A stretch of 64,000 nt of DNA, taken from contig CP076546.1 of the NCBI GenBank assembly GCA_018889975.1, positions 2,852,001 through 2,916,000 of the forward strand, in the 5' to 3' direction. This document shows positions 1-64,000 of this stretch, one piece after another. Made by a program: the position numbers and the translations under genes. The stretch is from Bacillus sp. NP157 (GTDB taxonomy: Bacteria; Pseudomonadota; Gammaproteobacteria; Xanthomonadales; Rhodanobacteraceae). Positions within the stretch are counted from its first letter, which is position 1. Each line of letters opens with the position of its first letter. The notes below the pieces were generated by a model. The model searched no databases. It saw only the letters and a program-made list of their open reading frames with translations, and was not told the origin of the DNA.

Positions 1-217
1 CGTCGACGTTGGCCGGCGGCGCTTCATGCGACGCGCCCTGCTTCGGCGCGGTGGCGGCCGCCTGGGCGAGGTCGCCGTTAGCGTCGCGGTACGGCTTGAT
101 GATAAGAAAATACGCAGCCACGCCGAGTACGACCACGATGGCGAGGACGGCGAGAGTGACGGGATTGATGGCGCCGCGCATGCGGCGGCTCACCGGGATT
201 CGATGGCGAGTATCCAT
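1..217 (-). CDS. N-terminal part of a single-pass membrane protein (partial)
   Basis: Seventy-two codons run off the left edge of the window. The ATG at 217 opens a basic N-terminus (several Arg and His in the first 16 residues), then one hydrophobic segment at about residues 18-41 (NPVTLAVLAIVVVLGVAAYF), then a polar Ala/Pro-rich stretch. This is the layout of an inner-membrane protein with a short cytoplasmic tail and a periplasmic domain, anchored by an uncleaved helix. The family cannot be told from this fragment. The visible part is compatible with many envelope proteins and no function is proposed. The gene is codirectional with the MetJ-H1 gene to its right but is separated from it by about 250 bp with hairpins, so it is probably a separate transcription unit. 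Confidence 0.6.
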   Translation of the reverse strand, partial: MDTRHRIPVSRRMRGAINPVTLAVLAIVVVLGVAAYFLIIKPYRDANGDLAQAAATAPKQGASHEAPPANVD

Positions 218-367
218 GGCGGTGGGACCGGACTCCGAAAGAACGCGCGCCCCCTGATGGCTTACGCGTGGGACCCCCCGTCCCTACGCAGCGCGTGGCT
301 GAAAGGTAACCGCATTGGAGGCGTGAATCCAGCCTGCCGGTCTAGGAGCTTTTCCAGAAATGAATAA

Positions 368-427
368 CCCCGGCAGGACCGGGGTCAAGTTTCGAAGTGG
401 CTCCCCGCGCTGGGCACCGCGGGGAGC
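368..427 (-). terminator. Two hairpins downstream of the MetJ-H1 gene
   Basis: Going left from the MetJ-H1 stop there is a perfect 10-bp stem (GCTCCCCGCG at 400-409 with CGCGGGGAGC at 418-427, 8-nt loop). A second 6-bp stem follows (CCCCGG at 368-373 with CCGGGG at 379-384). Neither has a long T-tract, so termination is inferred from stem strength and position between two genes. The rest of 218-468 holds nothing else I recognise. Confidence 0.5.
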
Positions 428-468
428 TAATTCGCAAACAGCTTTCTTATTGGAAGGTAAAGCCTGGC

Positions 469-1116
469 TTACGCCTTCGGTGCCTTCGGTGCCTTGGCAG
501 CCTTCGGTGCCTTCACGGCCTTGGGGGCCTTGGCAGCCTTGGTTGCGCGAACAACCTTCGCAGCGGCGACCTTCTTCGAGGCGGCCTTGCGCGGAGCAGC
601 CTTGCGGGCAGTCTTCTTGGCAGCGACCTTCTTCGCCGGTGCCTTACGGACAGCCTTCTTCACCGCCTTCTTCGCGGCAACCTTACGGGCCGGCGACTTA
701 CGGGCGGTCTTCTTTACCGCAGCCTTGCGGGCGGTCTTCTTCGCCGCGACCTTACGGGCCGGCGACTTGCGTGCAGTCTTCTTGGCCGGCGCCTTGCGGG
801 CGGCGGTCTTCTTCACGGTGGACTTCTTGGTCGCCTTTTTGGCGGCCGACTTCTTGGCAGTGGCTTTCTTGGCAGTGGCCATGGTTCGTCTCAGCTCCTC
901 ATCAGTTGGCAGTGGTTGCCCAGTAAAAGCATGCAGGAACGCTTCAACCAGCAAATCGCTGTTCGTCGCGTGCCTTAAATTGTTCACCTGTCGGCGGGTG
1001 CGTTCATCGGAAAGCAGGCGGAGCACATGCAGCGGAATCGATACCGTGATCTTGCGTACCGCTCCCGCTTTTGAACCGTGCTCCACATACGGCCGGATGA
1101 ATTTCTCAGTTTCCAT
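469..1116 (-). CDS. MetJ-like ribbon-helix-helix domain fused to a histone H1-like Lys/Ala tail
   Basis: This is a 215-residue protein in two parts. Residues 1-78 closely match the methionine repressor MetJ. They carry the DNA-contacting beta strand KITVSIP (MetJ Lys23 and Thr25 equivalents are present) and the helix A/B core [17 protein letters not shown] followed by [13 protein letters not shown]. From residue 79 the sequence is a repetitive Lys/Ala/Arg/Pro tail with AAKK, TARK and KSPARK units, like bacterial H1 homologues (HctB/AlgP type), ending in KAPK repeats. The C-terminal helix of MetJ is absent, replaced by the tail. The ATG at 1116 was chosen because it gives the same N-terminal length as MetJ; a TTG nine codons upstream is also open. 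A promoter with a perfect TTGACA lies just upstream. Role by inference: a sequence-guided nucleoid protein or a modified methionine repressor. Whether the SAM site is functional cannot be seen. Confidence 0.85.
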
Positions 1117-1143
1117 TCCCGGGTTCCCCGTCAATTGACGCAA

Positions 1144-1172
1144 AAGCTATTCCTGAACAAATCCGCTGTCAA
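1144..1172 (-). promoter_or_regulatory. Putative sigma-70 promoter of the MetJ-H1 gene
   Basis: On the minus strand TTGACA (1172-1167) is followed after exactly 17 nt by TAGCTT (1149-1144), placing the transcript start about 20 nt before the ATG at 1116. The -35 is perfect and the -10 is weak (3 of 6). The surrounding 1140-1200 stretch is unusually AT-rich for this genome, which fits a promoter. Confidence 0.55.
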
Positions 1173-1493
1173 TAAATTTTGGCTCTAAATTGAAGACGTT
1201 GCGGATACATCACATGCGACCCGGCGGTCCGTCGAGATAACCGACGCCGGTTTTTCGACCACGCCATTCCGTTAATTCGATCACTCCGCGAATCACGCAC
1301 TCCATTCGACCCATTCAAAAAACACCTTAAATAAAGGCATTTCCTGAACGCATTCGGATTTTCGGTATGCCGATGCGTGTCGTCGTCCCGACCTCGCGCG
1401 GCGTGCCGGCGAACGCCCGCGAGGGGTGTCCGCGGGGATGAACGGAACTCAACTGACGGCGAAAAAAATTTTCCGGAAAGGGTCGTCGCGGAC
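1173..1493. other. Intergenic region without a recognised gene
   Basis: Between the MetJ-H1 promoter and the gcvH terminator I see no ORF with family resemblance. The part near 1173-1340 is AT-rich relative to the genome. A single AGACGTTG octamer at 1194-1201 resembles one met box, but the neighbouring octamers do not, so it is not called a MetJ operator. Confidence 0.5.
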
Positions 1494-1522
1494 AAAAAAA
1501 TGCCGGTCGAGGACGACCGGCA
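1494..1522 (-). terminator. Rho-independent terminator of gcvT-gcvH
   Basis: A perfect 9-bp stem (TGCCGGTCG at 1501-1509 with CGACCGGCA at 1514-1522, loop AGGA) is followed on the minus strand by seven T residues (the A run at 1494-1500). It lies 26 nt beyond the gcvH stop and is the clearest intrinsic terminator in the window. Confidence 0.9.
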
Positions 1523-1548
1523 CCAGGTTCGAACGATTTGGGCGACCG

Positions 1549-1953
1549 TCAGTGATCTTCGTTTTCGATCAGTTCGGCGTAGTCATCCGGACCGAGCAGG
1601 TCGTCGACTTCGCTCCGGTTGGTGTACTTGATCTTGAAGATCCAGCCATCGCCGTAGGCATCGGCATTGATCGTTTCCGGCGCGTCGGAGAGTTTCTCGT
1701 TCACCTCGACGACTTCGCCCGAGACCGGCGAATAGATGTCGGACGCGGCCTTCACCGATTCCACCACGGCGACGCCCTTGCCCTCGCCCGCTTCCACGTC
1801 GCTACCCACTTCCGGCAGCTCGACGTAGACCAGGTCGCCCAGCGCTTCCTGTGCGTGCTGGGAAATGCCGACGGTGGCGGTGCCGTCGTCGTTGATGCGC
1901 ACCCACTCGTGGGACTTCAGGAAATACAGATCGCCGGGGATTTCGCTGCTCAT
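1549..1953 (-). CDS. gcvH: Glycine cleavage system H protein
   Basis: This 134-residue lipoyl carrier protein shuttles the aminomethyl intermediate between the P, T and L proteins of the cytoplasmic glycine cleavage complex. The lipoyl-attachment lysine is in ESVKAASD (Lys68), within the usual biotinyl/lipoyl fold. The N-terminus [17 protein letters not shown] is typical and length matches the family. The ATG at 1953 was chosen by this match; an upstream in-frame extension to 2031 is not conserved-looking. A GAGG lies about 10 nt before the start. The gene follows gcvT in the same direction after 105 bp and ends at a strong terminator, so the two are probably one operon. The P-protein gene is not in the window. 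Confidence 0.96.
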
Positions 1954-2058
1954 GGGGGGCTTGCCTCGCAATGGGTTGGACGGTGGTGACCACCAGATTG
2001 TACCGATCCGTGCGCGGTGCGGAAGCACCACTACCGCACACCTATATATACGTAAGGA

Positions 2059-3165
2059 TCAGCCGGCGATGCCTTCCATCGGCTTGCCGTCGCGGACGAA
2101 CGGGAACCTGACCACGCGGACGGGGATCTCGCGGCCGCGGATGTCCACGCGGACCTCGCCCGGCTCGCCGGCCGGGATGCGCGCGAACGCGATGGACTTG
2201 CCCAGGGTCGGGGCGAAACCACCGGAAAGGATTTCGCCCTCGCCATTCGCCGTCAGCACCTTCTGGCCATGGCGGAGCACGCCCTTGTCGTCCATCACCA
2301 GGCCGACCATGACGCGCTTCACGCCATCGGCCTTGTGCTGCTCCAGCGCGGCACGGCCGATGAAGTCGCGGCCCTCGTCGAGCGAGATCGTCCAGGCCAG
2401 CGCGGCTTCCCACGGCGACACGGTTTCGTCCATGTCCTGGCCGTAGAGATTCATGCCCGCTTCCAGGCGAAGGGTGTCGCGTGCACCCAGGCCGGCCGGT
2501 GCGACGCCGGCGTCCTTGAGGTGGTTCCAGAGTTCCACGACGCGGCTATTCGGCACGACGACTTCGAAGCCGTCTTCGCCGGTGTAACCCGTGCGCGCCA
2601 GGAACAGCGGCATGCCACCCGGGCCTTCGGTTTCGATCGCGGCGAACTTGCCGAGCTTGCGCGCCTTTTCCTGCGCGTCGGCGGGGAGCAGGCCGATCAG
2701 CTTCTCGCGTGCGTTCGGACCCTGCACGGCGATCATGCCGAATTCCGGCCGCTCGCGGACGCTGACGCCGAAGGCCGCCGCCTGCTTGCCGATCCAGGCC
2801 AGGTCCTTTTCGCGAGTGGCTGCGTTCACGACCAGGCGGAAGAAATCCTCGCGCAGGAAGTAGACGATCAGGTCGTCGATCACGCCGCCGTTCTCGTCGA
2901 GCATGCAGGTGTAGAGCGCCTTGCCGGGCTTGGCCAGCTTGTCCACGTTGTTGGCGACCAGCTTGCGCAGGAAGTCGCGGGTGGACGGGCCGGTCAGGTC
3001 GACGACGGTCATGTGCGAGACGTCGAACATCCCGGCGTCCTTGCGCACGGCGTGGTGCTCTTCGATCTGCGAGCCGTAGGCGATGGGCATGTCCCAGCCG
3101 CCGAAGTCGACCATGCGGGCACCGAGTTCGCGGTGGGTGGCGTTGAGTTCGGTCTTGTCGGTCAT
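2059..3165 (-). CDS. gcvT: Glycine cleavage system aminomethyltransferase (T protein)
   Basis: This 368-residue, tetrahydrofolate-dependent enzyme releases ammonia from the H-protein-bound aminomethyl group and forms 5,10-methylene-THF. Family landmarks are present: [20 protein letters not shown] at the N-terminus, the GMFDVSHM segment, the [12 protein letters not shown] motif in the middle, and a C-terminal beta-barrel domain with LRHGQKVL and [11 protein letters not shown]. The ATG at 3165 has a good AGAAGG ribosome site and gives the usual length; an in-frame upstream extension to 3384 overlaps the divergent gene and looks non-coding. It is transcribed divergently from the Mla-type operon. 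I looked for a glycine riboswitch in the 126-bp gap and found none. Confidence 0.97.
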
Positions 3166-3291
3166 GGGCTGGCCTTCTGTCCTGCGTAAGGATGGGGTGG
3201 GGTCGCGCGGGGGGGTGGGTAGCCCGGCATTATCCCGGCACGGACAGCCAAGTCCAAGCGCGGTGCAACATGTTCCTGCTAGCCTTCGGCC

Positions 3292-4434
3292 ATGTCCGCC
3301 CCCTCCCTGCCCGGCTCGGTCACCCTCACCCGCGACGCAGGCGGCGCGCGCCTCGTCCTGCGCGGCGACTGGACGCTGTCCCACTACACGGTGCTACAGC
3401 AACGGGCCAACGAACTGGCCGGGTCGATCGGCGCGGATGTCGGCGTGGACGTCCACGACGTGGCCACCATGGATACCTCGGGCGCCTTCGTCATCGCCGA
3501 ACTACTGGGCAGCTCGCGCACCCAGGCCCTTGCCCAGGATGAATCCCTGCCGGCCGCCCGGCGCGCCCTGCTGAAGACTGTCGGCGACGCCATCGACACC
3601 TACTGCAAGGGTGTCCGGCGCAAGCGCGATGCGGGCTTCGTGGTGATGCTCGAACGGATCGGCGCAGCCATGGCGTCGACCTGGAAGCAGACGCTGAAGT
3701 TGCTCGGCTTCATTGGCATCACCCTGCAGGGCTTCGCCCGGACCGCCTGGCGCCCGTCGCGCTGGCGCGTCACCTCGCTGGTGTCGCACCTGGAACAGAC
3801 CGGGCTGGATGCGGTGCCGATCCTCGCGTTGCTGTCGTTCATGGTCGGCGCGGTGGTCGCCTTCCTCGGTTCCACGGCTCTGGCCGCCTACGGCGCCAGC
3901 GTGTTCACCGTCGACCTGATCGGCTTCGCCTTCCTGCGCGAGTTCGGCGTCTTGCTCACAGCGATCCTGCTCGCGGGCCGCACGGCCAGCGCCTTCACCG
4001 CGCAGATCGGTTCGATGAAGGCGCGCGAAGAAATCGACGCGATCCGCACGCTCGGCCTGGATCCGGTGGAGCTGCTGGTCCTGCCGCGCGTGCTCGCCCT
4101 GCTGATCGCCCTTCCCTTGCTCACCTTCGTCGCCATGATCGCCGGCATCGTCGGCGGTGGCGCGGTGTGCCTGGCGGTGCTGAAGATGTCCCCGTCGATG
4201 TTCCTGTCGATGTTTCAAGACGACATGTCGCTGCGCCAGTTCCTGGTCGGCATCGCCAAGGCGCCGGTGTTCGCCTTCATGATTTCGGTGATCGGCTGCA
4301 TGGAGGGTTTCAAGGTGTCCGGCAGCGCGCAGTCGGTCGGCGAGCACACCACCTCGGCGGTGGTGCAGTCGATCTTCATCGTGATCCTGCTCGATGCCAC
4401 CGCCGCCCTCTTCTATATGGAGATGGGCTGGTGA
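3292..4434 (+). CDS. MlaE-type lipid ABC transporter permease with N-terminal STAS domain
   Basis: This 380-residue protein is the permease of an MCE lipid transport system that moves phospholipid-like substrates between inner and outer membrane. Residues 1-95 form a STAS-like domain ([11 protein letters not shown], then [12 protein letters not shown]), here fused to the permease; in the E. coli Mla system the STAS protein MlaB is separate. Residues about 120-380 are the MlaE domain with five or so hydrophobic helices and the family-typical [17 protein letters not shown] and [17 protein letters not shown] segments, where the conserved Glu and Arg coupling residues are present. The stop overlaps the GTG of the ATPase gene by four bases, so translation is coupled. 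It is the first gene of a four-gene operon. Confidence 0.93.
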
Positions 4435-5237
4435 ACGCCCAGCCGACCGCCGCGCCCGCCGCCGACACCGTCATCGAGGTGCGCGGGTTGCTCAATCGCT
4501 TCGGCACGCAGACCGTGCATGAAAACCTCGACCTCGACGTGCGCCGTGGCGAGATCATCGGCATCGTCGGCGGTTCGGGCACGGGTAAATCGGTCCTGCT
4601 GCGCACCATCATCGGGTTGGTCCGGCCGGTGGCGGGCGAAGTGCGCGTGTTCGGCCAGGACCTGCTGGCCCTGGCCGACGAGCAGCGCTCGCTGGTGGAG
4701 CGCCGCTTCGGCGTGCTGTTCCAGAGCGGCGCGCTGTTTTCCTCGCTGACGGTCGCCGAGAACGTCGCGCTGCCGCTGGTCGAGCATGCCGGGCTGGACC
4801 GCACCGATGCCAATCGCCTCGCCGGCGTGAAGCTGGCGCTTTCCGGCCTGCCCGTGGACGCGGGACGCAAGTGGCCATCGGAACTGTCCGGCGGCATGAT
4901 CAAGCGCGCCGCACTCGCCCGTGCGCTCGCCCTCGATCCGGAAATCCTCTTCCTCGACGAGCCGACCGCCGGCCTCGATCCGATCAGTGCCGCCGCGTTC
5001 GACAGCCTCATCGTCACCCTGCGCGATGCGCTCGGGCTTACCGTGTTCCTGGTCACCCACGATCTCGACACGCTGTACTCCACCTGCGATCGCGTGGCGG
5101 TGCTGTCCCAGCGCCGCGTCCTCGCGGTCGGGCCGATCAGGGAAGTCGCACGCACGGACGACCCCTGGGTGCAGGCCTATTTCAACGGACCGCGCGGTCG
5201 CGCGGCCACCTTCGCCGCCAGCCAAGGCAAGGACTAG
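4431..5237 (+). CDS. MlaF-type ABC transporter ATP-binding protein
   Basis: This 268-residue cytoplasmic ATPase powers the MCE transporter. Walker A GGSGTGKS is at residues 47-54, the Q-loop at FQSGALF, the signature LSGGM at 152-156, Walker B ILFLDEP at 172-178 and the switch histidine at 210 (LVTHD). The first residues are Ala/Pro-rich and probably disordered. The GTG at 4431 sits in a GTGA overlap with the permease stop; it is the only start giving a normal N-terminus. The MlaF-like GALFSSLTVAENVALPL stretch separates it from generic importers. Four nt separate its stop from the MCE gene. Confidence 0.94.
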   Translation: MNAQPTAAPAADTVIEVRGLLNRFGTQTVHENLDLDVRRGEIIGIVGGSGTGKSVLLRTIIGLVRPVAGEVRVFGQDLLALADEQRSLVERRFGVLFQSGALFSSLTVAENVALPLVEHAGLDRTDANRLAGVKLALSGLPVDAGRKWPSELSGGMIKRAALARALALDPEILFLDEPTAGLDPISAAAFDSLIVTLRDALGLTVFLVTHDLDTLYSTCDRVAVLSQRRVLAVGPIREVARTDDPWVQAYFNGPRGRAATFAASQGKD

Positions 5238-5241
5238 AACC

Positions 5242-6180
5242 ATGGAAACTCGCGCGCACCACATCCTGATCGGGTTGTTCACCGTCATCATCGTGATCGG
5301 TGGCCTGCTCTTCGGTGTCTGGCTGGCCAAGGCCCATTCCGACCAGGAGTGGAACTACTACGACGTGGTGTTCAACGAAGCGGTGACCGGCCTCTCTCGC
5401 GGCTCCGCCGTGCAGTACAACGGCATCCGCCTGGGTGACGTGACCCAGCTGCGCCTGGACCCGCAGGATCCGCGCCGCGTGCTCGCGAGGATCCGTGTCA
5501 GTGGCGATACGCCCCTACGCCAGGACACCCATGCCAAGCTCGCGCTGACCGGCGTCACCGGCGTGGCGATCATCCAGTTGTCTGGCGGCTCGCCCGGCAG
5601 CGCCCTGCTGGTGGGACATGACGGCGAAGTGCCGATCATCAACGCGGACACCTCGCCACTGGCGAAGCTGCTCTCCAACGGCGAAGACCTGATCACCAAT
5701 ATCAACCAGGCGGCGGCGCGGGCCAGCGAATTGTTATCGCCCGACAACGTGCACCGCATCGAACGCACGCTCGACCACCTGGACAAGACCACCGGCGTGA
5801 TCGCGGACGAGCGCGAGGACATCCGCTCGCTGATCAGGCAGCTGGCGATCGCGACCCAGCAGGCGAACGACACGCTGGCCGAGAGCAAGAACCTGGTCCA
5901 CAACGCCAATGGGCTGATCGAAGGCCAGGGCAAGACGACCCTGGAAAGCGCCCAGCGTGCGATGGCCTCGCTAGAGCATTCGATGGCCTCGGTCGATCGC
6001 CTGATCAACGACAACAGCGATGCGCTGAACGGCGGCGCCGCCAGCCTCGGCGACCTCGCCCCGGCACTGCGCGAGTTGCGCGATACGCTGTCGTCGCTAC
6101 GTTCGATCACCCGCCGGCTCGACGAGAATCCCAGCGGCTACCTGTTCGGCCGTGAGAAAACCAAGGAGTTCACCCCATGA
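5242..6180 (+). CDS. MCE-domain (MlaD-type) lipid-transport protein
   Basis: This 312-residue inner-membrane protein is the periplasmic substrate-binding subunit of the system. One N-terminal TM helix (about residues 8-28, ILIGLFTVIIVIGGLLFGVW) anchors it. One MCE domain follows at about 40-120, with the typical GLSRGSAVQYNGIRLGDV and a hydrophobic VTGVAIIQLSGG segment that in relatives lines a hexameric pore. Residues 150-300 are rich in Ala, Asn, Glu and heptad-like leucines, suggesting a long alpha-helical or coiled-coil extension. One MCE domain plus a long helical tail is closer to the MlaD/LetB-neighbour type in organisms without PqiB. Its stop overlaps the lipoprotein start (ATGA). Confidence 0.92.
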   Translation: METRAHHILIGLFTVIIVIGGLLFGVWLAKAHSDQEWNYYDVVFNEAVTGLSRGSAVQYNGIRLGDVTQLRLDPQDPRRVLARIRVSGDTPLRQDTHAKLALTGVTGVAIIQLSGGSPGSALLVGHDGEVPIINADTSPLAKLLSNGEDLITNINQAAARASELLSPDNVHRIERTLDHLDKTTGVIADEREDIRSLIRQLAIATQQANDTLAESKNLVHNANGLIEGQGKTTLESAQRAMASLEHSMASVDRLINDNSDALNGGAASLGDLAPALRELRDTLSSLRSITRRLDENPSGYLFGREKTKEFTP

Positions 6181-6776
6181 TCCGCGCACGCCTGGTCCTT
6201 CCCATGGTCATCGCCTGCGTGGCGGGTTGCTCCATCCTGCCCAAGGCCGAAACGCCGAGCGTGTATACGTTGCCGGCCGCCGCGGGGGCACGACCGGCCA
6301 ACATCGCGCCGGTGGCCTGGGGCCTGCGCATTGCCACGCCGAGCGCGGCACGTGCGCTGGATAACCCGCGCATCGCGGTGATGCCCGACGCCAGCACGAT
6401 CACCGTCTATGCCAGCGCCCGCTGGAGCGATACCTCGCCGCATCTGTTCCGCGACCGGCTGGCCGATGCCTTCCGCGATAGCGCCCGGATCACGGCGCTG
6501 AGCACGGACGACAGCAACGTGGCGGCGGACTACGAACTGGGTGGGAACCTCGCCGCCTTCCAGACCGAATACAACGGCGGGAAGCCCGAGGTCGTCATTC
6601 GTTTCGACGCGATGCTCGCAGCCACCCGCAAGCACCAGATCGTCGCCAGCCAGCGCTTCGAAGTGCGCGAGCCGATCGACGGGAAGGAAGTGCCGCAGGT
6701 GGTGCAGGCCTTCGGCCGGGCGATGGACAAGCTATCGCGCGACGTGGTCGGCTGGACCTACACCGCCGCCAAATAA
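6177..6776 (+). CDS. ABC-type transport auxiliary lipoprotein (PqiC-like)
   Basis: This 199-residue predicted lipoprotein has a signal peptide of 17 residues ending in the lipobox VAGC with the lipidated Cys18. No Asp follows the Cys, so outer-membrane sorting is expected. The mature part has the PqiC/ABC_trans_aux pattern: an N-terminal YTLPAAAG segment, then WSDTSPHLFRDRLADAFRDS, then a beta-rich region (YELGGNLAAFQTEYNGG) and a closing Q-rich helix (VVQAFGRAMDKLSRDVVGW). It is the last gene of the MCE operon and is proposed to link the periplasmic MCE assembly to the outer membrane. A REP array follows the stop. Confidence 0.88.
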   Translation: MIRARLVLPMVIACVAGCSILPKAETPSVYTLPAAAGARPANIAPVAWGLRIATPSAARALDNPRIAVMPDASTITVYASARWSDTSPHLFRDRLADAFRDSARITALSTDDSNVAADYELGGNLAAFQTEYNGGKPEVVIRFDAMLAATRKHQIVASQRFEVREPIDGKEVPQVVQAFGRAMDKLSRDVVGWTYTAAK

Positions 6777-6782
6777 CCCCGT

Positions 6783-6976
6783 GTAGGAGCGCGCCTGCGC
6801 GCGAAAGGCCCTGGCCCAGGCTCGATCCACTTTAGGAGCGCGCCTGCGCGCGAAAGCCCCCGCCGCCAAGCTCGGCCTACTGTAGGAGCGCGCCTGCGCG
6901 CGAAAGAATTCATGGCGACCTCCAGTCGCACATGGCATTCATGGCGACCTCCCATCGCGCGCAGGCGCGCTCCTAC
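6783..6976. repeat. REP array: three direct copies and one inverted copy of a 22-25 bp palindromic unit
   Basis: The unit GTAGGAGCGCGCCTGCGCG plus CGAAAG occurs at 6783-6807, 6832-6856 (first base changed) and 6882-6906. An inverted copy is at 6955-6976. Each can fold through its GCGCGCCTGCGCGC core. A shorter repeat CATGGCGACCTCC also occurs twice between copies three and four. The same unit appears at 48249 and 52237. This fits an extragenic REP family; no RAYT transposase gene is in the window. Confidence 0.9.
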
Positions 6977-8382
6977 AATGTGTGCGGGGGCTCGACGGGA
7001 TAGGCGGGCTCGGCGTCCAGCGACGACGCGCACACCGCGGCGAGCTCGAGCAAACGAAGGTCGGAACCGCGTGCACCGACCAGCTGCATGCCGATCGGCA
7101 TGCCGTTGCGCAGCGTTCCCATCGGGATGCTGACCGAGGGACAGCCCGCCAGGCTGGCGAAGCTGCACAGGTCGGCCTGCGACGCCGGGGCCGGCTGGTC
7201 GAGCGGGAACGCCCCCTGCGACGTCGTCGGCAAGACCAGCACGTCGACCTGGGCGAACAACCTGCGCATCTTCAGCGTCGCCGCATCCAGAACCAGGTCG
7301 GCAGCCACGTAATCCGCCGCGGATTTCTTCGCCGCGAAGTCGACCATCTGGCGGAACCCCGGCGACACCGGATAGGCCTCGTCGGCCAGTTCGTCGGCAA
7401 ACGTGTTCAGCATCTCGGCCTCCATCAGGAGCAGGCCGGCGCGACGGGTCCGCGCGAAATCCCAGTCGGAGAAATCCACCGTGCGACGTTCACCCAGTTC
7501 ACCGGTGAGTTTCGACAGGGCTTCCTCGAAGACATGGATGACATCCTGCTCGACGCCCACGGCGGCGAGGTCGGGCAGGAAACCGGCACGCAGGTTGCCC
7601 GGCTCCCAGTCCGGCGGCGAGAACGCGACGCGGCGCCGGCGCGAGCGCGCGTCGTCGGCGTCGTACCCCGCCAGCGTCTGCAGCAGGACGGTCAGGTCAT
7701 CGACGCCACGCGCCAGCAGGCCCACCGCGTCCAGGCGCCGTGCGGCGGGCACCAGGCCGCGCGCGGAGATTTCGCCGTGGGTCGGTTTCAGCGCGTATAC
7801 CCCGCAGTAGCTCGCCGGTACCCGGATCGAACCCAGCGTATCCGAGCCGATGGCCGCCACGGCCAGGCCCGCGGCAACGGCAGCGGCCGCACCACCGGAC
7901 GATCCACCCGCGGTGTAGCCCAGGCGATGCGGATTGTGCGTTGCGCCATGGAACGGATTATTCGTGGCGAGCCCGAGCGCGCCCTCGTCCATGTTCGTTT
8001 TGCCAAGCAAGACAGCGCCTGACGCACGCAGGCGCGCCACGGCATGGGCGTCTTCCTGCGGAATAACGGTGCGCCGCCGCATGCCGGCGCGGGTCGGTAC
8101 GCCGGCGACGTCGAAGTTGTCCTTGATCGCGATCGGCAGGCCGTCGAGCCGGCCCATCACGCCATCGCGGCGGCGGCGATCGGCGGCCAGCGCCTGCTCC
8201 TGGATCAATGGCACGCTGACGTCGGTATATGCGTTGAGTTGCGGGTTCAGGCGCTCGATGGCGTCCTGGTAAACATCCGACAGGGCCTGGGGCTGTGCCC
8301 GGCCGATGGCGAGCCAGTGCATGATCTGTAGCAACGTGGCGCGGCGCATGTCCGTAGGGGAGACGGGCGGCATCGTATTCAT
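6973..8382 (-). CDS. Amidase-signature family hydrolase
   Basis: This 469-residue cytoplasmic enzyme of the amidase-signature superfamily hydrolyses C-N bonds by a Ser-cisSer-Lys triad. The triad is visible: Lys87 in IAIKDNFD, Ser161 in GGSSGG, and Ser185 in DTLGSIRVPAS, with the standard 24-residue spacing between the serines. The usual GSDxGGSIR is altered to GSDTLGSIR, a Gly-to-Leu change one residue before the motif core. There is no signal peptide. The ATG at 8382 has a strong AAGGAG site. The substrate cannot be predicted; GatA is unlikely as no gatB/gatC is nearby. The stop codon lies inside the inverted REP unit, so that repeat forms the gene's 3' end. Confidence 0.9.
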   Translation of the reverse strand: MNTMPPVSPTDMRRATLLQIMHWLAIGRAQPQALSDVYQDAIERLNPQLNAYTDVSVPLIQEQALAADRRRRDGVMGRLDGLPIAIKDNFDVAGVPTRAGMRRRTVIPQEDAHAVARLRASGAVLLGKTNMDEGALGLATNNPFHGATHNPHRLGYTAGGSSGGAAAAVAAGLAVAAIGSDTLGSIRVPASYCGVYALKPTHGEISARGLVPAARRLDAVGLLARGVDDLTVLLQTLAGYDADDARSRRRRVAFSPPDWEPGNLRAGFLPDLAAVGVEQDVIHVFEEALSKLTGELGERRTVDFSDWDFARTRRAGLLLMEAEMLNTFADELADEAYPVSPGFRQMVDFAAKKSAADYVAADLVLDAATLKMRRLFAQVDVLVLPTTSQGAFPLDQPAPASQADLCSFASLAGCPSVSIPMGTLRNGMPIGMQLVGARGSDLRLLELAAVCASSLDAEPAYPVEPPHTL

Positions 8383-8540
8383 GGATTCTCCTTGCGCTTG
8401 GAGACGATTATGAACGCGCTATGTGAAAGAGTTGCAAGCCCCTGTTCGCAAAGGTGCCGTTTGAAACGACGATTTGCCCGGCTCCAAGGGAAACGGGACA
8501 ATGCCTGACTGATCCAGCCAGCCAGATTCGAGAGCCAGCG

Positions 8541-10148
8541 ATGACCGACCGCGAAACCATGGAATATGACCTCGTCGTCGTTGGCGCGGGCCCTGCCGGG
8601 CTCGCGTTCGCGATTCGTACGAAACAGCTCAATCCTGAGCTGACCGTCTGCGTCATCGAAAAGGCGTCGACGATCGGCGCGCAGATCCTCTCCGGCGCCG
8701 TCATCGAGACCGCGCCGCTGGATCGCCTGTTGCCGGAATGGCGTAACTCGCCACCGCCCGTGTGCGTGCCGGTGACCCACGACGAGTTCTGGCTGCTGCG
8801 CGACCACGCCTCCGGCACGAAGCTGCCGGTGACGCCGCCGCAGATGAACAACCACGGCAACGTCATCGTCAGCCTGGGTTCGCTCTGCGCCTGGATGGCA
8901 CCGCAGGCCGAGGCCATCGGCGTCGACGTGTTCCCCGGCTATGCCGCCGCCGAAGCCTTGTTCGACGAGGCCGGCGCCGTGAACGGCGTGCGCATCGGCG
9001 ACATGGGCATCGCGCGTGACGGCACGCACAAGCCCGGCTACACCGAAGGCATCGACATCCGCGCGAAAGTCACCGTGCTGGCCGAAGGCTGCCGTGGACA
9101 TATCAGCAAGACGCTGATCAAGAAGTTCGACCTGGACAAGGAGAGCGACCCGCAGACCTACGGCATCGGCATCAAGGAACTCTGGCAGCTTCCGGCGGGC
9201 CGCGCCGAAGCCGGCAAGGTGGTGCACACCGCGGGCTGGCCGCTGGCCAACGACACCTACGGCGGCAGCTTCCTGTATCACCTGGACCACGACCGCGTGG
9301 CCGTCGGCTTCGTGGTCGGCCTGGACTACCCCGATCCGGCGTTCTCGCCGTTCGAAGCGTTCCAGCAATTCAAGCACCACCCGAACGTAAAGGGCCTGCT
9401 CGAGGGCGGCAACATCGTGTCCGCCGGCGCGCGCGCGATCATCGAGGGCGGGTACCAGTCGTTGCCGAAAGTGGAAATGCCCGGCGCGATCCTGATCGGC
9501 GATTCCGCCGGCCTGGTTAACGTGCCGAAGATCAAGGGCACCCACCAGGCGATGGCATCCGGCATGCTCGCCGCCGAACACCTCGTGGCGACGCAGCTGG
9601 ACCCGGCCGGCTGGGATGCGAAGCTGCGCGATTCGGCCGTGATGGCTGAGCTGAAGAAGGTGCGCAACATCCGCCCCGGCTTCAACAAGGGCCTGTGGCG
9701 CGGCCTCATCAACGCGGCGTGGGAGACGCTCACCGGCGGCAAGTCGCCGTGGACGCTGAAGAACCATGCCGACTGGTCGTCGCTGGACAAGCTCGGGCAG
9801 CATGAGGCGCCGAAGAAGGACTACGTCGAGCGCACGCTGGCCCCGCGCGATCGCCTCGCCAGCGTCTACTACGCCGCCACCGAACACGACGAAGACCAGC
9901 CGGTACACCTCAAGGTGGCCGACACCTCGATCTGCATCGATCGTTGCACGACCGAATACGGCAACCCGTGCCAGCGCTTCTGCCCGGCGGGTGTCTACGA
10001 GATCGTGCAGGACGACGCAGGCAAGCGCCTGCAGATCAACAGCGCCAACTGCGTGCATTGCAAGACCTGCGACATCAAGGATCCATACCAGATCATCACC
10101 TGGGTGACGCCGGAAGGCGGCTCCGGACCGAACTACCAGGGCCTCTAG
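8541..10148 (+). CDS. Electron-transfer flavoprotein-ubiquinone oxidoreductase
   Basis: This 535-residue inner-membrane-associated enzyme passes electrons from reduced ETF to ubiquinone, linking acyl-CoA dehydrogenases to respiration. The N-terminal FAD site is GAGPAG (residues 15-20). The C-terminal 4Fe-4S region has the expected cysteines in NPCQRFCPAGVYE and NCVHCKTCDIKDP, and ends in PEGGSGPNYQGL as in the family. Length matches. The ATG at 8541 was chosen because the sequence before it does not resemble the family. The etfB-etfA genes encoding its partner lie 6.4 kb downstream, separated by three glycan/membrane genes. The next gene starts three bases after its stop, so the glycan genes may ride on this transcript. 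Confidence 0.96.
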   Translation: MTDRETMEYDLVVVGAGPAGLAFAIRTKQLNPELTVCVIEKASTIGAQILSGAVIETAPLDRLLPEWRNSPPPVCVPVTHDEFWLLRDHASGTKLPVTPPQMNNHGNVIVSLGSLCAWMAPQAEAIGVDVFPGYAAAEALFDEAGAVNGVRIGDMGIARDGTHKPGYTEGIDIRAKVTVLAEGCRGHISKTLIKKFDLDKESDPQTYGIGIKELWQLPAGRAEAGKVVHTAGWPLANDTYGGSFLYHLDHDRVAVGFVVGLDYPDPAFSPFEAFQQFKHHPNVKGLLEGGNIVSAGARAIIEGGYQSLPKVEMPGAILIGDSAGLVNVPKIKGTHQAMASGMLAAEHLVATQLDPAGWDAKLRDSAVMAELKKVRNIRPGFNKGLWRGLINAAWETLTGGKSPWTLKNHADWSSLDKLGQHEAPKKDYVERTLAPRDRLASVYYAATEHDEDQPVHLKVADTSICIDRCTTEYGNPCQRFCPAGVYEIVQDDAGKRLQINSANCVHCKTCDIKDPYQIITWVTPEGGSGPNYQGL

Positions 10149-10151
10149 CGC

Positions 10152-12290
10152 ATGCGCGTACGCCTGGGATGGCTCGCGTGGTGGTTGCTGGTCGTGGCAT
10201 GCATCACACTGCCGCTGCATGCCCTGTACGGGCAAGGCGGCCCTTTCGAACGGCAGCTGGCGAATTCGGCGCCGTGGAAAAGCCTGGACGAGTGCCTGCT
10301 GCTGCTCGGCGCGCTGTATGTCGCGCTGCGCTGGCGGCGCGGCGGTGTCGTGCTCGGCATCGTTGCGTTTGAAGCGTTCGCGCGAAGGCATGGCATCGAC
10401 CTGACGCTGGCCATGCTGTTGCTGTATGTCGGCGGCATGCATGCACTCGGCCGTCTCTGCGTGTCCGTGGAGTCGAATCGCGTCGACCGCGTCGCCGACG
10501 CCTTGCGCCATGTGCTGGTCGGCATGATGGCGTGGGCGGCCCTGACCTGGCTCGCCTCCCTCGCCGGCATGGGTACCGTGGCTGAAATTCGCTGGCTTGC
10601 CATCGGCGTGCTCGGCGGCGCGCTTGCCCTCGATACGTGGCGGCAGCGAGCAAGGCTGCACTGGCCTGCACGCCCAACCGGCCGCCTCAGCGCCTTTCTC
10701 CTGGCACTCGCGCTTACCGTCGTGGCCATGCTCGCGGCGAAGGCCGCCGCTGCGCTCGACGGCGATGCCCTGTGGTATGGCGTGAACGCGGATCGCGTGT
10801 TGCTCGGCGCGGGGAACCTGTTCGCGTCCCAGGGGCTGGTCGTCCACGTCCATTACTACCCCAAGCTCGCCGAGTCGCTGCAAATCCCCTTCATGGGCCT
10901 GGGTAGCGCGAGCCTCGTGACCGGGCTGAGCCTGGCGTGCTGGCTACTGCTCGTGGCGACCTGCCGCGAACTGCTGCGCGAAGCGGGCGTTGTCGCTGCC
11001 CCACTGGCGTGGGGCGGTGCGTTGTTCGCCACCTGCATCCCAGCCGTGGCCGCGTCCGCCGCGACGCCCAAGGGCGAAGTCCTCGCGGCGTGGCTATGCC
11101 TGATGGCGCTACTGGCCGCCATGCGCCTGCCCCGCGCCACCGGGCGCGATGCCGCGACATGGCTCGCCGCCGGCCTGGTAGCCGCCCTGCTTGCGCCCCT
11201 GGCCCGGCTGACCGTGCTGCCGTACGCGGCGGCGATCTTCGTCTTCGTGGCCTGGCAGGCAGTACGCCAACACCTGCGGCCCACGCTGCGTCGCACATGG
11301 CTCGTCTACACCACGGGCCTGCTCGTGGTCGCCCTCGTCTGCTGGCGAACCTGGGTGATGACGGGCGTGGCCCTGGCAACGCCCGACGTGCTGGTGGACC
11401 TCCAGGGATGGCTCGGCTGGCACCTGCACGACGACATCGGCCGTTATGTCCCTGACTTCCGCACCCCCTTCCCCTCGGGCCTGGTCCAGTCGCTGTTCGG
11501 GCCGCGCGCCTATATCCACCAGGCCCTGTTCTGGATGGGCAACGCGTGGATCCCCTTGCTTGCTTTTGCGCTGGTCCGGCGCGGCTGGCGCTGGATCCTG
11601 GCGGACGGCCTGCTGTTCTGGCTGATGCTCGGGCTGGCCATGTACGCCATGCTCTATGCGTACCGGTTTGGTCCCGACGGTCCGGATGGCAATTACTTCA
11701 TCGTGTGCATCGTCCTGCTCCATCTGGTGGCATGGGCCGGATGCGCCGGGCCGGCGACGACCGCGCCCAGGCCCTTCCTGGCCGGCGCTGCCGCCCTGCT
11801 CGCGTTGAGCCTGTTCATGGTGCTCACCACGGCGAACTGGTTGCCCGGCCTGGCCCGGCTCGACGCGCGCTTCGACCGAACCCCCTTCGGTGAGCTCGAC
11901 CGCATGGCGGCGGCGCGTTATCGCGTCAGTGGCATGGGACCACTGGCCGGGGTAGTTGCCGCCTACCCGGCGTCCACGCGGATGGTCGGCGACCTCGACG
12001 TCGGCGATGGCGGGTTCTTCAACGTGAGCTATGAATCGCTGAACAGCGTCGCATGGGCCCGGCCGCCCCTCCTGGCTGACAATGCCGCCGTGCAGGCGTT
12101 CCTCCTCTCCCACCGGATCCGGCTGGTGGTACTGGCTCGCCCGGGCAATCCAGCCGTCGCACGCACGGTGCGACCGGCCCTCGAGGCCCTGGTGGCGACC
12201 GGACGGGCAAGACAACTGAATGCTGGCGGCGCACCGGCGGACCTTTGGGAGGTGCTCGATGCGCCCGGGTTCCCACAAACGTTAAGATGA
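10152..12290 (+). CDS. Large polytopic membrane protein, possible GT-C-type glycosyltransferase
   Basis: This 712-residue protein has ten or more hydrophobic segments spread over about residues 5-560 and a hydrophilic C-terminal region of roughly 150 residues. I do not recognise a named family with certainty. The architecture (many TM helices, a charged loop after the first helices containing LDGDALWYGVNADRVLLG, and a soluble C-terminal domain) resembles GT-C glycosyltransferases and uncharacterised O-antigen membrane proteins. It starts three bases after the ETF-QO stop and is followed by two glycan enzymes, which supports a surface-polysaccharide role. Function is inferred from context only. 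Confidence 0.75.
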   Translation: MRVRLGWLAWWLLVVACITLPLHALYGQGGPFERQLANSAPWKSLDECLLLLGALYVALRWRRGGVVLGIVAFEAFARRHGIDLTLAMLLLYVGGMHALGRLCVSVESNRVDRVADALRHVLVGMMAWAALTWLASLAGMGTVAEIRWLAIGVLGGALALDTWRQRARLHWPARPTGRLSAFLLALALTVVAMLAAKAAAALDGDALWYGVNADRVLLGAGNLFASQGLVVHVHYYPKLAESLQIPFMGLGSASLVTGLSLACWLLLVATCRELLREAGVVAAPLAWGGALFATCIPAVAASAATPKGEVLAAWLCLMALLAAMRLPRATGRDAATWLAAGLVAALLAPLARLTVLPYAAAIFVFVAWQAVRQHLRPTLRRTWLVYTTGLLVVALVCWRTWVMTGVALATPDVLVDLQGWLGWHLHDDIGRYVPDFRTPFPSGLVQSLFGPRAYIHQALFWMGNAWIPLLAFALVRRGWRWILADGLLFWLMLGLAMYAMLYAYRFGPDGPDGNYFIVCIVLLHLVAWAGCAGPATTAPRPFLAGAAALLALSLFMVLTTANWLPGLARLDARFDRTPFGELDRMAAARYRVSGMGPLAGVVAAYPASTRMVGDLDVGDGGFFNVSYESLNSVAWARPPLLADNAAVQAFLLSHRIRLVVLARPGNPAVARTVRPALEALVATGRARQLNAGGAPADLWEVLDAPGFPQTLR

Positions 12291-12316
12291 CAGGTCGTTT
12301 CCCGAGGTAAAGCACT

Positions 12317-14398
12317 GTGTCGAACCACCTTACCTGGCGCTATCGGCGGCTACGCTCCATCGCACAGCGCGTGCGCATGAGCATCGCGCTGCGTGGATGG
12401 CGCGGGACGGTCCAGCGCGTCACCCAGGGGATGGTCAGGCGCAAGGTCGAGGACGATACGCTGGCGTTGCTACCGCTGGAGTCCAGCTTCGGCAAGCTGG
12501 AATTGCCGAGATCAGGCGAACCCGTCGTCTCCATCATCATCCCGGTATACGGGAAGGTGGAGTACACGATCGCCTGCCTCCGCTCGATCGCCAACCATCC
12601 GCCCGCCACGCCGTTCGAGGTCATCGTCGTGGACGACGCATCCCCGGACAATACGGCCTCGGTGCTGAGGCACGTCGTCGGCCTGCGCCTGCTGAGCAAT
12701 GAAAAAAACCTGGGATTCGTTGGCTCGTGCAATGCCGGCGCAGCAGCCGCGCGTGGCGCGATGCTGCTATTCCTCAACAACGATACGCAGGTCACGCCAG
12801 GCTGGGCGGATGCCCTGCTCCGCGTGTTCGATGTGTTTCCCGACACCGGCATCGCGGGAAGCCAGCTCGTATACCCAGATGGACGGCTGCAGGAAGCAGG
12901 TGCATGGATTTTCGCCGACGGCACCGCGTGGAATCGTGGCCGCTTCGAATCCCGCAAATTCCCTGCATACCAGTACACGCGCATCGTCGATTACGTGTCG
13001 GGTGCTGCGCTGGCCATACGCGCCACGCTATTCCACGACGTGGGCGGTTTCGACCTTCGCTACGCACCGGGCTACTACGAGGACGCCGATCTCGCCTTCG
13101 CGGTGCGCCATGCCGGCCAACAGGTGCGCTATGTGCCGGGGAGCGTGGTCGTGCATGCCGAGGGAATCAGTTCCGCGGGCGAGCCCGACGAGGGCATGAA
13201 GCGCCACCAGGCGATCAACCAGCACAAGCTCGTCGAGAAATGGGCTGACGTCATCGTCAGGCAGCCCGCCCCTGGCACGTCACTGGCCCAGATCGATCGA
13301 CGCTCGTATCGAGGCACGGTCCTCGTCGTGGATGCCATGACACCGGATGCCTCGCGCGACTCCGGCTCGCTGCGCCTCATCACCCTGATGGCTTTGCTGG
13401 TGGCTGATGGATGGCACGTGGTGTTTGCGCCCGACGACGGGCAAGTCACGGACACCGCCATGGCTTATCTCGGCGAACAGGGGATCGAGGTGGCTGCGCG
13501 CCCCTGGTGCCCTAGCGTTCCTGCCTGGATCGCCGACCACGCCAATGACCTGCATGCTGCGATCCTGAGCCGGCATACGGTGGCTCATCAATACGCGCCC
13601 TTCATTCGCAGGCACGCGCCGACGGCACGCCTGGTTTTCGACACGGTCGACCTGCATTTCCTGCGTGAGGAGCGGGGTGCGGCGCAGGCGGGAAGCGTAG
13701 CCCTCTCGCGCCAGGCACAGGCGACCCGGAAGCAGGAGCTTGAACTGATCAAGTCCTCGGACACCACGTTCGTCGTGAGCGACTACGAACGAGCCCTGCT
13801 GGCCGACATCCTTCCCGCGGCCCGCATCGAATTACTGTCGAATATCCACGAGGTCCACGGGCGCCACGGTGGATACGCGGGGCGCCGCGACCTGGTCTTC
13901 GTCGGTGGATACGGCCACCCACCCAACGCCGATGCCATGCGCTGGATGGCCGAAGCCATCCTGCCAGCGTTGCGCGAACGCTGGCCCGACGTACGCATCC
14001 TCGTTGCCGGCGACGTGCCGACGGCGGAGCGCGAAGCGCTGGCGGCGCTTGGTCTGGACATGCTTGGGCGCGTGGAAGACCTCGCGCCACTCATGGCGTC
14101 GTCGCTGGCGTCCATTGCACCGTTGCGCTTCGGCGCAGGCGTCAAAGGCAAGGTGAACATGGCGATGAGCCACGGCTTGCCCGTCATTGGTACGCCCGTG
14201 GCCACCGAAGGCATGCAACTTGTCGATGGGGAGGACGTGCTGGTCGCCGAATCGCCGGCTGGCTTCGTCGCCGCGTACGCACGACTGGTTGGCGACGAGG
14301 CGCTTTGGCTGACGCTGTCCGACGGCGGCCTGTCCAACGTCAAGGCACATTTCTCGGCCGACGCGGCCCGTGATGCGCTGCGGCGCGCGCTATCCTGA
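12317..14398 (+). CDS. Two-domain glycosyltransferase (GT2 N-terminus, GT4/GT1-like C-terminus)
   Basis: This 693-residue protein has a GT2 domain at about residues 70-310 with SIIIPVYGKVEYT, VVDDASPDNT and the FLNNDTQV nucleotide-sugar/metal motif, then GYYEDADLAF as the ED acceptor-base motif. From about 335 to the end is a GT-B-type domain (VLVVDAMTPDASRDSGSLR at its start, and VKGKVNMAMSHGLPVIGTP with EGMQLVDGEDVLVA near the C-terminus). Such fusions often add two successive sugars to a repeat unit. The start is a GTG at 12317 preceded by GAGGTAAAG. It lies between the membrane protein and the WbsX/RgpF protein with short gaps, probably in one operon. Sugars and linkages are unknown. Confidence 0.88.
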   Translation: MSNHLTWRYRRLRSIAQRVRMSIALRGWRGTVQRVTQGMVRRKVEDDTLALLPLESSFGKLELPRSGEPVVSIIIPVYGKVEYTIACLRSIANHPPATPFEVIVVDDASPDNTASVLRHVVGLRLLSNEKNLGFVGSCNAGAAAARGAMLLFLNNDTQVTPGWADALLRVFDVFPDTGIAGSQLVYPDGRLQEAGAWIFADGTAWNRGRFESRKFPAYQYTRIVDYVSGAALAIRATLFHDVGGFDLRYAPGYYEDADLAFAVRHAGQQVRYVPGSVVVHAEGISSAGEPDEGMKRHQAINQHKLVEKWADVIVRQPAPGTSLAQIDRRSYRGTVLVVDAMTPDASRDSGSLRLITLMALLVADGWHVVFAPDDGQVTDTAMAYLGEQGIEVAARPWCPSVPAWIADHANDLHAAILSRHTVAHQYAPFIRRHAPTARLVFDTVDLHFLREERGAAQAGSVALSRQAQATRKQELELIKSSDTTFVVSDYERALLADILPAARIELLSNIHEVHGRHGGYAGRRDLVFVGGYGHPPNADAMRWMAEAILPALRERWPDVRILVAGDVPTAEREALAALGLDMLGRVEDLAPLMASSLASIAPLRFGAGVKGKVNMAMSHGLPVIGTPVATEGMQLVDGEDVLVAESPAGFVAAYARLVGDEALWLTLSDGGLSNVKAHFSADAARDALRRALS

Positions 14399-14401
14399 GC
14401 C

Positions 14402-16453
14402 ATGCCCAACATACGCTTCCAATCCCTTGTATTCCGGGCGCTTCGCACGGCTTTCCGCATGACGCCGATGACGGCCGCCACGCGCGATCGCTTGCGCCAG
14501 TCGTTCCTCGATCGCCACGCGTCGATGGTGCCTGCCGGGCCCGAAGGGCAGCCGGCCACGGCCGGCCTGGCGCGCCGCGCCTACCACCATGCCGGCCAGC
14601 GTTTGCTTGGCTACAAGGCGCTTGCGCAGAAGCCGCTGCCGGCCACGCTACCCGCCACGATCGTCGCCTTCTACCTGCCCCAGTTCCATCCCACGCCGGA
14701 AAACGACGCATGGTGGGGCACGGGCTTCACCGAATGGCGCAATGTGACGCGAGCGCTGCCACAGTTCGAAGGCCACGCTCAGCCGCGCCTGCCCGGCGAC
14801 CTCGGCTTCTACGACCTGCGGATCGCCGATGTCATGCGCGAGCAGGCACGCCTGGCGCGCATGCATGGCGTCGGGGCGTTCTGCACCTATTTTTACTGGT
14901 TTGCGGGAAAGACGCTGCTCGAATCGCCGCTTCGCCAGTGGCTTGCCGATCCATCCATCGATATACCCATCGCGCTGTGCTGGGCCAACGAGAACTGGTC
15001 GAGGCGATGGGATGGCCGTGCCGACGACGTCCTTATCGCGCAGGACCACAGCGCGGACGACGATCTTGCCTTCATTGCCTACGTCGCCCCCTACCTGCGC
15101 GATCCCCGCTACCTGCGGGTGGATGGAAAGCCGATGCTCATGGTCTACCGGCCGGGCCTCCTTCCCGATGCGCGCGCGACGGCGCGCCGATGGCGCGGGT
15201 GGTGTTCTGACAACGGCATCGGCGACATCCACCTCTGTTACGTGCAAAGTTTCGACAACGTCGACCCCGCGTCGATCGGGTTCGACGCGGCGGCCGCATT
15301 CCCGCCGAACAACACCTCCCTGGCACCGGTGACCGCCGCGCACCGGCTGATCAACCCGGACTACAAGGGCGAAATCCTCGACTGGCGGGAACTGGCGCGA
15401 CAGGCCATGGCTGCGCCGGAAGTCTCCTACACGCTTTATCCGGGCGTAAACCCGGGCTGGGACAACGAAGCGCGTCGCAGCGGACGGGGACGGACTTACC
15501 TGCATGCGACGCCGGCGGCCTTCGCCCACTGGACGCGCCACGCGATCGCAACGGCACGCCGGCGGTCGCCGAACGCGCCCCTCGTGTTCGTCAACGCGTG
15601 GAACGAGTGGGCGGAAGGTGCGGTGCTCGAACCGGACGCCCGGCTAGGCTACGCATGGCTGGACGCGATCCGCTCCGCCCTCACGCCACCCGTGCAGGTC
15701 CAGTCCCGTCCGTGCGCCGTCATCCACGTCTGGTATCCCGACCTGCTCGGCGAAGTCATCGGCGCCCTGCGTGCGACGGGACGTGAGTTCCGGATCGTAC
15801 TCACCGTCCCTGCCGAGCGTGAATCCGCCGTGCGCGACGAGGTGGCCCGCCTGTCAGTGGATGCCGAGATCGTCGTGGCACCGAACCGCGGACGCGACAT
15901 CCTGCCCTTCCTCCGGGTCGCGGCGCGCCTGCGCGATGAAGGCGAGGACGTCGTGCTGAAGCTTCATACCAAGCGATCCACCCATCGCGACGACGGCGCC
16001 ACGTGGCGCGCCGAGCTGATCAGCCGGCTGGTAGCCCCTGATCGCGCCATCGTGGTGGAACAGGCGTTTGCCGATGACGCCACGCTTGGCCTGGTGGCGC
16101 CCGAAGGCCACGTGCAGCCCCTGGCGTATTACTGGGGCGCGAACGAGGCCAACGTGCAATACCTCTGCGCGCTGATGGGCGTGGCGCCGCCTGACGTGGA
16201 CAACGACCACTTCATCGCCGGGAGCATGTTCTGGTGCCGGCTCGGCGCCATCGAGGCGTTGATCGACAGCCCCCTGGCCGAAACGGATTTCGAGCCTGAG
16301 TCGGGGCAGGTCGACGGCACACTCGCGCATGCGATCGAGCGGGTCGTCAGCAAGGCAGCGCTCGACCGGGGCTTCCGCGTCACGACCGCCGCCGCCGTCG
16401 CAGGGGATGCTGAGCCTCCCGCGACCCCCTACGCCTTCGCCCGCAAGGGATAA
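14402..16453 (+). CDS. WbsX-like / RgpF-like fusion protein of polysaccharide synthesis
   Basis: This 683-residue protein joins two families. Residues about 80-430 match the glycosyltransferase WbsX (GH99-like) family: FYLPQFHPTPENDAWWGTG, FTEWRNV, the YFYWFAGK segment, ALCWANENWSRRWDG and FVNAWNEWAEGA. Residues about 435-640 match RgpF (rhamnan synthesis protein F): VIHVWYPDLLGEVI, NRGRDILPFL and VLKLHTKRSTH. The combination is common in O-antigen and rhamnan loci; the RgpF part suggests action on a rhamnose-containing chain, consistent with the rmlBACD genes 22 kb away. It begins three bases after the previous gene and is the last gene before the gap leading to etfB. Confidence 0.87.
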   Translation: MPNIRFQSLVFRALRTAFRMTPMTAATRDRLRQSFLDRHASMVPAGPEGQPATAGLARRAYHHAGQRLLGYKALAQKPLPATLPATIVAFYLPQFHPTPENDAWWGTGFTEWRNVTRALPQFEGHAQPRLPGDLGFYDLRIADVMREQARLARMHGVGAFCTYFYWFAGKTLLESPLRQWLADPSIDIPIALCWANENWSRRWDGRADDVLIAQDHSADDDLAFIAYVAPYLRDPRYLRVDGKPMLMVYRPGLLPDARATARRWRGWCSDNGIGDIHLCYVQSFDNVDPASIGFDAAAAFPPNNTSLAPVTAAHRLINPDYKGEILDWRELARQAMAAPEVSYTLYPGVNPGWDNEARRSGRGRTYLHATPAAFAHWTRHAIATARRRSPNAPLVFVNAWNEWAEGAVLEPDARLGYAWLDAIRSALTPPVQVQSRPCAVIHVWYPDLLGEVIGALRATGREFRIVLTVPAERESAVRDEVARLSVDAEIVVAPNRGRDILPFLRVAARLRDEGEDVVLKLHTKRSTHRDDGATWRAELISRLVAPDRAIVVEQAFADDATLGLVAPEGHVQPLAYYWGANEANVQYLCALMGVAPPDVDNDHFIAGSMFWCRLGAIEALIDSPLAETDFEPESGQVDGTLAHAIERVVSKAALDRGFRVTTAAAVAGDAEPPATPYAFARKG

Positions 16454-16512
16454 GACCACTTCCCGCGTAGTGCCCGCCGGATTTGGCTAGAATGGCAGGC
16501 CAACTTCGACGT

Positions 16513-16528
16513 CCGTTCAAGTGAACGG
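16513..16528. promoter_or_regulatory. Perfect 7-2-7 palindrome before etfB, candidate operator
   Basis: CCGTTCA-AG-TGAACGG lies 21 bp before the etfB ATG in the only sizeable gap of this strand's run. A symmetric site of this size is typical for TetR- or GntR-type regulators, and ETF genes are often in fatty-acid-degradation regulons, but the regulator is not identifiable here. Confidence 0.5.
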
Positions 16529-16549
16529 GCATTCACACAGGAACCGAGA

Positions 16550-17296
16550 ATGAAGATTCTGGTCGGCTACAAGCGCGTCGTGGACTACAACGTCCGCATC
16601 CAGGTGAAACCAGACGGCACCGGCGTCGTCACCGACGGCGTAAAGCTTTCCGCCAATCCGTTCGACGATATCGCCCTGGAAGAGGCCCTGCGCCTGCGTG
16701 AGAAGGGCGTGGCCGAGGAAGTCATCGTGGTCGGCATCGGCCCGGCCGACCTCACCGCCCACCTGCGCAACGGCCTGGCCATGGGGGCCAACCGCGCCAT
16801 CCACGTGCAGACCACCGACGCCGTCTCGCCGCTGACCGCGGCGCGCACCTTCCTCAAGCTGGTCGAGAAGGAACAGCCGGGCCTGGTGATCCTCGGCAAG
16901 CAGGCGATCGACGACGACGCCAACCAGACGGGCCAGATGCTGGCCGCGCTGTGGGACCGGCCGCAGGCCACGTTTGCCGGCAAGGTCGAGATCGCCGATG
17001 GCAAGGCCACGGTCACCCGTGAAGTGGACGCCGGCCTGGAGACCATCGAAGCCGACCTTCCTGCGGTCATCACCACCGACCTGCGCCTTAACGAGCCGCG
17101 CTTCATCAAGCTGCCGGACATCATGAAGGCCAAGTCCAAGCCGATCGACGTGGTCGAACTGGGCTCGCTCGGTGTCGATGCCGCCGACCACATCAAGACC
17201 ACCCACTACGCCGCCCCGCCCAAGCGCAGCAAGGGCGTGATGGTGAAGGATGCCGCCGAGCTCGTCGCGGCCCTCAAGCAGAAGGGCCTGCTGTAA
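16550..17296 (+). CDS. etfB: Electron transfer flavoprotein beta subunit
   Basis: This 248-residue subunit of the soluble ETF heterodimer binds AMP and contacts acyl-CoA dehydrogenases. Family features include MKILVGYKRVVDYNV at the N-terminus, SANPFDDIALEEALRLREKG, the GKQAIDDDANQTGQMLA loop and the recognition-loop region LPAVITTDLRLNEPRF. The ATG at 16550 has AGGA-type spacing. It is followed by etfA after 22 nt. The partner oxidoreductase gene is upstream at 8541. In Xanthomonas the etf genes mark one border of the LPS locus, as they seem to do here. Confidence 0.97.
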   Translation: MKILVGYKRVVDYNVRIQVKPDGTGVVTDGVKLSANPFDDIALEEALRLREKGVAEEVIVVGIGPADLTAHLRNGLAMGANRAIHVQTTDAVSPLTAARTFLKLVEKEQPGLVILGKQAIDDDANQTGQMLAALWDRPQATFAGKVEIADGKATVTREVDAGLETIEADLPAVITTDLRLNEPRFIKLPDIMKAKSKPIDVVELGSLGVDAADHIKTTHYAAPPKRSKGVMVKDAAELVAALKQKGLL

Positions 17297-17318
17297 GGCA
17301 GCCGACCGGAGAATCGAC

Positions 17319-18260
17319 ATGACCAAGATCCTCGTTATCGCCGAGCACCTAGACGGCAAGCTCAACGGCGCCACCGCCCGCGCGGTCAGCGCCGCCTCCG
17401 CCGTCAAGGCCGAAGCCATCGACGTCATCGTGCTGTCCGACGCACCGGACGCCATCGCTGCCGAAGCCGCGAAGATCGACGGCGTCAGCAAGGTGCTGAC
17501 CGTCGCCCGCGCCGAGAACGCCCATGCGCTGGCCGCCGTCCTGGCACCGCAGATCGCGAAGGCCGCGGCGGGCTACTCGCACGTGTTCGCGCCCTCGACC
17601 ACCTTCGGCAAGGACCTCGCCCCGCGCGTGGCCGCCCTGCTGGGCGTGTCGCAGGTGAGCGACGTCATGACCGTGGAAGGCCCGCACAGCTTCAAGCGCC
17701 CGATCTACGCCGGCAATGCCATCGTCACGGTGGAAGTGGACGCGGCATCGACCGTCGTCGCCACGATCCGCACGGCCTCCTGGCCTGCCGCCGCGTCGAA
17801 CGGCGCCGCGCCGGTCGAAGCACTGGCCATCGACGCCACCCTGCCCTCGCACACCCGATTCGTGAACCTGCAGCAGGGCAAGAGCGACCGCCCGGACCTG
17901 CAGGGTGCAAGCAAGGTCGTGTCCGGTGGCCGCGGCGTCGGTTCGAAGGAAAACTTCGAGATCATCTACAAGTTCGCCGACAAGATCGGTGCCGCCGTGG
18001 GCGCATCGCGCGCTGCCGTGGATGCCGGCTACGTCCCGAACGAGATGCAGGTCGGCCAGACCGGCAAGATCATCGCCCCCGAGCTGTACGTCGCCGTGGG
18101 TATCTCGGGCGCGATCCAGCACCTGACCGGCATCAAGGACGCGGGCACCATCGTCGCCATCAACAAGGACGGCGAGGCGCCGATCTTCGAGATCGCCGAC
18201 ATCGGCCTGGTGGGTGATCTGTTCAAGCTGCTGCCGGAGCTGGAAGCCGCGCTTGGCTGA
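17319..18260 (+). CDS. etfA: Electron transfer flavoprotein alpha subunit
   Basis: This 313-residue FAD-binding subunit of ETF has an N-terminal half with [15 protein letters not shown] and the [19 protein letters not shown] segment. The C-terminal FAD domain carries [49 protein letters not shown] and the terminal [16 protein letters not shown]. The ATG at 17319 is preceded by CGGAGAATC; an upstream in-frame extension overlaps etfB and is rejected. A strong hairpin follows the stop, closing the etfBA unit. The next gene begins the polysaccharide block. Confidence 0.97.
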
Positions 18261-18265
18261 ATCCG

Positions 18266-18293
18266 TGACCGGGCGCGTTACGCCGCCCGGTCA
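18266..18293 (+). terminator. Hairpin after etfA
   Basis: TGACCGGGCG (18266-18275) and CGCCCGGTCA (18284-18293) form a perfect 10-bp stem with an 8-nt loop five bases after the etfA stop. There is no clear T-tract, so it may be a terminator or an mRNA-stabilising 3' hairpin. Confidence 0.6.
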
Positions 18294-18349
18294 TGTCGTC
18301 GTGCCAACCTCACGCCGGTTGGTTAACACGGTTTACCTTGAGGGAACAT

Positions 18350-19792
18350 ATGGCCATTAGCGCGGACCACGCGACCAAGACCGGGGTTCCCCTCTGTGTC
18401 GACCTGGATGGCACGCTCATTCGTTCGGATCTCCTGATCGAATCGGCGCTTGCACTGTTGGCGAAGAATCCGCTGTCGATCATCTCGATGTTCGCCTGGC
18501 TGCTGCGCGGAAAGGCTTACCTCAAGAAGCAGATTGCCTTGCGCGTCGAGATCGATCCCGTCGCCCTGCCTTACAACACGGAGATCCTCGGCTGGCTTGT
18601 CGAACAGCGCAAGGAGCGCCTCGTCGTGCTTTGCACCGCGTCGGACGTCAAGCTGGCGGCCCCGGTGGCCGCGCATGCGGATGTCTTCGATGACCTGATC
18701 GCAAGCGACGGCGACGTCAACCTGTCCGGATCCAACAAGGCAAACGTATTGGTCGAGCGTTTCGGCGAAAAGGCGTTTGACTACATCGGCAACGCACCGG
18801 TCGACCTTGCCGTGTGGAAACACGCGCGAGCCGCCCTCGTCGTCGAAAGCGGGCACGCGCTTTCCGATGCAGCGGCCAAGGTAGCCACGGTCGAGCGTCG
18901 ATTCGAAGTGCGCCGGGGCGGCCTGCGCGTCTGGGCAAAGGCCCTGCGCGTGCATCAGTGGATCAAGAACGTTCTCGTCTTCTTGCCACTACTGGCATCG
19001 CACCGCATTTTCGACGTCGACGCCGTCGTAGCTACTGCGCTCGCCTTCTTCTGCTTCGGCCTGTGCGCTTCGAGCGTCTACCTGACGAACGACCTGCTCG
19101 ACCTCGCCGCCGACCGCCAGCACCACCGTAAACGGAACCGTCCGTTCGCGGCGGGAACCCTGCCGCTCATCGCCGGCCCCATCCTGACGGTCGTGCTGCT
19201 GGTCGCAGGCTTCAGCCTGGCTTTCGCCGTGTCGCACCAGTTCGTCGCGGTCCTGCTTGGGTACTACGTGCTGACGACGGCATACTCGTTCCAGCTCAAG
19301 CGGATGATGATGCTGGACGTCGTCGTACTGGCCACGCTGTACACCACGCGCATCCTCGCCGGCACGGCCGCCATCCACAGCAAGCCATCGTTCTGGCTGC
19401 TGGCTTTTTCCATGTTCATCTTCCTCAGCCTGGCCATGGTCAAGCGATACGTGGAGCTGCTTGCCCTGCAGGCCAGCGGCAAGGTGAAGGCAAGCGGCCG
19501 TGGCTACGACGTCGAAGACATCCCGCTGGTCCAGTCGCTCGGCGCATCCAGTGGCTACCTCGCCGTGCTCGTCCTCGCGCTCTACGTCGACAGCACGGCC
19601 AGCATGAAGCTTTACGAGCATCCGCATTACCTGTGGATGCTCTGCCCACTGCTCCTCTACTGGATCAGTCGCACCTGGGCCATTGCACATCGTGGCGTCA
19701 TGCACGACGACCCGGTGGTCTTCGCCGTGATGGACCGCACCAGCCGGATCATCGGCCTGATCGCCGCGGTGATCGTCGGGCTGGCCGTCTGA
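18350..19792 (+). CDS. HAD phosphatase fused to UbiA-type polyprenyl-phosphate phosphoribosyltransferase
   Basis: This 480-residue fusion has a HAD-like domain at residues 12-185 with motif I DLDGT (nucleophile Asp18). The UbiA domain, about 195-480, has the RVHQWIKN entry motif and the first Asp-rich motif NDLLDLAADRQHHRKRNRP (from residue 247), which resembles decaprenyl-phosphate 5-phosphoribosyltransferase (mycobacterial Rv3806c) more than ubiquinone enzymes. Eight or so TM helices follow. Inferred reactions: polyprenyl phosphate plus PRPP gives polyprenyl-P-5-phosphoribose, then the HAD domain removes the 5-phosphate. The DprE1- and DprE2-like genes directly downstream would finish a D-arabinose donor. 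GAGGGAAC precedes the ATG at 18350; the stop overlaps the next ATG (TGATG). Confidence 0.88.
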   Translation: MAISADHATKTGVPLCVDLDGTLIRSDLLIESALALLAKNPLSIISMFAWLLRGKAYLKKQIALRVEIDPVALPYNTEILGWLVEQRKERLVVLCTASDVKLAAPVAAHADVFDDLIASDGDVNLSGSNKANVLVERFGEKAFDYIGNAPVDLAVWKHARAALVVESGHALSDAAAKVATVERRFEVRRGGLRVWAKALRVHQWIKNVLVFLPLLASHRIFDVDAVVATALAFFCFGLCASSVYLTNDLLDLAADRQHHRKRNRPFAAGTLPLIAGPILTVVLLVAGFSLAFAVSHQFVAVLLGYYVLTTAYSFQLKRMMMLDVVVLATLYTTRILAGTAAIHSKPSFWLLAFSMFIFLSLAMVKRYVELLALQASGKVKASGRGYDVEDIPLVQSLGASSGYLAVLVLALYVDSTASMKLYEHPHYLWMLCPLLLYWISRTWAIAHRGVMHDDPVVFAVMDRTSRIIGLIAAVIVGLAV

Positions 19793-21096
19793 TGGGAGTC
19801 ACGGGGCGCTCGTGGGGTCGTTACCCCGTGACACACGAGACGGTGCTGCCACTGTCGGACAGGCATGCACCGTTGCCTGCCAGCGAGCGAAAAATGCTCC
19901 CGCTGGGCAATGCCCGTAGCTACGGCGACAGCTGCCTGAACGATGGCGGGGTCCTGCTCGCCACCCGGGGCCTGGACCACTTCATCGCGTTTGACCCGGC
20001 GACCGGCGTCGTCACGTGTGAAGCGGGCGTCCTTTTCTCGGACATCCTCGACCTGGCGGTGCCGCAGGGTTGGTTCCTGCCGGTCACGCCCGGCACGCGC
20101 TTCGTGACCGTGGGCGGTGCGATCGCCAACGATGTCCACGGCAAGAACCACCATCGCCTGGGGACCATCGGCCATCACGTCCTGGCATTTGAATTGCTGC
20201 GCACGGACGGAAGCCGGCGCCTGTGTTCTCCCAGTGAGAACGTGGACTGGTTCCATGCCACGCTGGGCGGCCTGGGCCTGACGGGTGTCGTGACGTGGGC
20301 GTCGATACAACTGCGGCGCATCCCTGGGCCGTGGATTGCCACTGAGTCGCACAAGTTCGGCGATCTCAACGGATTCTTCGAACTATCCGGTGCGTCCGAC
20401 CGCGACTATGAATATACCGTGGCGTGGATCGACTGCCTTGCGCGCGGAACGGCATTGGGCCGCGGCCTTTTCAGCCGCGCGAACCATGCGCCGTCGTTCC
20501 CGGATGCGCGCCCGTCGGCACCCGCGGGCCACCTGGCGATGCCGGTGACGCCTCCGTTTTCGCTCGTCAACAACCTCTCGCTGCGTGCCTTCAACCAGCT
20601 GTATTTCCACAAGCAGCGCAGGAAGCTGGTGCATGCGACCACGCACTACCAGCCATTCTTCTACCCGCTCGATGGCATCTCCCAGTGGAACCGCATGTAC
20701 GGCCCTCGCGGGTTCCTCCAGTATCAATGCGTCGTGCCACCCGCCGTCGCACGCGATGCCGTCCGGAACCTGATCGCGGCGATAGCACGCGCGGGCGCGG
20801 GCTCGTTCCTCGCGGTCCTCAAGCAGTTCGGCGACAGGCCATCGGTGGGCATGCTGTCATTCGCGCGGCCGGGTGCCACGCTTGCGCTGGACTTCCCGTT
20901 CCAGGGGAAAAAGACGCTCGACCTGCTCGACCGTCTCGATGCCATCACGGCCGAAGCCGGTGGCGCCGTCTATCCCGCGAAAGACGCACGCATGTCCGCC
21001 GACCATTTCCGGGCCTACTTCCCGGCCTGGGAGTCGTTCCAGGCATTCATCGATCCAGGCATGTCGTCTTCGTTCTGGCGACGCGTCGCAGGATGA
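19792..21096 (+). CDS. dprE1: DprE1-like FAD-dependent decaprenylphosphoryl-ribose 2'-oxidase
   Basis: This 434-residue enzyme aligns by eye along its length with mycobacterial DprE1: GNARSYGDSCLNDGG (FAD site), PVTPGTRFVTVGGAIANDVH then GKNHH (117-121), a YPLDGISQWNRMYGPRGFLQ stretch, and Lys397 in YPAKDAR corresponding to the essential Lys418. It would oxidise the ribose 2'-hydroxyl of polyprenyl-P-ribose. At the position of mycobacterial Cys387, the residue attacked by benzothiazinones, the sequence has Ala365 (LALDFP versus ICVDFP). It lacks the first ~15 residues of the mycobacterial protein. The ATG at 19792 overlaps the UbiA stop by one base and its own stop overlaps the next ATG, so the block is translationally coupled. 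Confidence 0.88.
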   Translation: MGVTGRSWGRYPVTHETVLPLSDRHAPLPASERKMLPLGNARSYGDSCLNDGGVLLATRGLDHFIAFDPATGVVTCEAGVLFSDILDLAVPQGWFLPVTPGTRFVTVGGAIANDVHGKNHHRLGTIGHHVLAFELLRTDGSRRLCSPSENVDWFHATLGGLGLTGVVTWASIQLRRIPGPWIATESHKFGDLNGFFELSGASDRDYEYTVAWIDCLARGTALGRGLFSRANHAPSFPDARPSAPAGHLAMPVTPPFSLVNNLSLRAFNQLYFHKQRRKLVHATTHYQPFFYPLDGISQWNRMYGPRGFLQYQCVVPPAVARDAVRNLIAAIARAGAGSFLAVLKQFGDRPSVGMLSFARPGATLALDFPFQGKKTLDLLDRLDAITAEAGGAVYPAKDARMSADHFRAYFPAWESFQAFIDPGMSSSFWRRVAG

Positions 21097-22706
21097 TTCC
21101 AGCGATCGGCGACAAGGCGGCGCGCGCCGTCGCCGTCATCGTGGCCGCCGGCATTTTGACCCTGCTGCTGGCAGGCATGGTTCGCCACTACGATCCGGTG
21201 CCATTCTTCGATGCGTGGGATGGTGACGTCGGGTTTTACCTTCGGCTCGGACAGGGCGATGGATCGGCGTGGTGGGGCTTCCATAACGAGCACCGCATCG
21301 TCCTGACGCGCTTGTTGTTCTACGCCGATAACGCATGGGCAGGCGGCGTCGGCATCGTACCGCTGTGTGCGAACGTCGTGCTCGCCGCCGCCATGGCCGG
21401 CGTCTTCATGGTATGCATCGGAACGCTCACGCGCCGATGGGCGCGTTGCGAACGCCTTCCCTGGATGGCGCTCGTCGTGGGCCTGGGCGCCTTCTGGTCG
21501 CAGGCACAGAATTTCACCTGGGCCTTCCAGCCGCAGTTTTTCCTCGCTTGCCTGTTGCCGCTGGCGGCGTGCCATGCCATCGCGCAGGCGTCCGCCAGCG
21601 CGCATCGCCTCGGCTGGTTCACGGCAGCGTGCGGTTTCGGCGTGCTTGCCCTGGGCAGCATGGCCAATGGCGTGCTGGCGTTGCCGATGGTTGCCGTGCT
21701 TGCCACATGCTTCGGCTTCGAACGCCGGTACATCATGGTGGCCGCCCTGCTCGCCGTGATGGGGCTCGCGACGGCGAGGCTGGGATACCCTCCGGGCGGC
21801 AGCATGCCGGCTTTTCCCTGGCGACATCCCGTGGGCCTGGCGGAGTTCGTTGCGCTGTACCTGGGCAGCCCACTGGGCGCGATGTTCGAAGTCAGCCACG
21901 CATCGCTCCTGATAGCGGCGCTCGCCGGCACATCGCTGGTGGCGGCCGTACTGGTCGCGTCAGCCCGGGCATGGCGCACCCGCGCGACCGAGCCGATGCG
22001 ACTGGCGCTGGTCGTTTTCACCGCCTACGTGCTTGCTTCGGCCCTTGCCACGGCAATCGGCCGATTCGATCTCGGGCCCGTCAGCGCGATGTCGGGCAGG
22101 TACTCGACACCCGTGCTCGCGGCGTGGAGCGCCGTGACCATCGCGCTGCTACCGGCCGCCGCGCCGGGGCGTGCCGTGGCATGGCTTCCCGCTTCGTGCC
22201 TCGTCGCGCTGCTTCCGATGCAGGCCACCTCCCTGCACCGCGACGGCGCCTCGCTCCACGCCAGGTCCCTTGCCGCGCTGGCCATCGAACTGCAGGTGGA
22301 TGACCCCACGACGCTCCAGTCGGTGTATCCGCGACCAGCCGATGTCCTAGCCACGGGACAGGCGGCCAGCAAGGCGCGCCTTGGTGTTTTCGGCCGTTGG
22401 CCGCTCGATGGGCTCTCGGCGACGATGGGTGCCCACGTGCCTCGCGACGCCTGCCTGGGGCGGGTAATGGCCATGCACGGCCTGCCCGGCACCCTGTTGA
22501 CCCGTTTCTCCGTCGCTGGTGACGGCGCTACCGCTGCGCTTCCCGCCGCCGTGGTGCTGGCGGATAGTCAAGGTACAATCGTGGGTGCGGCCTTGCGCGT
22601 GCCTGAAGGCACCACGTCGACCGTCGATTACGACGGGTATCTACCAGGGCCTTCCACCCTTGCCCAGGGGCCGGCAAACGCCTGCCAGCCCCCCACCGAT
22701 CGTTAA
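21093..22706 (+). CDS. Polytopic membrane protein of the arabinose cassette, possible glycosyltransferase
   Basis: This 537-residue protein has about nine to eleven hydrophobic segments between residues 10 and 390, then a hydrophilic C-terminal region of about 140 residues. An early periplasmic-type loop contains PFFDAWDGDVGFYLRLGQGD and WWGFHNEHRIVLTRLL; acidic residues in the first loop are a hallmark of GT-C enzymes that use polyprenyl-phosphate sugars. No family was recognised with certainty. The ATG at 21093 overlaps the DprE1 stop (ATGA), and the DprE2-like gene follows, so it sits inside the donor-synthesis cassette. A role as the transferase using polyprenyl-P-arabinose is a reasonable but untested inference. 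Confidence 0.72.
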   Translation: MIPAIGDKAARAVAVIVAAGILTLLLAGMVRHYDPVPFFDAWDGDVGFYLRLGQGDGSAWWGFHNEHRIVLTRLLFYADNAWAGGVGIVPLCANVVLAAAMAGVFMVCIGTLTRRWARCERLPWMALVVGLGAFWSQAQNFTWAFQPQFFLACLLPLAACHAIAQASASAHRLGWFTAACGFGVLALGSMANGVLALPMVAVLATCFGFERRYIMVAALLAVMGLATARLGYPPGGSMPAFPWRHPVGLAEFVALYLGSPLGAMFEVSHASLLIAALAGTSLVAAVLVASARAWRTRATEPMRLALVVFTAYVLASALATAIGRFDLGPVSAMSGRYSTPVLAAWSAVTIALLPAAAPGRAVAWLPASCLVALLPMQATSLHRDGASLHARSLAALAIELQVDDPTTLQSVYPRPADVLATGQAASKARLGVFGRWPLDGLSATMGAHVPRDACLGRVMAMHGLPGTLLTRFSVAGDGATAALPAAVVLADSQGTIVGAALRVPEGTTSTVDYDGYLPGPSTLAQGPANACQPPTDR

Positions 22707-22724
22707 TTATTGTCCGGAGCGACT

Positions 22725-23462
22725 ATGCAGCGTGTCCTCATCATAGGCGCCACTTCCGCCATCGCGGAAGCCACCGCCCGCATCTACGCGGAGCGTGGTT
22801 CGCGCCTTCACCTCGTGGCGCGCACGCCCGCCCGCCTGGACACGGTCGTGGAAGACCTGCGGATCCGCGGCGCGGCCGACGTGGGGCGTGACGCGCTCGA
22901 CATCAACGATCTCGGCCGCCACGCCGCAGTGCTGGACTCGGCATGGGCGGCGCTCGGCGATGTCGACGTCGTGCTCGTTGCCCACGGCACGCTGCCGGAC
23001 CAGAAGGCCTGCGAGACATCCGTCGACACCGCGATGGCTGAATTCGCCACCAATGCCACCTCGACCATCGCCCTGCTTACGCTGCTCGCCCAGCGAATGG
23101 AGGGCGCGGGCCACGGCAGCATCGCCGTGATTTCTTCGGTGGCAGGCGATCGCGGCCGTGCGAGCAATTACCTTTACGGCTCTGCCAAGGCTGCCGTCAG
23201 CACGTTCTGCAGCGGCCTTCGCCAGCGCCTCTCCAGGCGCGGCGTCGACGTGGTCACGATCAAGCCTGGGTTCGTCGACACCCCGATGACGCGGGAATTC
23301 AAGAAGGGCGCACTGTGGGCAAAGCCCGATGCGGTCGCCGCCGGGATCGTCAAGGCCATCGACAAGCGCAAACCGGTCGCCTACCTGCCCTGGTTCTGGT
23401 TCGTCATCATGACGATCATCCGCTCGGTTCCCGAATTCATCTTCAAGCGAGTCAGTCTTTAA
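22725..23462 (+). CDS. dprE2: DprE2-like short-chain reductase (decaprenylphosphoryl-2-keto-ribose reductase)
   Basis: This 245-residue SDR has the nucleotide site GATSAIA (8-14) and catalytic Ser137/138, Tyr151 and Lys155 (YGSAK). The region ISSVAGDRGRASNYLYGSAK resembles the equivalent stretch of mycobacterial DprE2, as does the hydrophobic C-terminus (IIRSVPEFIFKRVSL), which is not a common SDR feature and may sit on the membrane. It would reduce the 2'-keto intermediate from DprE1 to the arabino form. The ATG at 22725 has a CGGAG site; a TTG at 22710 is less likely. Three bases separate it from the next gene. A general SDR function cannot be excluded, but the neighbourhood makes DprE2 much the better reading. 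Confidence 0.86.
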   Translation: MQRVLIIGATSAIAEATARIYAERGSRLHLVARTPARLDTVVEDLRIRGAADVGRDALDINDLGRHAAVLDSAWAALGDVDVVLVAHGTLPDQKACETSVDTAMAEFATNATSTIALLTLLAQRMEGAGHGSIAVISSVAGDRGRASNYLYGSAKAAVSTFCSGLRQRLSRRGVDVVTIKPGFVDTPMTREFKKGALWAKPDAVAAGIVKAIDKRKPVAYLPWFWFVIMTIIRSVPEFIFKRVSL

Positions 23463-23465
23463 GCC

Positions 23466-24410
23466 ATGCCAGCCAAGCACGAAAAAATCGTCCTGACCGG
23501 TGCGGCCGGCCTCGTCGGCCAGAACCTCATCGTCGAGCTGAAAAGCCAGGGGTTCACCAACCTGGTGGCGATCGACAAGCATGCCTACAACATGGGCATC
23601 CTCCGTGAACTGCACCCGGATGTCGTCGCGATCGACGCGGACGTCGCCGAGCGCGGGCCCTGGGAAGAGGCATTCGACGGGGCGGCTTGCGTGGTCCAGC
23701 TGCACGCACAGATCACCAGCAAGTACCCCGAGGAATTCGTCCGCAACAACATCGACGCCACGGTGATCGTGCTCGACGCCATCAAGCGCCATGCCGTGCC
23801 TTACCTCGTGCATATCAGCTCGTCGGTCGTGGTGTCGGTCGCCAACGACGATTACACCAACACGAAGAAGGCCCAGGAGAAACTGGTCGTGGAGTCGGGC
23901 ATCCGCCATTGCGCGCTGCGCCCCACGCTGATGTTCGGCTGGTTCGATCCGAAGCACTTCGGCTGGCTTTCCCGCTTCATGGCGAAGACGCCGGTGTTTC
24001 CGATCCCGGGCGACGGCCGCTACATGCGCCAGCCGCTCTATGAGCGCGACTTCTGCCGCTGCATCGCCGACTGCATCGTGCGCGAACGCAATGGCGAGAT
24101 CTACGATGTCGTGGGCGACACGCGCATCGACTACGTCGACATCATCCACACGATCAAGAAGGCGAAAGGCCTGCGTACCTGGATCCTGCACATTCCCTAT
24201 GGTCTGTTCGGATTCCTGCTTCGCGTCTACGCCCTGTTCAGCGGCAAACCGCCGTTCACCGCAGACCAGCTCAAGGCGCTCAGCGCAGGCGACGATTTCA
24301 AGGGCGTGGATACCGAGGCCACGTTTGGCGTCCGGCAGACGCCGTTTGCCGACGCCGTCCGGGAAAGCTACTGCGACCCACGCTATTCCAGCATCGTATT
24401 GAAGCGCTGA
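23466..24410 (+). CDS. Extended-SDR NAD-dependent epimerase/dehydratase
   Basis: This 314-residue protein of the extended SDR (nucleotide-sugar epimerase) class has the glycine motif TGAAGLVG near the N-terminus, HISSSVVVS before the catalytic region, Tyr/Lys in YTNTK, and the downstream RPTLMFG segment. A hydrophobic stretch (ILHIPYGLFGFLLRVYALF) near residue 245 is unusual for a soluble epimerase and suggests membrane association or a lipid-linked substrate. It lies three bases after the DprE2-like gene and 24 bases before the FAD enzyme. The substrate is unknown; the context suggests a nucleotide- or lipid-linked sugar. Confidence 0.82.
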   Translation: MPAKHEKIVLTGAAGLVGQNLIVELKSQGFTNLVAIDKHAYNMGILRELHPDVVAIDADVAERGPWEEAFDGAACVVQLHAQITSKYPEEFVRNNIDATVIVLDAIKRHAVPYLVHISSSVVVSVANDDYTNTKKAQEKLVVESGIRHCALRPTLMFGWFDPKHFGWLSRFMAKTPVFPIPGDGRYMRQPLYERDFCRCIADCIVRERNGEIYDVVGDTRIDYVDIIHTIKKAKGLRTWILHIPYGLFGFLLRVYALFSGKPPFTADQLKALSAGDDFKGVDTEATFGVRQTPFADAVRESYCDPRYSSIVLKR

Positions 24411-24434
24411 GGCGCTCCTGACCGGATCATCGAC

Positions 24435-25733
24435 ATGACCCAGCCACAACGCATCGCCGTCCTCGGCGCCGGCCCGATGGGCCTCGCCGTCGCTTATCAG
24501 CTAGCCCGCGACGGACACCACCCCGTGGTCTTCGAGGCGGATGACCGCGTCGGCGGCATGACGGCGTGCTTCGACTTCAACGGCCTCAGCATCGAGCGCT
24601 ACTACCACTTCCATTGCATCTCCGACGCAGGGTTCCTCACCATGCTCGACGAGCTTGGCCTCGCCGACCGCATGCGCTGGACCGAGACGAAGATGGGTTA
24701 TTGGTACGGCAAGCAGCTCCAGCCGTGGGGCAACCCCATCGCCCTGCTGAAGTTCAGGGGCCTGGGCATGGTGGCCAAGGTGCGCTATGGCCTGCACGCC
24801 TTCCTGTCCACCAAGCGCAGGCGTGAAGACTGGCGTCCGCTCGACCACGTCGAAGCGACCAGCTGGATCCACCGCTGGGTGGGCGACGAAGCGTGGCGCG
24901 TCCTCTGGAAGCGCCTGTTCGACTACAAGTTCTACGACTACAGCGATAACCTCTCCGCCGCGTGGATCTGGAGCCGGATCCGGCGCATCGGCACGTCCCG
25001 CTACAGCATGTTCCGCGAGAAGCTGGGCTACCTCGAAGGCGGTTCCGACACGCTGCTGAACGGCATGAAGCAGTGGATCGAAGCCCATGGCGGCGAGATC
25101 CGCCTGTCGACGCCCGTCCGGAAGGTCGTGCTTGCAGGTGGACGCGTCCAGGGCGTCGAGACCGCCGCCGGCATCGAAACGTTCGACAAGGTCGTCAGCA
25201 CCGTGCCGCTACCCTTCGTCCCCCGCCTGATCCCCGATCTCCCGGCCGACATCAGCAGTCAATTCGCCGCGCTAAAGAACGTCGCCGTGGTTTGCGTGAT
25301 CGCCAAGCTAAGGAAGCGGGTCACGGAAAACTTCTGGCTGAACACCAACGACGACGACATGGATATCCCGGGCCTGGTGGAATACACCAACCTGCGCCCG
25401 CTCGATCACCATGTGGTGTACGTCCCTTTCTACATGCCTGGCGAACATCCCAAGTACGGCGACTCGGACGACGTGTTCACCGACAAGGTCCGCCGCTACC
25501 TCAAGATGATCAACCCCTCGCTGGCGGATGACGATTTCATCGACATCCGGGCCAATCGCTATCGTTACGCGCAACCGATCTGCCCGCCTGGCTACCTGGA
25601 AAGTATTCCGCCGCGGAAGCTGCCCATCGATGGGCTCTGGGTCGCAGACACGTCGCATTACTACCCCGAAGACCGCGGCATCTCGGAAAGCATCGATTTC
25701 GGCCGGATGATGGCGAAAGAGGTTTCGGCGTGA
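24435..25733 (+). CDS. FAD-dependent amine-oxidase/UDP-galactopyranose-mutase-like oxidoreductase
   Basis: This 432-residue flavoprotein has the N-terminal dinucleotide site [19 protein letters not shown] and the [10 protein letters not shown] motif, and the C-terminal FAD motif [19 protein letters not shown]. The middle resembles the NAD(P)/FAD oxidoreductases (protoporphyrinogen-oxidase or UDP-galactopyranose-mutase superfamily) common in O-antigen loci. A mutase-type isomerisation of a sugar ring is possible, but the motif set does not prove UGM activity. The stop overlaps the GTG of the GtrA gene (GTGA). Its tight position behind the epimerase suggests the two act on the same pathway. Confidence 0.8.
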
Positions 25734-26158
25734 CGTCCGCATCGCCATCACCTTCCAGGAACGGCAGCCCGTTCAGGTCACAGTTCGTGCTGTTTATCCT
25801 GGTCGGTGGTACGGCGGCGGCGGTCAATTTCTTCTCGCGCATCATGTTCAGCTTGTGGCTGGACTATGCGACTGCCATCGTCCTCGCCTATCTGCTCGGC
25901 ATGACGACCGCATTCATCCTGAATCGGCTTTTCGTATTCCGTGCCACCACGACGGCCCTGCATCACCAGATGATGTGGTTTGCCATCGTCAACCTATTGG
26001 CGATTGCGCAGACACTCGCCATCAGCCTGTTGCTGGCGCGCTGGCTACTTCCCGCCATCGGCTGGACATGGGAGCCTGAACTATGCGCACATGCCGTTGG
26101 CGTCGCCGTCCCGGTCGTTACCAGCTACATCGGGCACAAACGACTTTCTTTTCGTTGA
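25730..26158 (+). CDS. GtrA-family small membrane protein
   Basis: This 142-residue protein has four TM helices and the family landmarks [17 protein letters not shown] near the N-terminus and [11 protein letters not shown] in the middle, ending in [11 protein letters not shown]. GtrA proteins are thought to flip polyprenyl-phosphate-linked sugars across the inner membrane. It begins with a GTG overlapping the stop of the FAD enzyme. In this cassette it is the natural candidate for flipping a polyprenyl-P-sugar to the periplasm. A second, unrelated-looking GtrA copy lies at 44637 next to manB. Confidence 0.9.
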
Positions 26159-26180
26159 CCAAGACAGACGCCCCAAGACG

Positions 26181-27461
26181 ATGAGCCATCCCGCAATCCA
26201 GCCCTCGAACCACCGAAGCGCGTTCCCCGCGTTCGTGCTGCTATTCCTGGTGATGGCCTACAAGGCGAACGATGCCTTGACCATCCCCCAGTTCTTTGCG
26301 GAAGACGTCTCGATCTTCTTCAAGGGCCAGCTGGGTCACGTCTTGCCCCAGGTTTGGGTGCCATACGCGGGATATCTTCACTTCATCCCACGCGTCGTCG
26401 CCTGGATAGGCTCATGGTTTGGATCGGCCAAGGCACCGCTGGTCTATAACCTGGCCGCCGTTGCGCTGTCCGCGGGCGCCATCTCGTACACCTGCCACCG
26501 GTTTCGGGATATCGTGCCGCTCCCGCTGGCGATGCTTACCTTCATCGCCGTCCCTGTCAGTGGCGAAATCCTGGGCACGATTACGAATGCCCAATGGTTT
26601 TTACAGTTCGTGATCGCCGCTGCATGCCTCACCGAACCCAGCACCGCGGCAAGCGGACGGAGACGATGGCTGCGAGACGCTTGTCTCCTGGCCATCGCGC
26701 TTACGGGCCCATTCTCGATCATGCTCGTCATCCTGTTGGGCGGCATCGCGCTGGCCTCCCTGGTCGATCGGCGAGCCGGGTGGTCCATGTTCGGTGGGCA
26801 GCTCGCCAACTGGACGGCACGGGTGGACCGACGCGCTGTGGCGGCCGTGGCCGTGGGTGCCGTTGTCCAGGTTGGCTTCGTGCTCGGGCACGCGCCTGAG
26901 AAATCAGAAGCGCAGAGAGGTGTTCTCGAGCTTCTGCGGATCACCCTGACCGATCTCGCCCCGATCCACACGTTTGGCAAGGATTTCCTCACCGGCAACG
27001 GCTGGCTGGTGGTCTACGCGATCGGCGTGGTGGCCCTCGTGCGCGGGGGACGCATGGAGGGAAGGAAGCGGCTGGCGGTACTTGCGATGCTCGCCTTCGC
27101 GTGTGCGGAGATGTTCGCGCCTGTCCGACTCAAAGAGGTCGAGCCGCTGTATCAGTTCCTGCTATCCGATCGATATTTCTACGTATTCAAGGTCGTATTC
27201 TGGTGGGCCGTTTATGCCGCCATAGTGACCCAGGGCAGCCTCTCGCGTGCGGACGCGGCGCGCATCGTTACCTTGTTCGTCGCACTCGTCGCTGCGGGAA
27301 ATATCGACCATCTTCGTCGACCGCCTTTCGCGGACCTGCATTGGAAGCAGACTGCCCGCGAGCTCCGGTCACCAGGGCCGCATACCGTGTTCACCAATCC
27401 TCCGGGCTGGGGAGTCATCATCGACGGACCGCCGGCCGATCCCTCCAAGACCCAGCCCTGA
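26181..27461 (+). CDS. Polytopic membrane protein, unknown family
   Basis: This 426-residue protein has about eight to ten hydrophobic segments. An early loop holds IPQFFAEDVSIFFKGQLGH and another YAGYLHFIPRVVAWIGSW; the acidic pair in the first loop and the Tyr-rich loops resemble uncharacterised O-antigen or teichoic-type glycosyltransferase membrane proteins. The C-terminus is a short periplasmic or cytoplasmic tail with HTVFTNPPGWGVIIDGPPAD. No confident family assignment. The ATG at 26181 follows the GtrA stop by 22 nt. A/T content looks higher than in the flanking housekeeping genes, which would fit transfer, but I did not compute it. Confidence 0.7.
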   Translation: MSHPAIQPSNHRSAFPAFVLLFLVMAYKANDALTIPQFFAEDVSIFFKGQLGHVLPQVWVPYAGYLHFIPRVVAWIGSWFGSAKAPLVYNLAAVALSAGAISYTCHRFRDIVPLPLAMLTFIAVPVSGEILGTITNAQWFLQFVIAAACLTEPSTAASGRRRWLRDACLLAIALTGPFSIMLVILLGGIALASLVDRRAGWSMFGGQLANWTARVDRRAVAAVAVGAVVQVGFVLGHAPEKSEAQRGVLELLRITLTDLAPIHTFGKDFLTGNGWLVVYAIGVVALVRGGRMEGRKRLAVLAMLAFACAEMFAPVRLKEVEPLYQFLLSDRYFYVFKVVFWWAVYAAIVTQGSLSRADAARIVTLFVALVAAGNIDHLRRPPFADLHWKQTARELRSPGPHTVFTNPPGWGVIIDGPPADPSKTQP

Positions 27462-27487
27462 CGCTCACCCACTACCCGGATACCTCC

Positions 27488-28609
27488 ATGTCGCAACGGC
27501 ACAACAACTTCGACGCTCTCCGCCTTGGAGGGGCTCTCCTCGTTGCGCTCGGACATACGATGGATATCGTGCTGGGCTACGACGGATTAGGCGCCGCCAC
27601 CAACAACCAGAGCTTCGGTGGCCTGGGCCTGAACATTTTTTGCACGATCAGCGGATACCTGATCATGCGCAGCCGTCTTCGCAACGATGTGCGCCCCTTC
27701 TTTACATCGCGCGCACTGCGCATTTTCCCCGCGCTATTGATCGCCGTACCCTTGATGGCTCTCGTGCTGGGGCCAATCTATACGGCACTGCCGTTGCGCG
27801 ATTACTTCGCCGCCGGCGGCACGTGGCGCTTCCTCGCGTCGATCTTCGTTTACCCACTGAACCCGGGTCTCCCCGGGGTTTTCGGAGGGGCCGGCATCAT
27901 TGGACAGCTCTATTCACTCACGGCCGAGCTCACTTTCTACGTATTCATCGGCCTGTTGGGCAGGTGGCGACACTTCCCTGCGTTGCTAATCGCGCTCCTG
28001 GTCGTGACGTGGTGGATCTTCCTGCGCACGGACTACAACTCGCTGCCCTTCTCGCATGTTTTCAGCGTCCAGGTCGGCGGCACGACGACGTTCTTCTATC
28101 CGGTCCGCCTTGCCACCCTGTGCGTCTTCTATCTCTTCACGGGTGCGGCAGTGGCCCTGGCAGCCCCCTCGCCCACGGCGTTGACCAGGCTCGCGTGCTG
28201 CCTGTTACCGGTATGGATCATTGCGCTCTACGGGCCGGACCGTCGCGTTTACGACATGATCGAGATGACGATGCTGCCTCTTATCGTCCTCGGCGTGGGC
28301 CTGGCCAGTCGCTACACCATCCGGATCCCGGAGCGGTTCGGCGACATCTCGTACGGCGTCTACGTCTACCACTTTGCGATCGCCGAAGCGGTATTCACAT
28401 CGTGGCCGAGTGCTCACAAGGGCTGGCTTACGATTGGCGTGGCCTTGCTGGTGTCCATCCTGGTGGGCTGGCTTTCGTTCCACCTGATTGAAAAGCGAGC
28501 GCTGGCGCGAAAAGCCGCGACATCGAATGCGGCAGTCGAAGACGTCTCCGTCGCAGCACAGGCCGCCACGCACGCGTCCCACCATGCCACACAGGAGAGC
28601 ACCCCATGA
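27488..28609 (+). CDS. Acyltransferase family 3 (OafA-like) membrane protein
   Basis: This 373-residue protein has about ten TM helices. The family features are the N-terminal NNFDALRLGGALLVALGH (R and H of the acyltransferase-3 motif), GLGLNIFCTISGYLIMRS, the SRALRIFPALL segment and a YSLTAELTFYVFIG motif with the conserved Glu. Members acetylate or otherwise acylate O-antigen or other glycans using a periplasm-facing active site. The hydrophilic Ala-rich C-terminal tail is about 35 residues long. The ATG at 27488 comes 26 nt after the previous stop; its own stop overlaps the lipoprotein start. Confidence 0.88.
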   Translation: MSQRHNNFDALRLGGALLVALGHTMDIVLGYDGLGAATNNQSFGGLGLNIFCTISGYLIMRSRLRNDVRPFFTSRALRIFPALLIAVPLMALVLGPIYTALPLRDYFAAGGTWRFLASIFVYPLNPGLPGVFGGAGIIGQLYSLTAELTFYVFIGLLGRWRHFPALLIALLVVTWWIFLRTDYNSLPFSHVFSVQVGGTTTFFYPVRLATLCVFYLFTGAAVALAAPSPTALTRLACCLLPVWIIALYGPDRRVYDMIEMTMLPLIVLGVGLASRYTIRIPERFGDISYGVYVYHFAIAEAVFTSWPSAHKGWLTIGVALLVSILVGWLSFHLIEKRALARKAATSNAAVEDVSVAAQAATHASHHATQESTP

Positions 28610-29133
28610 TCCACGGCACGACCCGATTGGTTGCCCTATCCATGCTCAGCTCCTTCGCCCTTGCGGCATGCCAGGTATCCAACAGCGGAACCGGGCAGGC
28701 CCAGGCACCGGGCCCCGCCCCGAAGGTCCAGGCGGCTCCCGCATCGTTGCCGGCCGACGTACCTGCCGCCGGGGCGAAGTGCAAACTCGACCTCGTGTCC
28801 GGCAAGGCTGCCACGCAGCAGGTTTCGATCGCGCACGGGGCAGGCGCGGCATTCGAAGGTTGGGCCTACACCGAAGGAAAGGGGCCCTTCCAAAAGCTGG
28901 CGCTAACCTTCCAGGGAACAGACGGCCATCGCTTCACCGTGCCGCTGGTGACAGGCGTCCAGCGCGACGACGTTGCCCAGGGCATGGGCAACAGTGCATT
29001 GGCGACGGCGGGCTTCGCGGTGACGGCGGATATCGGAGAGCTTCCGTCCGGCACCTACCAACTCGGGCTCAGGTCCGACGCACCGGATGAGCCCGCGTTC
29101 TGTGACCTCGCGACGCGCGTCGAGGTCCGCTAA
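28606..29133 (+). CDS. Small predicted lipoprotein at the end of the O-antigen operon
   Basis: This 175-residue protein has a signal peptide and lipobox LAAC at about residue 22. It continues with a Pro/Ala/Gln-rich linker of about 35 residues and then a compact domain that appears beta-rich (AFEGWAYTEGKGPFQKLALT, then LPSGTYQLGLRSD). Two cysteines remain in the mature domain (in AKCKLD and AFCDLA) and could form a disulphide. I do not recognise the family. Its ATG overlaps the acyltransferase stop (ATGA) and the operon ends at the hairpin 7 bp downstream. An accessory role in glycan modification or surface display is only inferred from position. Confidence 0.72.
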   Translation: MIHGTTRLVALSMLSSFALAACQVSNSGTGQAQAPGPAPKVQAAPASLPADVPAAGAKCKLDLVSGKAATQQVSIAHGAGAAFEGWAYTEGKGPFQKLALTFQGTDGHRFTVPLVTGVQRDDVAQGMGNSALATAGFAVTADIGELPSGTYQLGLRSDAPDEPAFCDLATRVEVR

Positions 29134-29139
29134 ACCGAA

Positions 29140-29175
29140 CTCGTACGTTCACGCCGACTGGCGTGAACGTACGAG
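29140..29175. terminator. Perfect 16-bp bidirectional hairpin between convergent O-antigen operons
   Basis: CTCGTACGTTCACGCC (29140-29155) pairs perfectly with the complement at 29160-29175 around a GACT loop. It separates the plus-strand operon ending at 29133 from the minus-strand operon ending at 29149. The last codons and stop of the minus-strand glycosyltransferase lie inside the stem. No T-tract is evident on either side. Confidence 0.85.
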
Positions 29176-32100
29176 TGCTTTCAATGCCTCGAACCGGCCA
29201 TCCACGCCGACCTTGAAGTCGCCATGGAAATCCCGGGCGTGGCCCGCAGACGCAACGCGTCGGCGAAGTGACGCATCGGTGACCAGGCTCTCCAGCGTAT
29301 CCAGCCAGGTGCTGGCGTCGTCTTGCACGAGGAAACCGTCCACGCCAGGGCTGACCGCGTCCTGGTAGGGCTCAAGGTCGGACACGACCGCGGCGATGCC
29401 AAGCGCGGCATAGTCGAGCACCTTGATCTCGCTCTTGCATCGATTGAAAGGCGTCGCGCGAAGAGGCGACAGGCCGATGTCGAAGCGTGGCTGCTGGGTT
29501 AGCCAGGTCACGAACGCAGGATAGGACGCGCCCACCGAGGCGGGCGGTACGAGGACGCGGACGTGGCCATCGTCGACGTCGTCCGCACTGACGCCAATCA
29601 GCGTAATGTCCACCTTATCCGTGTATTTCCGCTTGAGCGCTTGCAACGCTGGAGAAATCATCGCGAGGTCATCGCCATGGGTACGCGTGCCCATGTAAAC
29701 GATTCGCACAGGGCCCCGGCCGTCGTGCTCGACGAGCGCGGGCCCCATGGCATCACCCCAAAGCGCAGGGTCTAGCTGGTTGCGATGCACCTGCACGTCG
29801 CGCGCGCCGACGTCGCGAAGCCGGGTGGCCAGCACAGGCGTCGAAACCCAGATTTCCGCTGCCTGCTCGACAAAGGCATGCACGATGTCGAGGAGCGTCC
29901 GATACTTGCCGCCCTCCGCATTGGGATCCAGGTCGTAGAGGTTATCGTCCAGGTCATAGACGAGGGGGATTCCCCTGGCTGCCGCCATGGTAATCAGGGC
30001 CTGCGCGTCAGCGAGGGTTTCGACAGGGACACGGTGCGTGATGATGACGTCCGCGTCATAGAGATCGATCTCGGCGGCCGTGACGTACCTGACCACGGCA
30101 TCGCCCCTGGCCTGCATCGCTTCGAGGAACGGAACCAGCCGGATATGCGCGCAAGGGCTTGGCACGTCGCCTTGCGATTCAAGCACCGCAAGGACACGCA
30201 TCTGCCGGCCCGTGGAGGTCACCGCAAGTGCCTGGACACCAGGCGCATAGCCGTCCTCGGGCAGCAGGGCAGCCTGGAGGTCGGCACCCGCTACGAAAGG
30301 ATGGACGGTCTCGCCGGCAACGAAGTACTTGTCGCGCAAGCCGACGATATGCTCCGCAAGCGCCTTTCCGGCCATCGCGAAGTCAAACATGAACGACCAG
30401 GGGCGGCCGTGGATGCGTTCACCGAACGCACCCACATCGGGCACCAGCACGGGTAACCCAGCCTCGAAGGCGGCGCTCAACGTGTAGCTATAGGTTTCGG
30501 GCCACTGTGAGGCAAACAGGACAAGGTCAGGCTGTTCGGACGCAAGCAAGGCCTGCAGATCTGCTTCCTTGTACCTGCCAGTCGTACGGATCGATGCAAT
30601 CGAACCCGCCGGCAGTGGACCAAACGGGTCGCCGATGACAATGAACTCGATGTCCATGCCCATGGCACGTGCGTGGGTCGCTGCATCAATGACGAGGTCG
30701 CGTCCTTTGTGTGGCGCCAGCACCCCGATCACGGCAACCCTCAACACATCGCGATCGTGCAGGCGACGGGGTGCGCTGGCCTCACGCCAGAGTGACGGCA
30801 CGGACTCGTGCAGGATGGCCTGCGTGTTCGCCCCCGGTGCATAACGCTCGATACGCACGGAAGCATCGACACTCGGCGTAATCACACGTTGAGCATCGCG
30901 AAGCGCCCACGCGTGCTGGCTGCGCCACGAACGAATATCGCGTGCACCCATTTTCGGATTGGCGAGGATGCAGGCGTTGCAGCCATCCTCGGCCGGCTCG
31001 CCGCAGTAGTGTGCCCCGTCTCGCGCGAGATTAATCTGAGGGCAAACCGTGAAGTAGTCGTGGACCGTGAAGTCGAACGGAATGCCCGACCGCCGTATCG
31101 CGGCACCCAGCTCCGGTCCGAAGCCGAACAGGTGATGCACGTGGATTCGGTCGATCGGGAACGCGCCCAGCAACGCCAGCAACGACGCGTCGTCGGTAGC
31201 ATCGACGTTCACGGAGAACGAATCGTAGTCGTCGACGGCATGCAAGGCGACGCCGGCAGTCGAGAACGTGCCCGAGGGGCGAAGCACCAGCACGCGGGAA
31301 TGCTTTGCATATCGGGCCGCGAGATCCTGGACGTGGCGCTCGGTGCCGCCGCCCAGGCTATGGGTTACCAGCAAGACCACCGGCTTGTCGCCACCACGCC
31401 AGATCTGCGAGGTAATCGCCGCACGATACGCGCGGCCGGGGTCTTCGGAAACATGCGCCGCCACCTCCAGCAGGTAGCGTGGATGCTTGGCCAGCAGCGC
31501 ATCCATGCCGCGAGCCTTGCCTGCGGAACTATCGGCAGCGAAGCTCACCTCGCCCGCGTGGTAGACGAACGTATCGAGGATGAGGATGTTTTCCCAACCC
31601 TCCTCCGCCGCGCGCATGCAGAAGTCGTTTTCCTCGCCGTAGCCCTTGCCGAACGCCTCGGCGTCGAACAGGCCCAGCTGGCCCAGGGCCGCACGCCGGA
31701 TGAGCATGCAGAAGCCAACACCCGTCGGTACGTCGACGTAGCGTCCTGCGTTGGCAGCTGCGCACGCCTTGTCCATCCGGTCCAGCGAGACCCCCGGCGA
31801 CAATGTCCTGCGTCCCTGGAAATCGGGATAGCTGCAAATCGTGGCGTTGTTCGAAAGCGGAGTGACGGTGGCGATACGCGGCCGCGCATACGCCTGCGCC
31901 ATCATGCGGTCGAGCCAGTCGTTCGCCACCTCGGTGTCGCTGTTGAGCAACAGCACGTCGTTGGACTCCGACAGGGCCATTCCCCTGTTCACCGTGCCGA
32001 CGAATCCGAGGTTCTGCTCGTTGACCAGGAGCATGAACCCGTGGCGCGCTGCCGCCTCTTCGAGGTAGCCGTACATCTCCGGCTCCGGCGAACAGTCATT

Positions 32101-33162
32101 GATGACAATCAAACGGAACGGTGTCGACGAGCGGGAAGCGTAGACGCTTTCGATACAGCGAGACGTCTCTTCGATGCCTCGGTAAACAGGAATAATGACG
32201 TCGACCATCGGCACGCCGGACGGCACGGCCAGTCGAACCGTCGACGGAAGGAGCTCAGCGACCGCGTGCCGGCTGACCGGCTGGGCGCGCTGCTCAGCGG
32301 CGCCAGCGCGGAGGAAATGCTCCAGCGGATCGATGTTCGCCTGCGCGATATCCGGATGCTCGGCCAGGTAGCGTTCGGCGTCGAAATTCGGGCCGGGCTT
32401 GAAACCCATGCGCCAGCCCTCGTTGGCGTAATGCTGGAGGGGGTTCATGCCGGCCTTGGCGACCTGTGGATATCGCGACAGATACCACGCGCTGCTGAAG
32501 TACGGATTCGGGTCGCGGCCTTCGTATGCTCCAGAACCGATGTAATGGACCAGCGGATTCAGCCCCGCCGTGGCCACGTCCTGGTATTGGGTCAGGTAGA
32601 AGAGGCTCGAAAACAGAGCGCACGGATCCCGGCGCTCCGCCACGCCGTAGCGAAGGAAGTGGGCAAGCGGATTGGCGCCGCTGGCCGCTACGTCCGGATA
32701 GACGTTCAGGTACCACGAAGAATCGAACAAGGCCGTCGGGCGGCGACCCTCGCGAGCACCGAAGCGAATGTAATGAGCGAGCGGATTCAGGCCCATCGCG
32801 GCAACGTCGGGCGCGCTCTTCAGATACCAGGCGGTATCGAAAAGCGCGTTGGGCCAATAGCCGAGCCGGTAGCCATCCTTCATGTAATGCGTCAGGGGAT
32901 CCATTGACGCGGGCACGGAACTGCCGTATCGGCCCATGTAAAAAGCCGGATCGAAACAGTCACTATCTCGTACCATACGCAGGTCGCGCGCAGTCGATCG
33001 CATGAATCCCGCGCCGAGATGCAATGCGGCCATCAGGTGCCATCGCGCCTGCCGCAGCCCGAAATAAACCTTTCTCGCAAGCGGCGATCGCGCCGCACGT
33101 CGGCGCAATGCCATTCGCAGAATCGCTGCGCGGCGCTCCAGCGCCGTCCTATCCAATCTCAT
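29149..33162 (-). CDS. Giant multidomain glycosyltransferase with six N-terminal repeats
   Basis: This 1337-residue protein has several parts. Residues about 69-297 are six tandem 37-38-residue repeats of the form F-D/S-x-x-x-Y-L-x-x-x-P-D-V-A-x-x-G-x-N-P-L-x-H-Y-x-x-x-G-x-x-E-x-R-x-P. A GT2 domain begins near 318 (VDVIIPVYRGIEET, VINDCSPEPEM, LLLNSDTEV). A GT4-like domain begins near 600 (VVLLVTHSLGGGTERHVQDL; EAGLPVLVPDVGAF). A second GT-B-type domain occupies about the last 350 residues (FNRCKSEIKVLDYAALG). Three catalytic domains suggest assembly of a repeat unit, with the repeats as a protein- or membrane-binding scaffold. The ATG at 33162 has AGAGGTG upstream; an upstream TTG is rejected. 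It is the last gene of the metB-wzm-wzt run. Confidence 0.88.
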   Translation of the reverse strand: MRLDRTALERRAAILRMALRRRAARSPLARKVYFGLRQARWHLMAALHLGAGFMRSTARDLRMVRDSDCFDPAFYMGRYGSSVPASMDPLTHYMKDGYRLGYWPNALFDTAWYLKSAPDVAAMGLNPLAHYIRFGAREGRRPTALFDSSWYLNVYPDVAASGANPLAHFLRYGVAERRDPCALFSSLFYLTQYQDVATAGLNPLVHYIGSGAYEGRDPNPYFSSAWYLSRYPQVAKAGMNPLQHYANEGWRMGFKPGPNFDAERYLAEHPDIAQANIDPLEHFLRAGAAEQRAQPVSRHAVAELLPSTVRLAVPSGVPMVDVIIPVYRGIEETSRCIESVYASRSSTPFRLIVINDCSPEPEMYGYLEEAAARHGFMLLVNEQNLGFVGTVNRGMALSESNDVLLLNSDTEVANDWLDRMMAQAYARPRIATVTPLSNNATICSYPDFQGRRTLSPGVSLDRMDKACAAANAGRYVDVPTGVGFCMLIRRAALGQLGLFDAEAFGKGYGEENDFCMRAAEEGWENILILDTFVYHAGEVSFAADSSAGKARGMDALLAKHPRYLLEVAAHVSEDPGRAYRAAITSQIWRGGDKPVVLLVTHSLGGGTERHVQDLAARYAKHSRVLVLRPSGTFSTAGVALHAVDDYDSFSVNVDATDDASLLALLGAFPIDRIHVHHLFGFGPELGAAIRRSGIPFDFTVHDYFTVCPQINLARDGAHYCGEPAEDGCNACILANPKMGARDIRSWRSQHAWALRDAQRVITPSVDASVRIERYAPGANTQAILHESVPSLWREASAPRRLHDRDVLRVAVIGVLAPHKGRDLVIDAATHARAMGMDIEFIVIGDPFGPLPAGSIASIRTTGRYKEADLQALLASEQPDLVLFASQWPETYSYTLSAAFEAGLPVLVPDVGAFGERIHGRPWSFMFDFAMAGKALAEHIVGLRDKYFVAGETVHPFVAGADLQAALLPEDGYAPGVQALAVTSTGRQMRVLAVLESQGDVPSPCAHIRLVPFLEAMQARGDAVVRYVTAAEIDLYDADVIITHRVPVETLADAQALITMAAARGIPLVYDLDDNLYDLDPNAEGGKYRTLLDIVHAFVEQAAEIWVSTPVLATRLRDVGARDVQVHRNQLDPALWGDAMGPALVEHDGRGPVRIVYMGTRTHGDDLAMISPALQALKRKYTDKVDITLIGVSADDVDDGHVRVLVPPASVGASYPAFVTWLTQQPRFDIGLSPLRATPFNRCKSEIKVLDYAALGIAAVVSDLEPYQDAVSPGVDGFLVQDDASTWLDTLESLVTDASLRRRVASAGHARDFHGDFKVGVDGRFEALKALVRSRQSA

Positions 33163-33210
33163 AACACCTCTGCCCGGTACACGCCTTTCCACCCCTTTAG
33201 CGCCCAACCA

Positions 33211-35118
33211 TTACCAGAACCGGCGCCTTCGCTTGAGCGAACCCAGTACTTCGGATATCTCGCTGCGCACGCCCTGAAGCGCCGCGTCGTCACTTACCAG
33301 GGAGTCACCCACGCCACCCAACTCAGCCTGGATACTCGCCAGCGATTCACGGATGCCCGCGAAGTCTCCGGCCTCGATTCGCTCTTCCAGTCTCACAAGG
33401 CGGTCGCGAAGGTCAACCAGGCCGAAAATCGACTCTCGCTGTCCGTCGCTCACATGGAAGCGGATCTCGAATGCGGCCGATCTCTCGTCGCCATCGATAT
33501 CGGCGAAAAGATCGGCGACCGAAAGCTCGACGAACGGATCGTCGCCACTCGCAAGCACCTTCACAGGCATCTTGCCGGGCTCGGAGAAAAGCCTCTCGCC
33601 ACATCCCACCACGCGGCCGCCTACATCATAAAGTCGAGTCAGCGCATGGTGTTGCGTAAGTGTCTCACCTGCGGCCACGGAACCCCAGCTTGAAGATGTG
33701 AAGACATACGCCCCCTCGACCGACGCAGGGTCGAACCTCAGCGCCGCTGGCCGAACGCCGGCAGGCAGCTTGAAACGGGCAACGCGTGTATCGCCATCGC
33801 GGGTGGCCATGCAGAGGATGGTTCGTTCTTCGGCAAAAAATTCACCGTCGCAACGATAATAGAGCTTCGAGACCGCATCTTGCTCGGCGCTGGCGTGGCG
33901 GAACCTGTGCAGGAGCGCGCCAACGACGTTGGCTTCGCGGATGAATGAGCGAATCGCATCCATTCCGTCGGCCAGGACGGGCGTTCGCGCGTAGGCCGCG
34001 ACGTGGCGAGCCATGATATCTGACTCCGACGGATTACCCAGGCGGAATCGAATATAGCTTGCGGTGAACACATCGTCGAACGGCGCGAGATAGCCGAAGA
34101 GATAGAACATCAGTCGGCGCAATGCCTCGCGATCGTCAGCTGCGCCAGCGATAAAGGCATAAGAGCTGTCGCCAAGCACCTCCACTGGGACGCCGTAGAG
34201 GAGCGCTTCGAGCCCGACGCTGGAATTGATGGTGACGACGCGCGAACAGTGCTGCACAAACACCGCGCTATTTGGCGACGTGTCAACGAGAAGCGCCGGG
34301 TCGGCCAGTGCGAAGCGACTACCAGGGTGCGTCCTGACGCGGATATCGCCGCTACCCGACTCATAAAGGACCCGGGCGATAAGGGATGTATTATCAAAGC
34401 CATTGCCATAACACAGCAGGTTGGAATCATCTTCCACCTGGAGTACGACACCCACGTTGCAATGGTGGCGATTAGGATCCATCGGTACGTCGTCAAGCGA
34501 CATGCTGCGACGGACGGCTTCCAGCGACAGGTCGGCGGGAATGGCTTCCAGCGGCAGCGCCTCGTAGCGGGCACGCGCCTCGGTGTTCCCGTTGACGCCG
34601 CGGAAATCGAAATACGCGGTGCTGCGGTAGAGCGGGTCTCGCAACGGCCCCATCTCGAGATAGGCGACACGCACGCCACACGCGGCGGCGGCTGCCGCCA
34701 GCGAGGGACAGTTCGTCCATGAAAGGACCACTTCAGGTAACGACGGCAGGCTTCGCAGGTGCCCTTCCAGCTCGGCGCGTAGCTGGGGAATCTCCTCTTC
34801 CAGGAACGCCCTGAAGAACGACAAGGGATTGCCCTGGTAATGGGGAAGCAGCGAGTCCATCAGTCCCGTGTCCATCAGCCGGTACACGTGCCTCTCCAGG
34901 GAGGCTGGGTCGGGCGTGACATAGCCCAGGGCGCGTTGACGTGCCAGGTCCAGTTCCGGTCGCCCCTTTGCATCCAGTGCGAGCCCTGACTCGAGGTAAT
35001 CCGACGAGAGAAGGAACGCCATCGGCTCGCCGATCGAATGCAACAACCGGTAGAACACCCAGAGGTACGGTGCCGGGAGGCCGCGAAACGCGTAAGGAGG
35101 AAGGAACGCGGCGATCAT
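33211..35118 (-). CDS. KpsC/KpsS-like capsule polysaccharide synthesis protein
   Basis: This 635-residue protein has a central region that resembles the capsule-synthesis (KpsC/KpsS, LipB) family: VRTHPGSRF, then SRVVTINSSVGLEALLYG and VPVEVLGDSSY, the typical nucleotide-binding C-terminal half. In capsule systems these enzymes add Kdo to a lipid primer. The N-terminal 180 residues begin MIAAFLPPYAFRGLPAPYLW and the C-terminal 250 residues form a different domain with a predicted coiled coil near the end (RLEERIEAGDF to SLKRRRRFW). The start overlaps the Wzt stop (ATGA). Presence beside an O-antigen ABC exporter suggests a chain-terminating or reducing-end transfer role, which is inference. 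Confidence 0.72.
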   Translation of the reverse strand: MIAAFLPPYAFRGLPAPYLWVFYRLLHSIGEPMAFLLSSDYLESGLALDAKGRPELDLARQRALGYVTPDPASLERHVYRLMDTGLMDSLLPHYQGNPLSFFRAFLEEEIPQLRAELEGHLRSLPSLPEVVLSWTNCPSLAAAAAACGVRVAYLEMGPLRDPLYRSTAYFDFRGVNGNTEARARYEALPLEAIPADLSLEAVRRSMSLDDVPMDPNRHHCNVGVVLQVEDDSNLLCYGNGFDNTSLIARVLYESGSGDIRVRTHPGSRFALADPALLVDTSPNSAVFVQHCSRVVTINSSVGLEALLYGVPVEVLGDSSYAFIAGAADDREALRRLMFYLFGYLAPFDDVFTASYIRFRLGNPSESDIMARHVAAYARTPVLADGMDAIRSFIREANVVGALLHRFRHASAEQDAVSKLYYRCDGEFFAEERTILCMATRDGDTRVARFKLPAGVRPAALRFDPASVEGAYVFTSSSWGSVAAGETLTQHHALTRLYDVGGRVVGCGERLFSEPGKMPVKVLASGDDPFVELSVADLFADIDGDERSAAFEIRFHVSDGQRESIFGLVDLRDRLVRLEERIEAGDFAGIRESLASIQAELGGVGDSLVSDDAALQGVRSEISEVLGSLKRRRRFW

Positions 35119-36428
35119 GGTCGCCCCTCCGTCACGGTCACGGGCGCGTAGACCACGCCAACCTGCTCGCGCGCCGACCAGAACTTGAGGGACTGGATCG
35201 GGCGGCGCTGGTCGAGCTCTTCGCGGACGCCATTCTGGATACACGACAACCCGCAATGGACGAGGTAGTCGCCCGCGCTGACGGGCAGCTTGGCCGCGTA
35301 CTCGAAGACCTGGCGACCCGGACGCAACGCCATGGGGAAGCCCGCCCGGATATTGTTATCGCCCCAGACATCGCCACCCTGGGTCTTCGAGATCGAGATC
35401 CCCAGGGCAACCTCGTCGATTGGCTCGGCGGCTGTGATCGTAAAGCGGAAAAGGACCTCCTCACCCGAGCGCAGCACCGGCCGCTCTTCCAGCGTCGTCC
35501 CGTCCGGCCGCAGGACCTCCATCGACTCGATGATTGCCCGCGCAGACCCGAAGCGCTTCTCGGAAATCTCGGCATTGATCGAGCTTGCCTGCATGTCACG
35601 AAGCTGCTCGACATCGATCGCATCGCCCAGTGCATCCGGCTGAATCGCCGGGGGCCTGGCACGCGAGGCCATCATGCCCTTCTCGTAGGTCAGCACGGCC
35701 GCAAGGACGTCGCGCGTATCCGTCGTGATGCGCCCTCCGTCGATCACGATGCATCGATCGGCATAGTCGAGGATGTTGCCCGTGGAGTGGGTGACCATGA
35801 GGATGGTGACACCGCGGCGGCGAAGCTCCTCCATGCGCTTGAAGCACTTGTACTGGAACCCGATGTCACCGACCGACAAGGCTTCGTCGACGATGAGGAT
35901 CTCGGGGTCGACGCAGGCCTGCACGGCGAAGGCCAGGCGTACGTACATACCGCTGGAGTAGGTTTTCACCGGCTGGTCGATGAATTCGCCAATGCCTGCA
36001 AACTCCTCGATCTCCGCGAACCGGGCTTTCATTTCCTCGCGGGAAAGCCCGAGCAGCTCGCCGTTCAGGAACACATTTTCCCGACCCGTGAAGTCAGAAT
36101 TGAAACCGGCACCGAGCTCCAGGAGCGCAGCAACCCGGCCATTGACTTCAACCGTGCCATTGGATGCAGCCAGCGTGCCGCAGATGATCTGCAGAAGCGT
36201 CGATTTCCCCGCGCCGTTGCGGCCGATGATGCCGACCGTCTCACCCTTTGCAAGGGTGAACGATACGCCACCGAGGGCATTGAACTCACGGTAATAGCGT
36301 CGAGGGGTCAAGTGGAGCAGCCGCTGGAGGCGCGGGAGAAAGAACTGCTTCAGACGGTCCCGCGGCGACTCGTATATCTCGAACGCCTTGGTAACGCCGT
36401 CGACCCGGATGGCGATTTCAGAGGACAT
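35115..36428 (-). CDS. wzt: O-antigen ABC exporter ATP-binding protein Wzt with carbohydrate-binding domain
   Basis: This 437-residue protein has an ATPase domain at residues 1-250: Walker A GRNGAGKST (69-77), the atypical Wzt signature YSSGM, Walker B ILIVDEALSVGD and the switch histidine in MVTHSTGN. The C-terminal 180 residues form the beta-sandwich domain that in relatives recognises the modified non-reducing end of the finished polysaccharide before export. So the locus uses ABC-dependent export, and chain length would be set by a terminator on the glycan. The ATG at 36428 gives a normal N-terminus; an upstream extension is rejected. It overlaps the wzm stop by 11 bases and the next gene's start by 4. 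Confidence 0.95.
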   Translation of the reverse strand: MSSEIAIRVDGVTKAFEIYESPRDRLKQFFLPRLQRLLHLTPRRYYREFNALGGVSFTLAKGETVGIIGRNGAGKSTLLQIICGTLAASNGTVEVNGRVAALLELGAGFNSDFTGRENVFLNGELLGLSREEMKARFAEIEEFAGIGEFIDQPVKTYSSGMYVRLAFAVQACVDPEILIVDEALSVGDIGFQYKCFKRMEELRRRGVTILMVTHSTGNILDYADRCIVIDGGRITTDTRDVLAAVLTYEKGMMASRARPPAIQPDALGDAIDVEQLRDMQASSINAEISEKRFGSARAIIESMEVLRPDGTTLEERPVLRSGEEVLFRFTITAAEPIDEVALGISISKTQGGDVWGDNNIRAGFPMALRPGRQVFEYAAKLPVSAGDYLVHCGLSCIQNGVREELDQRRPIQSLKFWSAREQVGVVYAPVTVTEGRP

Positions 36429-37239
36429 CGGCGAATCCCTTCCTGGTCTTCTGGAACCATGAATAACCCAGCCATGCGATGAGCACTCCACCCAACAGCT
36501 GCAGCAGGTAGGTCTGCCAGTCAGGGACCACTCCACTGATCAGCACGCCACGGACCTGTTCGATGACCGGCGTCACGGGATTGAGCTTCATCACCGATTG
36601 GTATTGCGCGGGCAAAGCTGAAACGGGATAGAAAATCGGCGAAAGAAACATCATCGCCGTCACCAGCAAGCCGACGAACTGAGCCACGTCGCGGAGGTAG
36701 ACGCCCAGCGAGGCCAGAAGCCAACCCAGCCCCAGCAGCATGAACATCAGCGGCAGCAGCACCACGGGGAACAGCCACGCCGTAAGCGGCGGCAGGCCGA
36801 AGAACGCCACGTAGAAAACGAACCACACCACGAAGCTGATCAAGCCGTGGAACAGCGCCGCGCCTTGCGACACGACGGGCAGGATCTCGAGCGGAAAGAC
36901 CACCTTCTTGACGTAGTTCACGTTCATCACGATGAGCGTGGGCGCGCGATTGAGGCATTCGGAAAACACGTTGAAAACGAGCAGCCCGGCAAACAGCACC
37001 ATGGCGAATTCGGTTTTCGAACCGCTGCCACCCTTCCAACGGGCCTGGAACACCACGCTGAACACGAACGTGTAGATCAGGAGCATGAGCAGCGGATTGA
37101 AGAACGACCACAGCGTGCCGAGCATCGAGCCGCGGTAGCGGCCGATGACTTCGCGCCGGATTAGCGACACGGCGAGCCGCCGGTGCTGGACCAGCGACTT
37201 GAACATGGAAACAGGAGAGATACTGAAACTTTTCATCAT
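36418..37239 (-). CDS. wzm: O-antigen ABC exporter permease Wzm
   Basis: This 273-residue ABC-2-type permease has about six TM helices and the entry motif LIRREVIGRYRGSMLGTLWS, typical of polysaccharide exporters. It contains MFLSPIFYPVSALP and NPVTPVIEQVRGVL towards the C-terminus. Tandem ATGs at 37239 and 37236 begin MMKSFSISPVSMF; another ATG at 37206 (MFKSL) is possible, and none has a strong ribosome site. It works with Wzt to move lipid-linked O-antigen to the periplasm. The metB-type gene ends 43 bp upstream in the same direction, so read-through from it is possible. In Xanthomonas wzm-wzt also lie beside metB. Confidence 0.93.
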   Translation of the reverse strand: MMKSFSISPVSMFKSLVQHRRLAVSLIRREVIGRYRGSMLGTLWSFFNPLLMLLIYTFVFSVVFQARWKGGSGSKTEFAMVLFAGLLVFNVFSECLNRAPTLIVMNVNYVKKVVFPLEILPVVSQGAALFHGLISFVVWFVFYVAFFGLPPLTAWLFPVVLLPLMFMLLGLGWLLASLGVYLRDVAQFVGLLVTAMMFLSPIFYPVSALPAQYQSVMKLNPVTPVIEQVRGVLISGVVPDWQTYLLQLLGGVLIAWLGYSWFQKTRKGFADVL

Positions 37240-37282
37240 CGCAAACGCATGGGACGCGCCAGGGCCACGGCGCGCAGGATGG

Positions 37283-38452
37283 TCAGGCCGCCAGGGCGGC
37301 GTCGAGTTCGCGGCGCAGGTCTTCGATATCCTCAACGCCTACCGACAGGCGGATCAGGCCGTCGCTGATACCGAGGCGGGCCCGCGTATCGGCTGGCACG
37401 GAGGCATGCGTCATGATCGCCGGGTGCTCGATCAGGCTCTCCACGCCACCAAGCGACTCCGCCAGGGCAAACAGCGAGCACCGCTCGAGCATGCGCGTCG
37501 CGGGGGCGAGGCCACCGCGGACCACGGCGCTGATGATGCCGCCGAAGCCCGCCATCTGCCGGCCCGCCAGCTCATGCTGCGGATGGGACGCGAGGCCCGG
37601 GTAGATGACCCGCTCGATCGCGGGGTGCGCTTCCAGCCAGCCGGCCAGTTCGAGCGCACTGTCGCAATGGGCGCGCATGCGCAGGTGCAGGGTCTTCAGG
37701 CCACGCATGGCCAGGAAGCTGTCGAACGGACCGGCGACGGCTCCCACCGAGTTCTGCAGGAAGGCCATCCGCTCCGCCATGTCCTGGTTCGCCGCGACGA
37801 CCACGCCGCCGACGATGTCTGAATGGCCATTCAGGTATTTCGTGGCGGAGTGCAGGACCAGGTCGGCACCGTGCTCGATGGGTCGCTGCAGCATGGGCGA
37901 ACAGAACGTGTTGTCGACGACCAGCAGGACGCCGTGCTTTCGCGCGATGCGACCCAGTCGCTCCAGGTCCACCAGCTTGAGCATCGGGTTGGTGGGCGTC
38001 TCTGCCCAGATCATCCGGGTCCTGGGCGTGATGGCTGCCTCGAGCGCCGCCTCGTCGTTCAGGTCGAGGAAGGTGAAGTCCAGCCCGGCCGAGCGGCGTC
38101 GCACCTTGTCGAACAGGCGGAAGGTGCCTCCGTAGAGGTCGTCCATCGCTATGACATGGCTACCGGCATCCAGCATGTCGAGCACGGTGGCTGCCGCCGC
38201 CAGGCCCGATGCGAACGCGAAGCCCGCCACGCCACCTTCCAGGTCGGCTACGCAGCGCTCGTAGGCCATCCGCGTCGGATTCTGCGTGCGCGAGTACTCG
38301 TAGCCCTGATGCACACCGGGGCTCGATTGGACGTAGGTCGAGGTGGCATAGATCGGCGTCATGATGGCGCCGGTGGAGGGGTCGGGTTGCTGTCCCGCGT
38401 GAATGGCCCGGGTCCCCAACCCAAACTTATCCACATTATCGTTGTTAATCAT
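37283..38452 (-). CDS. metB: PLP-dependent cystathionine gamma-synthase/gamma-lyase
   Basis: This 389-residue enzyme of the Cys/Met-metabolism PLP family has the phosphate-binding YEYSRTQNPT, the ASGLAAA region, and the PLP lysine Lys205 in SATKYLNGHSD. The C-terminus SLGGVESLIEHP and HASVPADTR are typical of the gamma-synthase/lyase group; the two activities cannot be told apart by eye. With cystathionine beta-synthase at 50140 it could complete reverse transsulfuration. The ATG at 38452 lies behind GGAG at about 12 nt. As the metB of the Xanthomonas LPS locus, it marks the right border of the O-antigen region here. No tandem AGACGTCT met boxes are seen upstream. Confidence 0.93.
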   Translation of the reverse strand: MINNDNVDKFGLGTRAIHAGQQPDPSTGAIMTPIYATSTYVQSSPGVHQGYEYSRTQNPTRMAYERCVADLEGGVAGFAFASGLAAAATVLDMLDAGSHVIAMDDLYGGTFRLFDKVRRRSAGLDFTFLDLNDEAALEAAITPRTRMIWAETPTNPMLKLVDLERLGRIARKHGVLLVVDNTFCSPMLQRPIEHGADLVLHSATKYLNGHSDIVGGVVVAANQDMAERMAFLQNSVGAVAGPFDSFLAMRGLKTLHLRMRAHCDSALELAGWLEAHPAIERVIYPGLASHPQHELAGRQMAGFGGIISAVVRGGLAPATRMLERCSLFALAESLGGVESLIEHPAIMTHASVPADTRARLGISDGLIRLSVGVEDIEDLRRELDAALAA

Positions 38453-38658
38453 CGACTTAAAAACTCCAGTCAGTTTATCTGGGGACCCGCCTGCCCGCGG
38501 GATAGGCGACCGTACATCATACACGGGAGCCCTTGGCCTACTGGGGCGCAGGATCGGGCCCTACACTGCCTTTTCGTTCAGGTTGGAGGCGCGGCAAAGG
38601 CGCTACATAGACCGCTGCCGTGACACAATCTAGGTTTCGTCGAAGGGATTTCCCCCAC

Positions 38659-39708
38659 ATGCAGACCTTGTTAGTGACCGGCGGTGCCGGCTTCATCGGT
38701 GCGAACTTCGTCCTCCAGGCCGTAGCCGACGGAGTGAAGGTCATTAATCTCGACTTGCTCACCTACGCGGGCAACCTGCAGACCCTTCAGTCGCTCGCAG
38801 GGAACCCGAACCACGTGTTCGTCCAGGGCGATATCGGCGACCAGGCGCTGGTAAGCCGGCTCCTCGCCGAGCACCGCCCGTCCGCCGTCGTCAACTTCGC
38901 CGCGGAAAGCCATGTCGACCGCTCGATCGACGGCCCCGGCGCCTTCATCCAGACCAACGTCGTAGGCACGCTGAACCTGCTTGAGGCCACCCGTGACTAC
39001 TGGCGTTCACTGGAGGGCGACGCCGCCAGCGCGTTCCGCTTCCTGCACGTATCCACCGACGAGGTGTATGGGTCGCTGGGCGACGAAGGCTTCTTCACCG
39101 AAACCACGCCTTACGCGCCCAACTCGCCGTATTCCGCTTCCAAGGCGGCCTCCGACCACCTGGTCCGCGCTTTCCACCATACCTATGGGCTACCGGTCCT
39201 CACGACCAACTGCTCGAATAACTATGGCCCGTTCCAGTTTCCGGAAAAGCTGATCCCGCTCGTCATCCAGAAGGCGCTTGATGGCGAACCCCTGCCGATC
39301 TACGGCGACGGCCTCAACGTGCGCGACTGGCTTTACGTCGAAGACCACTGCAGCGCGATCCGGCGCGTGCTCGATGACGGTCGCGTGGGCGAGACCTACA
39401 ACGTGGGCGGCAACTCCGAGCGCGCGAACATCGTGGTGGTGAAAACCATCTGCGCGATCCTCGACGAGGTGTCGCCGCTGTCGACGGGCGAAAAGCATGA
39501 ATCACTCATCACCTTCGTGCGCGATCGCCCGGGCCACGACCGCCGCTACGCCATCGACGCGAGCAAGCTGAAGGACGAACTCGGCTGGACCCCGGCGCAT
39601 ACGTTCGAGAGCGGTATCCGTGCAACCGTGCTCTGGTACCTCGACAACGACGCGTGGGTGAAGGGCATCCTCGACGGCAGCTACAAACTGGAGCGACTCG
39701 GCGCATGA
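38659..39708 (+). CDS. rmlB: dTDP-glucose 4,6-dehydratase
   Basis: This 349-residue extended SDR, the second enzyme of dTDP-L-rhamnose synthesis, has the NAD site [29 protein letters not shown], catalytic YSASK, and the substrate-binding [16 protein letters not shown] and [13 protein letters not shown] segments. Length is normal. The ATG at 38659 matches the family N-terminus ([14 protein letters not shown]). It is first of rmlBACD; each of the four genes overlaps the next by 4 nt. The 206-bp gap before it, facing the divergent metB-type gene, must hold both promoters, but I could not pick convincing boxes. Confidence 0.97.
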
Positions 39709-40589
39709 CGACGAAGGGCATCATCCTGGCCGGCGGGTCCGGCACGCGGCTGTATCCGATCACCAAGGCGGTCAGCAAGCAGCTGCTGCCGGTGTACGAC
39801 AAGCCCATGATCTATTACCCGCTGGCGACGCTGATGCTCGCCGGCATCCGCGACGTGCTGGTGATCAACACCCCTCACGAACAGGCATTGTTCGAGCGCC
39901 TCCTCGGCGACGGCAGCCAGTGGGGCATCAACATCACCTACGCCGTGCAGCCGTCGCCCGATGGCCTCGCGCAGGCGTTCCTGATCGGCAAGGAGTTCAT
40001 CGGCAACGATCCGAGCTGCCTGGTGCTCGGCGACAACATCTTCTATGGCGTGGGCCTGACCGAACGCATGAAGCGCGCAGCGGCTCGCCAGCATGGCGCG
40101 ACCGTGTTCGGTTACTGGGTACGGGATCCGGAACGCTACGGCGTTGCTGAGTTCGACGCAGCGGGCAAGGTCGTCGGCCTCGAAGAAAAGCCGGTGGCAC
40201 CGAAGTCCAACTACGCGGTCACGGGCATGTACTTCTACGACAACCGTGCCGTGGACTACGCGTCGTCGCTGAAGCCGTCCCCGCGCGGGGAGCTTGAGAT
40301 CACCGACCTCAACCGTTGCTACCTGGACGACGAATCGCTCCACCTGGAACAGCTTGGCCGCGGTTACGCATGGCTGGATACCGGGACGCATGAATCGCTG
40401 ATGGAAGCGGGCGAGTACATCCAGACGATCGAAAACCGCCAGGGCCTGAAGGTGTGTTGCCCCGAGGAGATCGCTTACGTCAACAAGTGGATCGACGCCG
40501 AGCAACTCCTCCGCCTCGCCGAGCCGCTCGCCAAGACCGGTTACGGCCAATACCTCCAGAACCTGATCAAGCAAGGCTACGTCGGATGA
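39705..40589 (+). CDS. rmlA: Glucose-1-phosphate thymidylyltransferase
   Basis: This 294-residue nucleotidyltransferase makes dTDP-glucose from dTTP and glucose-1-phosphate. Clear motifs are [41 protein letters not shown] and the VGLEEKP segment, followed by [10 protein letters not shown] and [15 protein letters not shown]. Allosteric feedback by dTDP-rhamnose is known in the family. The ATG at 39705 overlaps the rmlB stop (ATGA). The glucose-1-phosphate could come from the phosphomannomutase/phosphoglucomutase at 45032 if it is bifunctional like Xanthomonas XanA. Confidence 0.97.
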
Positions 40590-41143
40590 AGTTCATCGAA
40601 ACCTCCCTGCCTGGCTGCATGGTCATCGAGCCCCAGGTATTCGGCGATTCGCGGGGCTTTTTCTACGAGAGCTACAACGAAGCGAAATACAGGGATGCCG
40701 GCATCGACCGCACGTTCGTACAGTCGAACGTGTCGCGTTCGGCGCGTGGCGTGCTGCGCGGCCTGCACTACCAGTGGCCGCACCCGCAGGGCAAGCTCGT
40801 CAGCGTGCTCGAAGGCGAAGTGTTCGACGTAGCGGTCGACATCCGCCGCGGTTCGCCCACCTTCGGCCAGTGGGCCGGCGTCATGCTCACGGCGGAGAAC
40901 CATCGGCACTTCTGGATCCCGGAGGGCTTCGCCCACGGTTTCTGCGTGGTCTCGGAGTTCGCCACGTTCTCCTACCAGTGCACCGACCTCTACGACGCAA
41001 AGGCTGATGGTGGCATTCGCTGGGACGATCCGGCCATTGGCATCGACTGGCCCGTGTCGTCGCCGCTGCTGTCCGACAAGGACGGCAAGGCCCCGCTGCT
41101 GGCCGATGTGCCCCACGCGCGCCTGCCGGAGTTCAAGGCGTGA
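40586..41143 (+). CDS. rmlC: dTDP-4-dehydrorhamnose 3,5-epimerase
   Basis: This 185-residue cupin-fold epimerase is the third enzyme of dTDP-rhamnose synthesis. It shows [15 protein letters not shown], the [18 protein letters not shown] segment carrying the catalytic His, and the [14 protein letters not shown] motif with the second His and aromatic residues. The C-terminus [20 protein letters not shown] is typical. The start overlaps rmlA (ATGA) and the stop overlaps the GTG of rmlD. Confidence 0.97.
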
Positions 41144-42060
41144 AGATCCTTCTCCTCGGCGCAAACGGGCAACTCGGCCAGACGTTCATCACGGACGGCG
41201 GCCTGGCCCGGCGGGGAACGCTTGTCGTGGCCTCGCGGGACGGTAGCGCGCCCATGGGTGCACGCGGCGTCGCTGTGGACCTGACCGATGCCGCGGCACT
41301 CACGGCGACGCTCGATGCGGAAGCGCCTGACATCATCGTCAATGCGGCCGCGTATACCGCCGTCGACAAGGCCGAGGAGGATGAAGCCACGGCCACCCTC
41401 GTCAACGGCGAGGCACCCGCGGCGCTTGGCCGCTGGGCGGCCAGCCACGGCGCGCTGGTGGTCCATTTCTCGACCGATTACGTCTTCCCTGGCGACGCTA
41501 CGGCACCCTACGCCGTGGATGCAGCCACCGGACCGCAGGGCGCCTACGGTCGGAGCAAGCTCGCGGGCGAACTAGCCCTGGAAGCGAGCGGCGCGCGCCA
41601 CCTCACCCTGCGTACGGCGTGGGTGTATTCCGACGTCGGACACAACTTCCTCAAGACCATGCTGCGCCTCGGCGCCGACCGCGACGAATTGCGCGTCGTT
41701 GCCGACCAGCGCGGCACGCCCACCACCACGACGCTTATCGTCGCCGGCACGCTGGCGGCGCTCGACCGCTACATCGCGTCACCCGCTACGTTCACCGCCG
41801 GTACCTTTCATCTTACGGCCGGGGGCGAGACGTCATGGCATGGCTTCGCCGACGCGATCTTCGACGAGGCGGTGGCGGCAGGGTTGCTGTCACGACGCCC
41901 GACGGTGACGGCGATTGGCACGGAGGCGTTCCCGACGCCGGCACGTCGCCCGGCCTATTCCGTCCTCGACAACCGCACCTTCACGGAGACGTTTGGCCAT
42001 CCGCTCCCCGACTGGCGCGAGGGCCTGCGCGACGTCGTTCGAATGCTCGCTGGAAGGTAA
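41140..42060 (+). CDS. rmlD: dTDP-4-dehydrorhamnose reductase
   Basis: This 306-residue NAD(P)H-dependent SDR makes the final dTDP-L-rhamnose. Visible features are the LLLGANGQLGQTF dinucleotide site, the catalytic YGRSK motif, VNAAAYTAVDKAE, FSTDYVF and RTAWVYSDVGHNF. It begins with GTG overlapping the rmlC stop. Its end is seven bases before manC, so rmlBACD-manC and the following acyltransferase gene look like one transcript dedicated to rhamnose- and mannose-containing glycans, fitting the RgpF-type domain at 14402. Confidence 0.96.
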   Translation: MKILLLGANGQLGQTFITDGGLARRGTLVVASRDGSAPMGARGVAVDLTDAAALTATLDAEAPDIIVNAAAYTAVDKAEEDEATATLVNGEAPAALGRWAASHGALVVHFSTDYVFPGDATAPYAVDAATGPQGAYGRSKLAGELALEASGARHLTLRTAWVYSDVGHNFLKTMLRLGADRDELRVVADQRGTPTTTTLIVAGTLAALDRYIASPATFTAGTFHLTAGGETSWHGFADAIFDEAVAAGLLSRRPTVTAIGTEAFPTPARRPAYSVLDNRTFTETFGHPLPDWREGLRDVVRMLAGR

Positions 42061-42067
42061 AGCTCCC

Positions 42068-43480
42068 ATGCTGATTCCCCTGATCCTCAGTGGTGGCAGT
42101 GGCACCCGGCTTTGGCCGATATCGCGCCGCAACCTGCCCAAGCAGTTCCTCTCGCTCGCTGGCAGCGACACGCTGTTCCAGCAAACCGCGCGTCGCGCGA
42201 TGGCCTTGCCCGATGCCGCAGCGCCTATCGTCGTGGCCGCCGATGACCACCGCTTCCTCGCCGCCGAGCAGTTGCAGGAACTGGGGATCGAAGGCACCGA
42301 GATCCTGCTTGAGCCCGTGGCACGCAACACGGCGCCCGCCATCGCGGTCGGCGCCTTGCAAGCGGTCAAGCGTGACCCGGACGCCATCGTGCTGGTGCTC
42401 CCGGCGGATCACCTCATCGGCGACACCGAGCGCTTTTCCCAGGCCGTGGCGCAAGCGCTCCCCGCCGCCAGCGCGGGCTCCCTCGTGACGTTCGGTATTC
42501 GCCCCGATCGTCCGGAAACCGGCTTCGGCTACATCCGGCGCGGCGACGTCCTCGATGCATCGACATTCAAGGTGGCCGAGTTCGTCGAAAAGCCTGCACG
42601 GGCCGTGGCGCAACGCTATCTGGACAGCGGGCAGTACGACTGGAACTCCGGCATGTTCCTGTTCCGGGCCGATCGATACCTTTCCGAACTTGGCCAGCAC
42701 GCCCCAGCCATGCTCGATGCCGCGCGTGCCGCGCTAGACAAGGCCAACTCCGACCTCGATTTCATCAGGCTCGACGCCGACGCCTTCGCCGCTGCCCCAA
42801 ACGATTCGATCGATTACGCCGTGATGGAGAAAACGGCCCTCGCCGCCGTGGTGCCTGTGGCGTGCGGATGGTCTGACATCGGCTCCTGGGATGCCCTCTG
42901 GCTCGCCGCCGAAAAGGACAGCCATGGCAATCATCTCGAAGGTGACGTGATCGCCATCGATACGCGGGGCTCGCTGGTCCGTTCGCACGACCGCCATCTC
43001 GTGGCCACCATCGGGCTTGAAGACGTCGTCGTGGTCACCACGCCCGATGCCACGCTGGTTGCACGACGCGATCGCTCGCAGGATGTGAAGAAGATCGTCG
43101 ACCAACTGAAGGCCGCGGGCCGTACCGAGCATGACCTCCACCGCGTGGTACGTCGCCCATGGGGCATGTACGACTCGCTGGAATCGGGCGACCGCTTCCA
43201 GGTGAAGCGCATCGTGGTCAAGCCGGGCGCTGCGCTTAGCTTGCAGATGCACCACCACCGTGCCGAACACTGGATCGTGGTAAAGGGCGTGGCGGAAGTC
43301 ACCTGCGACGACCGTGTCTTCCTGCTGGCCGAAAACCAGAGTACTTACCTGCCATTGGGAAGCCGGCATCGCCTGCGTAACCCGGGCAAAGTGCCGGTGG
43401 AGCTCATCGAGGTACAGTCGGGAAGCTATCTCGGCGAGGATGATATCGTGCGGTACGACGACGTATACGGTCGCACCTGA
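42068..43480 (+). CDS. manC: Mannose-1-phosphate guanylyltransferase / mannose-6-phosphate isomerase
   Basis: This 470-residue bifunctional type II enzyme (XanB-like in Xanthomonas) has an N-terminal GDP-mannose pyrophosphorylase domain with LSGGSGTRLWPISR, LPKQFLSLAG, ETGFGYIRRGD and the FVEKP motif. A C-terminal cupin isomerase domain has RPWGMYDSLESGDRFQVKRI and LQMHHHRAEHWIVVKG with the metal histidines. It converts fructose-6-P to mannose-6-P and mannose-1-P to GDP-mannose. The ATG at 42068 fits the family N-terminus. It follows rmlD by 7 nt and precedes the acyltransferase by 12. Confidence 0.96.
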   Translation: MLIPLILSGGSGTRLWPISRRNLPKQFLSLAGSDTLFQQTARRAMALPDAAAPIVVAADDHRFLAAEQLQELGIEGTEILLEPVARNTAPAIAVGALQAVKRDPDAIVLVLPADHLIGDTERFSQAVAQALPAASAGSLVTFGIRPDRPETGFGYIRRGDVLDASTFKVAEFVEKPARAVAQRYLDSGQYDWNSGMFLFRADRYLSELGQHAPAMLDAARAALDKANSDLDFIRLDADAFAAAPNDSIDYAVMEKTALAAVVPVACGWSDIGSWDALWLAAEKDSHGNHLEGDVIAIDTRGSLVRSHDRHLVATIGLEDVVVVTTPDATLVARRDRSQDVKKIVDQLKAAGRTEHDLHRVVRRPWGMYDSLESGDRFQVKRIVVKPGAALSLQMHHHRAEHWIVVKGVAEVTCDDRVFLLAENQSTYLPLGSRHRLRNPGKVPVELIEVQSGSYLGEDDIVRYDDVYGRT

Positions 43481-43492
43481 GGCTGCCAGCCA

Positions 43493-44593
43493 ATGCGTAA
43501 TCCGTGGCTGGATGTTTGCCGCGCGACGGCGATCGGCCTGGTCATGCTTTCGCATGGCAGGTTCTTCGTCCTTCCGCTCGCGCCGAGCCTGAACTGGCTG
43601 AAGTTCGGCGGGTTCCTCGGTGTGGAACTGTTTTTCGTCCTTTCCGGCTTCCTCATCGGCGGCATCATGCTGCGCGAGCTTGGCCGCGCACCCGATGCCG
43701 CCAGTTGGGTACCGCGATTCTGGGCACGCCGGTGGCTGCGCACTCTTCCGAACTACCTTCTTTTCCTGGCGATCAACGCCGTGCTCTACCGGGCACTGCG
43801 TAGCGACTGGCCGCCCTCGGGATGGTCATACATCACATTCACGCAAAACATCCTGCATGCGCCAAGGCTGTTTTTTGTCGAGTCATGGTCGCTGGCCGTC
43901 GAAGAAGCGTTTTACCTGATCACGCCGGTCCTTGTCGTTCTCGCCTGCGCGCTGGGCGCATCGCGACGCACGGCCGTCTACGTAGGCGCCACGGCCATCA
44001 TCCTGTTTTCGGTAGCCTTCCGCTGGTATGCGGCGGCACGCTGGAACCTGTCGTTCAACGACATTCGTGGGGGCGTAGCGTTCCGACTCGATGCCATCAT
44101 GATCGGCGTGCTAGTGGCCGTGCAGGCCGACAAGGCCCCCGCACCCACATGGCTGCGCCGGCTCGCGCCATGGATCGCGATTTTCTTCGTGGGTGCTGCC
44201 ATCGCCGCCGCCGTACCGGACAGCTGGCTTGACCAGGGCCTGGCTGCGCGCCTCGCCTTGTTTCCCCTGACGTCGATCGGATGTGCCGGTGTCATCATGT
44301 GGCGGTTCACGAGCCCGGTTCGCGAGCCCGTCGCTTCCGTCGCGAATGCCATGGCGAAGGTGTCTTATTCCGCTTACCTCACCAACCTACCTGTCCTTTC
44401 TTTGCTCCATTTAGCTTTTCCACAGCCCACGGCCCTCGGCTGCGTCGCGCTCTGGTTCGCCTACGTTGCGGGGACGTTTGCAACGGCGACGGTATTTTAT
44501 CGACTCGTCGAGAAGCCCATTCTCGCGTGGCGCGACAGGCGCATTGGCATGGACGCTTCACCGCTGCCGCGGCCAGTCCAGTCCTCGACATAG
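43493..44593 (+). CDS. Acyltransferase family 3 (OafA/exopolysaccharide acetylase-like)
   Basis: This 366-residue protein has ten or so TM helices. The acyltransferase-3 landmarks are RNPWLDVCRATAIGLVMLSH (Arg/His), FGGFLGVELFFVLSGFLIGG, the RFWARRWLRTLPNYL segment and WSLAVEEAFYLITP with the conserved Glu-Glu. It probably adds acyl groups (often acetyl) to a glycan. It ends the rml-manC operon, which suggests the target contains rhamnose or mannose. It is a different subtype from the acyltransferases at 27488 and 60594. Confidence 0.9.
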   Translation: MRNPWLDVCRATAIGLVMLSHGRFFVLPLAPSLNWLKFGGFLGVELFFVLSGFLIGGIMLRELGRAPDAASWVPRFWARRWLRTLPNYLLFLAINAVLYRALRSDWPPSGWSYITFTQNILHAPRLFFVESWSLAVEEAFYLITPVLVVLACALGASRRTAVYVGATAIILFSVAFRWYAAARWNLSFNDIRGGVAFRLDAIMIGVLVAVQADKAPAPTWLRRLAPWIAIFFVGAAIAAAVPDSWLDQGLAARLALFPLTSIGCAGVIMWRFTSPVREPVASVANAMAKVSYSAYLTNLPVLSLLHLAFPQPTALGCVALWFAYVAGTFATATVFYRLVEKPILAWRDRRIGMDASPLPRPVQSST

Positions 44594-44636
44594 AATCGAC
44601 CCGAGGCCAACCTTAGCCAGCCGCCCTTGCGTGCGC

Positions 44637-45035
44637 CTACTCTCGACGGCCGCTCGGACGGAATACCCAGAGCTTCGCACTGGCGAAGTTGACGACCATG
44701 CCAGCCGCCGAACCCGCCGCCACTGCAAGCAGTGGCGTCATGCGCGCATGCGGCGCGAGCAGGACGACCGCACTGTACGCCGCGTAATTCACCACTCCCC
44801 CGACAGCCATCGCCGCCAGGTAGTGCCACCATTCCTGCCAGGCCGAGCGACGCCGGCCGTCGACGAAAGCGAAGCGTCGATTCACTTGCCATGTGGCGAA
44901 AACCGCGCACAGGAAAGAAATGGCGCGGCCGAGAAAGTAGCCAAGCCCTAGCCAGAGCATGCCGTAAAGCACGCCGGTGTCCACGAGGAAGCCCAGGACT
45001 CCTGCCGCGGCAAACTGGAGAACCTGGCGTTTCAT
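44637..45035 (-). CDS. GtrA-family small membrane protein
   Basis: This 132-residue protein has four predicted TM helices and the GtrA pattern (LQFAAAGVLGFLVDTGVLYG, then FATWQVNRRFAF, ending NFASAKLWVFRPSG). The probable role is flipping a polyprenyl-phosphate sugar or helping a glycosyl-modification system. The start overlaps the manB stop by four bases (ATGA), so it is expressed with manB. No polyprenyl-phosphate mannosyltransferase (GtrB/Dpm1-type) gene is adjacent, which leaves its donor unexplained. It is convergent with the acyltransferase ending at 44593; no hairpin is obvious in the 43-bp gap. Confidence 0.9.
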   Translation of the reverse strand: MKRQVLQFAAAGVLGFLVDTGVLYGMLWLGLGYFLGRAISFLCAVFATWQVNRRFAFVDGRRRSAWQEWWHYLAAMAVGGVVNYAAYSAVVLLAPHARMTPLLAVAAGSAAGMVVNFASAKLWVFRPSGRRE

Positions 45036-46387
45036 GCTGCCGGAACGGCCTGGACCAGGGCGGACAGTTCAGCCGTGCGCCGTGTCATGAGCTCGCGGTC
45101 CGCGCGCGTCTCGACGTTGAGGCGGAGCAGAGGCTCGGTGTTCGATGAGCGAAGGTTGAAGCGCCACGAACCGAAATCCGCGCTCACGCCGTCTACGTAG
45201 TCGAGCGACGGATCCTGCGCCACATAGAACGCCAGCACGCGCGCCACGGTCGCCGGTGCGTCGTCCACCACGAAATTGATTTCCCCGCTGCACGGATACG
45301 CCGCCATCCGCTCCGCCAGCATATCTGCCAGGCCCACGCCCGTCTTCGAGATCCGTTCGGCGATCAGCAGCCACGGAATCATCCCCGAGTCGCAGTAGGC
45401 GAAATCGCGGAAGTAATGGTGCGCGCTCATCTCCCCGCCGTAGATCGCATCCTCGGCCCGCATGCGTTCCTTGATGAACGCGTGTCCGGTCTTGCTTTCG
45501 ATCGGGACGCCACCCGCCGCCTTCACCATCTCGATGGTGTTCCAGGTCAACCGCGGGTCATGGATGACCTTCGCGCCCGGATGCTTCTCGAGCAGTTGCG
45601 CCGCAAGCAGGCCGACGATGTAGTAGCCCTCGATGAAGTCGCCCTGTGCATCGAAAAGGAAACAGCGGTCGAAATCACCGTCCCACGCGATGCCGAAGTC
45701 GGCAGCGTGGGCGCGCACGGCATCTGCCGTCGCGGCACGGTTGCCTGGAAGCAGTGGATTCGGGATGCCGTTCGGGAACAGGCCATCCGGCTCGTGGTTG
45801 ATCCGGACGAAGTCGATGGGCAGGTGCTGCGCCAGCAGGTCGACCACGGCGCCGGCACCGCCATTGCCTGCGTTAACCACGACCTTCAATGGACGGATGG
45901 CGGTCGGGTCGATGTATCCCAGCAGGTGCGCGATGTACGCCGACTTGTCGTGATCGCGCACGACGCCGCCGCGCACGGCCGCGGGTTCACCGAAAGCGTT
46001 TTCCTCAACCATCCGCTCGATATCGCGCAGGCCGGTATCGCCACTGATCGGCCGCGATCCTTCGCGGACCAGCTTCATGCCGTTGTAGTCGATCGGGTTG
46101 TGGCTGGCGGTAACCATGATGCCGCCGGCGACGCCACGGTGGAACGTCTGGAAATACACCTCTTCGGTGCCACCCAGGCCGATGTCGATGGCATCGCGGC
46201 CTTCGTCGTTCAGGCCACGGATGATCGCCTCGGCGAATGCGGGGCTGTCCCGGCGGATGTCATGGCCCACGACCACGGGGCCCTCGCCGACGGTGCGGGC
46301 GAATGCGCGGCCCAGCCGGTAGGCGATGTCCTCGTTGAGTTCGTCGGGAACGCGGCCGCGGATGTCATAGGCCTTGAAACACTTCAT
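45032..46387 (-). CDS. manB: Phosphomannomutase / phosphoglucomutase
   Basis: This 451-residue alpha-D-phosphohexomutase has the phospho-Ser loop TASHNPIDYNGMK, the Mg-binding loop WDGDFDRC, the sugar-specificity loop GGEMSAHHYFRDF and the C-terminal phosphate-binding RSSNTEPLLRLNVE. The GEMSAHH form is typical of PMM/PGM enzymes such as Pseudomonas AlgC and Xanthomonas XanA, which act on both mannose and glucose phosphates and so feed both GDP-mannose and dTDP-rhamnose. The start at 46387 has AGGGA upstream; a longer reading frame to 46444 is rejected. LysR lies 53 bp upstream in the same direction. Confidence 0.95.
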   Translation of the reverse strand: MKCFKAYDIRGRVPDELNEDIAYRLGRAFARTVGEGPVVVGHDIRRDSPAFAEAIIRGLNDEGRDAIDIGLGGTEEVYFQTFHRGVAGGIMVTASHNPIDYNGMKLVREGSRPISGDTGLRDIERMVEENAFGEPAAVRGGVVRDHDKSAYIAHLLGYIDPTAIRPLKVVVNAGNGGAGAVVDLLAQHLPIDFVRINHEPDGLFPNGIPNPLLPGNRAATADAVRAHAADFGIAWDGDFDRCFLFDAQGDFIEGYYIVGLLAAQLLEKHPGAKVIHDPRLTWNTIEMVKAAGGVPIESKTGHAFIKERMRAEDAIYGGEMSAHHYFRDFAYCDSGMIPWLLIAERISKTGVGLADMLAERMAAYPCSGEINFVVDDAPATVARVLAFYVAQDPSLDYVDGVSADFGSWRFNLRSSNTEPLLRLNVETRADRELMTRRTAELSALVQAVPAA

Positions 46388-46440
46388 GCGGGCGATCCCT
46401 GGAGGCTGGTCGGTCATTTTCGTCCGGATCGGCCAGGGGC

Positions 46441-47370
46441 TCAAGGAACGGTCGCGCCAGGCTGGAACGCTGCCGCGACGTGGTCGACGAATGCCCTCAC
46501 TTTCGCCGAGTGTCGACGCTCCTGCGGGCTGACCAGGTGGATCGGCGATGGCACGGACCAGTCTGGCAGCAACCGGACGACATCCCCGGACGCCAGCTCC
46601 TCTTCGAAGAGCCAGGTCGGCGTGTAGCAGACGCCCATGCCGGCGAGCACGGCCGCACGCACCACCTCGCTGCTATCGGTCTGCAAGGTGCCGTCGACAG
46701 GGACATTGCGTACCGTGCCCGGCGGCTCGTTCGCCCCCGCCCCGGCGACGAAATGCCAACTGCTGCGCATCAGCGCACCCGTGTAGACGATGCAGTTATG
46801 CGCTGCGAGATCGTCGGGCGAGCGCGGCGGCTTCAGCCCCTTGGGCAAGCCGCGCAGATAGCTGCGGTGGGCCATCAATTCGCGGGTGGACTGGCCGATC
46901 TGGCGCCCGATCAGGCTGCTGTCCGGGAGGTCACCGATACGCACGGCGACATCGATGCCGCGCTCGACCAGGTCGATGAAACCGTCGCTGAGCTTCAGGT
47001 CGATGCGCACCCGCGGGTGCGCGGCAAGGAAGCTCTGCACGTGTGGCATCAGGCGCAGGCGTCCAAACCCCACCGACGCCGCCACGCGCAACAGGCCGCG
47101 CAACTCCTGGCGTCCGCGGTGCAATGACGTTTCGGCCTCCGCCACCTCGGCGACGATGCGACGCGCCTGTTCGAAATAGCGCTCACCCTCTTCCGTCAGC
47201 GCGAGCGAACGCGTCGTCCGGACCAGCAGCTTCGCTTCCAGTTCCCGCTCCAGGGCTGCGATCTGCTTGCTCACGGCGCTCTGCGTTGCGCCGGATTCCC
47301 TGGCGACGGCAGAAAAGCTTCCCGCTTCGACAACGCGCACGAAGGCTTGCATGGCTTGCAGCTTGTCCAC
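46441..47370 (-). CDS. LysR-family transcriptional regulator
   Basis: This 309-residue regulator has an N-terminal winged helix at 1-60 (MQAFVRVVEAGSFSAVARES, then SAVSKQIAALERELEAKLLV and RTTRSLALTEEG). It has a periplasmic-binding-protein-like effector domain from about 90 (LRVAASVGFGRLRLMPHVQS; DGFIDLVERGIDVAVRIGDL). It is of the CrgA/AaeR-like type common next to oxidoreductases. It starts with GTG at 47370; an ATG six codons in is also possible. It is divergent from the SDR gene at 47491, with a dyad in the gap. Likely it autoregulates and controls the SDR gene. Confidence 0.94.
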   Translation of the reverse strand: MDKLQAMQAFVRVVEAGSFSAVARESGATQSAVSKQIAALERELEAKLLVRTTRSLALTEEGERYFEQARRIVAEVAEAETSLHRGRQELRGLLRVAASVGFGRLRLMPHVQSFLAAHPRVRIDLKLSDGFIDLVERGIDVAVRIGDLPDSSLIGRQIGQSTRELMAHRSYLRGLPKGLKPPRSPDDLAAHNCIVYTGALMRSSWHFVAGAGANEPPGTVRNVPVDGTLQTDSSEVVRAAVLAGMGVCYTPTWLFEEELASGDVVRLLPDWSVPSPIHLVSPQERRHSAKVRAFVDHVAAAFQPGATVP

Positions 47371-47381
47371 GGGTCGGTCCT

Positions 47382-47404
47382 ATTGATTCCCTTAGGGACT
47401 CAAT
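47382..47404. promoter_or_regulatory. Dyad in the LysR/SDR divergent region
   Basis: ATTGA (47382-47386) and TCAAT (47400-47404) flank the inner palindrome TCCCTTAGGGA (47388-47398), all centred on T47393. A nested T-N11-A type dyad just upstream of the regulator start and about 90 bp before the SDR start is the classical place for a LysR binding site. Confidence 0.6.
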
Positions 47405-47490
47405 CATATGCCAACGCCGTGGCTAGTTCACCAAGGTGGAATTAATGAGACTACATCCATCCCATCACCTACCCAAGTCTGGAGCACACC

Positions 47491-48240
47491 ATGAGCAACC
47501 AAGTCGTCCTGATCACTGGCGCCCTGACCGGCATCGGCCGCGCCACCGCCCTCGCCTTCGCCTCGGAAGGCGCACGCCTCGTCGTCAGCGGCCGTCGCGA
47601 CGAAGCCGGCCATGCCCTCGCCGCGGAACTGCGCAGCATGGGTAACGAGGCCGAATTCATCCGCGCCGACGTCCGCCACGAGGCCGACATCCGCCAGCTG
47701 GTCGACCAGGCGGTCGCGCGCTTCGGTCGTCTCGATGTCGCCGTGAACAATGCCGGCACCGAGGGCCAGTCCGGCCCCGTAAGCGAAGCCACGATCGAGA
47801 CGTACCAGGCCACGTTCGATACCAACGTGCTCGGCACGCTGCTCTCGATGAAGCATGAAATGCGTGCGATGCAGGCGCAGGGCAGTGGCGCCATCGTCAA
47901 CGTGTCGTCGATCGCCGGCCACGTCGGCATGGCCGGTGCGTCGATCTACGTCGCCAGCAAGCACGCCGTGGAAGGCTTGACCCGGGCCGTCGCGCTCGAA
48001 GGTGCCCCCATCGGCATCCGCGTCAACGCCGTGGCACCGGGCCCGGTCGCCACCGACATGCTCGACCGTTTCGTTGGACGCGACGAATACGCGAAGAGTG
48101 GGTTCCTCGCCACCATTCCGGCACGCCGTGCGGCCACGGCGGATGAAATCGCGCAGGCGATCGTCTTTGCGGCCAGCGATAAGGCTGGGTACCTGATCGG
48201 GCAGGTGATTTCGGTGGATGGGGGATATACGGCGCAGTAA
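47491..48240 (+). CDS. Short-chain dehydrogenase/reductase
   Basis: This 249-residue classical SDR has the cofactor site TGALTGIGRA, NNAG, catalytic Ser in NVSSIAG and YVASK (Tyr/Lys). The substrate is unknown; the family includes glucose dehydrogenases and 3-oxoacyl-ACP-reductase-like enzymes. There is an Arg in the RRDEAG loop after the second beta strand, which favours NADP. It is divergent from the LysR gene, a common arrangement in which the regulator senses a substrate of the reductase. A REP-type repeat follows the stop. Confidence 0.93.
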   Translation: MSNQVVLITGALTGIGRATALAFASEGARLVVSGRRDEAGHALAAELRSMGNEAEFIRADVRHEADIRQLVDQAVARFGRLDVAVNNAGTEGQSGPVSEATIETYQATFDTNVLGTLLSMKHEMRAMQAQGSGAIVNVSSIAGHVGMAGASIYVASKHAVEGLTRAVALEGAPIGIRVNAVAPGPVATDMLDRFVGRDEYAKSGFLATIPARRAATADEIAQAIVFAASDKAGYLIGQVISVDGGYTAQ

Positions 48241-48248
48241 TGGGTCGA

Positions 48249-48290
48249 TCGCGCGCAGGCGCGCTCCTACAGGGGCGCGCCTGCGTGTGA
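48249..48290. repeat. REP unit with a degenerate inverted mate
   Basis: An exact inverted copy of the 22-bp unit (48249-48270, ending CTCCTAC) is followed by a degenerate direct copy (GGGGCGCGCCTGCGTGTGA, 48272-48290). It fills the space between the convergent SDR and glmS genes. Confidence 0.85.
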
Positions 48291-48294
48291 GGGG

Positions 48295-50124
48295 TTACTC
48301 GACCGTTACGGACTTGGCCAGGTTACGCGGCTGGTCGACGTCCGTGCCGCGCTGCACGGCGACGTGATAGGCAAGCAGCTGCATCGGTACGGTGAACACG
48401 GCCGGCGCGATCAGGTCGCCGCCACCGTCGACCAGCACGGTGGCCAGTCGCTCGGTATCGGTATCCATGTCCACGCGCTCGTCCGCGAAGACGATCAGCT
48501 CGCCACCGCGTGCACGCACCTCCTGCAGGTTCGACTTCAGCTTGTCGAGCAGCGGGCCGTTCGGCGCCACCGCCACGATCGGCATGTTCTCGTCGACCAG
48601 CGCAAGCGGACCATGCTTGAGCTCACCCGCCGGATACGCTTCGGCGTGGATGTACGAGATTTCCTTGAGCTTGAGCGAGCCTTCCAGCGCCACCGGATAC
48701 TGCGCACCACGGCCAAGGAACAGGGCGTGCTGTTTGGTGATGAAGTGATCGGCGATCCTGACGATCTCTTCCTCGCTCTTCAGCGCGTTCTCGATGTAGC
48801 GCGGCAGCGACTGCAGCTCCTGGCAATGCGCGAGGTACTTGCCATGGTCCATGCCACGGCGACGGCCCAGCTCCAGCGCCAGCAACGCGAAGGCGGCCAG
48901 CTGGGTGGTGAACGCCTTGGTCGAGGCCACGCCGATTTCCGGGCCCGCGCGGGTCATCAGGCGCAGGTCGGATTCGCGCACGACCGAGGATTCCGGCACG
49001 TTGCAGATCGCAAACGTCGCCAGGTAACCGCGGCGACGCGATTCACGCATGGCCGCCAGCGTGTCGGCGGTTTCGCCCGACTGCGACACGGCGACGAACA
49101 GCGTGCCTTCGGGCACCACGACGTCGCGATAACGGTATTCGCTGGCGACTTCGACCACGACCGGGATGCGTGCGTATTCTTCGATCCAGTACTTCGCGAC
49201 CATGCCCGCGTGGTAGCTGGTACCGCAGGCCACGATGTGGATGCCGCGAGTCTGTTCGAGGATCGGATCCGCGTCGATGCCAAAGATGTTCGGCAACACG
49301 CCATGCGGCCCGATCCGCCCTTCCAGCGTATCGGCGACGGCGCGCGGCTGCTCGAAGATTTCCTTCTGCATGTAGTGTCGGTATTCGCCGCGCTCGACCG
49401 AATCGGCGCTGATCTCGCTTTCGTGTGCCGCGCGATCGACCGGGTTGCCCTGGATATCGAACACCTCGACACCGTTGCGGGTGATCTCGACGATGTCGTC
49501 TTCTTCCAGGTACATCATCCGGTTGGTGACCTTGATGAGCGCCTGCGCGTCGGAACCGAGGAAGTGCTCGCCGATGCCGATGCCGACCAGCAGGGGGCAG
49601 CCGCGACGCGCACCGACGATGCGGCCAGGCTCGTCCAGGCTCATCACGGCGATGGCGTACGCACCCTCGAGCTCACGCACCGCCGCGGTGACGGCGTCAC
49701 GCAGCGACTTGCCCGCCTGGACGTGCTCGTCGATCACAGCGCCCATCACTTCGGTGTCGGTCTGCGAGTGGAACGTGCGGCCCTTCGCCTGCAGGCCTTC
49801 GCGCAGGCTGGCGTAGTTCTCGATGATGCCGTTATGCACGATGGCGATCCGGCCCTGCACGTGCGGGTGGGCATTCACCTCGCTCGGCACGCCGTGGGTC
49901 GCCCAACGCGTGTGGGCGATGCCGGTGCCGCCAGGGATCGGGTCGGCGTCGTAGAGGGCTTCCATTTCCCGGACCTTGCCCTTCGCACGCACGCGGCGGA
50001 TTTCGCCTTCGTCGGCGATGGCCATGCCGGCCGAGTCGTACCCGCGATACTCCAGCGCCTTGAGGCCTGCGATGAGGATCGGGGCGATGTCACGCTGCGC
50101 AACGGCGGCGACGATTCCACACAT
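48295..50124 (-). CDS. glmS: Glutamine-fructose-6-phosphate aminotransferase
   Basis: This 609-residue cytoplasmic enzyme makes glucosamine-6-phosphate for peptidoglycan, LPS and O-antigen GlcNAc. The N-terminal Ntn glutaminase has the catalytic Cys at position 2 (MCGIVAAV) and HTRWATHG. Two SIS isomerase domains follow, with GTSYHAGM, AVSQSGETADTL and GVASTKAFTTQ, and the C-terminus ends LAKSVTVE as usual. AAGGAA lies before the ATG. The CBS gene ends 15 bp upstream in the same direction, so the two are probably cotranscribed. No glmS ribozyme is seen; none would be expected here. Confidence 0.97.
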   Translation of the reverse strand: MCGIVAAVAQRDIAPILIAGLKALEYRGYDSAGMAIADEGEIRRVRAKGKVREMEALYDADPIPGGTGIAHTRWATHGVPSEVNAHPHVQGRIAIVHNGIIENYASLREGLQAKGRTFHSQTDTEVMGAVIDEHVQAGKSLRDAVTAAVRELEGAYAIAVMSLDEPGRIVGARRGCPLLVGIGIGEHFLGSDAQALIKVTNRMMYLEEDDIVEITRNGVEVFDIQGNPVDRAAHESEISADSVERGEYRHYMQKEIFEQPRAVADTLEGRIGPHGVLPNIFGIDADPILEQTRGIHIVACGTSYHAGMVAKYWIEEYARIPVVVEVASEYRYRDVVVPEGTLFVAVSQSGETADTLAAMRESRRRGYLATFAICNVPESSVVRESDLRLMTRAGPEIGVASTKAFTTQLAAFALLALELGRRRGMDHGKYLAHCQELQSLPRYIENALKSEEEIVRIADHFITKQHALFLGRGAQYPVALEGSLKLKEISYIHAEAYPAGELKHGPLALVDENMPIVAVAPNGPLLDKLKSNLQEVRARGGELIVFADERVDMDTDTERLATVLVDGGGDLIAPAVFTVPMQLLAYHVAVQRGTDVDQPRNLAKSVTVE

Positions 50125-50139
50125 GGGACGGCTTCCTTA

Positions 50140-51510
50140 TCAGTTAACTTTGCGACGCAGGTAATTGAGCAGGTCGATGCGCGTGATCAGGCCGAGGAAC
50201 TGCTCACCGTCGACGACGATGGCGACGTGGCCCTTTTCGAACACCGGCAACAGTGATTCGATCGGCGAGGTGACCTGGAGCATCTCCGGCGAGGCGATCA
50301 TCGCAGTCGACACCGGGTCGCGGAATTTCGTTTCGTCCGACACCACGTGCAGCAGCACGTCGGATTCGTCGAGGATGCCGACGATGCGGTCGCCTTCCAT
50401 CACCGGCAGCTGCGAGACGTCGTACAGCTTCATGCGGTTGTAAGCGGTGACCAGCATGTCGTCGGGCTTGACGACCACCGTATCGCGCTGCGCGTACGGG
50501 CGCAGGATCAGGTCGCGCAGGTCGTTGTAGCGCTCGCGCTCGATGAAGCCGTTGTCGAGCATCCAGTAGTCGTTGTACATCTTCGACAGGTACTTGTTGC
50601 CGGTGTCGCAGACCAGGGTCACCACGCGCTTGGGCGTGGTCTGCTCGCGGCAATACTTCAGGGCGGCGGCCAGCAGGGTACCGGTGGAGGAACCACCGAG
50701 CACGCCCTCTTTCGACAGCAGCTCACGCGCGGCCAGGAAGCTTTCCTTGTCCGAGATCGCGAAGGCTTTTTCGACCATGGAGAAATCGCTGATCGACGGC
50801 AGGAAGTCCTCGCCGATGCCTTCGACCATCCAGCTGCCGGATTTTTCCGACAAGGTGCCCTCGTTGATGTACTGGGCGAGGATCGAGCCGATCGGGTCGG
50901 CCAGGACGATCTTCGTATCCGGCGAATGCTCGCGCAGGTAGGCGGTGAGGCCGCTCATGGTGCCGGAAGAGCCGCAGCCCACGACGATGGCGTCGACCTT
51001 GCCGTCGAGCTGGTCGAGGATTTCCGGGCCGGTGGTCTGCACATGCGCCGCCGGGTTGTCCGGATTGCCGAACTGATTGATGAAGTAGGCGCCCGGGGTT
51101 TCGCGGGCGATCCGCTCGGCCATGTCCTGGTAGTACTCGGGATGGCCCTTGGCCACGTCCGAACGGGTGAGCACCACTTCGGCGCCCATGGCCTTGAGGT
51201 TGAAGATCTTCTCGCGGCTCATCTTGTCCGGGACGACGAGGATCAGGCGGTAGCCCTTCTGCTGCGCGACCAGGGCCAGGCCGAGGCCGGTGTTGCCGGC
51301 CGTGCCCTCGACGAGGGTGTCGCCGGGCTTGATCCTGCCGGCGCGCTCCGCGCCTTCGATCATCGACATGCCGATGCGATCTTTGACCGAACCGCCGGGG
51401 TTGGCGCTCTCGAGCTTCAGGAACAGCTCGCAACAGCCTGTGTCCAGGTGCTGGGCGCGGACCATGGGGGTGCGGCCGATCAGATCGAGGACGCTGTCAA
51501 GAACCTTCAT
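50140..51510 (-). CDS. Cystathionine beta-synthase (PLP domain plus CBS domain pair)
   Basis: This 456-residue protein has a cysteine-synthase-fold PLP domain at 1-325 with the PLP lysine in NPGGSVKDRIG, the EGTAGNTGLGLA asparagine loop and the phosphate cradle GCGSSGTMSGL, then two CBS domains at about 335-456 (LVTAYNRMKLYDVSQLPVME; TRIDLLNYLRRKVN). It condenses serine or a related donor with homocysteine. The CBS pair normally binds an adenosyl ligand such as SAM. Cysteine synthase remains an alternative, but the CBS-domain tail and length favour cystathionine beta-synthase. It forms an apparent operon with glmS. Confidence 0.92.
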   Translation of the reverse strand: MKVLDSVLDLIGRTPMVRAQHLDTGCCELFLKLESANPGGSVKDRIGMSMIEGAERAGRIKPGDTLVEGTAGNTGLGLALVAQQKGYRLILVVPDKMSREKIFNLKAMGAEVVLTRSDVAKGHPEYYQDMAERIARETPGAYFINQFGNPDNPAAHVQTTGPEILDQLDGKVDAIVVGCGSSGTMSGLTAYLREHSPDTKIVLADPIGSILAQYINEGTLSEKSGSWMVEGIGEDFLPSISDFSMVEKAFAISDKESFLAARELLSKEGVLGGSSTGTLLAAALKYCREQTTPKRVVTLVCDTGNKYLSKMYNDYWMLDNGFIERERYNDLRDLILRPYAQRDTVVVKPDDMLVTAYNRMKLYDVSQLPVMEGDRIVGILDESDVLLHVVSDETKFRDPVSTAMIASPEMLQVTSPIESLLPVFEKGHVAIVVDGEQFLGLITRIDLLNYLRRKVN

Positions 51511-51663
51511 TCGAACTCCATGTTGTGCGGCGCGGCCCCTTCGACCCCGCCCGTTGGGCGCCCATGATAGTGGGTGGCGCGCCTGTTCGATCCCCCGCCA
51601 TTCCAGCTACGGCGAAACGATGTATCCATGACCCCTCGTTTGGCCGGTGGTTCCGCCCACGAA

Positions 51664-51688
51664 AAAGGGCGCGACATGCGCGCCCTTT
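51664..51688 (-). terminator. Rho-independent terminator after the DUF465 gene
   Basis: A perfect 10-bp stem (AAAGGGCGCG with CGCGCCCTTT, loop of 5) is followed on the minus strand by a T run (CCCTTTTTCG). It ends the DUF465 gene 20 bp away and separates it from the CBS-glmS unit. Confidence 0.88.
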
Positions 51689-51707
51689 CCTGTACCGTCA
51701 CGTCGCC

Positions 51708-51938
51708 TCAGTGTGGACCCGAGGCTCGCCAGCTCTCCCACATTCGCTGGAGTTTTTCCTTCGCATGCAGCTTATCCATCTTCATCCGGGTCAGCTCCTG
51801 GTCGCTTAGCGGAAGACATCCGCGGCCGGCTTCCTCGAGCTTGTCGTTCAGTTCCTGGTGGTGGAAGTAAAGACGACGGGTATCGGGATTGTTGCCGATG
51901 AACTTCTCGACGTCGTCACGCTGCTGGTTTTCGAACAT
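51708..51938 (-). CDS. YdcH/DUF465-family small protein
   Basis: This 76-residue protein matches the DUF465 (YdcH) pattern: a helical FIGNNPDTRRLYFHHQELN segment, then SDQELTRMKMDKLHAKEKLQ and a tryptophan near the end. It is probably two antiparallel helices in the cytoplasm. The function of the family is not established. The ATG at 51938 has GAGGAG eight bases upstream; longer in-frame readings are rejected. It has its own terminator and is likely a single-gene unit. Confidence 0.85.
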   Translation of the reverse strand: MFENQQRDDVEKFIGNNPDTRRLYFHHQELNDKLEEAGRGCLPLSDQELTRMKMDKLHAKEKLQRMWESWRASGPH

Positions 51939-52236
51939 TGCGGTTCTCCTCGCGGTGGGGCCGACCCGCGGCGCGGGCGGTCGTGAGGGGAGCCATGCGG
52001 GCTCGCAACGGAATGGGCGTGCCTGGTGAACTTCAACGCATGCTCCGGCAGGATCCCGCCACGCGTTTTTCACGTGACGGGGGATCGAAGCTACTCCCCT
52101 GCCATAGGGTCTGCAAGAGCGAAAATTCGCAAAAACGCACGCAAAAACGGTTGCAGAGGCAACGGTTTACGCGGCAGGCATTGAGTGGGGCGAGACGGGG
52201 GGCGAGGCGGGAGCGTGTGGGTTTTCGCGAACGGGA
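51939..52236. other. Intergenic region with small hairpins, no gene recognised
   Basis: The gap between the DUF465 gene and the DUF4398-type gene has no convincing coding sequence. It contains the promoter region of the DUF465 gene, an A-rich patch around 52110-52150 and a small stem (GTTGC-AGAG-GCAAC, near 52150). Nothing identifies it as a known RNA. Confidence 0.4.
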
Positions 52237-52287
52237 TCGCGCGCAGGCGCGCTCCTACAGGGGGTGTAGGAGCGCGCCTGCGCGCGA
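52237..52287. repeat. Inverted REP pair
   Basis: An inverted copy (52237-52258) and a direct copy (52266-52287) of the 22-bp unit face each other around a 7-nt spacer, giving a 51-bp palindromic element. This is the cleanest pair of the family in the window. Confidence 0.92.
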
Positions 52288-52291
52288 TGGG

Positions 52292-52307
52292 GCCGCCTTC
52301 AGGCGGC
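52292..52307 (-). terminator. Hairpin after the DUF4398-type gene
   Basis: GCCGCC and GGCGGC form a short stem around TTCA five bases beyond the stop at 52313. There is no long T-tract; together with the adjoining REP pair it probably ends the minus-strand unit. Confidence 0.5.
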
Positions 52308-52312
52308 TGGGC

Positions 52313-52975
52313 TCAGTTACCGCCCGACGAGACCTTCTTCTTCCGCGCGGTCGACGGCGTGTCCGCCGGCGCACCGCCATCCGACGAGTTCATGTCGCGC
52401 ATCGCGCGTGCGGCCTGCTCGGCCAGTGCGGCCTGCTTCTTTGCCGCGTTGGCCACCTTGGCCTGGGCGGCGGCGACCTGGCGAGCCTTCTCGCCCTCGG
52501 CCTTGGCCTGGTCCAGCGCCTGGGAGTACTCCACGCCCTGCTGCTGCAGGCGGGCGGCCTCTTCCTGGATCATCTGGTTCTGCTGGCGCTGCTGCTCGAG
52601 CTGGCGACGGGCCATTTCCGTGTCGAGGCGGCTCGCCTCGAGCAGGATGGCGTCGTGCTCACGGTCCAGCTGGGCGCCCTTGGCCTGGGCGTCCTGGAAC
52701 TGGGCCATGGCCTTGGCGATGTCGACGCGGCGTTCGGCGATGTACAGGTAATGGCCGTGCTGCTTGTCCTTCGGCTTGAACTGGGCGACCTGGCCGATGG
52801 CTTCACGGGCACGGGCCTGTTCGGCCTGTGCGTAGTTGCCGAGGGTCGGATCCGACGAGAGCTGGTCCAGGCTGGAGTTCAGCCGGCGCACGTCGAGGTC
52901 GTCCGTGGCGGCCATGGCCGTGCCGGCGCCGATCGCCAGCGCCAGGGCGGAAAGGAGGATGGTGGAACGCTTCAT
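52313..52975 (-). CDS. Secreted coiled-coil protein, DUF4398-like
   Basis: This 220-residue protein has an N-terminal signal peptide (MKRSTILLSALALAIGAGTA, then MAA). The mature part is almost entirely helical: a DUF4398-like first part (LGNYAQAEQARAREAIGQVA; HYLYIAERRVDIAKAMAQFQ) followed by a long Gln/Glu/Ala coiled coil with QLEQQRQQNQMIQEEAARLQ. The C-terminus is low-complexity and ends KKKVSSGGN. A periplasmic or outer-membrane-associated structural role is likely. No OmpA domain is present, although such proteins often precede one. The ATG at 52975 overlaps the lipoprotein stop (TGATG), so the two are coupled. Confidence 0.82.
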   Translation of the reverse strand: MKRSTILLSALALAIGAGTAMAATDDLDVRRLNSSLDQLSSDPTLGNYAQAEQARAREAIGQVAQFKPKDKQHGHYLYIAERRVDIAKAMAQFQDAQAKGAQLDREHDAILLEASRLDTEMARRQLEQQRQQNQMIQEEAARLQQQGVEYSQALDQAKAEGEKARQVAAAQAKVANAAKKQAALAEQAARAMRDMNSSDGGAPADTPSTARKKKVSSGGN

Positions 52976-53562
52976 CACTGGCCTCCCTGGTTGTCGGTCT
53001 GCGGCTGGGGTTGTGGCTGCTGGGGCTGCGACTGGATGTAGCTGCCGGAATTGTCGTTCAGCGGCTGGGTTTCACCGCCGGCCGGGGGCGGCGTGGTGCC
53101 CTGGGCCTCGGGCAGGACGGTTTCCGTCTCCTGCACGTTGTTCGGAATCGGCACGGTATCGTTCGCGTGGTTGTCGATCATCTCGACGCGCATCCGCGAA
53201 TTCTCCTTGCTCTTTGCCGAATTCTGGGCACGCGCGGCGCCCAGGCGGGCCTTGGCACGCGCCAGTTCGCTGTCGGCACGCGACTCGTCGGCCAGCACGG
53301 AGGCGTCGTCGTACTTGCGCGAGGCCATGGCGGCCTGGGCCTGGCGGAACTTGCTCTGGGCGTAATCCAGGTCCACCGGCGCATAATCGGCGGCACCGGC
53401 ATCGCGGGCGGCCTGGAGCTGGGCCAGGGCCTGGTTCATGGATCCATCGGGCGGCGGGGTGCTGGCGCAGCCCGCCAGTGAGGCAATCGCCAGTGCCAGC
53501 ACGGCCTGGAGAAGGAGCCGGCGGCCCTTGGGCAGGGCGTTCGACGGCAAGATGTGCACCAT
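52975..53562 (-). CDS. DUF4398-domain lipoprotein
   Basis: This 195-residue predicted outer-membrane lipoprotein has lipobox LAGC near residue 32 after a signal peptide with a long n-region. The DUF4398-like domain (about 45-115) contains LAQLQAARDAGAADYAPVDL and DYAQSKFRQAQAAMASRKYD. The C-terminal 80 residues are Pro/Gln-rich and disordered. It forms a translationally coupled pair with the next gene, sharing the same fold type, which suggests a duplicated envelope module. A GTG one codon upstream is an alternative start. It is divergent from pilU with a 93-bp gap. Confidence 0.83.
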   Translation of the reverse strand: MVHILPSNALPKGRRLLLQAVLALAIASLAGCASTPPPDGSMNQALAQLQAARDAGAADYAPVDLDYAQSKFRQAQAAMASRKYDDASVLADESRADSELARAKARLGAARAQNSAKSKENSRMRVEMIDNHANDTVPIPNNVQETETVLPEAQGTTPPPAGGETQPLNDNSGSYIQSQPQQPQPQPQTDNQGGQ

Positions 53563-53655
53563 CACTCGTTCCTCTTAAGGCTTTGCGAGATATTGTCGAT
53601 ATAGAAGGTCGGGAGACCGTCGTCTCGATTGTAATGCGAACCAACGGGGGTTTAG

Positions 53656-54765
53656 GTGGATATCGGTTATTTCCTGAAGCTGATGGTGGACAAGGGCGCG
53701 TCGGACATGTTCCTGACGACCGGTGCCCCCGTGAACATCAAGGTGGAAGGCAAGCTCTACCCCCTTGGTAATACCGGCCTGCCGAGCGGCATGGTCAAGA
53801 AAATCGCCTATTCGCTCATGGACGAGGGCCAGGTACCGCAGTTCGAACGCGACCTGGAGCTGAACATGGCCCTGGCGGTCAAGGAAGCCGGCCGATTCCG
53901 CATCAACGTGTTCAAGCAGCGTGGCGAGATCGGCATGGTCATCCGTGCGATCAAGAGCGAGATCCCCTCGCTGGACGAACTGCAGCTGCCGGGCATCTTC
54001 CGCGAGCTGATCATGGAGCCGCGCGGCCTGATCCTCGTCGTGGGCGCCACGGGCTCGGGCAAGTCCACCACCCTCGCCGCCATGCTCGACCACCGCAACA
54101 CCAACAGCTCCGGGCACATCCTCACCATCGAGGATCCGATCGAATACCTGCACCGGCACAAGCGCTCCATCGTCAACCAGCGCGAAGTGGGCCTGGATAC
54201 CCACAGCTATCACGAGGCGCTGAAGAACGCGATGCGCGAAGCGCCCGACGTGATCATGATCGGCGAGATCCGCGACACCGAGACCATGGAAGCGGCGATC
54301 TCCTTCTCGGAAACCGGCCACCTCTGCCTGGCGACGCTGCACTCCAACAACGCCGACCAGACCCTCGAGCGCATCCTCAACTTCTTCCCGGAGTCGGCGC
54401 ACAAGAACGTGCTGATGAACCTGGCCCTGAACCTGCGCGCGGTGATCAGCCAGCGCCTGGTGATCGGCAAGGACGGCCGCCGCATGCCGGCCACCGAAGT
54501 GCTGCTTAACACCCCGCTGATCCGCGACATGATCCGTCGCGGCCAGATCCACGAGGTGAAGGACGCCATGGACCGCAGCCTGCAGGAAGGCATGCAGACC
54601 TTCGACCAGTCGCTCTACCGCCTGTACAAGGACGGCAAGATCACCCTCGAGGAGTGCCTGAACAAGGCCGATTCGCGCGATGGACTGGCGTTGAAGATCC
54701 GCTTGTCCGAAGGCGCGACCGGGAACGAATTCGCCTCGAGCGATCCGTACGGTATCGGCGTCTAG
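53656..54765 (+). CDS. pilU: Type IV pilus retraction ATPase PilU
   Basis: This 369-residue hexameric AAA-like ATPase works with PilT in pilus retraction. Walker A GATGSGKST is at residues 130-138, the Asp box IEDPIEYLH and Walker B PDVIMIGEIRDTETMEAA follow, then the His box TGHLCLATLHSNNA. The N-terminus (FLKLMVDKGASDMFLTTG) and the longer C-terminal tail are closer to PilU than to PilT. It starts with GTG at 53656 behind a weak site. pilT is usually directly upstream; here the neighbour is a divergent DUF4398 gene, so this pilU stands alone in the window. Confidence 0.93.
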   Translation: MDIGYFLKLMVDKGASDMFLTTGAPVNIKVEGKLYPLGNTGLPSGMVKKIAYSLMDEGQVPQFERDLELNMALAVKEAGRFRINVFKQRGEIGMVIRAIKSEIPSLDELQLPGIFRELIMEPRGLILVVGATGSGKSTTLAAMLDHRNTNSSGHILTIEDPIEYLHRHKRSIVNQREVGLDTHSYHEALKNAMREAPDVIMIGEIRDTETMEAAISFSETGHLCLATLHSNNADQTLERILNFFPESAHKNVLMNLALNLRAVISQRLVIGKDGRRMPATEVLLNTPLIRDMIRRGQIHEVKDAMDRSLQEGMQTFDQSLYRLYKDGKITLEECLNKADSRDGLALKIRLSEGATGNEFASSDPYGIGV

Positions 54766-54766
54766 T

Positions 54767-54803
54767 CCTCGCCGCCCGGGGCTAGACCCGTCCCGGGTCG
54801 AGG
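54767..54803 (+). terminator. Nested hairpin after pilU
   Basis: An inner stem GACCCG/CGGGTC (54785-54799) sits within an outer CCTCG/CGAGG pairing (54767-54771 with 54799-54803). There is no T-tract; termination is inferred from position between pilU and the autotransporter gene. Confidence 0.4.
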
Positions 54804-54877
54804 CACGGTGCGCGGCAAGGCACTGGAAGTACCGGTCGTCATTTGGCAGGATGCCGCGATAACGGGGGAAACAGGCC

Positions 54878-57800
54878 ATGGAAGCATTTGACGATGCGGC
54901 TGCACTTGCTCGAAGGGTCATCGACGCCCGGCATAAGCCGCGCAGTGTCGCGTTGCTCGTGGCGCTTTCGCTGGGACTTTCCGCTTGTGGCGGCGGGGGC
55001 GGTAGCCGGCCTACCCCGCCACCGTCGGGCCCATCGGGTGGCGGGGAAATCGATGTGGGCGCTGGCGCTGTCACGGTCGTGCCCGACAGCCTCAGCGGCT
55101 CGAATACCCTGGTCAAAGGCGGCGCCGGAACGCTCGTGCTCACGGGTACCAACACGTACTCGGGTGGAACACTGATCAAGCAGGGCATCCTGCAGATCGG
55201 CAACGGAGACACGGCCGGCTCCATTACCGGCGACGTGACCGACAACGGCACCCTGGCATTCAATCGTACGGACGATATTGTCTTCGATGGCCTGGTCAGC
55301 GGAACGGGTGGCCTGACCCTGTCCGGACGGGGTGCCGTAACGTTGACCCGATCGAATACCTACACGGGCCTTACGCAGATCGACCACGGAGAGCTCTTCG
55401 TCAACGGCGACCAATCCGCCGCCACCGGCGCCACGAACGTCGGCGCCCTGGGCACCCTGGCCGGAAAGGGCACGCTGGGTGGGGATGTGAACGTCATCGG
55501 CGGGCTGGCCGTCTCCGCAAGCACCTCGGGCGCGAAGGACGGCGTCGTCGGAAACCTGACGGTCAACGGCAACCTCACCTTCGGCTCTGGTTCCGTCTTC
55601 GAAACCGACGCAGGATTGGTCAACGGCCTGCCCTTGAGCGGTGTGGTGAACGTAAAAGGCAACTTGAGTCTTTTCACGACGATCTACGCGACCAATGCAA
55701 CGGTCAAACCCACTCTTCAGGGCGTGCAGCGACTCCTGAATTACGACGGCAACCTCACCCTCACATCGTTGGAACTTGGCACACGCGGGCCTGGCTTCGG
55801 TCTGCAGACAGCCGTCAATCACCAGATCAACCTGGTCTACGGGCAACCGGGCGTCGTCTACGATTTCTGGGATGGCGCTGGCGCGGTAGGAAACCACGCG
55901 ATCGAAGGTGGCAATGGCACCTGGGAGGCAGGCGGTACGAGCCAGGCTTGGACGGACGTCGTCGGCGGCGTCAACAGCTCATTCGGCAACGGCGCATTTG
56001 CCGTGTTCGAGGGGCCAGCCGGCACGATCGACGTAAGTCGTACTACCGGGGACATCAAGGTCGGAGGCATGCAATTCGCCACCGATGGCTACGTCATCCG
56101 CGGCGATGCCCTCAATCTTACGGGAGACCCCTACGACCCGGCGCACACCACGATTCGCGTCGGCGACAGCACGCTTGCGGCGCCGAACATGACGGCAACC
56201 ATCGACAGTGCGCTGACGGGCACATCGGGCCTGGTCAAGGTCGACGCCGGCACCCTGGTGCTCGGCGGCACGAACACGTACGCCGGCGGGACGACCGTCG
56301 ATGGTGGCACGTTAATGACGCGATATACGTTGCCCGGCAACGCTACCGTAAGCCCACTTGGCAGGCTCGATGGCGTGATCACCCCCGGAAGCCAGGGCTC
56401 GGGGCTTCCAGGCGTGACTGGGAACCTCACCAACGCTGGCAGGACCGCCGTGCATGGGGGCGACAGCGTGGTCGGGGGCGACTATGCGCAGCCCTCGACG
56501 GGTACGCTCGCCGTCAGCCTTGGCAGCAAACTGTCGGTCGGCGGCACCGCTACGCTCGACGGCGGTACGCTGGAGGTCACTGGCGCCGACACAGGCTATG
56601 CCAGCAATACGCATACCCAGATACTGACGGCGACGAACGGCCTCACGGGTACCTTTGGCAACCTCGTCAAAGACGCTGGCGTTGTTTTCAAGTCCAGCAC
56701 CATCAACTACGACGGGCACAGCGCATGGCTGGATACGACGGGCCTGAATGTCACGACGGCTGCGGCAGGCAACGGGGTCTCATACACCGCTGCATCACTC
56801 AGTAGCGCGGAGCGCGTGCAAGGGGCCCTCACGCAGTTGAACACGTCGATCGCGAGTGGAAATCCTTCCGGCGTATCCAGCGACTTCCTGCGTGCAGCCG
56901 GCGAGTTCCAGCAGGCGCCGACCCTCCAGGCGGCGCAGGCTTCGCTGCAGAGCCTGTCGGGCCAGTTACATGCGGCCGGCGCTGCCATGACGTTCCAGGC
57001 AATCGACGCGTCCGGCCGCGCCCTCGCAGACCACTTCGACAGCGTACTAGGCAATACCGCATCAGCGGGCACGTGGACGCAGAACTTCAACCTGGGCGGC
57101 GATATGGGCCGCACCGGATATGACGGTGTTGGCTTCCAGCTCAACGGTTGGCTGGTTGGCAGCGATCGCCAGATCGGCCCTGGCGGCATCGCGGGTTTCG
57201 CGTTCGGCCAGAGCGTGGGACAGCAACAACTGGACCAGAGCTACGATCACAACCGTAGCCGCAGCACGGAAGGCATGCTGTACGCGGGGTGGCTCAACGG
57301 CCAGTGGTACACGCAGGGACGTGTCGCCGTCGGGCAGTTCCGGCAGGACGTGAGTCGCCAGCTCTTGCTCGGCAATGACACCGACGGCGTCTCGACGAGT
57401 TACGACGGGACTTACAACGTCGCTTATGGCGAAACAGGCCTGCATCTGGACGTAGCAGGCACGCGTGTCATGCCTTACGTCAACGCCGAATATACGAGCA
57501 TTCACCGCGACGGCTTTACGGAATCGGGTGCCGGCGGCTTCGGCTTGCGCGCCGGTGGACAGGTGATCGACCGCTGGCAAGGTGGCGCCGGCCTTCGTGC
57601 GAACCACCACTGGGCGCTGGATGGCGGGCGGGGTGTCGACTTCTCGGCTGGGGCACAATTCCGTCGCACGCTGGCTTCGCATGGCGACGTGTTCGATGCC
57701 AGCTTCGTCGGCCTGCCTCAGTGGCAGCCACTGGCGGGAATTGGACTTTCCCGTTACAGCAGCATCGTCAACCTGGGCCTCAACGCAACGCTATCGGCCC

Positions 57801-57889
57801 GGACCAGGCTGGATTTTGCCTACGACTACGAGAAAGGGCAGCGTGACCAGGCTCAGGCGGTGTCTGCGCGATTGAACGTCGCGCTCTGA
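54878..57889 (+). CDS. Autotransporter with lipoprotein-type signal and PATR repeats, no enzymatic passenger
   Basis: This 1003-residue type Va-like autotransporter has an N-terminal signal of 36 residues ending in LSAC with the lipobox Cys37, then a Gly/Pro linker. The passenger is a predicted beta-helix with at least three passenger-associated transport repeats (GTLVLTGTNTYSGGT near 82; VTLTRSNTYTGLTQI near 150; GTLVLGGTNTYAGGT near 460). An alpha-helical linker lies near 690-735 and a C-terminal autotransporter beta-barrel at about 735-1003. Related Xanthomonas proteins start the same way but carry an S8 protease in the passenger; none is seen here. The terminal residue is Leu, not the usual aromatic. 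A large adhesin-like role is the simplest reading. Confidence 0.88.
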   Translation: MEAFDDAAALARRVIDARHKPRSVALLVALSLGLSACGGGGGSRPTPPPSGPSGGGEIDVGAGAVTVVPDSLSGSNTLVKGGAGTLVLTGTNTYSGGTLIKQGILQIGNGDTAGSITGDVTDNGTLAFNRTDDIVFDGLVSGTGGLTLSGRGAVTLTRSNTYTGLTQIDHGELFVNGDQSAATGATNVGALGTLAGKGTLGGDVNVIGGLAVSASTSGAKDGVVGNLTVNGNLTFGSGSVFETDAGLVNGLPLSGVVNVKGNLSLFTTIYATNATVKPTLQGVQRLLNYDGNLTLTSLELGTRGPGFGLQTAVNHQINLVYGQPGVVYDFWDGAGAVGNHAIEGGNGTWEAGGTSQAWTDVVGGVNSSFGNGAFAVFEGPAGTIDVSRTTGDIKVGGMQFATDGYVIRGDALNLTGDPYDPAHTTIRVGDSTLAAPNMTATIDSALTGTSGLVKVDAGTLVLGGTNTYAGGTTVDGGTLMTRYTLPGNATVSPLGRLDGVITPGSQGSGLPGVTGNLTNAGRTAVHGGDSVVGGDYAQPSTGTLAVSLGSKLSVGGTATLDGGTLEVTGADTGYASNTHTQILTATNGLTGTFGNLVKDAGVVFKSSTINYDGHSAWLDTTGLNVTTAAAGNGVSYTAASLSSAERVQGALTQLNTSIASGNPSGVSSDFLRAAGEFQQAPTLQAAQASLQSLSGQLHAAGAAMTFQAIDASGRALADHFDSVLGNTASAGTWTQNFNLGGDMGRTGYDGVGFQLNGWLVGSDRQIGPGGIAGFAFGQSVGQQQLDQSYDHNRSRSTEGMLYAGWLNGQWYTQGRVAVGQFRQDVSRQLLLGNDTDGVSTSYDGTYNVAYGETGLHLDVAGTRVMPYVNAEYTSIHRDGFTESGAGGFGLRAGGQVIDRWQGGAGLRANHHWALDGGRGVDFSAGAQFRRTLASHGDVFDASFVGLPQWQPLAGIGLSRYSSIVNLGLNATLSARTRLDFAYDYEKGQRDQAQAVSARLNVAL

Positions 57890-57925
57890 CGACATCGCCA
57901 TGCGATGGCGCGGACACAGCCAGGA

Positions 57926-58573
57926 TCAAGCCGCATCTGGCTGGACTTCTGGCGCGGCAGCCTGGAATGCCGGCAACGCCTGGCATTGGTCGACGACTCG
58001 CCGGATCAACGGATATGGCCCCAGGTCCAGCTCCCAGCGCACCGCGTTGTAGAACTGCGGCACCAGGCAAGCGTCGGCGAGGGTCGGCGCATCGCCCCAG
58101 CAGAAACGCCCACGCGGGCCCTGGGCGAGCAATGCCTCGATGCCGTCGAAACCGTTGCCGATCCAGCGCCGGCACCATGCCGCCTTCGCCGCCGGATCCG
58201 CCCCGAAGCGCGTCTCGATCTCCTTGAGCACCCGCAGGTTGCCCAGCGGATGGATGTCGGTACCGACGGCCAGGGCCAGTTCGCGGACCCGGGCGCGGCC
58301 GATCCGGTCGGCGGGGAGCAGGGCCGGCGTCGGATAGGCTTCTTCGAGGTACTCCAGGATCGCCATGGACTGGCGAACCACCACGTCGCCGTCGACCAGG
58401 GTCGGCAGCTGCGCCTGGGGTGACACCTCGCGGTAAGCGGCCTTCAGGTGTTCCCCACCCTCGTTCAGCAAGTGCACGAGCCGCGGCTCCCAGGCCAGGC
58501 CCTTCAGGTTCAGGGCGATGCGAACGCGGTAGGCAGCGCTGGAGCGCCAATAGGTGTAGAGGGCGAGGGTCAT
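57926..58573 (-). CDS. maiA: Maleylacetoacetate isomerase (zeta-class GST)
   Basis: This 215-residue protein has the zeta-class GST pattern: N-terminal thioredoxin fold with [18 protein letters not shown] (catalytic Ser region) and [24 protein letters not shown], then the helical domain with [21 protein letters not shown]. It isomerises maleylacetoacetate in tyrosine and homogentisate degradation, using glutathione. The fumarylacetoacetase gene that usually follows is not in the window. GGAGG precedes the ATG at 58573. It is convergent with the autotransporter gene, with a small CGCCAT/ATGGCG stem (57896-57910) in the 36-bp gap. Confidence 0.93.
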
Positions 58574-58678
58574 GGATTTTCCTCCGGTGGACGGCCGATT
58601 CTAGCTGGCCCGGATTTGCGCCGGTCTACCCTTGGCAAGGACAATCGGGGTTTCTCCTTCCCAAGCTGGAGTCCCACC

Positions 58679-59860
58679 GTGTCCGTCATCCGCATGCAAG
58701 ACCTCGACCTGCGCGGCAAGCGCGTGCTTATCCGCGAAGACCTGAATGTCCCGGTCGAGAACGGCAGGATCACGTCCACCCAGCGCCTCGACGCCTCGCT
58801 GCCGACCATCGTCGCCGCCCGCGACGCCGGGGCGAAGGTGATGGTCATCTCGCACCTGGGCCGTCCGAAGGAAGGTGAGTTCGATGAAGCGTCGTCGCTG
58901 AAGCCGGTGGCCGAATGGCTGGGCAAGAAGCTGGGCAAGGACGTGCGCCTCGTGCGCGACTACCTGGACGGCGTCGACGTCGCCGACGGCGAAGTGGTGG
59001 TGCTGGAGAACTGCCGCATGAACGTCGGCGAGGGCAAGGACGACGAGGCGCTGTCGAAGAAGTATGCCGCCCTGTGCGACGTCTTCGTCATGGACGCCTT
59101 CGGCACCGCGCATCGCGCCCAGGCTTCGACCCATGGCGTGATCCGCTTCGCCCCGGTCGCCGCAGCGGGCCCCCTCCTCGCGAAGGAGCTGGACGCGCTG
59201 GGCCAGGCGCTGGAAAAGCCGGCCAAGCCGCTGCTCGCCATCGTCGCCGGCTCCAAGGTGTCGACCAAGCTGGAGTTGCTGCAGAACCTCGTCGGTCGCG
59301 TCGAACAGCTGATCGTCGGCGGCGGCATCGCCAACACCTTCATCCTCGCGTCGGGCCACAAGGTGGGCAAGTCACTGGTCGAAGCCGATCTGCTCGATAC
59401 GGCGAAGAAGATCATGGCCGATGCGAAGGCGCGCGGTGCCGACGTGCCGGTCCCGACCGACGTGGTCGTGGCGACCGAGTTCTCGGCGTCGGCGAAGGCC
59501 ACCGTGAAGGCGGTTGGCGACGTCGCCGACGACGAGATGATCCTGGACATCGGTCCGGATACGGCAAGGCGCTACGCCGACCTGATCGCGAAGGCCGGCA
59601 CCGTCGTGTGGAACGGCCCGGTCGGCGTGTTCGAGTTCGACGCCTTCGGCAAGGGTACCGAGACGCTGGCCCGCGCCATCGCCGCCTCGAAGGCCTTCTC
59701 GATCGCCGGCGGCGGCGACACGCTGGCCGCGGTGGACAAGTACGGCATCGAAGACGGCGTCTCTTACATCTCCACCGGCGGCGGCGCGTTCCTCGAATTC
59801 CTCGAAGGCAAGGAGCTGCCAGCCGTGGCCGCACTCAAGGCACGCAAGGACGCGAAGTAA
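58679..59860 (+). CDS. pgk: Phosphoglycerate kinase
   Basis: This 393-residue glycolytic enzyme moves the 1-phosphate of 1,3-bisphosphoglycerate to ADP. Family features: [44 protein letters not shown], the GGGIANTFI loop, and [13 protein letters not shown] with [17 protein letters not shown] at the nucleotide site. The GTG at 58679 ([11 protein letters not shown]) has GGAG seven bases upstream and matches relatives; ATG at 58694 is a fallback. The HAD gene overlaps its stop (TAATG). Confidence 0.96.
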
Positions 59861-60492
59861 TGCTTTTTCTCTTCGATCTCGATGGCACGCTCATCGATTC
59901 CGAAATCGGCATCTTCGCCGGCATCCGCCATTCCATGGCGGCGGTCGGCGCGGAGCCGCCGGATGATGCGGCCCTTCGGTCGTGGATCGGGCCACCGTTG
60001 CGGGTCAGCTTTGGCGCCGTGCTGGATGGCGACGCGGATCGCGTCGAAGCCGCGGTCGCGGCTTACTCGCAGCGGTTCCACGACGTGGGCTGGTCCGAGC
60101 ACAAGGTGTACGACGGCATTCCCGAACTGATCGCCGGCCTCGCCGCGCGTGGCCACCACCTCGCCGTCGTCACGAGCAAGGTGCGTCCGCACGCGGAACC
60201 GATCATCAGGCACCTGCCGTTCGGCGAAGCGTTCGATCGCGTCTACGCCCCTGCCCCGTCGACGGCGCACAGCGAAAAGGCCGAGATGGTGGCGGCTGCC
60301 CTCGCGGACTTCGAGCACCTCGAGTCCGATGCCTTCATGATCGGCGACCGCCGCTACGACATGGAAGGCGCCGTCGCCAACGGCGTGCGCGGCATCGGCG
60401 TGCTGTGGGGCTTCGGCGACCGCGAGGAACTGGAAGAAGCGGGTGCATGGAAAATCGTTGCGAGTCCTGCCGAGATCCTCGCGCTCGGCTGA
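59860..60492 (+). CDS. HAD-superfamily phosphatase (phosphoglycolate-phosphatase-like)
   Basis: This 210-residue HAD subfamily IA protein has motif I FDLDGTLIDS at the N-terminus, motif II VVTSK, and motif IV IGDRRYDMEGA. A helical cap lies between about 15 and 85. The substrate is unknown; Gph-like, pyrophosphatase PpaX-like or sugar-phosphatase roles are possible. The ATG at 59860 overlaps the pgk stop by one base, so expression is coupled to glycolysis. The stop is followed 14 bp later by a striking DnaA-box hairpin. Confidence 0.88.
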   Translation: MLFLFDLDGTLIDSEIGIFAGIRHSMAAVGAEPPDDAALRSWIGPPLRVSFGAVLDGDADRVEAAVAAYSQRFHDVGWSEHKVYDGIPELIAGLAARGHHLAVVTSKVRPHAEPIIRHLPFGEAFDRVYAPAPSTAHSEKAEMVAAALADFEHLESDAFMIGDRRYDMEGAVANGVRGIGVLWGFGDREELEEAGAWKIVASPAEILALG

Positions 60493-60505
60493 TGCGTCAT
60501 CGCTG

Positions 60506-60551
60506 TTATCCACACCCTGTGTGGATACACCTTGCATAAGGGTGTGGATAA
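60506..60551. promoter_or_regulatory. Cluster of DnaA-box sequences in a 13-bp inverted repeat
   Basis: TTATCCACACCCT (60506-60518) and AGGGTGTGGATAA (60539-60551) are perfect inverted repeats. Each contains a consensus DnaA box TTATCCACA (60506-60514 forward, 60543-60551 reverse). A third, one-mismatch box (TGTGGATAC, 60520-60528) lies between them and also pairs with the first arm as a 9-bp hairpin. It lies between the HAD gene and the convergent acyltransferase, so it could be a terminator-like hairpin, a DnaA-binding site, or both. Confidence 0.7.
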
Positions 60552-60593
60552 CTTGCCCGGTGCCAGCGCTTTCAAGGACTTGGCTTTCGATGG

Positions 60594-62597
60594 TTATTTG
60601 TTGGCCAACGCGCGCACGGCCTCGGTAAAGGACGGCGCGAGTGATCGGCTCCCAAAAGCGCTGAGATGGTCGCCGTCGAAGAACAGTGGTCGCCCATTCG
60701 CGTAGCCGCCACACACCGGGCCAACCGGACAGATCGCGCCGACCGGATCAAAGACCGCAACACCCTCGTCCGCAGCGGCGAGTGACTCCAGCGCCCGGAC
60801 CATCGGCGCACGTCGTCGCTCGAATTCATCCCTGCGCACGCTAGAGCCTGGCTGGCATATCGACTGGTGCGCCGTCCAGGTGTCGGCACAACGGAACAAG
60901 GGTATGTCGAGTACGAGATTGGGTGCAAAAAGAACGACCCGTGCTCCCTTGCTCCGAAGTTTGACCAACAAGGCTCTCGCCTCCGGAAGCCCCGCAGGGA
61001 CCGCCTCCGAAGCCTTCTCCACAGGCCCCCACTGATCGACCTTACGAGCCATTCGCAATGACGGAAGCGCGACGACATCGCCCTCGCCGAGGGTGGCCGA
61101 CATGTGCTCCCACGCGGCCTGGAAGCTCTGCCGGCAATGATCGGAGTCTTCGCGCTCAGGCATGAGGCTCATCGTGGGGCAGCCGCCGTTGTTGTACAGG
61201 AACGTCGTGGCCCCGGTTCTTGCAGTGTAGGTCGCGAACGCCGGGCCGAGCGCCAGCGCGTGCGAGTCACCGATGACGAAAAGCCGGGGCGCCGGCGAAT
61301 CATCCGCGCATGCGGCGCGTGCGAGCGTTGTCACCCTTCCCGTGCCGACCGATGCGTTCGTGCGAGTGATGTCGCCGCACGGTGATTCGCCGCGCGCCCT
61401 GGTCGTTGGATACCAGTCACCGGCATTGCGCATGACCGTCGATTGCGACCAATGGCTCGCCTGGCGCGCGATCTGCCCGTGCAGTGTTGCACCGACGATC
61501 ATCGCAAGGACACCACACGCAATGATCGATCGAGGCCGCCATGCCGTGAACCGCCGTTCCATGACCGGCTCCACTAAGCGATACGAAAGGTAACCCAGCG
61601 TGACGGCGATGCACGCCGCAAGGACGCGGAAGCCGATCGTGTCGAGGCCCAGCGTCCAACGGAACACGACGAACACCGGCCAATGCCAAAGGTAAAGCGA
61701 GTACGACATGCGGCCCACGGCCGCCAGCGGCCTACAGCCAAGCAAGGCGTGAGCCCCTCCCCCTTCGCGCAAGGACAGGGCGATGAGGATCGCCGTGGTA
61801 CCGCCTACAGCGAGTAGCGCGCCGGGGAAAGGAAAGGTGCTCGCACGTGCATGAAGGAATGAACCGAGCACCGCGGCGACGCCGATGAGTGCCAGCACGT
61901 CCCAACACAGGCCATGAGGTCGGCTGCGTGCTTGCGTCGCAGCGAATTGCAGGGCTTGCCAGGCGACAACGCCTGCGAGGAACTCCCACGCACGCGAAGG
62001 CAGCCAGTGGAAATGCTCCTGGAACGTCGCCCCGCCGATGGCGGCGTAGGCGACCGACAGACCGAGTGTCGAGATGCTGATGGCGCAGGCGATGCCGCGC
62101 CCACGCCTCCCACGCGACCAGGCGGCGAAGACGAGCGGGAAAAGCAGATAGAACTGCTCCTCGAGACCCAACGACCAGGTGTGCGCGTAAGGATTGAAAT
62201 CGATGATGGGCGAGAAGTAGTCATCGCCTCGCGCCACGATCAGCCAGTTACTCAATCCAAAGAACGCCATGCGCGCCGTGTTGGCATTGCCTTCGCCCAA
62301 CCAGGCGTCCGGCACCCATAGGGAACACGCTGTGGCCGTCGCCAGAAGGCATAACGCGAGTGCCGGGAAGAGACGCTTCACGCGCCTGGCGAAGAATCGC
62401 GCAATCCATTGGGACTCGCCTTGTGTTCGCGCCACGGATGCACTGACGACGAAACCGGATACGACGAGAAACACATCGACACCCGAGAACCCGCCGGGAA
62501 GCGAACGATGGTCAAGGTGGTACCAGACGACACCGGCCACGGCCAATGCGCGAAGCCCGTCGATAAACGGGAGCCGGTGTCCTGGCCGAGCATCCAT
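60594..62597 (-). CDS. Acyltransferase family 3 fused to SGNH domain (OafA/YrhL type)
   Basis: This 667-residue inner-membrane protein has about ten TM helices in residues 1-370 with the acyltransferase-3 features LPFIDGLRALAVAGVVWYHL, GGFSGVDVFLVVSGFVVSA and YAHTWSLGLEEQFYLLFPLV. A periplasmic SGNH-type domain occupies residues about 430-667 (FVIGDSHALALGP as block I). Members O-acetylate surface glycans, peptidoglycan or O-antigen. Only block I of the SGNH domain was recognised with confidence. It is convergent with pgk-HAD and divergent from the B-lectin gene. It is not linked to the LPS region, so its target could be a different glycan. Confidence 0.9.
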   Translation of the reverse strand: MDARPGHRLPFIDGLRALAVAGVVWYHLDHRSLPGGFSGVDVFLVVSGFVVSASVARTQGESQWIARFFARRVKRLFPALALCLLATATACSLWVPDAWLGEGNANTARMAFFGLSNWLIVARGDDYFSPIIDFNPYAHTWSLGLEEQFYLLFPLVFAAWSRGRRGRGIACAISISTLGLSVAYAAIGGATFQEHFHWLPSRAWEFLAGVVAWQALQFAATQARSRPHGLCWDVLALIGVAAVLGSFLHARASTFPFPGALLAVGGTTAILIALSLREGGGAHALLGCRPLAAVGRMSYSLYLWHWPVFVVFRWTLGLDTIGFRVLAACIAVTLGYLSYRLVEPVMERRFTAWRPRSIIACGVLAMIVGATLHGQIARQASHWSQSTVMRNAGDWYPTTRARGESPCGDITRTNASVGTGRVTTLARAACADDSPAPRLFVIGDSHALALGPAFATYTARTGATTFLYNNGGCPTMSLMPEREDSDHCRQSFQAAWEHMSATLGEGDVVALPSLRMARKVDQWGPVEKASEAVPAGLPEARALLVKLRSKGARVVLFAPNLVLDIPLFRCADTWTAHQSICQPGSSVRRDEFERRRAPMVRALESLAAADEGVAVFDPVGAICPVGPVCGGYANGRPLFFDGDHLSAFGSRSLAPSFTEAVRALANK

Positions 62598-62829
62598 GCG
62601 TCAAAACCTTCCAACGAAACGAAGAGGCTAGCAGCGGCTGTTCGTGTGTCCGATAGGACAAGTCTGAAAGTTGTGTGCGAGTTCACCGACAGCATCCGCT
62701 GACAGCGATTGCCGTGCTCGCGTAGGCTCCTGCACCGACATGGATTGGCGGATTGTCCCGATGAGAGGATTTCCTTCTTCCACCTACGGTATCCCGGCAC
62801 CAATAACGGTGCTCCAAAGGGATGACGTT

Positions 62830-63396
62830 TTGAAGAGTTCCACCACGAAAAAAATCATGATTGCCGCGCTTGGCTTCATGAGCACCGGCGCCGTATGCAA
62901 AGCAGAGGTATTGCACCCTGGCCAGAATCTGCTCCCGGGCAGAGCGCTTCATTCAACCAACGGTCGCTACCATGCCATCCTCCAGGCCGATGGGAATTTC
63001 GTCGTCTACCGAAACGACGGCGCTGTCATGTGGGCGACCTGGACGCAAGGTTCCGGTGCGGTCACGGCGAACATGCAGGCGGATGGCAACTTCGTTCTCT
63101 ACGCACCAGGGGTCCGACCCGTCTGGTCGACGGCGACGCGCGGCCGGGACCGGGTATTCACGGTCAGCGACCTCGGACAGGCGATGGTGATCAAGGTAGG
63201 CAAATGGGACCCAAGCGGAGACGTTCCCACGTTGATGAAACGCGGCGCCACCTATGCCTGGGTCGCCCCTCAATGGGATTCGGCGCATCTTGGCGGCGGC
63301 CCGCGCGGACCGCACTGCGTTGGTGATCCCCGCGCTTGTGGACATGCGGGCAGTTCGCGGGTCAAGAGGCACGGGGGTATCAACTGGTCATGGTGA
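62830..63396 (+). CDS. Small secreted B-lectin (bulb-type mannose-binding) protein
   Basis: From a TTG at 62830, preceded by AAAGGGA, this would be a 188-residue protein with a signal peptide (KSSTTKKIMIAALGFMSTG, ending VCKA). The mature part has two clear B-lectin motifs QxDxNxVxY (QADGNFVVY and QADGNFVLY); a third repeat has lost its motif. The C-terminal 60 residues are Gly/His-rich and unlike the family. No ATG fits as well: upstream ATGs at 62740 and 62761 have no signal peptide at their start, and ATG 62860 would shorten the signal n-region. The TTG start is a judgement. It may bind a mannose-type glycan at the surface. Low similarity beyond the motifs suggests a diverged copy. Confidence 0.65.
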   Translation: MKSSTTKKIMIAALGFMSTGAVCKAEVLHPGQNLLPGRALHSTNGRYHAILQADGNFVVYRNDGAVMWATWTQGSGAVTANMQADGNFVLYAPGVRPVWSTATRGRDRVFTVSDLGQAMVIKVGKWDPSGDVPTLMKRGATYAWVAPQWDSAHLGGGPRGPHCVGDPRACGHAGSSRVKRHGGINWSW

Positions 63397-63713
63397 CTTC
63401 CATCGCCACCACCATCGCCGCGCTGCTTGCCGCACCGCAGGTCATGCAGGTCGAAGATGCCAGGAATGAGTCCGCCCTCGGCTGGCATTCCACCCTCAGG
63501 GTAAACGAACACACGCGCGAGACTCCGCGACCGCCTGCCGTAAGGAGCCCTGGCCGCAGCGAGAAAGTTCTTCGTGACGTGTCCCAATCGATTCTTCCCT
63601 CGCTGACCCACGGGTACGCGTGCTCGGAGGTCCATGGCGTCGCCCTTGCATCGACTAACCAAGCTGCCGAAGCATCGGTCGCGACATCACCCTGCGCGAC
63701 GTTCGGCCGATAA
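63390..63713 (+). CDS. Hypothetical small secreted protein
   Basis: From the ATG at 63390, which overlaps the end of the B-lectin gene, 107 codons are open. The first 25 residues (MVTSIATTIAALLAAPQVMQ) could be a signal peptide; the rest is polar, with two Cys near the C-terminus. No family is recognised. The ribosome site is weak (a GGGGG about 12 nt upstream). It could be non-coding GC-rich sequence, but the overlap and strong terminator 37 bp beyond the stop support a small gene coupled to the lectin. Confidence 0.4.
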   Translation: MVTSIATTIAALLAAPQVMQVEDARNESALGWHSTLRVNEHTRETPRPPAVRSPGRSEKVLRDVSQSILPSLTHGYACSEVHGVALASTNQAAEASVATSPCATFGR

Positions 63714-63749
63714 GGGCCACGCATTGCCTGCGGTAGGCATGCGCAAAAG

Positions 63750-63775
63750 AAGAGGGCCCCTCGCGGGGCCCTCTT
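63750..63775. terminator. Bidirectional terminator between the lectin unit and tkt
   Basis: AGAGGGCCCC (63751-63760) and GGGGCCCTCT (63765-63774) form a perfect 10-bp stem with TCGC loop, extended by A50-T75. A short T run follows on the plus strand (CTCTTTG), and an A run at 63745-63748 becomes a T run on the minus strand, so it can serve both convergent genes. Confidence 0.88.
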
Positions 63776-63799
63776 TGCGACAGCGCTATCGCAACTGTC

Positions 63800-64000
63800 T
63801 TACTTGATCACGCTCTTGACCGCATCGATCACGGCCGTCGTGGTGATGCCGAAGTGCTCGTACAGCTTGTCGATCGGCGCCGACGCACCGAAGGTGGTCA
63901 TGCCGATGGTCTTGCCGTCCAGGCCGACGTACTTGGCCCAGAAGTCCACGCTGGCAGCCTCGACGGCCACGCGGGCGCGGCACCACGACGGCAGGACGCC
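63800..64000 (-). CDS. tkt: Transketolase, C-terminal 66 residues (partial)
   Basis: The gene enters from the right edge. The visible 66 codons match the end of transketolase: VLPSWCRARVAVEAASVDFW, a KYVGLDGKTIGMTTFGASAP segment, and the closing FGITTTAVIDAVKSVIK. This domain is the C-terminal regulatory/oxidoreductase-like fold; the thiamine-diphosphate sites are outside the window. The enzyme moves two-carbon units in the pentose phosphate pathway, which would supply PRPP precursors used by the UbiA-type enzyme at 18350. A bidirectional hairpin follows the stop. Confidence 0.95.
   Translation of the reverse strand, partial: GVLPSWCRARVAVEAASVDFWAKYVGLDGKTIGMTTFGASAPIDKLYEHFGITTTAVIDAVKSVIK

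Follow-up and report, generated by a model that had tools for sequence, protein, structure and literature searches.

A MetJ repressor with a histone H1-like tail across the Rhodanobacteraceae, and a candidate internal start codon at the junction

Introduction

Within a 64,000-nucleotide stretch of DNA (the window, i.e., the whole stretch that was analysed), a single open reading frame joins a MetJ-like repressor domain to a long basic tail, which raises the question of whether this union is a genuine gene and, if so, which protein or proteins it encodes. A sequence-only reading of the locus had described the frame as a MetJ domain carrying a histone H1-like tail, and had offered two interpretations, i.e., a methionine/SAM-responsive nucleoid protein, or a chromatin protein that has borrowed MetJ as a docking domain. 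Both interpretations were followed up computationally across relatives of the source genome. Family label f1 denotes the Rhodanobacteraceae and f2–f12 denote other families of the same order, and gene names outside the profiled families were assigned by eye.

Results

A MetJ core continued by an H1-like tail

The features of the locus that are discussed below are as follows (with their basis in brackets):

469..1116, minus strand: metJ::H1 fusion gene, 215 aa (open frame, profile and PDB matches)
883..1116, minus strand: MetJ core, residues 1-78, ribbon-helix-helix repressor domain (Pfam, NCBIfam and PDB matches, contact residues)
469..882, minus strand: H1-like tail, residues 79-215, and proposed nested reading frame from Met79 (composition, weak HC2/H1 profile matches, position orthologous to standalone H1-like genes)
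886..927, minus strand: nucleotide-constrained element, codons 64-77 of the core (synonymous heterozygosity 0.096 vs. 0.479)
895..899, minus strand: AGGAG, Shine-Dalgarno-like, 12 nt 5′ of the junction ATG (pairing energy of about –8.5 kcal/mol at 79/79 junctions)
880..882, minus strand: junction ATG (Met79), proposed internal start codon (79/80 loci; lost in genome G236)
1144..1172, minus strand: promoter-like TTGACA-N17-TAGCTT of the fusion gene (sequence; aligned upstream regions of relatives; similar promoter at standalone H1 genes)
1549..1953, minus strand, as the fusion gene: gcvH, conserved upstream neighbour (sequence comparison of loci)
2059..3165, minus strand, as the fusion gene: gcvT, conserved upstream neighbour, start set by eye

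The fusion frame runs on the minus strand from its ATG at 1116-1114 to its stop codon at 471-469. Residues 5-88 of the encoded protein match the Pfam MetJ family (PF01340) with an E-value of 1.4e-37 and 128.1 bits (cut-off 25), the NCBIfam MetJ equivalog (NF003622) is passed with 133.6 bits (cut-off 110), and the top PDB chain is 1cma (E 5.5e-33, residues 5-77). These scores bear out the sequence-only assignment of residues 1-78 to MetJ, including its helix A/B core and the Lys and Thr of the KIT strand (K23 and T25 in E. coli). The similarity to MetJ stops at residue 77-88, and the C-terminal part with helix C that E. coli MetJ possesses is replaced, as had been read from the letters, by a Lys/Ala/Arg tail of 137 residues starting at Met79. 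The C-terminal part is also short in the MetJ proteins inspected from families f8, f9, and f12. The proposed likeness of the tail to HctB and H1 agrees with its composition, although the profile scores stay under the curated cut-offs, with 26.4 bits for Pfam HC2 (PF07382) on residues 79-155 (cut-off 40) and 24 bits for the Burkholderia H1-like family NF038053 on the fusion protein (cut-off 80).

An AlphaFold model of the fusion protein, computed from 21 sequences, was of too low a confidence to be used (mean pLDDT of 51.3, pTM of 0.18). A profile search of the source genome itself (a single-contig 4.88-Mb Luteibacter genome) revealed no second MetJ, in answer to the earlier question of whether a separate metJ accompanies the fusion. 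Between gcvH and the fusion gene, a weak match to the anti-hemB RNA family was seen on the minus strand (1462-1545; 19.8 bits vs. a gathering threshold of 49.5), and is probably due to chance.

The fusion is conserved throughout the family

The comparison across relatives that had been suggested for this architecture showed it to be family-wide. A family profile search found a MetJ match in 227 of 233 Rhodanobacteraceae genomes, and in 190 of the 192 genomes of good quality. In a sample of 299 genomes from the order, MetJ was present in 96 (76 from f1, 13 from f9, six from f12, and one from f8). All 76 f1 frames measured 137-399 aa, and the 20 frames from other families measured 80-106 aa, except for one f9 frame of 143 aa that is lengthened at its start only. 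Among the non-f1 MetJ frames inspected, none carried a basic tail, nor did any H1-like frame follow the stops inspected. A class-wide search yielded MetJ in five of 369 genomes, three of which lie outside the order and have frames of 112-118 aa.

Seven of the family matches listed had frames shorter than 120 aa, and all seven reach contig ends (three verified on fetched DNA and four judged from coordinates); a complete tail-less frame was found nowhere among the Rhodanobacteraceae matches listed. A frameshift or assembly error at the junction near position 882, which had been named as a possible source of the union, was ruled out by the presence of the fusion frame in 76/76 sampled f1 matches and of MetJ in nearly all family genomes (the 227 of 233 mentioned above).

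For comparisons at the level of single loci, a set of 80 loci was used that consists of the locus in the window and the 79 readable frames from the best 80 of 481 matches in named relatives. The named relatives represented in this best 80 include Luteibacter, Dyella, Frateuria, Rhodanobacter, Oleiagrimonas, Tahibacter, Dokdonella, and Mizugakiibacter. Locus L038, from a Luteibacter MAG, was excluded for a nonsense codon in the core; around 4000-4320 it displays a stop within the MetJ core and an intact tail and junction ATG, reflecting either a true lesion or an assembly error. In every named locus with at least 2 kb of upstream DNA, gcvH was located upstream on the same strand. With the exception of L038, every complete frame seen runs unbroken across the junction, so the fusion itself is also under selection.

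Closed tails (n=73) ranged from 35 to 309 residues in length, with a median of 99, and consisted of 36.6% Lys and 34.6% Ala; their net charge per residue lay between +0.28 and +0.50, and only 3/73 contained acidic residues. While such a wide range of lengths might be expected of a neutral, slippage-prone extension without function, this view is very hard to reconcile with the constancy of the composition and with the lack of a complete tail-less family frame among the matches listed, and we consider it extremely improbable.

Met boxes and the methionine regulon

A tandem met box matching at least 13 of 16 positions was found before metX in 27/27 f1 genomes, the source genome and six Luteibacter among them, vs. 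0/3 MetJ-less relatives, in which the best upstream match was 8-9/16. In the source genome, three boxes lie upstream of metX-metB-hom (the metX upstream region is locus L208, 1224-1400; the other metX loci are in L195-L224). As judged by eye, the last box ends one base 5′ of a TTGAC-type –35 in 25 of the 27 metX loci, and since the box thus abuts the –35, binding of MetJ-H1 should block the promoter. Moreover, a SAM-I riboswitch (RF00162) was detected in the metX leader of all ten loci scanned, three of which are MetJ-less. Expression of metX-metB therefore looks to be under double SAM control, by riboswitch RNA and, as we infer, by MetJ-H1.

Upstream of the fusion gene itself (260 bases searched), a tandem box of at least 12/16 was present in 56 of 74 named non-Luteibacter loci, at positions –147 to –187, vs. 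5 of 1354 control windows; locus L098 was dropped from this count for too little upstream DNA. An earlier upstream count, which contained second copies of some genomes and from which other short loci had likewise been dropped, amounted to 66/87 vs. 11/1601, with 0-3/87 for other palindromes of like make-up. No met boxes were found upstream of the Luteibacter fusion genes, where the best matches were 8-10/16 (nine loci from seven genomes). The boxes of the fusion gene are located ca. 100 nt 5′ of the –35. Simple blocking is unlikely at these boxes, and contacts by the tail or the use of another promoter are possible. An operator role for a divergent gene was excluded, as the upstream gcvH and gcvT share the direction of the fusion gene.

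Genome-wide, a strict 16-base tandem pattern occurs in three copies in the source genome, is present in 22 of 23 Luteibacter genomes, and reaches up to 33 copies in f1 among 33 further genomes. This strict pattern was found zero times in five MetJ-less genomes (G001, G002, G003, G013, and G019), and zero times as well in the f1 genomes G012, G236, and G244 and in the MetJ-bearing f9/f12 genomes G050, G036, and G011. In context, strict sites were situated before metX-metB, an aspartokinase/homoserine dehydrogenase gene, and a cysB-like gene (named by eye), and several strict boxes sit within or near unrelated genes. The other best sites in the source genome (L236, 3000-3032; L175, 3000-3016) are found upstream of TonB-dependent-receptor-like genes, which are possible members of the Luteibacter regulon.

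Three further observations concern single places. The f1 genome G261 has 33 strict tandem boxes vs. one for the reversed pattern, far above its relatives. The window contains exact single met boxes at 26303, 28540, and 32161 (3 vs. 0.76 expected, with 5/100 shuffles reaching 3). Finally, in locus L129, which has a tail-less f9 MetJ, AGACGTCT lies in the region between the metJ stop and a flavodoxin-like (cysJ-like) frame which, as read by eye, may be a target of MetJ.

Conservation of the SAM and DNA contacts

Simulations reported in the consulted part of PMC2775130 point to Glu39 and Arg42 as the main contacts to the SAM adenosyl group, to a salt bridge between Arg43 and Glu59, and to Arg40 and Thr37 at the DNA interface (residues are cited in E. 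coli numbering, with core positions 38 and 41 corresponding to E. coli 39 and 42). Comparison of the SAM pocket, another point raised by the sequence-only reading, showed that the protein encoded in the window keeps Glu39, Arg42, Arg43, Glu59, and Arg40, and has Ser instead of Thr at position 37.

Across the 80 loci, the core helices and contact residues are strongly conserved. Among the DNA contacts, K23 is kept in 79/80 loci and T25 and R40 in 80/80; R43 and E59 are invariant (80/80), E39 and R42 are found in 52/80 and 53/80, respectively, and position 37 is occupied by Ser (76), Ala (3), or Val (1). Both SAM contacts, Glu39 and Arg42, are missing in 27/80 loci (mainly Rhodanobacter and some Dyella), which display Leu39 together with His, Tyr, or Glu at position 42. 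In these Leu39 cores SAM sensing may be altered while the met boxes persist.

In Rhodanobacter R12, according to the part of PMC12146267 that was consulted, a putative MetJ is up while four methionine enzymes are down, a pattern that fits a repressor role. Since the fusion protein is the sole MetJ, keeps the core contacts, and is accompanied by met boxes at metX in all 27 f1 genomes vs. none of the three MetJ-less relatives, it is most likely the working methionine repressor of the Rhodanobacteraceae.

The second interpretation of the sequence-only reading, i.e., a chromatin protein that uses MetJ as a borrowed dock and for which methionine control is secondary, might appeal to tails of up to 309 residues that far exceed the core, and to the few strict tandem boxes left in Luteibacter (the three in the source genome). 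It is difficult to square, however, with a sole MetJ, with metX boxes in every one of the 27 genomes including six Luteibacter, and with the strong conservation of the helices and contact residues of the core. Genomes across the family have a regular met regulon, so that this option is not favoured, and we deem it very unlikely. As to the first interpretation, the link with methionine and SAM is supported by the sole MetJ, its contact residues, and the metX-metB-hom boxes, whereas compaction and SAM dependence are presumptive parts of it.

A constrained element with a Shine-Dalgarno-like sequence precedes Met79

Over the 80 loci, mean synonymous heterozygosity amounted to 0.479 in 46 core columns vs. 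0.096 in the 13 columns before the last Arg, and no other 13-column window of the core fell under 0.39. The element concerned comprises codons 64-77 (TTT ACT GGG CAA CCA CTG CCA ACT GAT GAG GAG CTG AGA CGA), within which GAG GAG at the junction is fixed in 80/80 loci. The frozen codons are often rare in the window (ACT 3%, AGA 1%, CCA 10%, and GCT 5%), GAG GAG being ordinary. Because the named relatives had been retrieved by DNA patterns, the freeze was re-tested on 41 loci from genomes retrieved by protein profile (some of the same species), in which GAG GAG was found in 41/41, AGA in 39/39, and GGG in 40/41. The same stretch varies in the tail-less metJ of f8, f9, f12, E. coli, Aeromonas, Proteus, and a Pseudomonas plasmid.

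The junction ATG is present in 79/80 loci, though the residue preceding it varies or is absent (the remaining locus, L107, ends at a contig edge 5′ of the junction Met and was scored as without it). Predicted pairing with the 16S tail averaged –8.5 kcal/mol at the junction ATG and –4.6 kcal/mol at the metJ ATG, with controls yielding –3.8 kcal/mol (63 gcvH starts) and –1.7 kcal/mol (790 random core codons). The spacing between the Shine-Dalgarno and the ATG is 12 nt in most loci, which is above the ideal, and 9 nt where one codon is missing. In addition, the mRNA is predicted to be least structured at the junction (ca. –4 kcal/mol per 40 nt vs. –6 to –14 over most flanks).

A conserved ATG and ribosome-binding site within the frame, as for genes with an in-frame internal start, are thus present, except in G236. 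In this f1 genome the fusion is kept, and the ATG, the Shine-Dalgarno (–2.2 kcal/mol), and the codon freeze have been lost together, making G236 a natural control for the junction element.

A lax Rfam search of 1201 bases returned no family at the junction, and its three weak matches fall elsewhere or within the tail. A hairpin masking the Shine-Dalgarno (GCUUUU with AGGAGC) is predicted in several sequences, but its arms change in some lineages, so that we do not put it forward. Inspection by eye also led us to drop hammerhead-like, kink-turn-like, and frameshift interpretations of the junction.

The same element leads standalone H1-like genes in sister families

A junction model using sequence only matched the MetJ-less genomes G002 (E 1.6e-6) and, weakly, G003 (E 0.07), in both cases directly 5′ of the ATG of a standalone H1-like gene, which in G002 follows gcvT-gcvH. 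In a search of 28 genomes, gcvH was found in 27, and a standalone H1-like gene was located 3′ of it in 3/3 f2 and 3/3 f3 genomes; no H1-like gene came next after gcvH in the other families of this search, both f4 genomes included.

Over 250 genomes of the order, the junction model matched 83, of which 52 belong to f1. Its matches were confined to the metJ-coding part in 11 f9, six f12, and one f8 genomes, and reached the ATG outside f1 in nine f2, three f3, and one f6 genomes; the strict filters passed over three f2 genomes in which the standalone H1 gene is known to be present. Each f2/f6 match that was retrieved (10/10; nine by script and one read) lies ahead of a standalone H1-like frame, and MetJ-less f2, f3, f4, and f6 genomes all provide examples of such genes sharing the leader and the ATG. 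A promoter of the type TTGACA-N17-TAGNTT lies 248-321 nt 5′ of the standalone ATG (seven loci), and in f2 and f3 the leader finishes with ACTGGGC...GAGGAG or GAGGAA...ATG.

The leaders of 5/5 loci from genus g57 (f2) can be translated as PTDEELT, continuing in frame to the H1 Met; one of them reads TGQSEPTDEELT, resembling the MetJ end. Because the junction model matches up to the H1 ATG and the g57 leaders read PTDEELT in frame, the leader of the standalone H1 gene is best seen as a putative remnant of metJ.

The opposite course of events would have the standalone H1 gene and its leader as the ancestral state, with metJ inserted before H1 in the Rhodanobacteraceae only, vs. decay of metJ elsewhere. 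In line with such an insertion, the profile match to metJ in the sister leaders covers the last ~60 nt only, in f3, with no metJ trace detectable further upstream in the f2–f4 leaders tested, and the tail-less MetJ families of the order have no H1 gene beside metJ or gcvH. Nevertheless, the leader resembles a metJ 3′ end that is common, as protein, to the tail-less MetJ families, and in all five g57 loci it reads in frame into the H1 Met as described above, so that we regard insertion as rather unlikely, albeit a serious contender, and prefer decay of metJ.

These standalone genes also bear on the possibility that MetJ-H1 is the only product of the fusion gene, with the frozen junction serving another end, e.g., as a pause during which MetJ folds ahead of the tail, as a signal for mRNA stability, or as the target of a small RNA. 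The rarity of many of the frozen codons (ACT, AGA, CCA, and GCT) and the retention of the junction frame in all complete frames among the matches listed would suit a single product. However, the ordinary GAG GAG codons are frozen as well, the same nucleotides lead standalone H1 ATGs partly out of frame, and G236, which lacks the ATG and the Shine-Dalgarno, also lacks the freeze. We consequently find a single product unlikely.

Discussion

Most likely, the mRNA of this locus yields two proteins, MetJ-H1 and free H1. Translation from the first ATG would produce MetJ-H1, and translation from Met79 would produce free H1, as in the sister families, with the ribosome-binding region of H1 lying within the last ~14 codons of the metJ core. 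The MetJ core would bind the tandem met boxes, with SAM as the presumed corepressor, and so block the metX-metB(-hom) promoter. The flexible and strongly positive H1-like tail would most likely add non-specific DNA contacts around the operator, this extra hold on the DNA being expected because of its charge. As a whole, the reading of the locus as the family's methionine repressor with an H1-like tail, plus a nested free H1 from the same mRNA, is in our judgement probably correct.

Read at the level of sequence, the locus comprises a conserved fusion, a met-box regulon, a constrained element with a strong Shine-Dalgarno, and the sharing of element and ATG with standalone H1 genes; the making of both proteins, the function of the tail (including compaction), and the dependence on SAM are what we infer. 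Retention of the frame speaks for the importance of the fusion, not for that of free H1. Furthermore, the source genome carries at least one other standalone H1-like gene, so that a free H1 could be redundant. Beyond what the sequence-only reading had proposed, the fusion is family-wide, its junction ATG has a counterpart in the ATG at which a standalone H1-like gene of the sister families begins, and the core is constrained at the nucleotide level over its last ~14 codons.

More tentatively, the nested gene might link SAM sensing to nucleoid structure, with MetJ-H1 sitting on met boxes when SAM is abundant, its tails and free H1 from the shared mRNA coating or bridging the DNA around methionine promoters, and the untranslated H1 leader of the sister families being the fossil of a lost repressor, preserved in its final codons; this broader picture is speculative and somewhat doubtful.

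The locus represents a family-wide union of a textbook repressor with a histone-like tail, in which the coding sequence of one protein apparently also is the ribosome-binding region of another. As the attached domain has a known DNA target, the locus offers a clean test of H1-like tail function. If the leader of the standalone genes is truly a metJ remnant, it would exemplify a coding end that outlives the rest of its gene as a leader. The fusion also extends what has been mapped of methionine regulation: in the part consulted, Leyn 2014 lists four Xanthomonadales genomes without MetJ (PMC4239095). For Xanthomonas campestris, three HC2-type proteins are listed in the consulted part of PMC8578834. 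Within the portion of the open-licence literature consulted on MetJ with histone H1-like, lysine-rich/nucleoid-associated terms, or with Rhodanobacter, Luteibacter, Dyella, or Frateuria, no description of a MetJ-H1 fusion was found, in agreement with the earlier impression that it had not been described.

Comparison with known systems

The protein shares with known MetJ (PF01340, NF003622, and 1cma) a core of ~75% identity, the Lys and Thr of the DNA-contacting strand, the main SAM contacts, and tandem met boxes at methionine genes. It differs from E. coli MetJ in that the helix C part is replaced by the H1-like tail, position 37 is Ser, and the 3′ end of the core apparently also is a ribosome-binding region. 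With HC2/HctB (PF07382), the Burkholderia H1-like family (NF038053), and AlgP, the tail has in common a repetitive, Lys/Ala-rich composition almost devoid of acidic residues, and weak profile matches. Unlike these, it scores under the curated cut-offs, is joined to a sequence-specific repressor, and corresponds to a separate gene in sister families.

The same architecture is found elsewhere in the source genome, where H1-like tails occur on glucose-6-phosphate dehydrogenase-like, topoisomerase I-like, and Ku-like proteins (L114, L115, and L117; by eye). Mycobacterial HupB and the phasin PhaF likewise combine a folded domain with a basic tail of the H1 type. In contrast to the protein described here, none of these dehydrogenase-, topoisomerase-, and Ku-like proteins, HupB, or PhaF is a ligand-responsive specific repressor.

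Finally, the use of one frame for two products from two starts, as proposed here, has counterparts in SpaO (PMC13059759) and AerR (PMC6199135), as described in the consulted parts of these papers. Compared with what those parts describe, the proposed short product of the present locus is distinguished by having a standalone gene as its counterpart in sister families.
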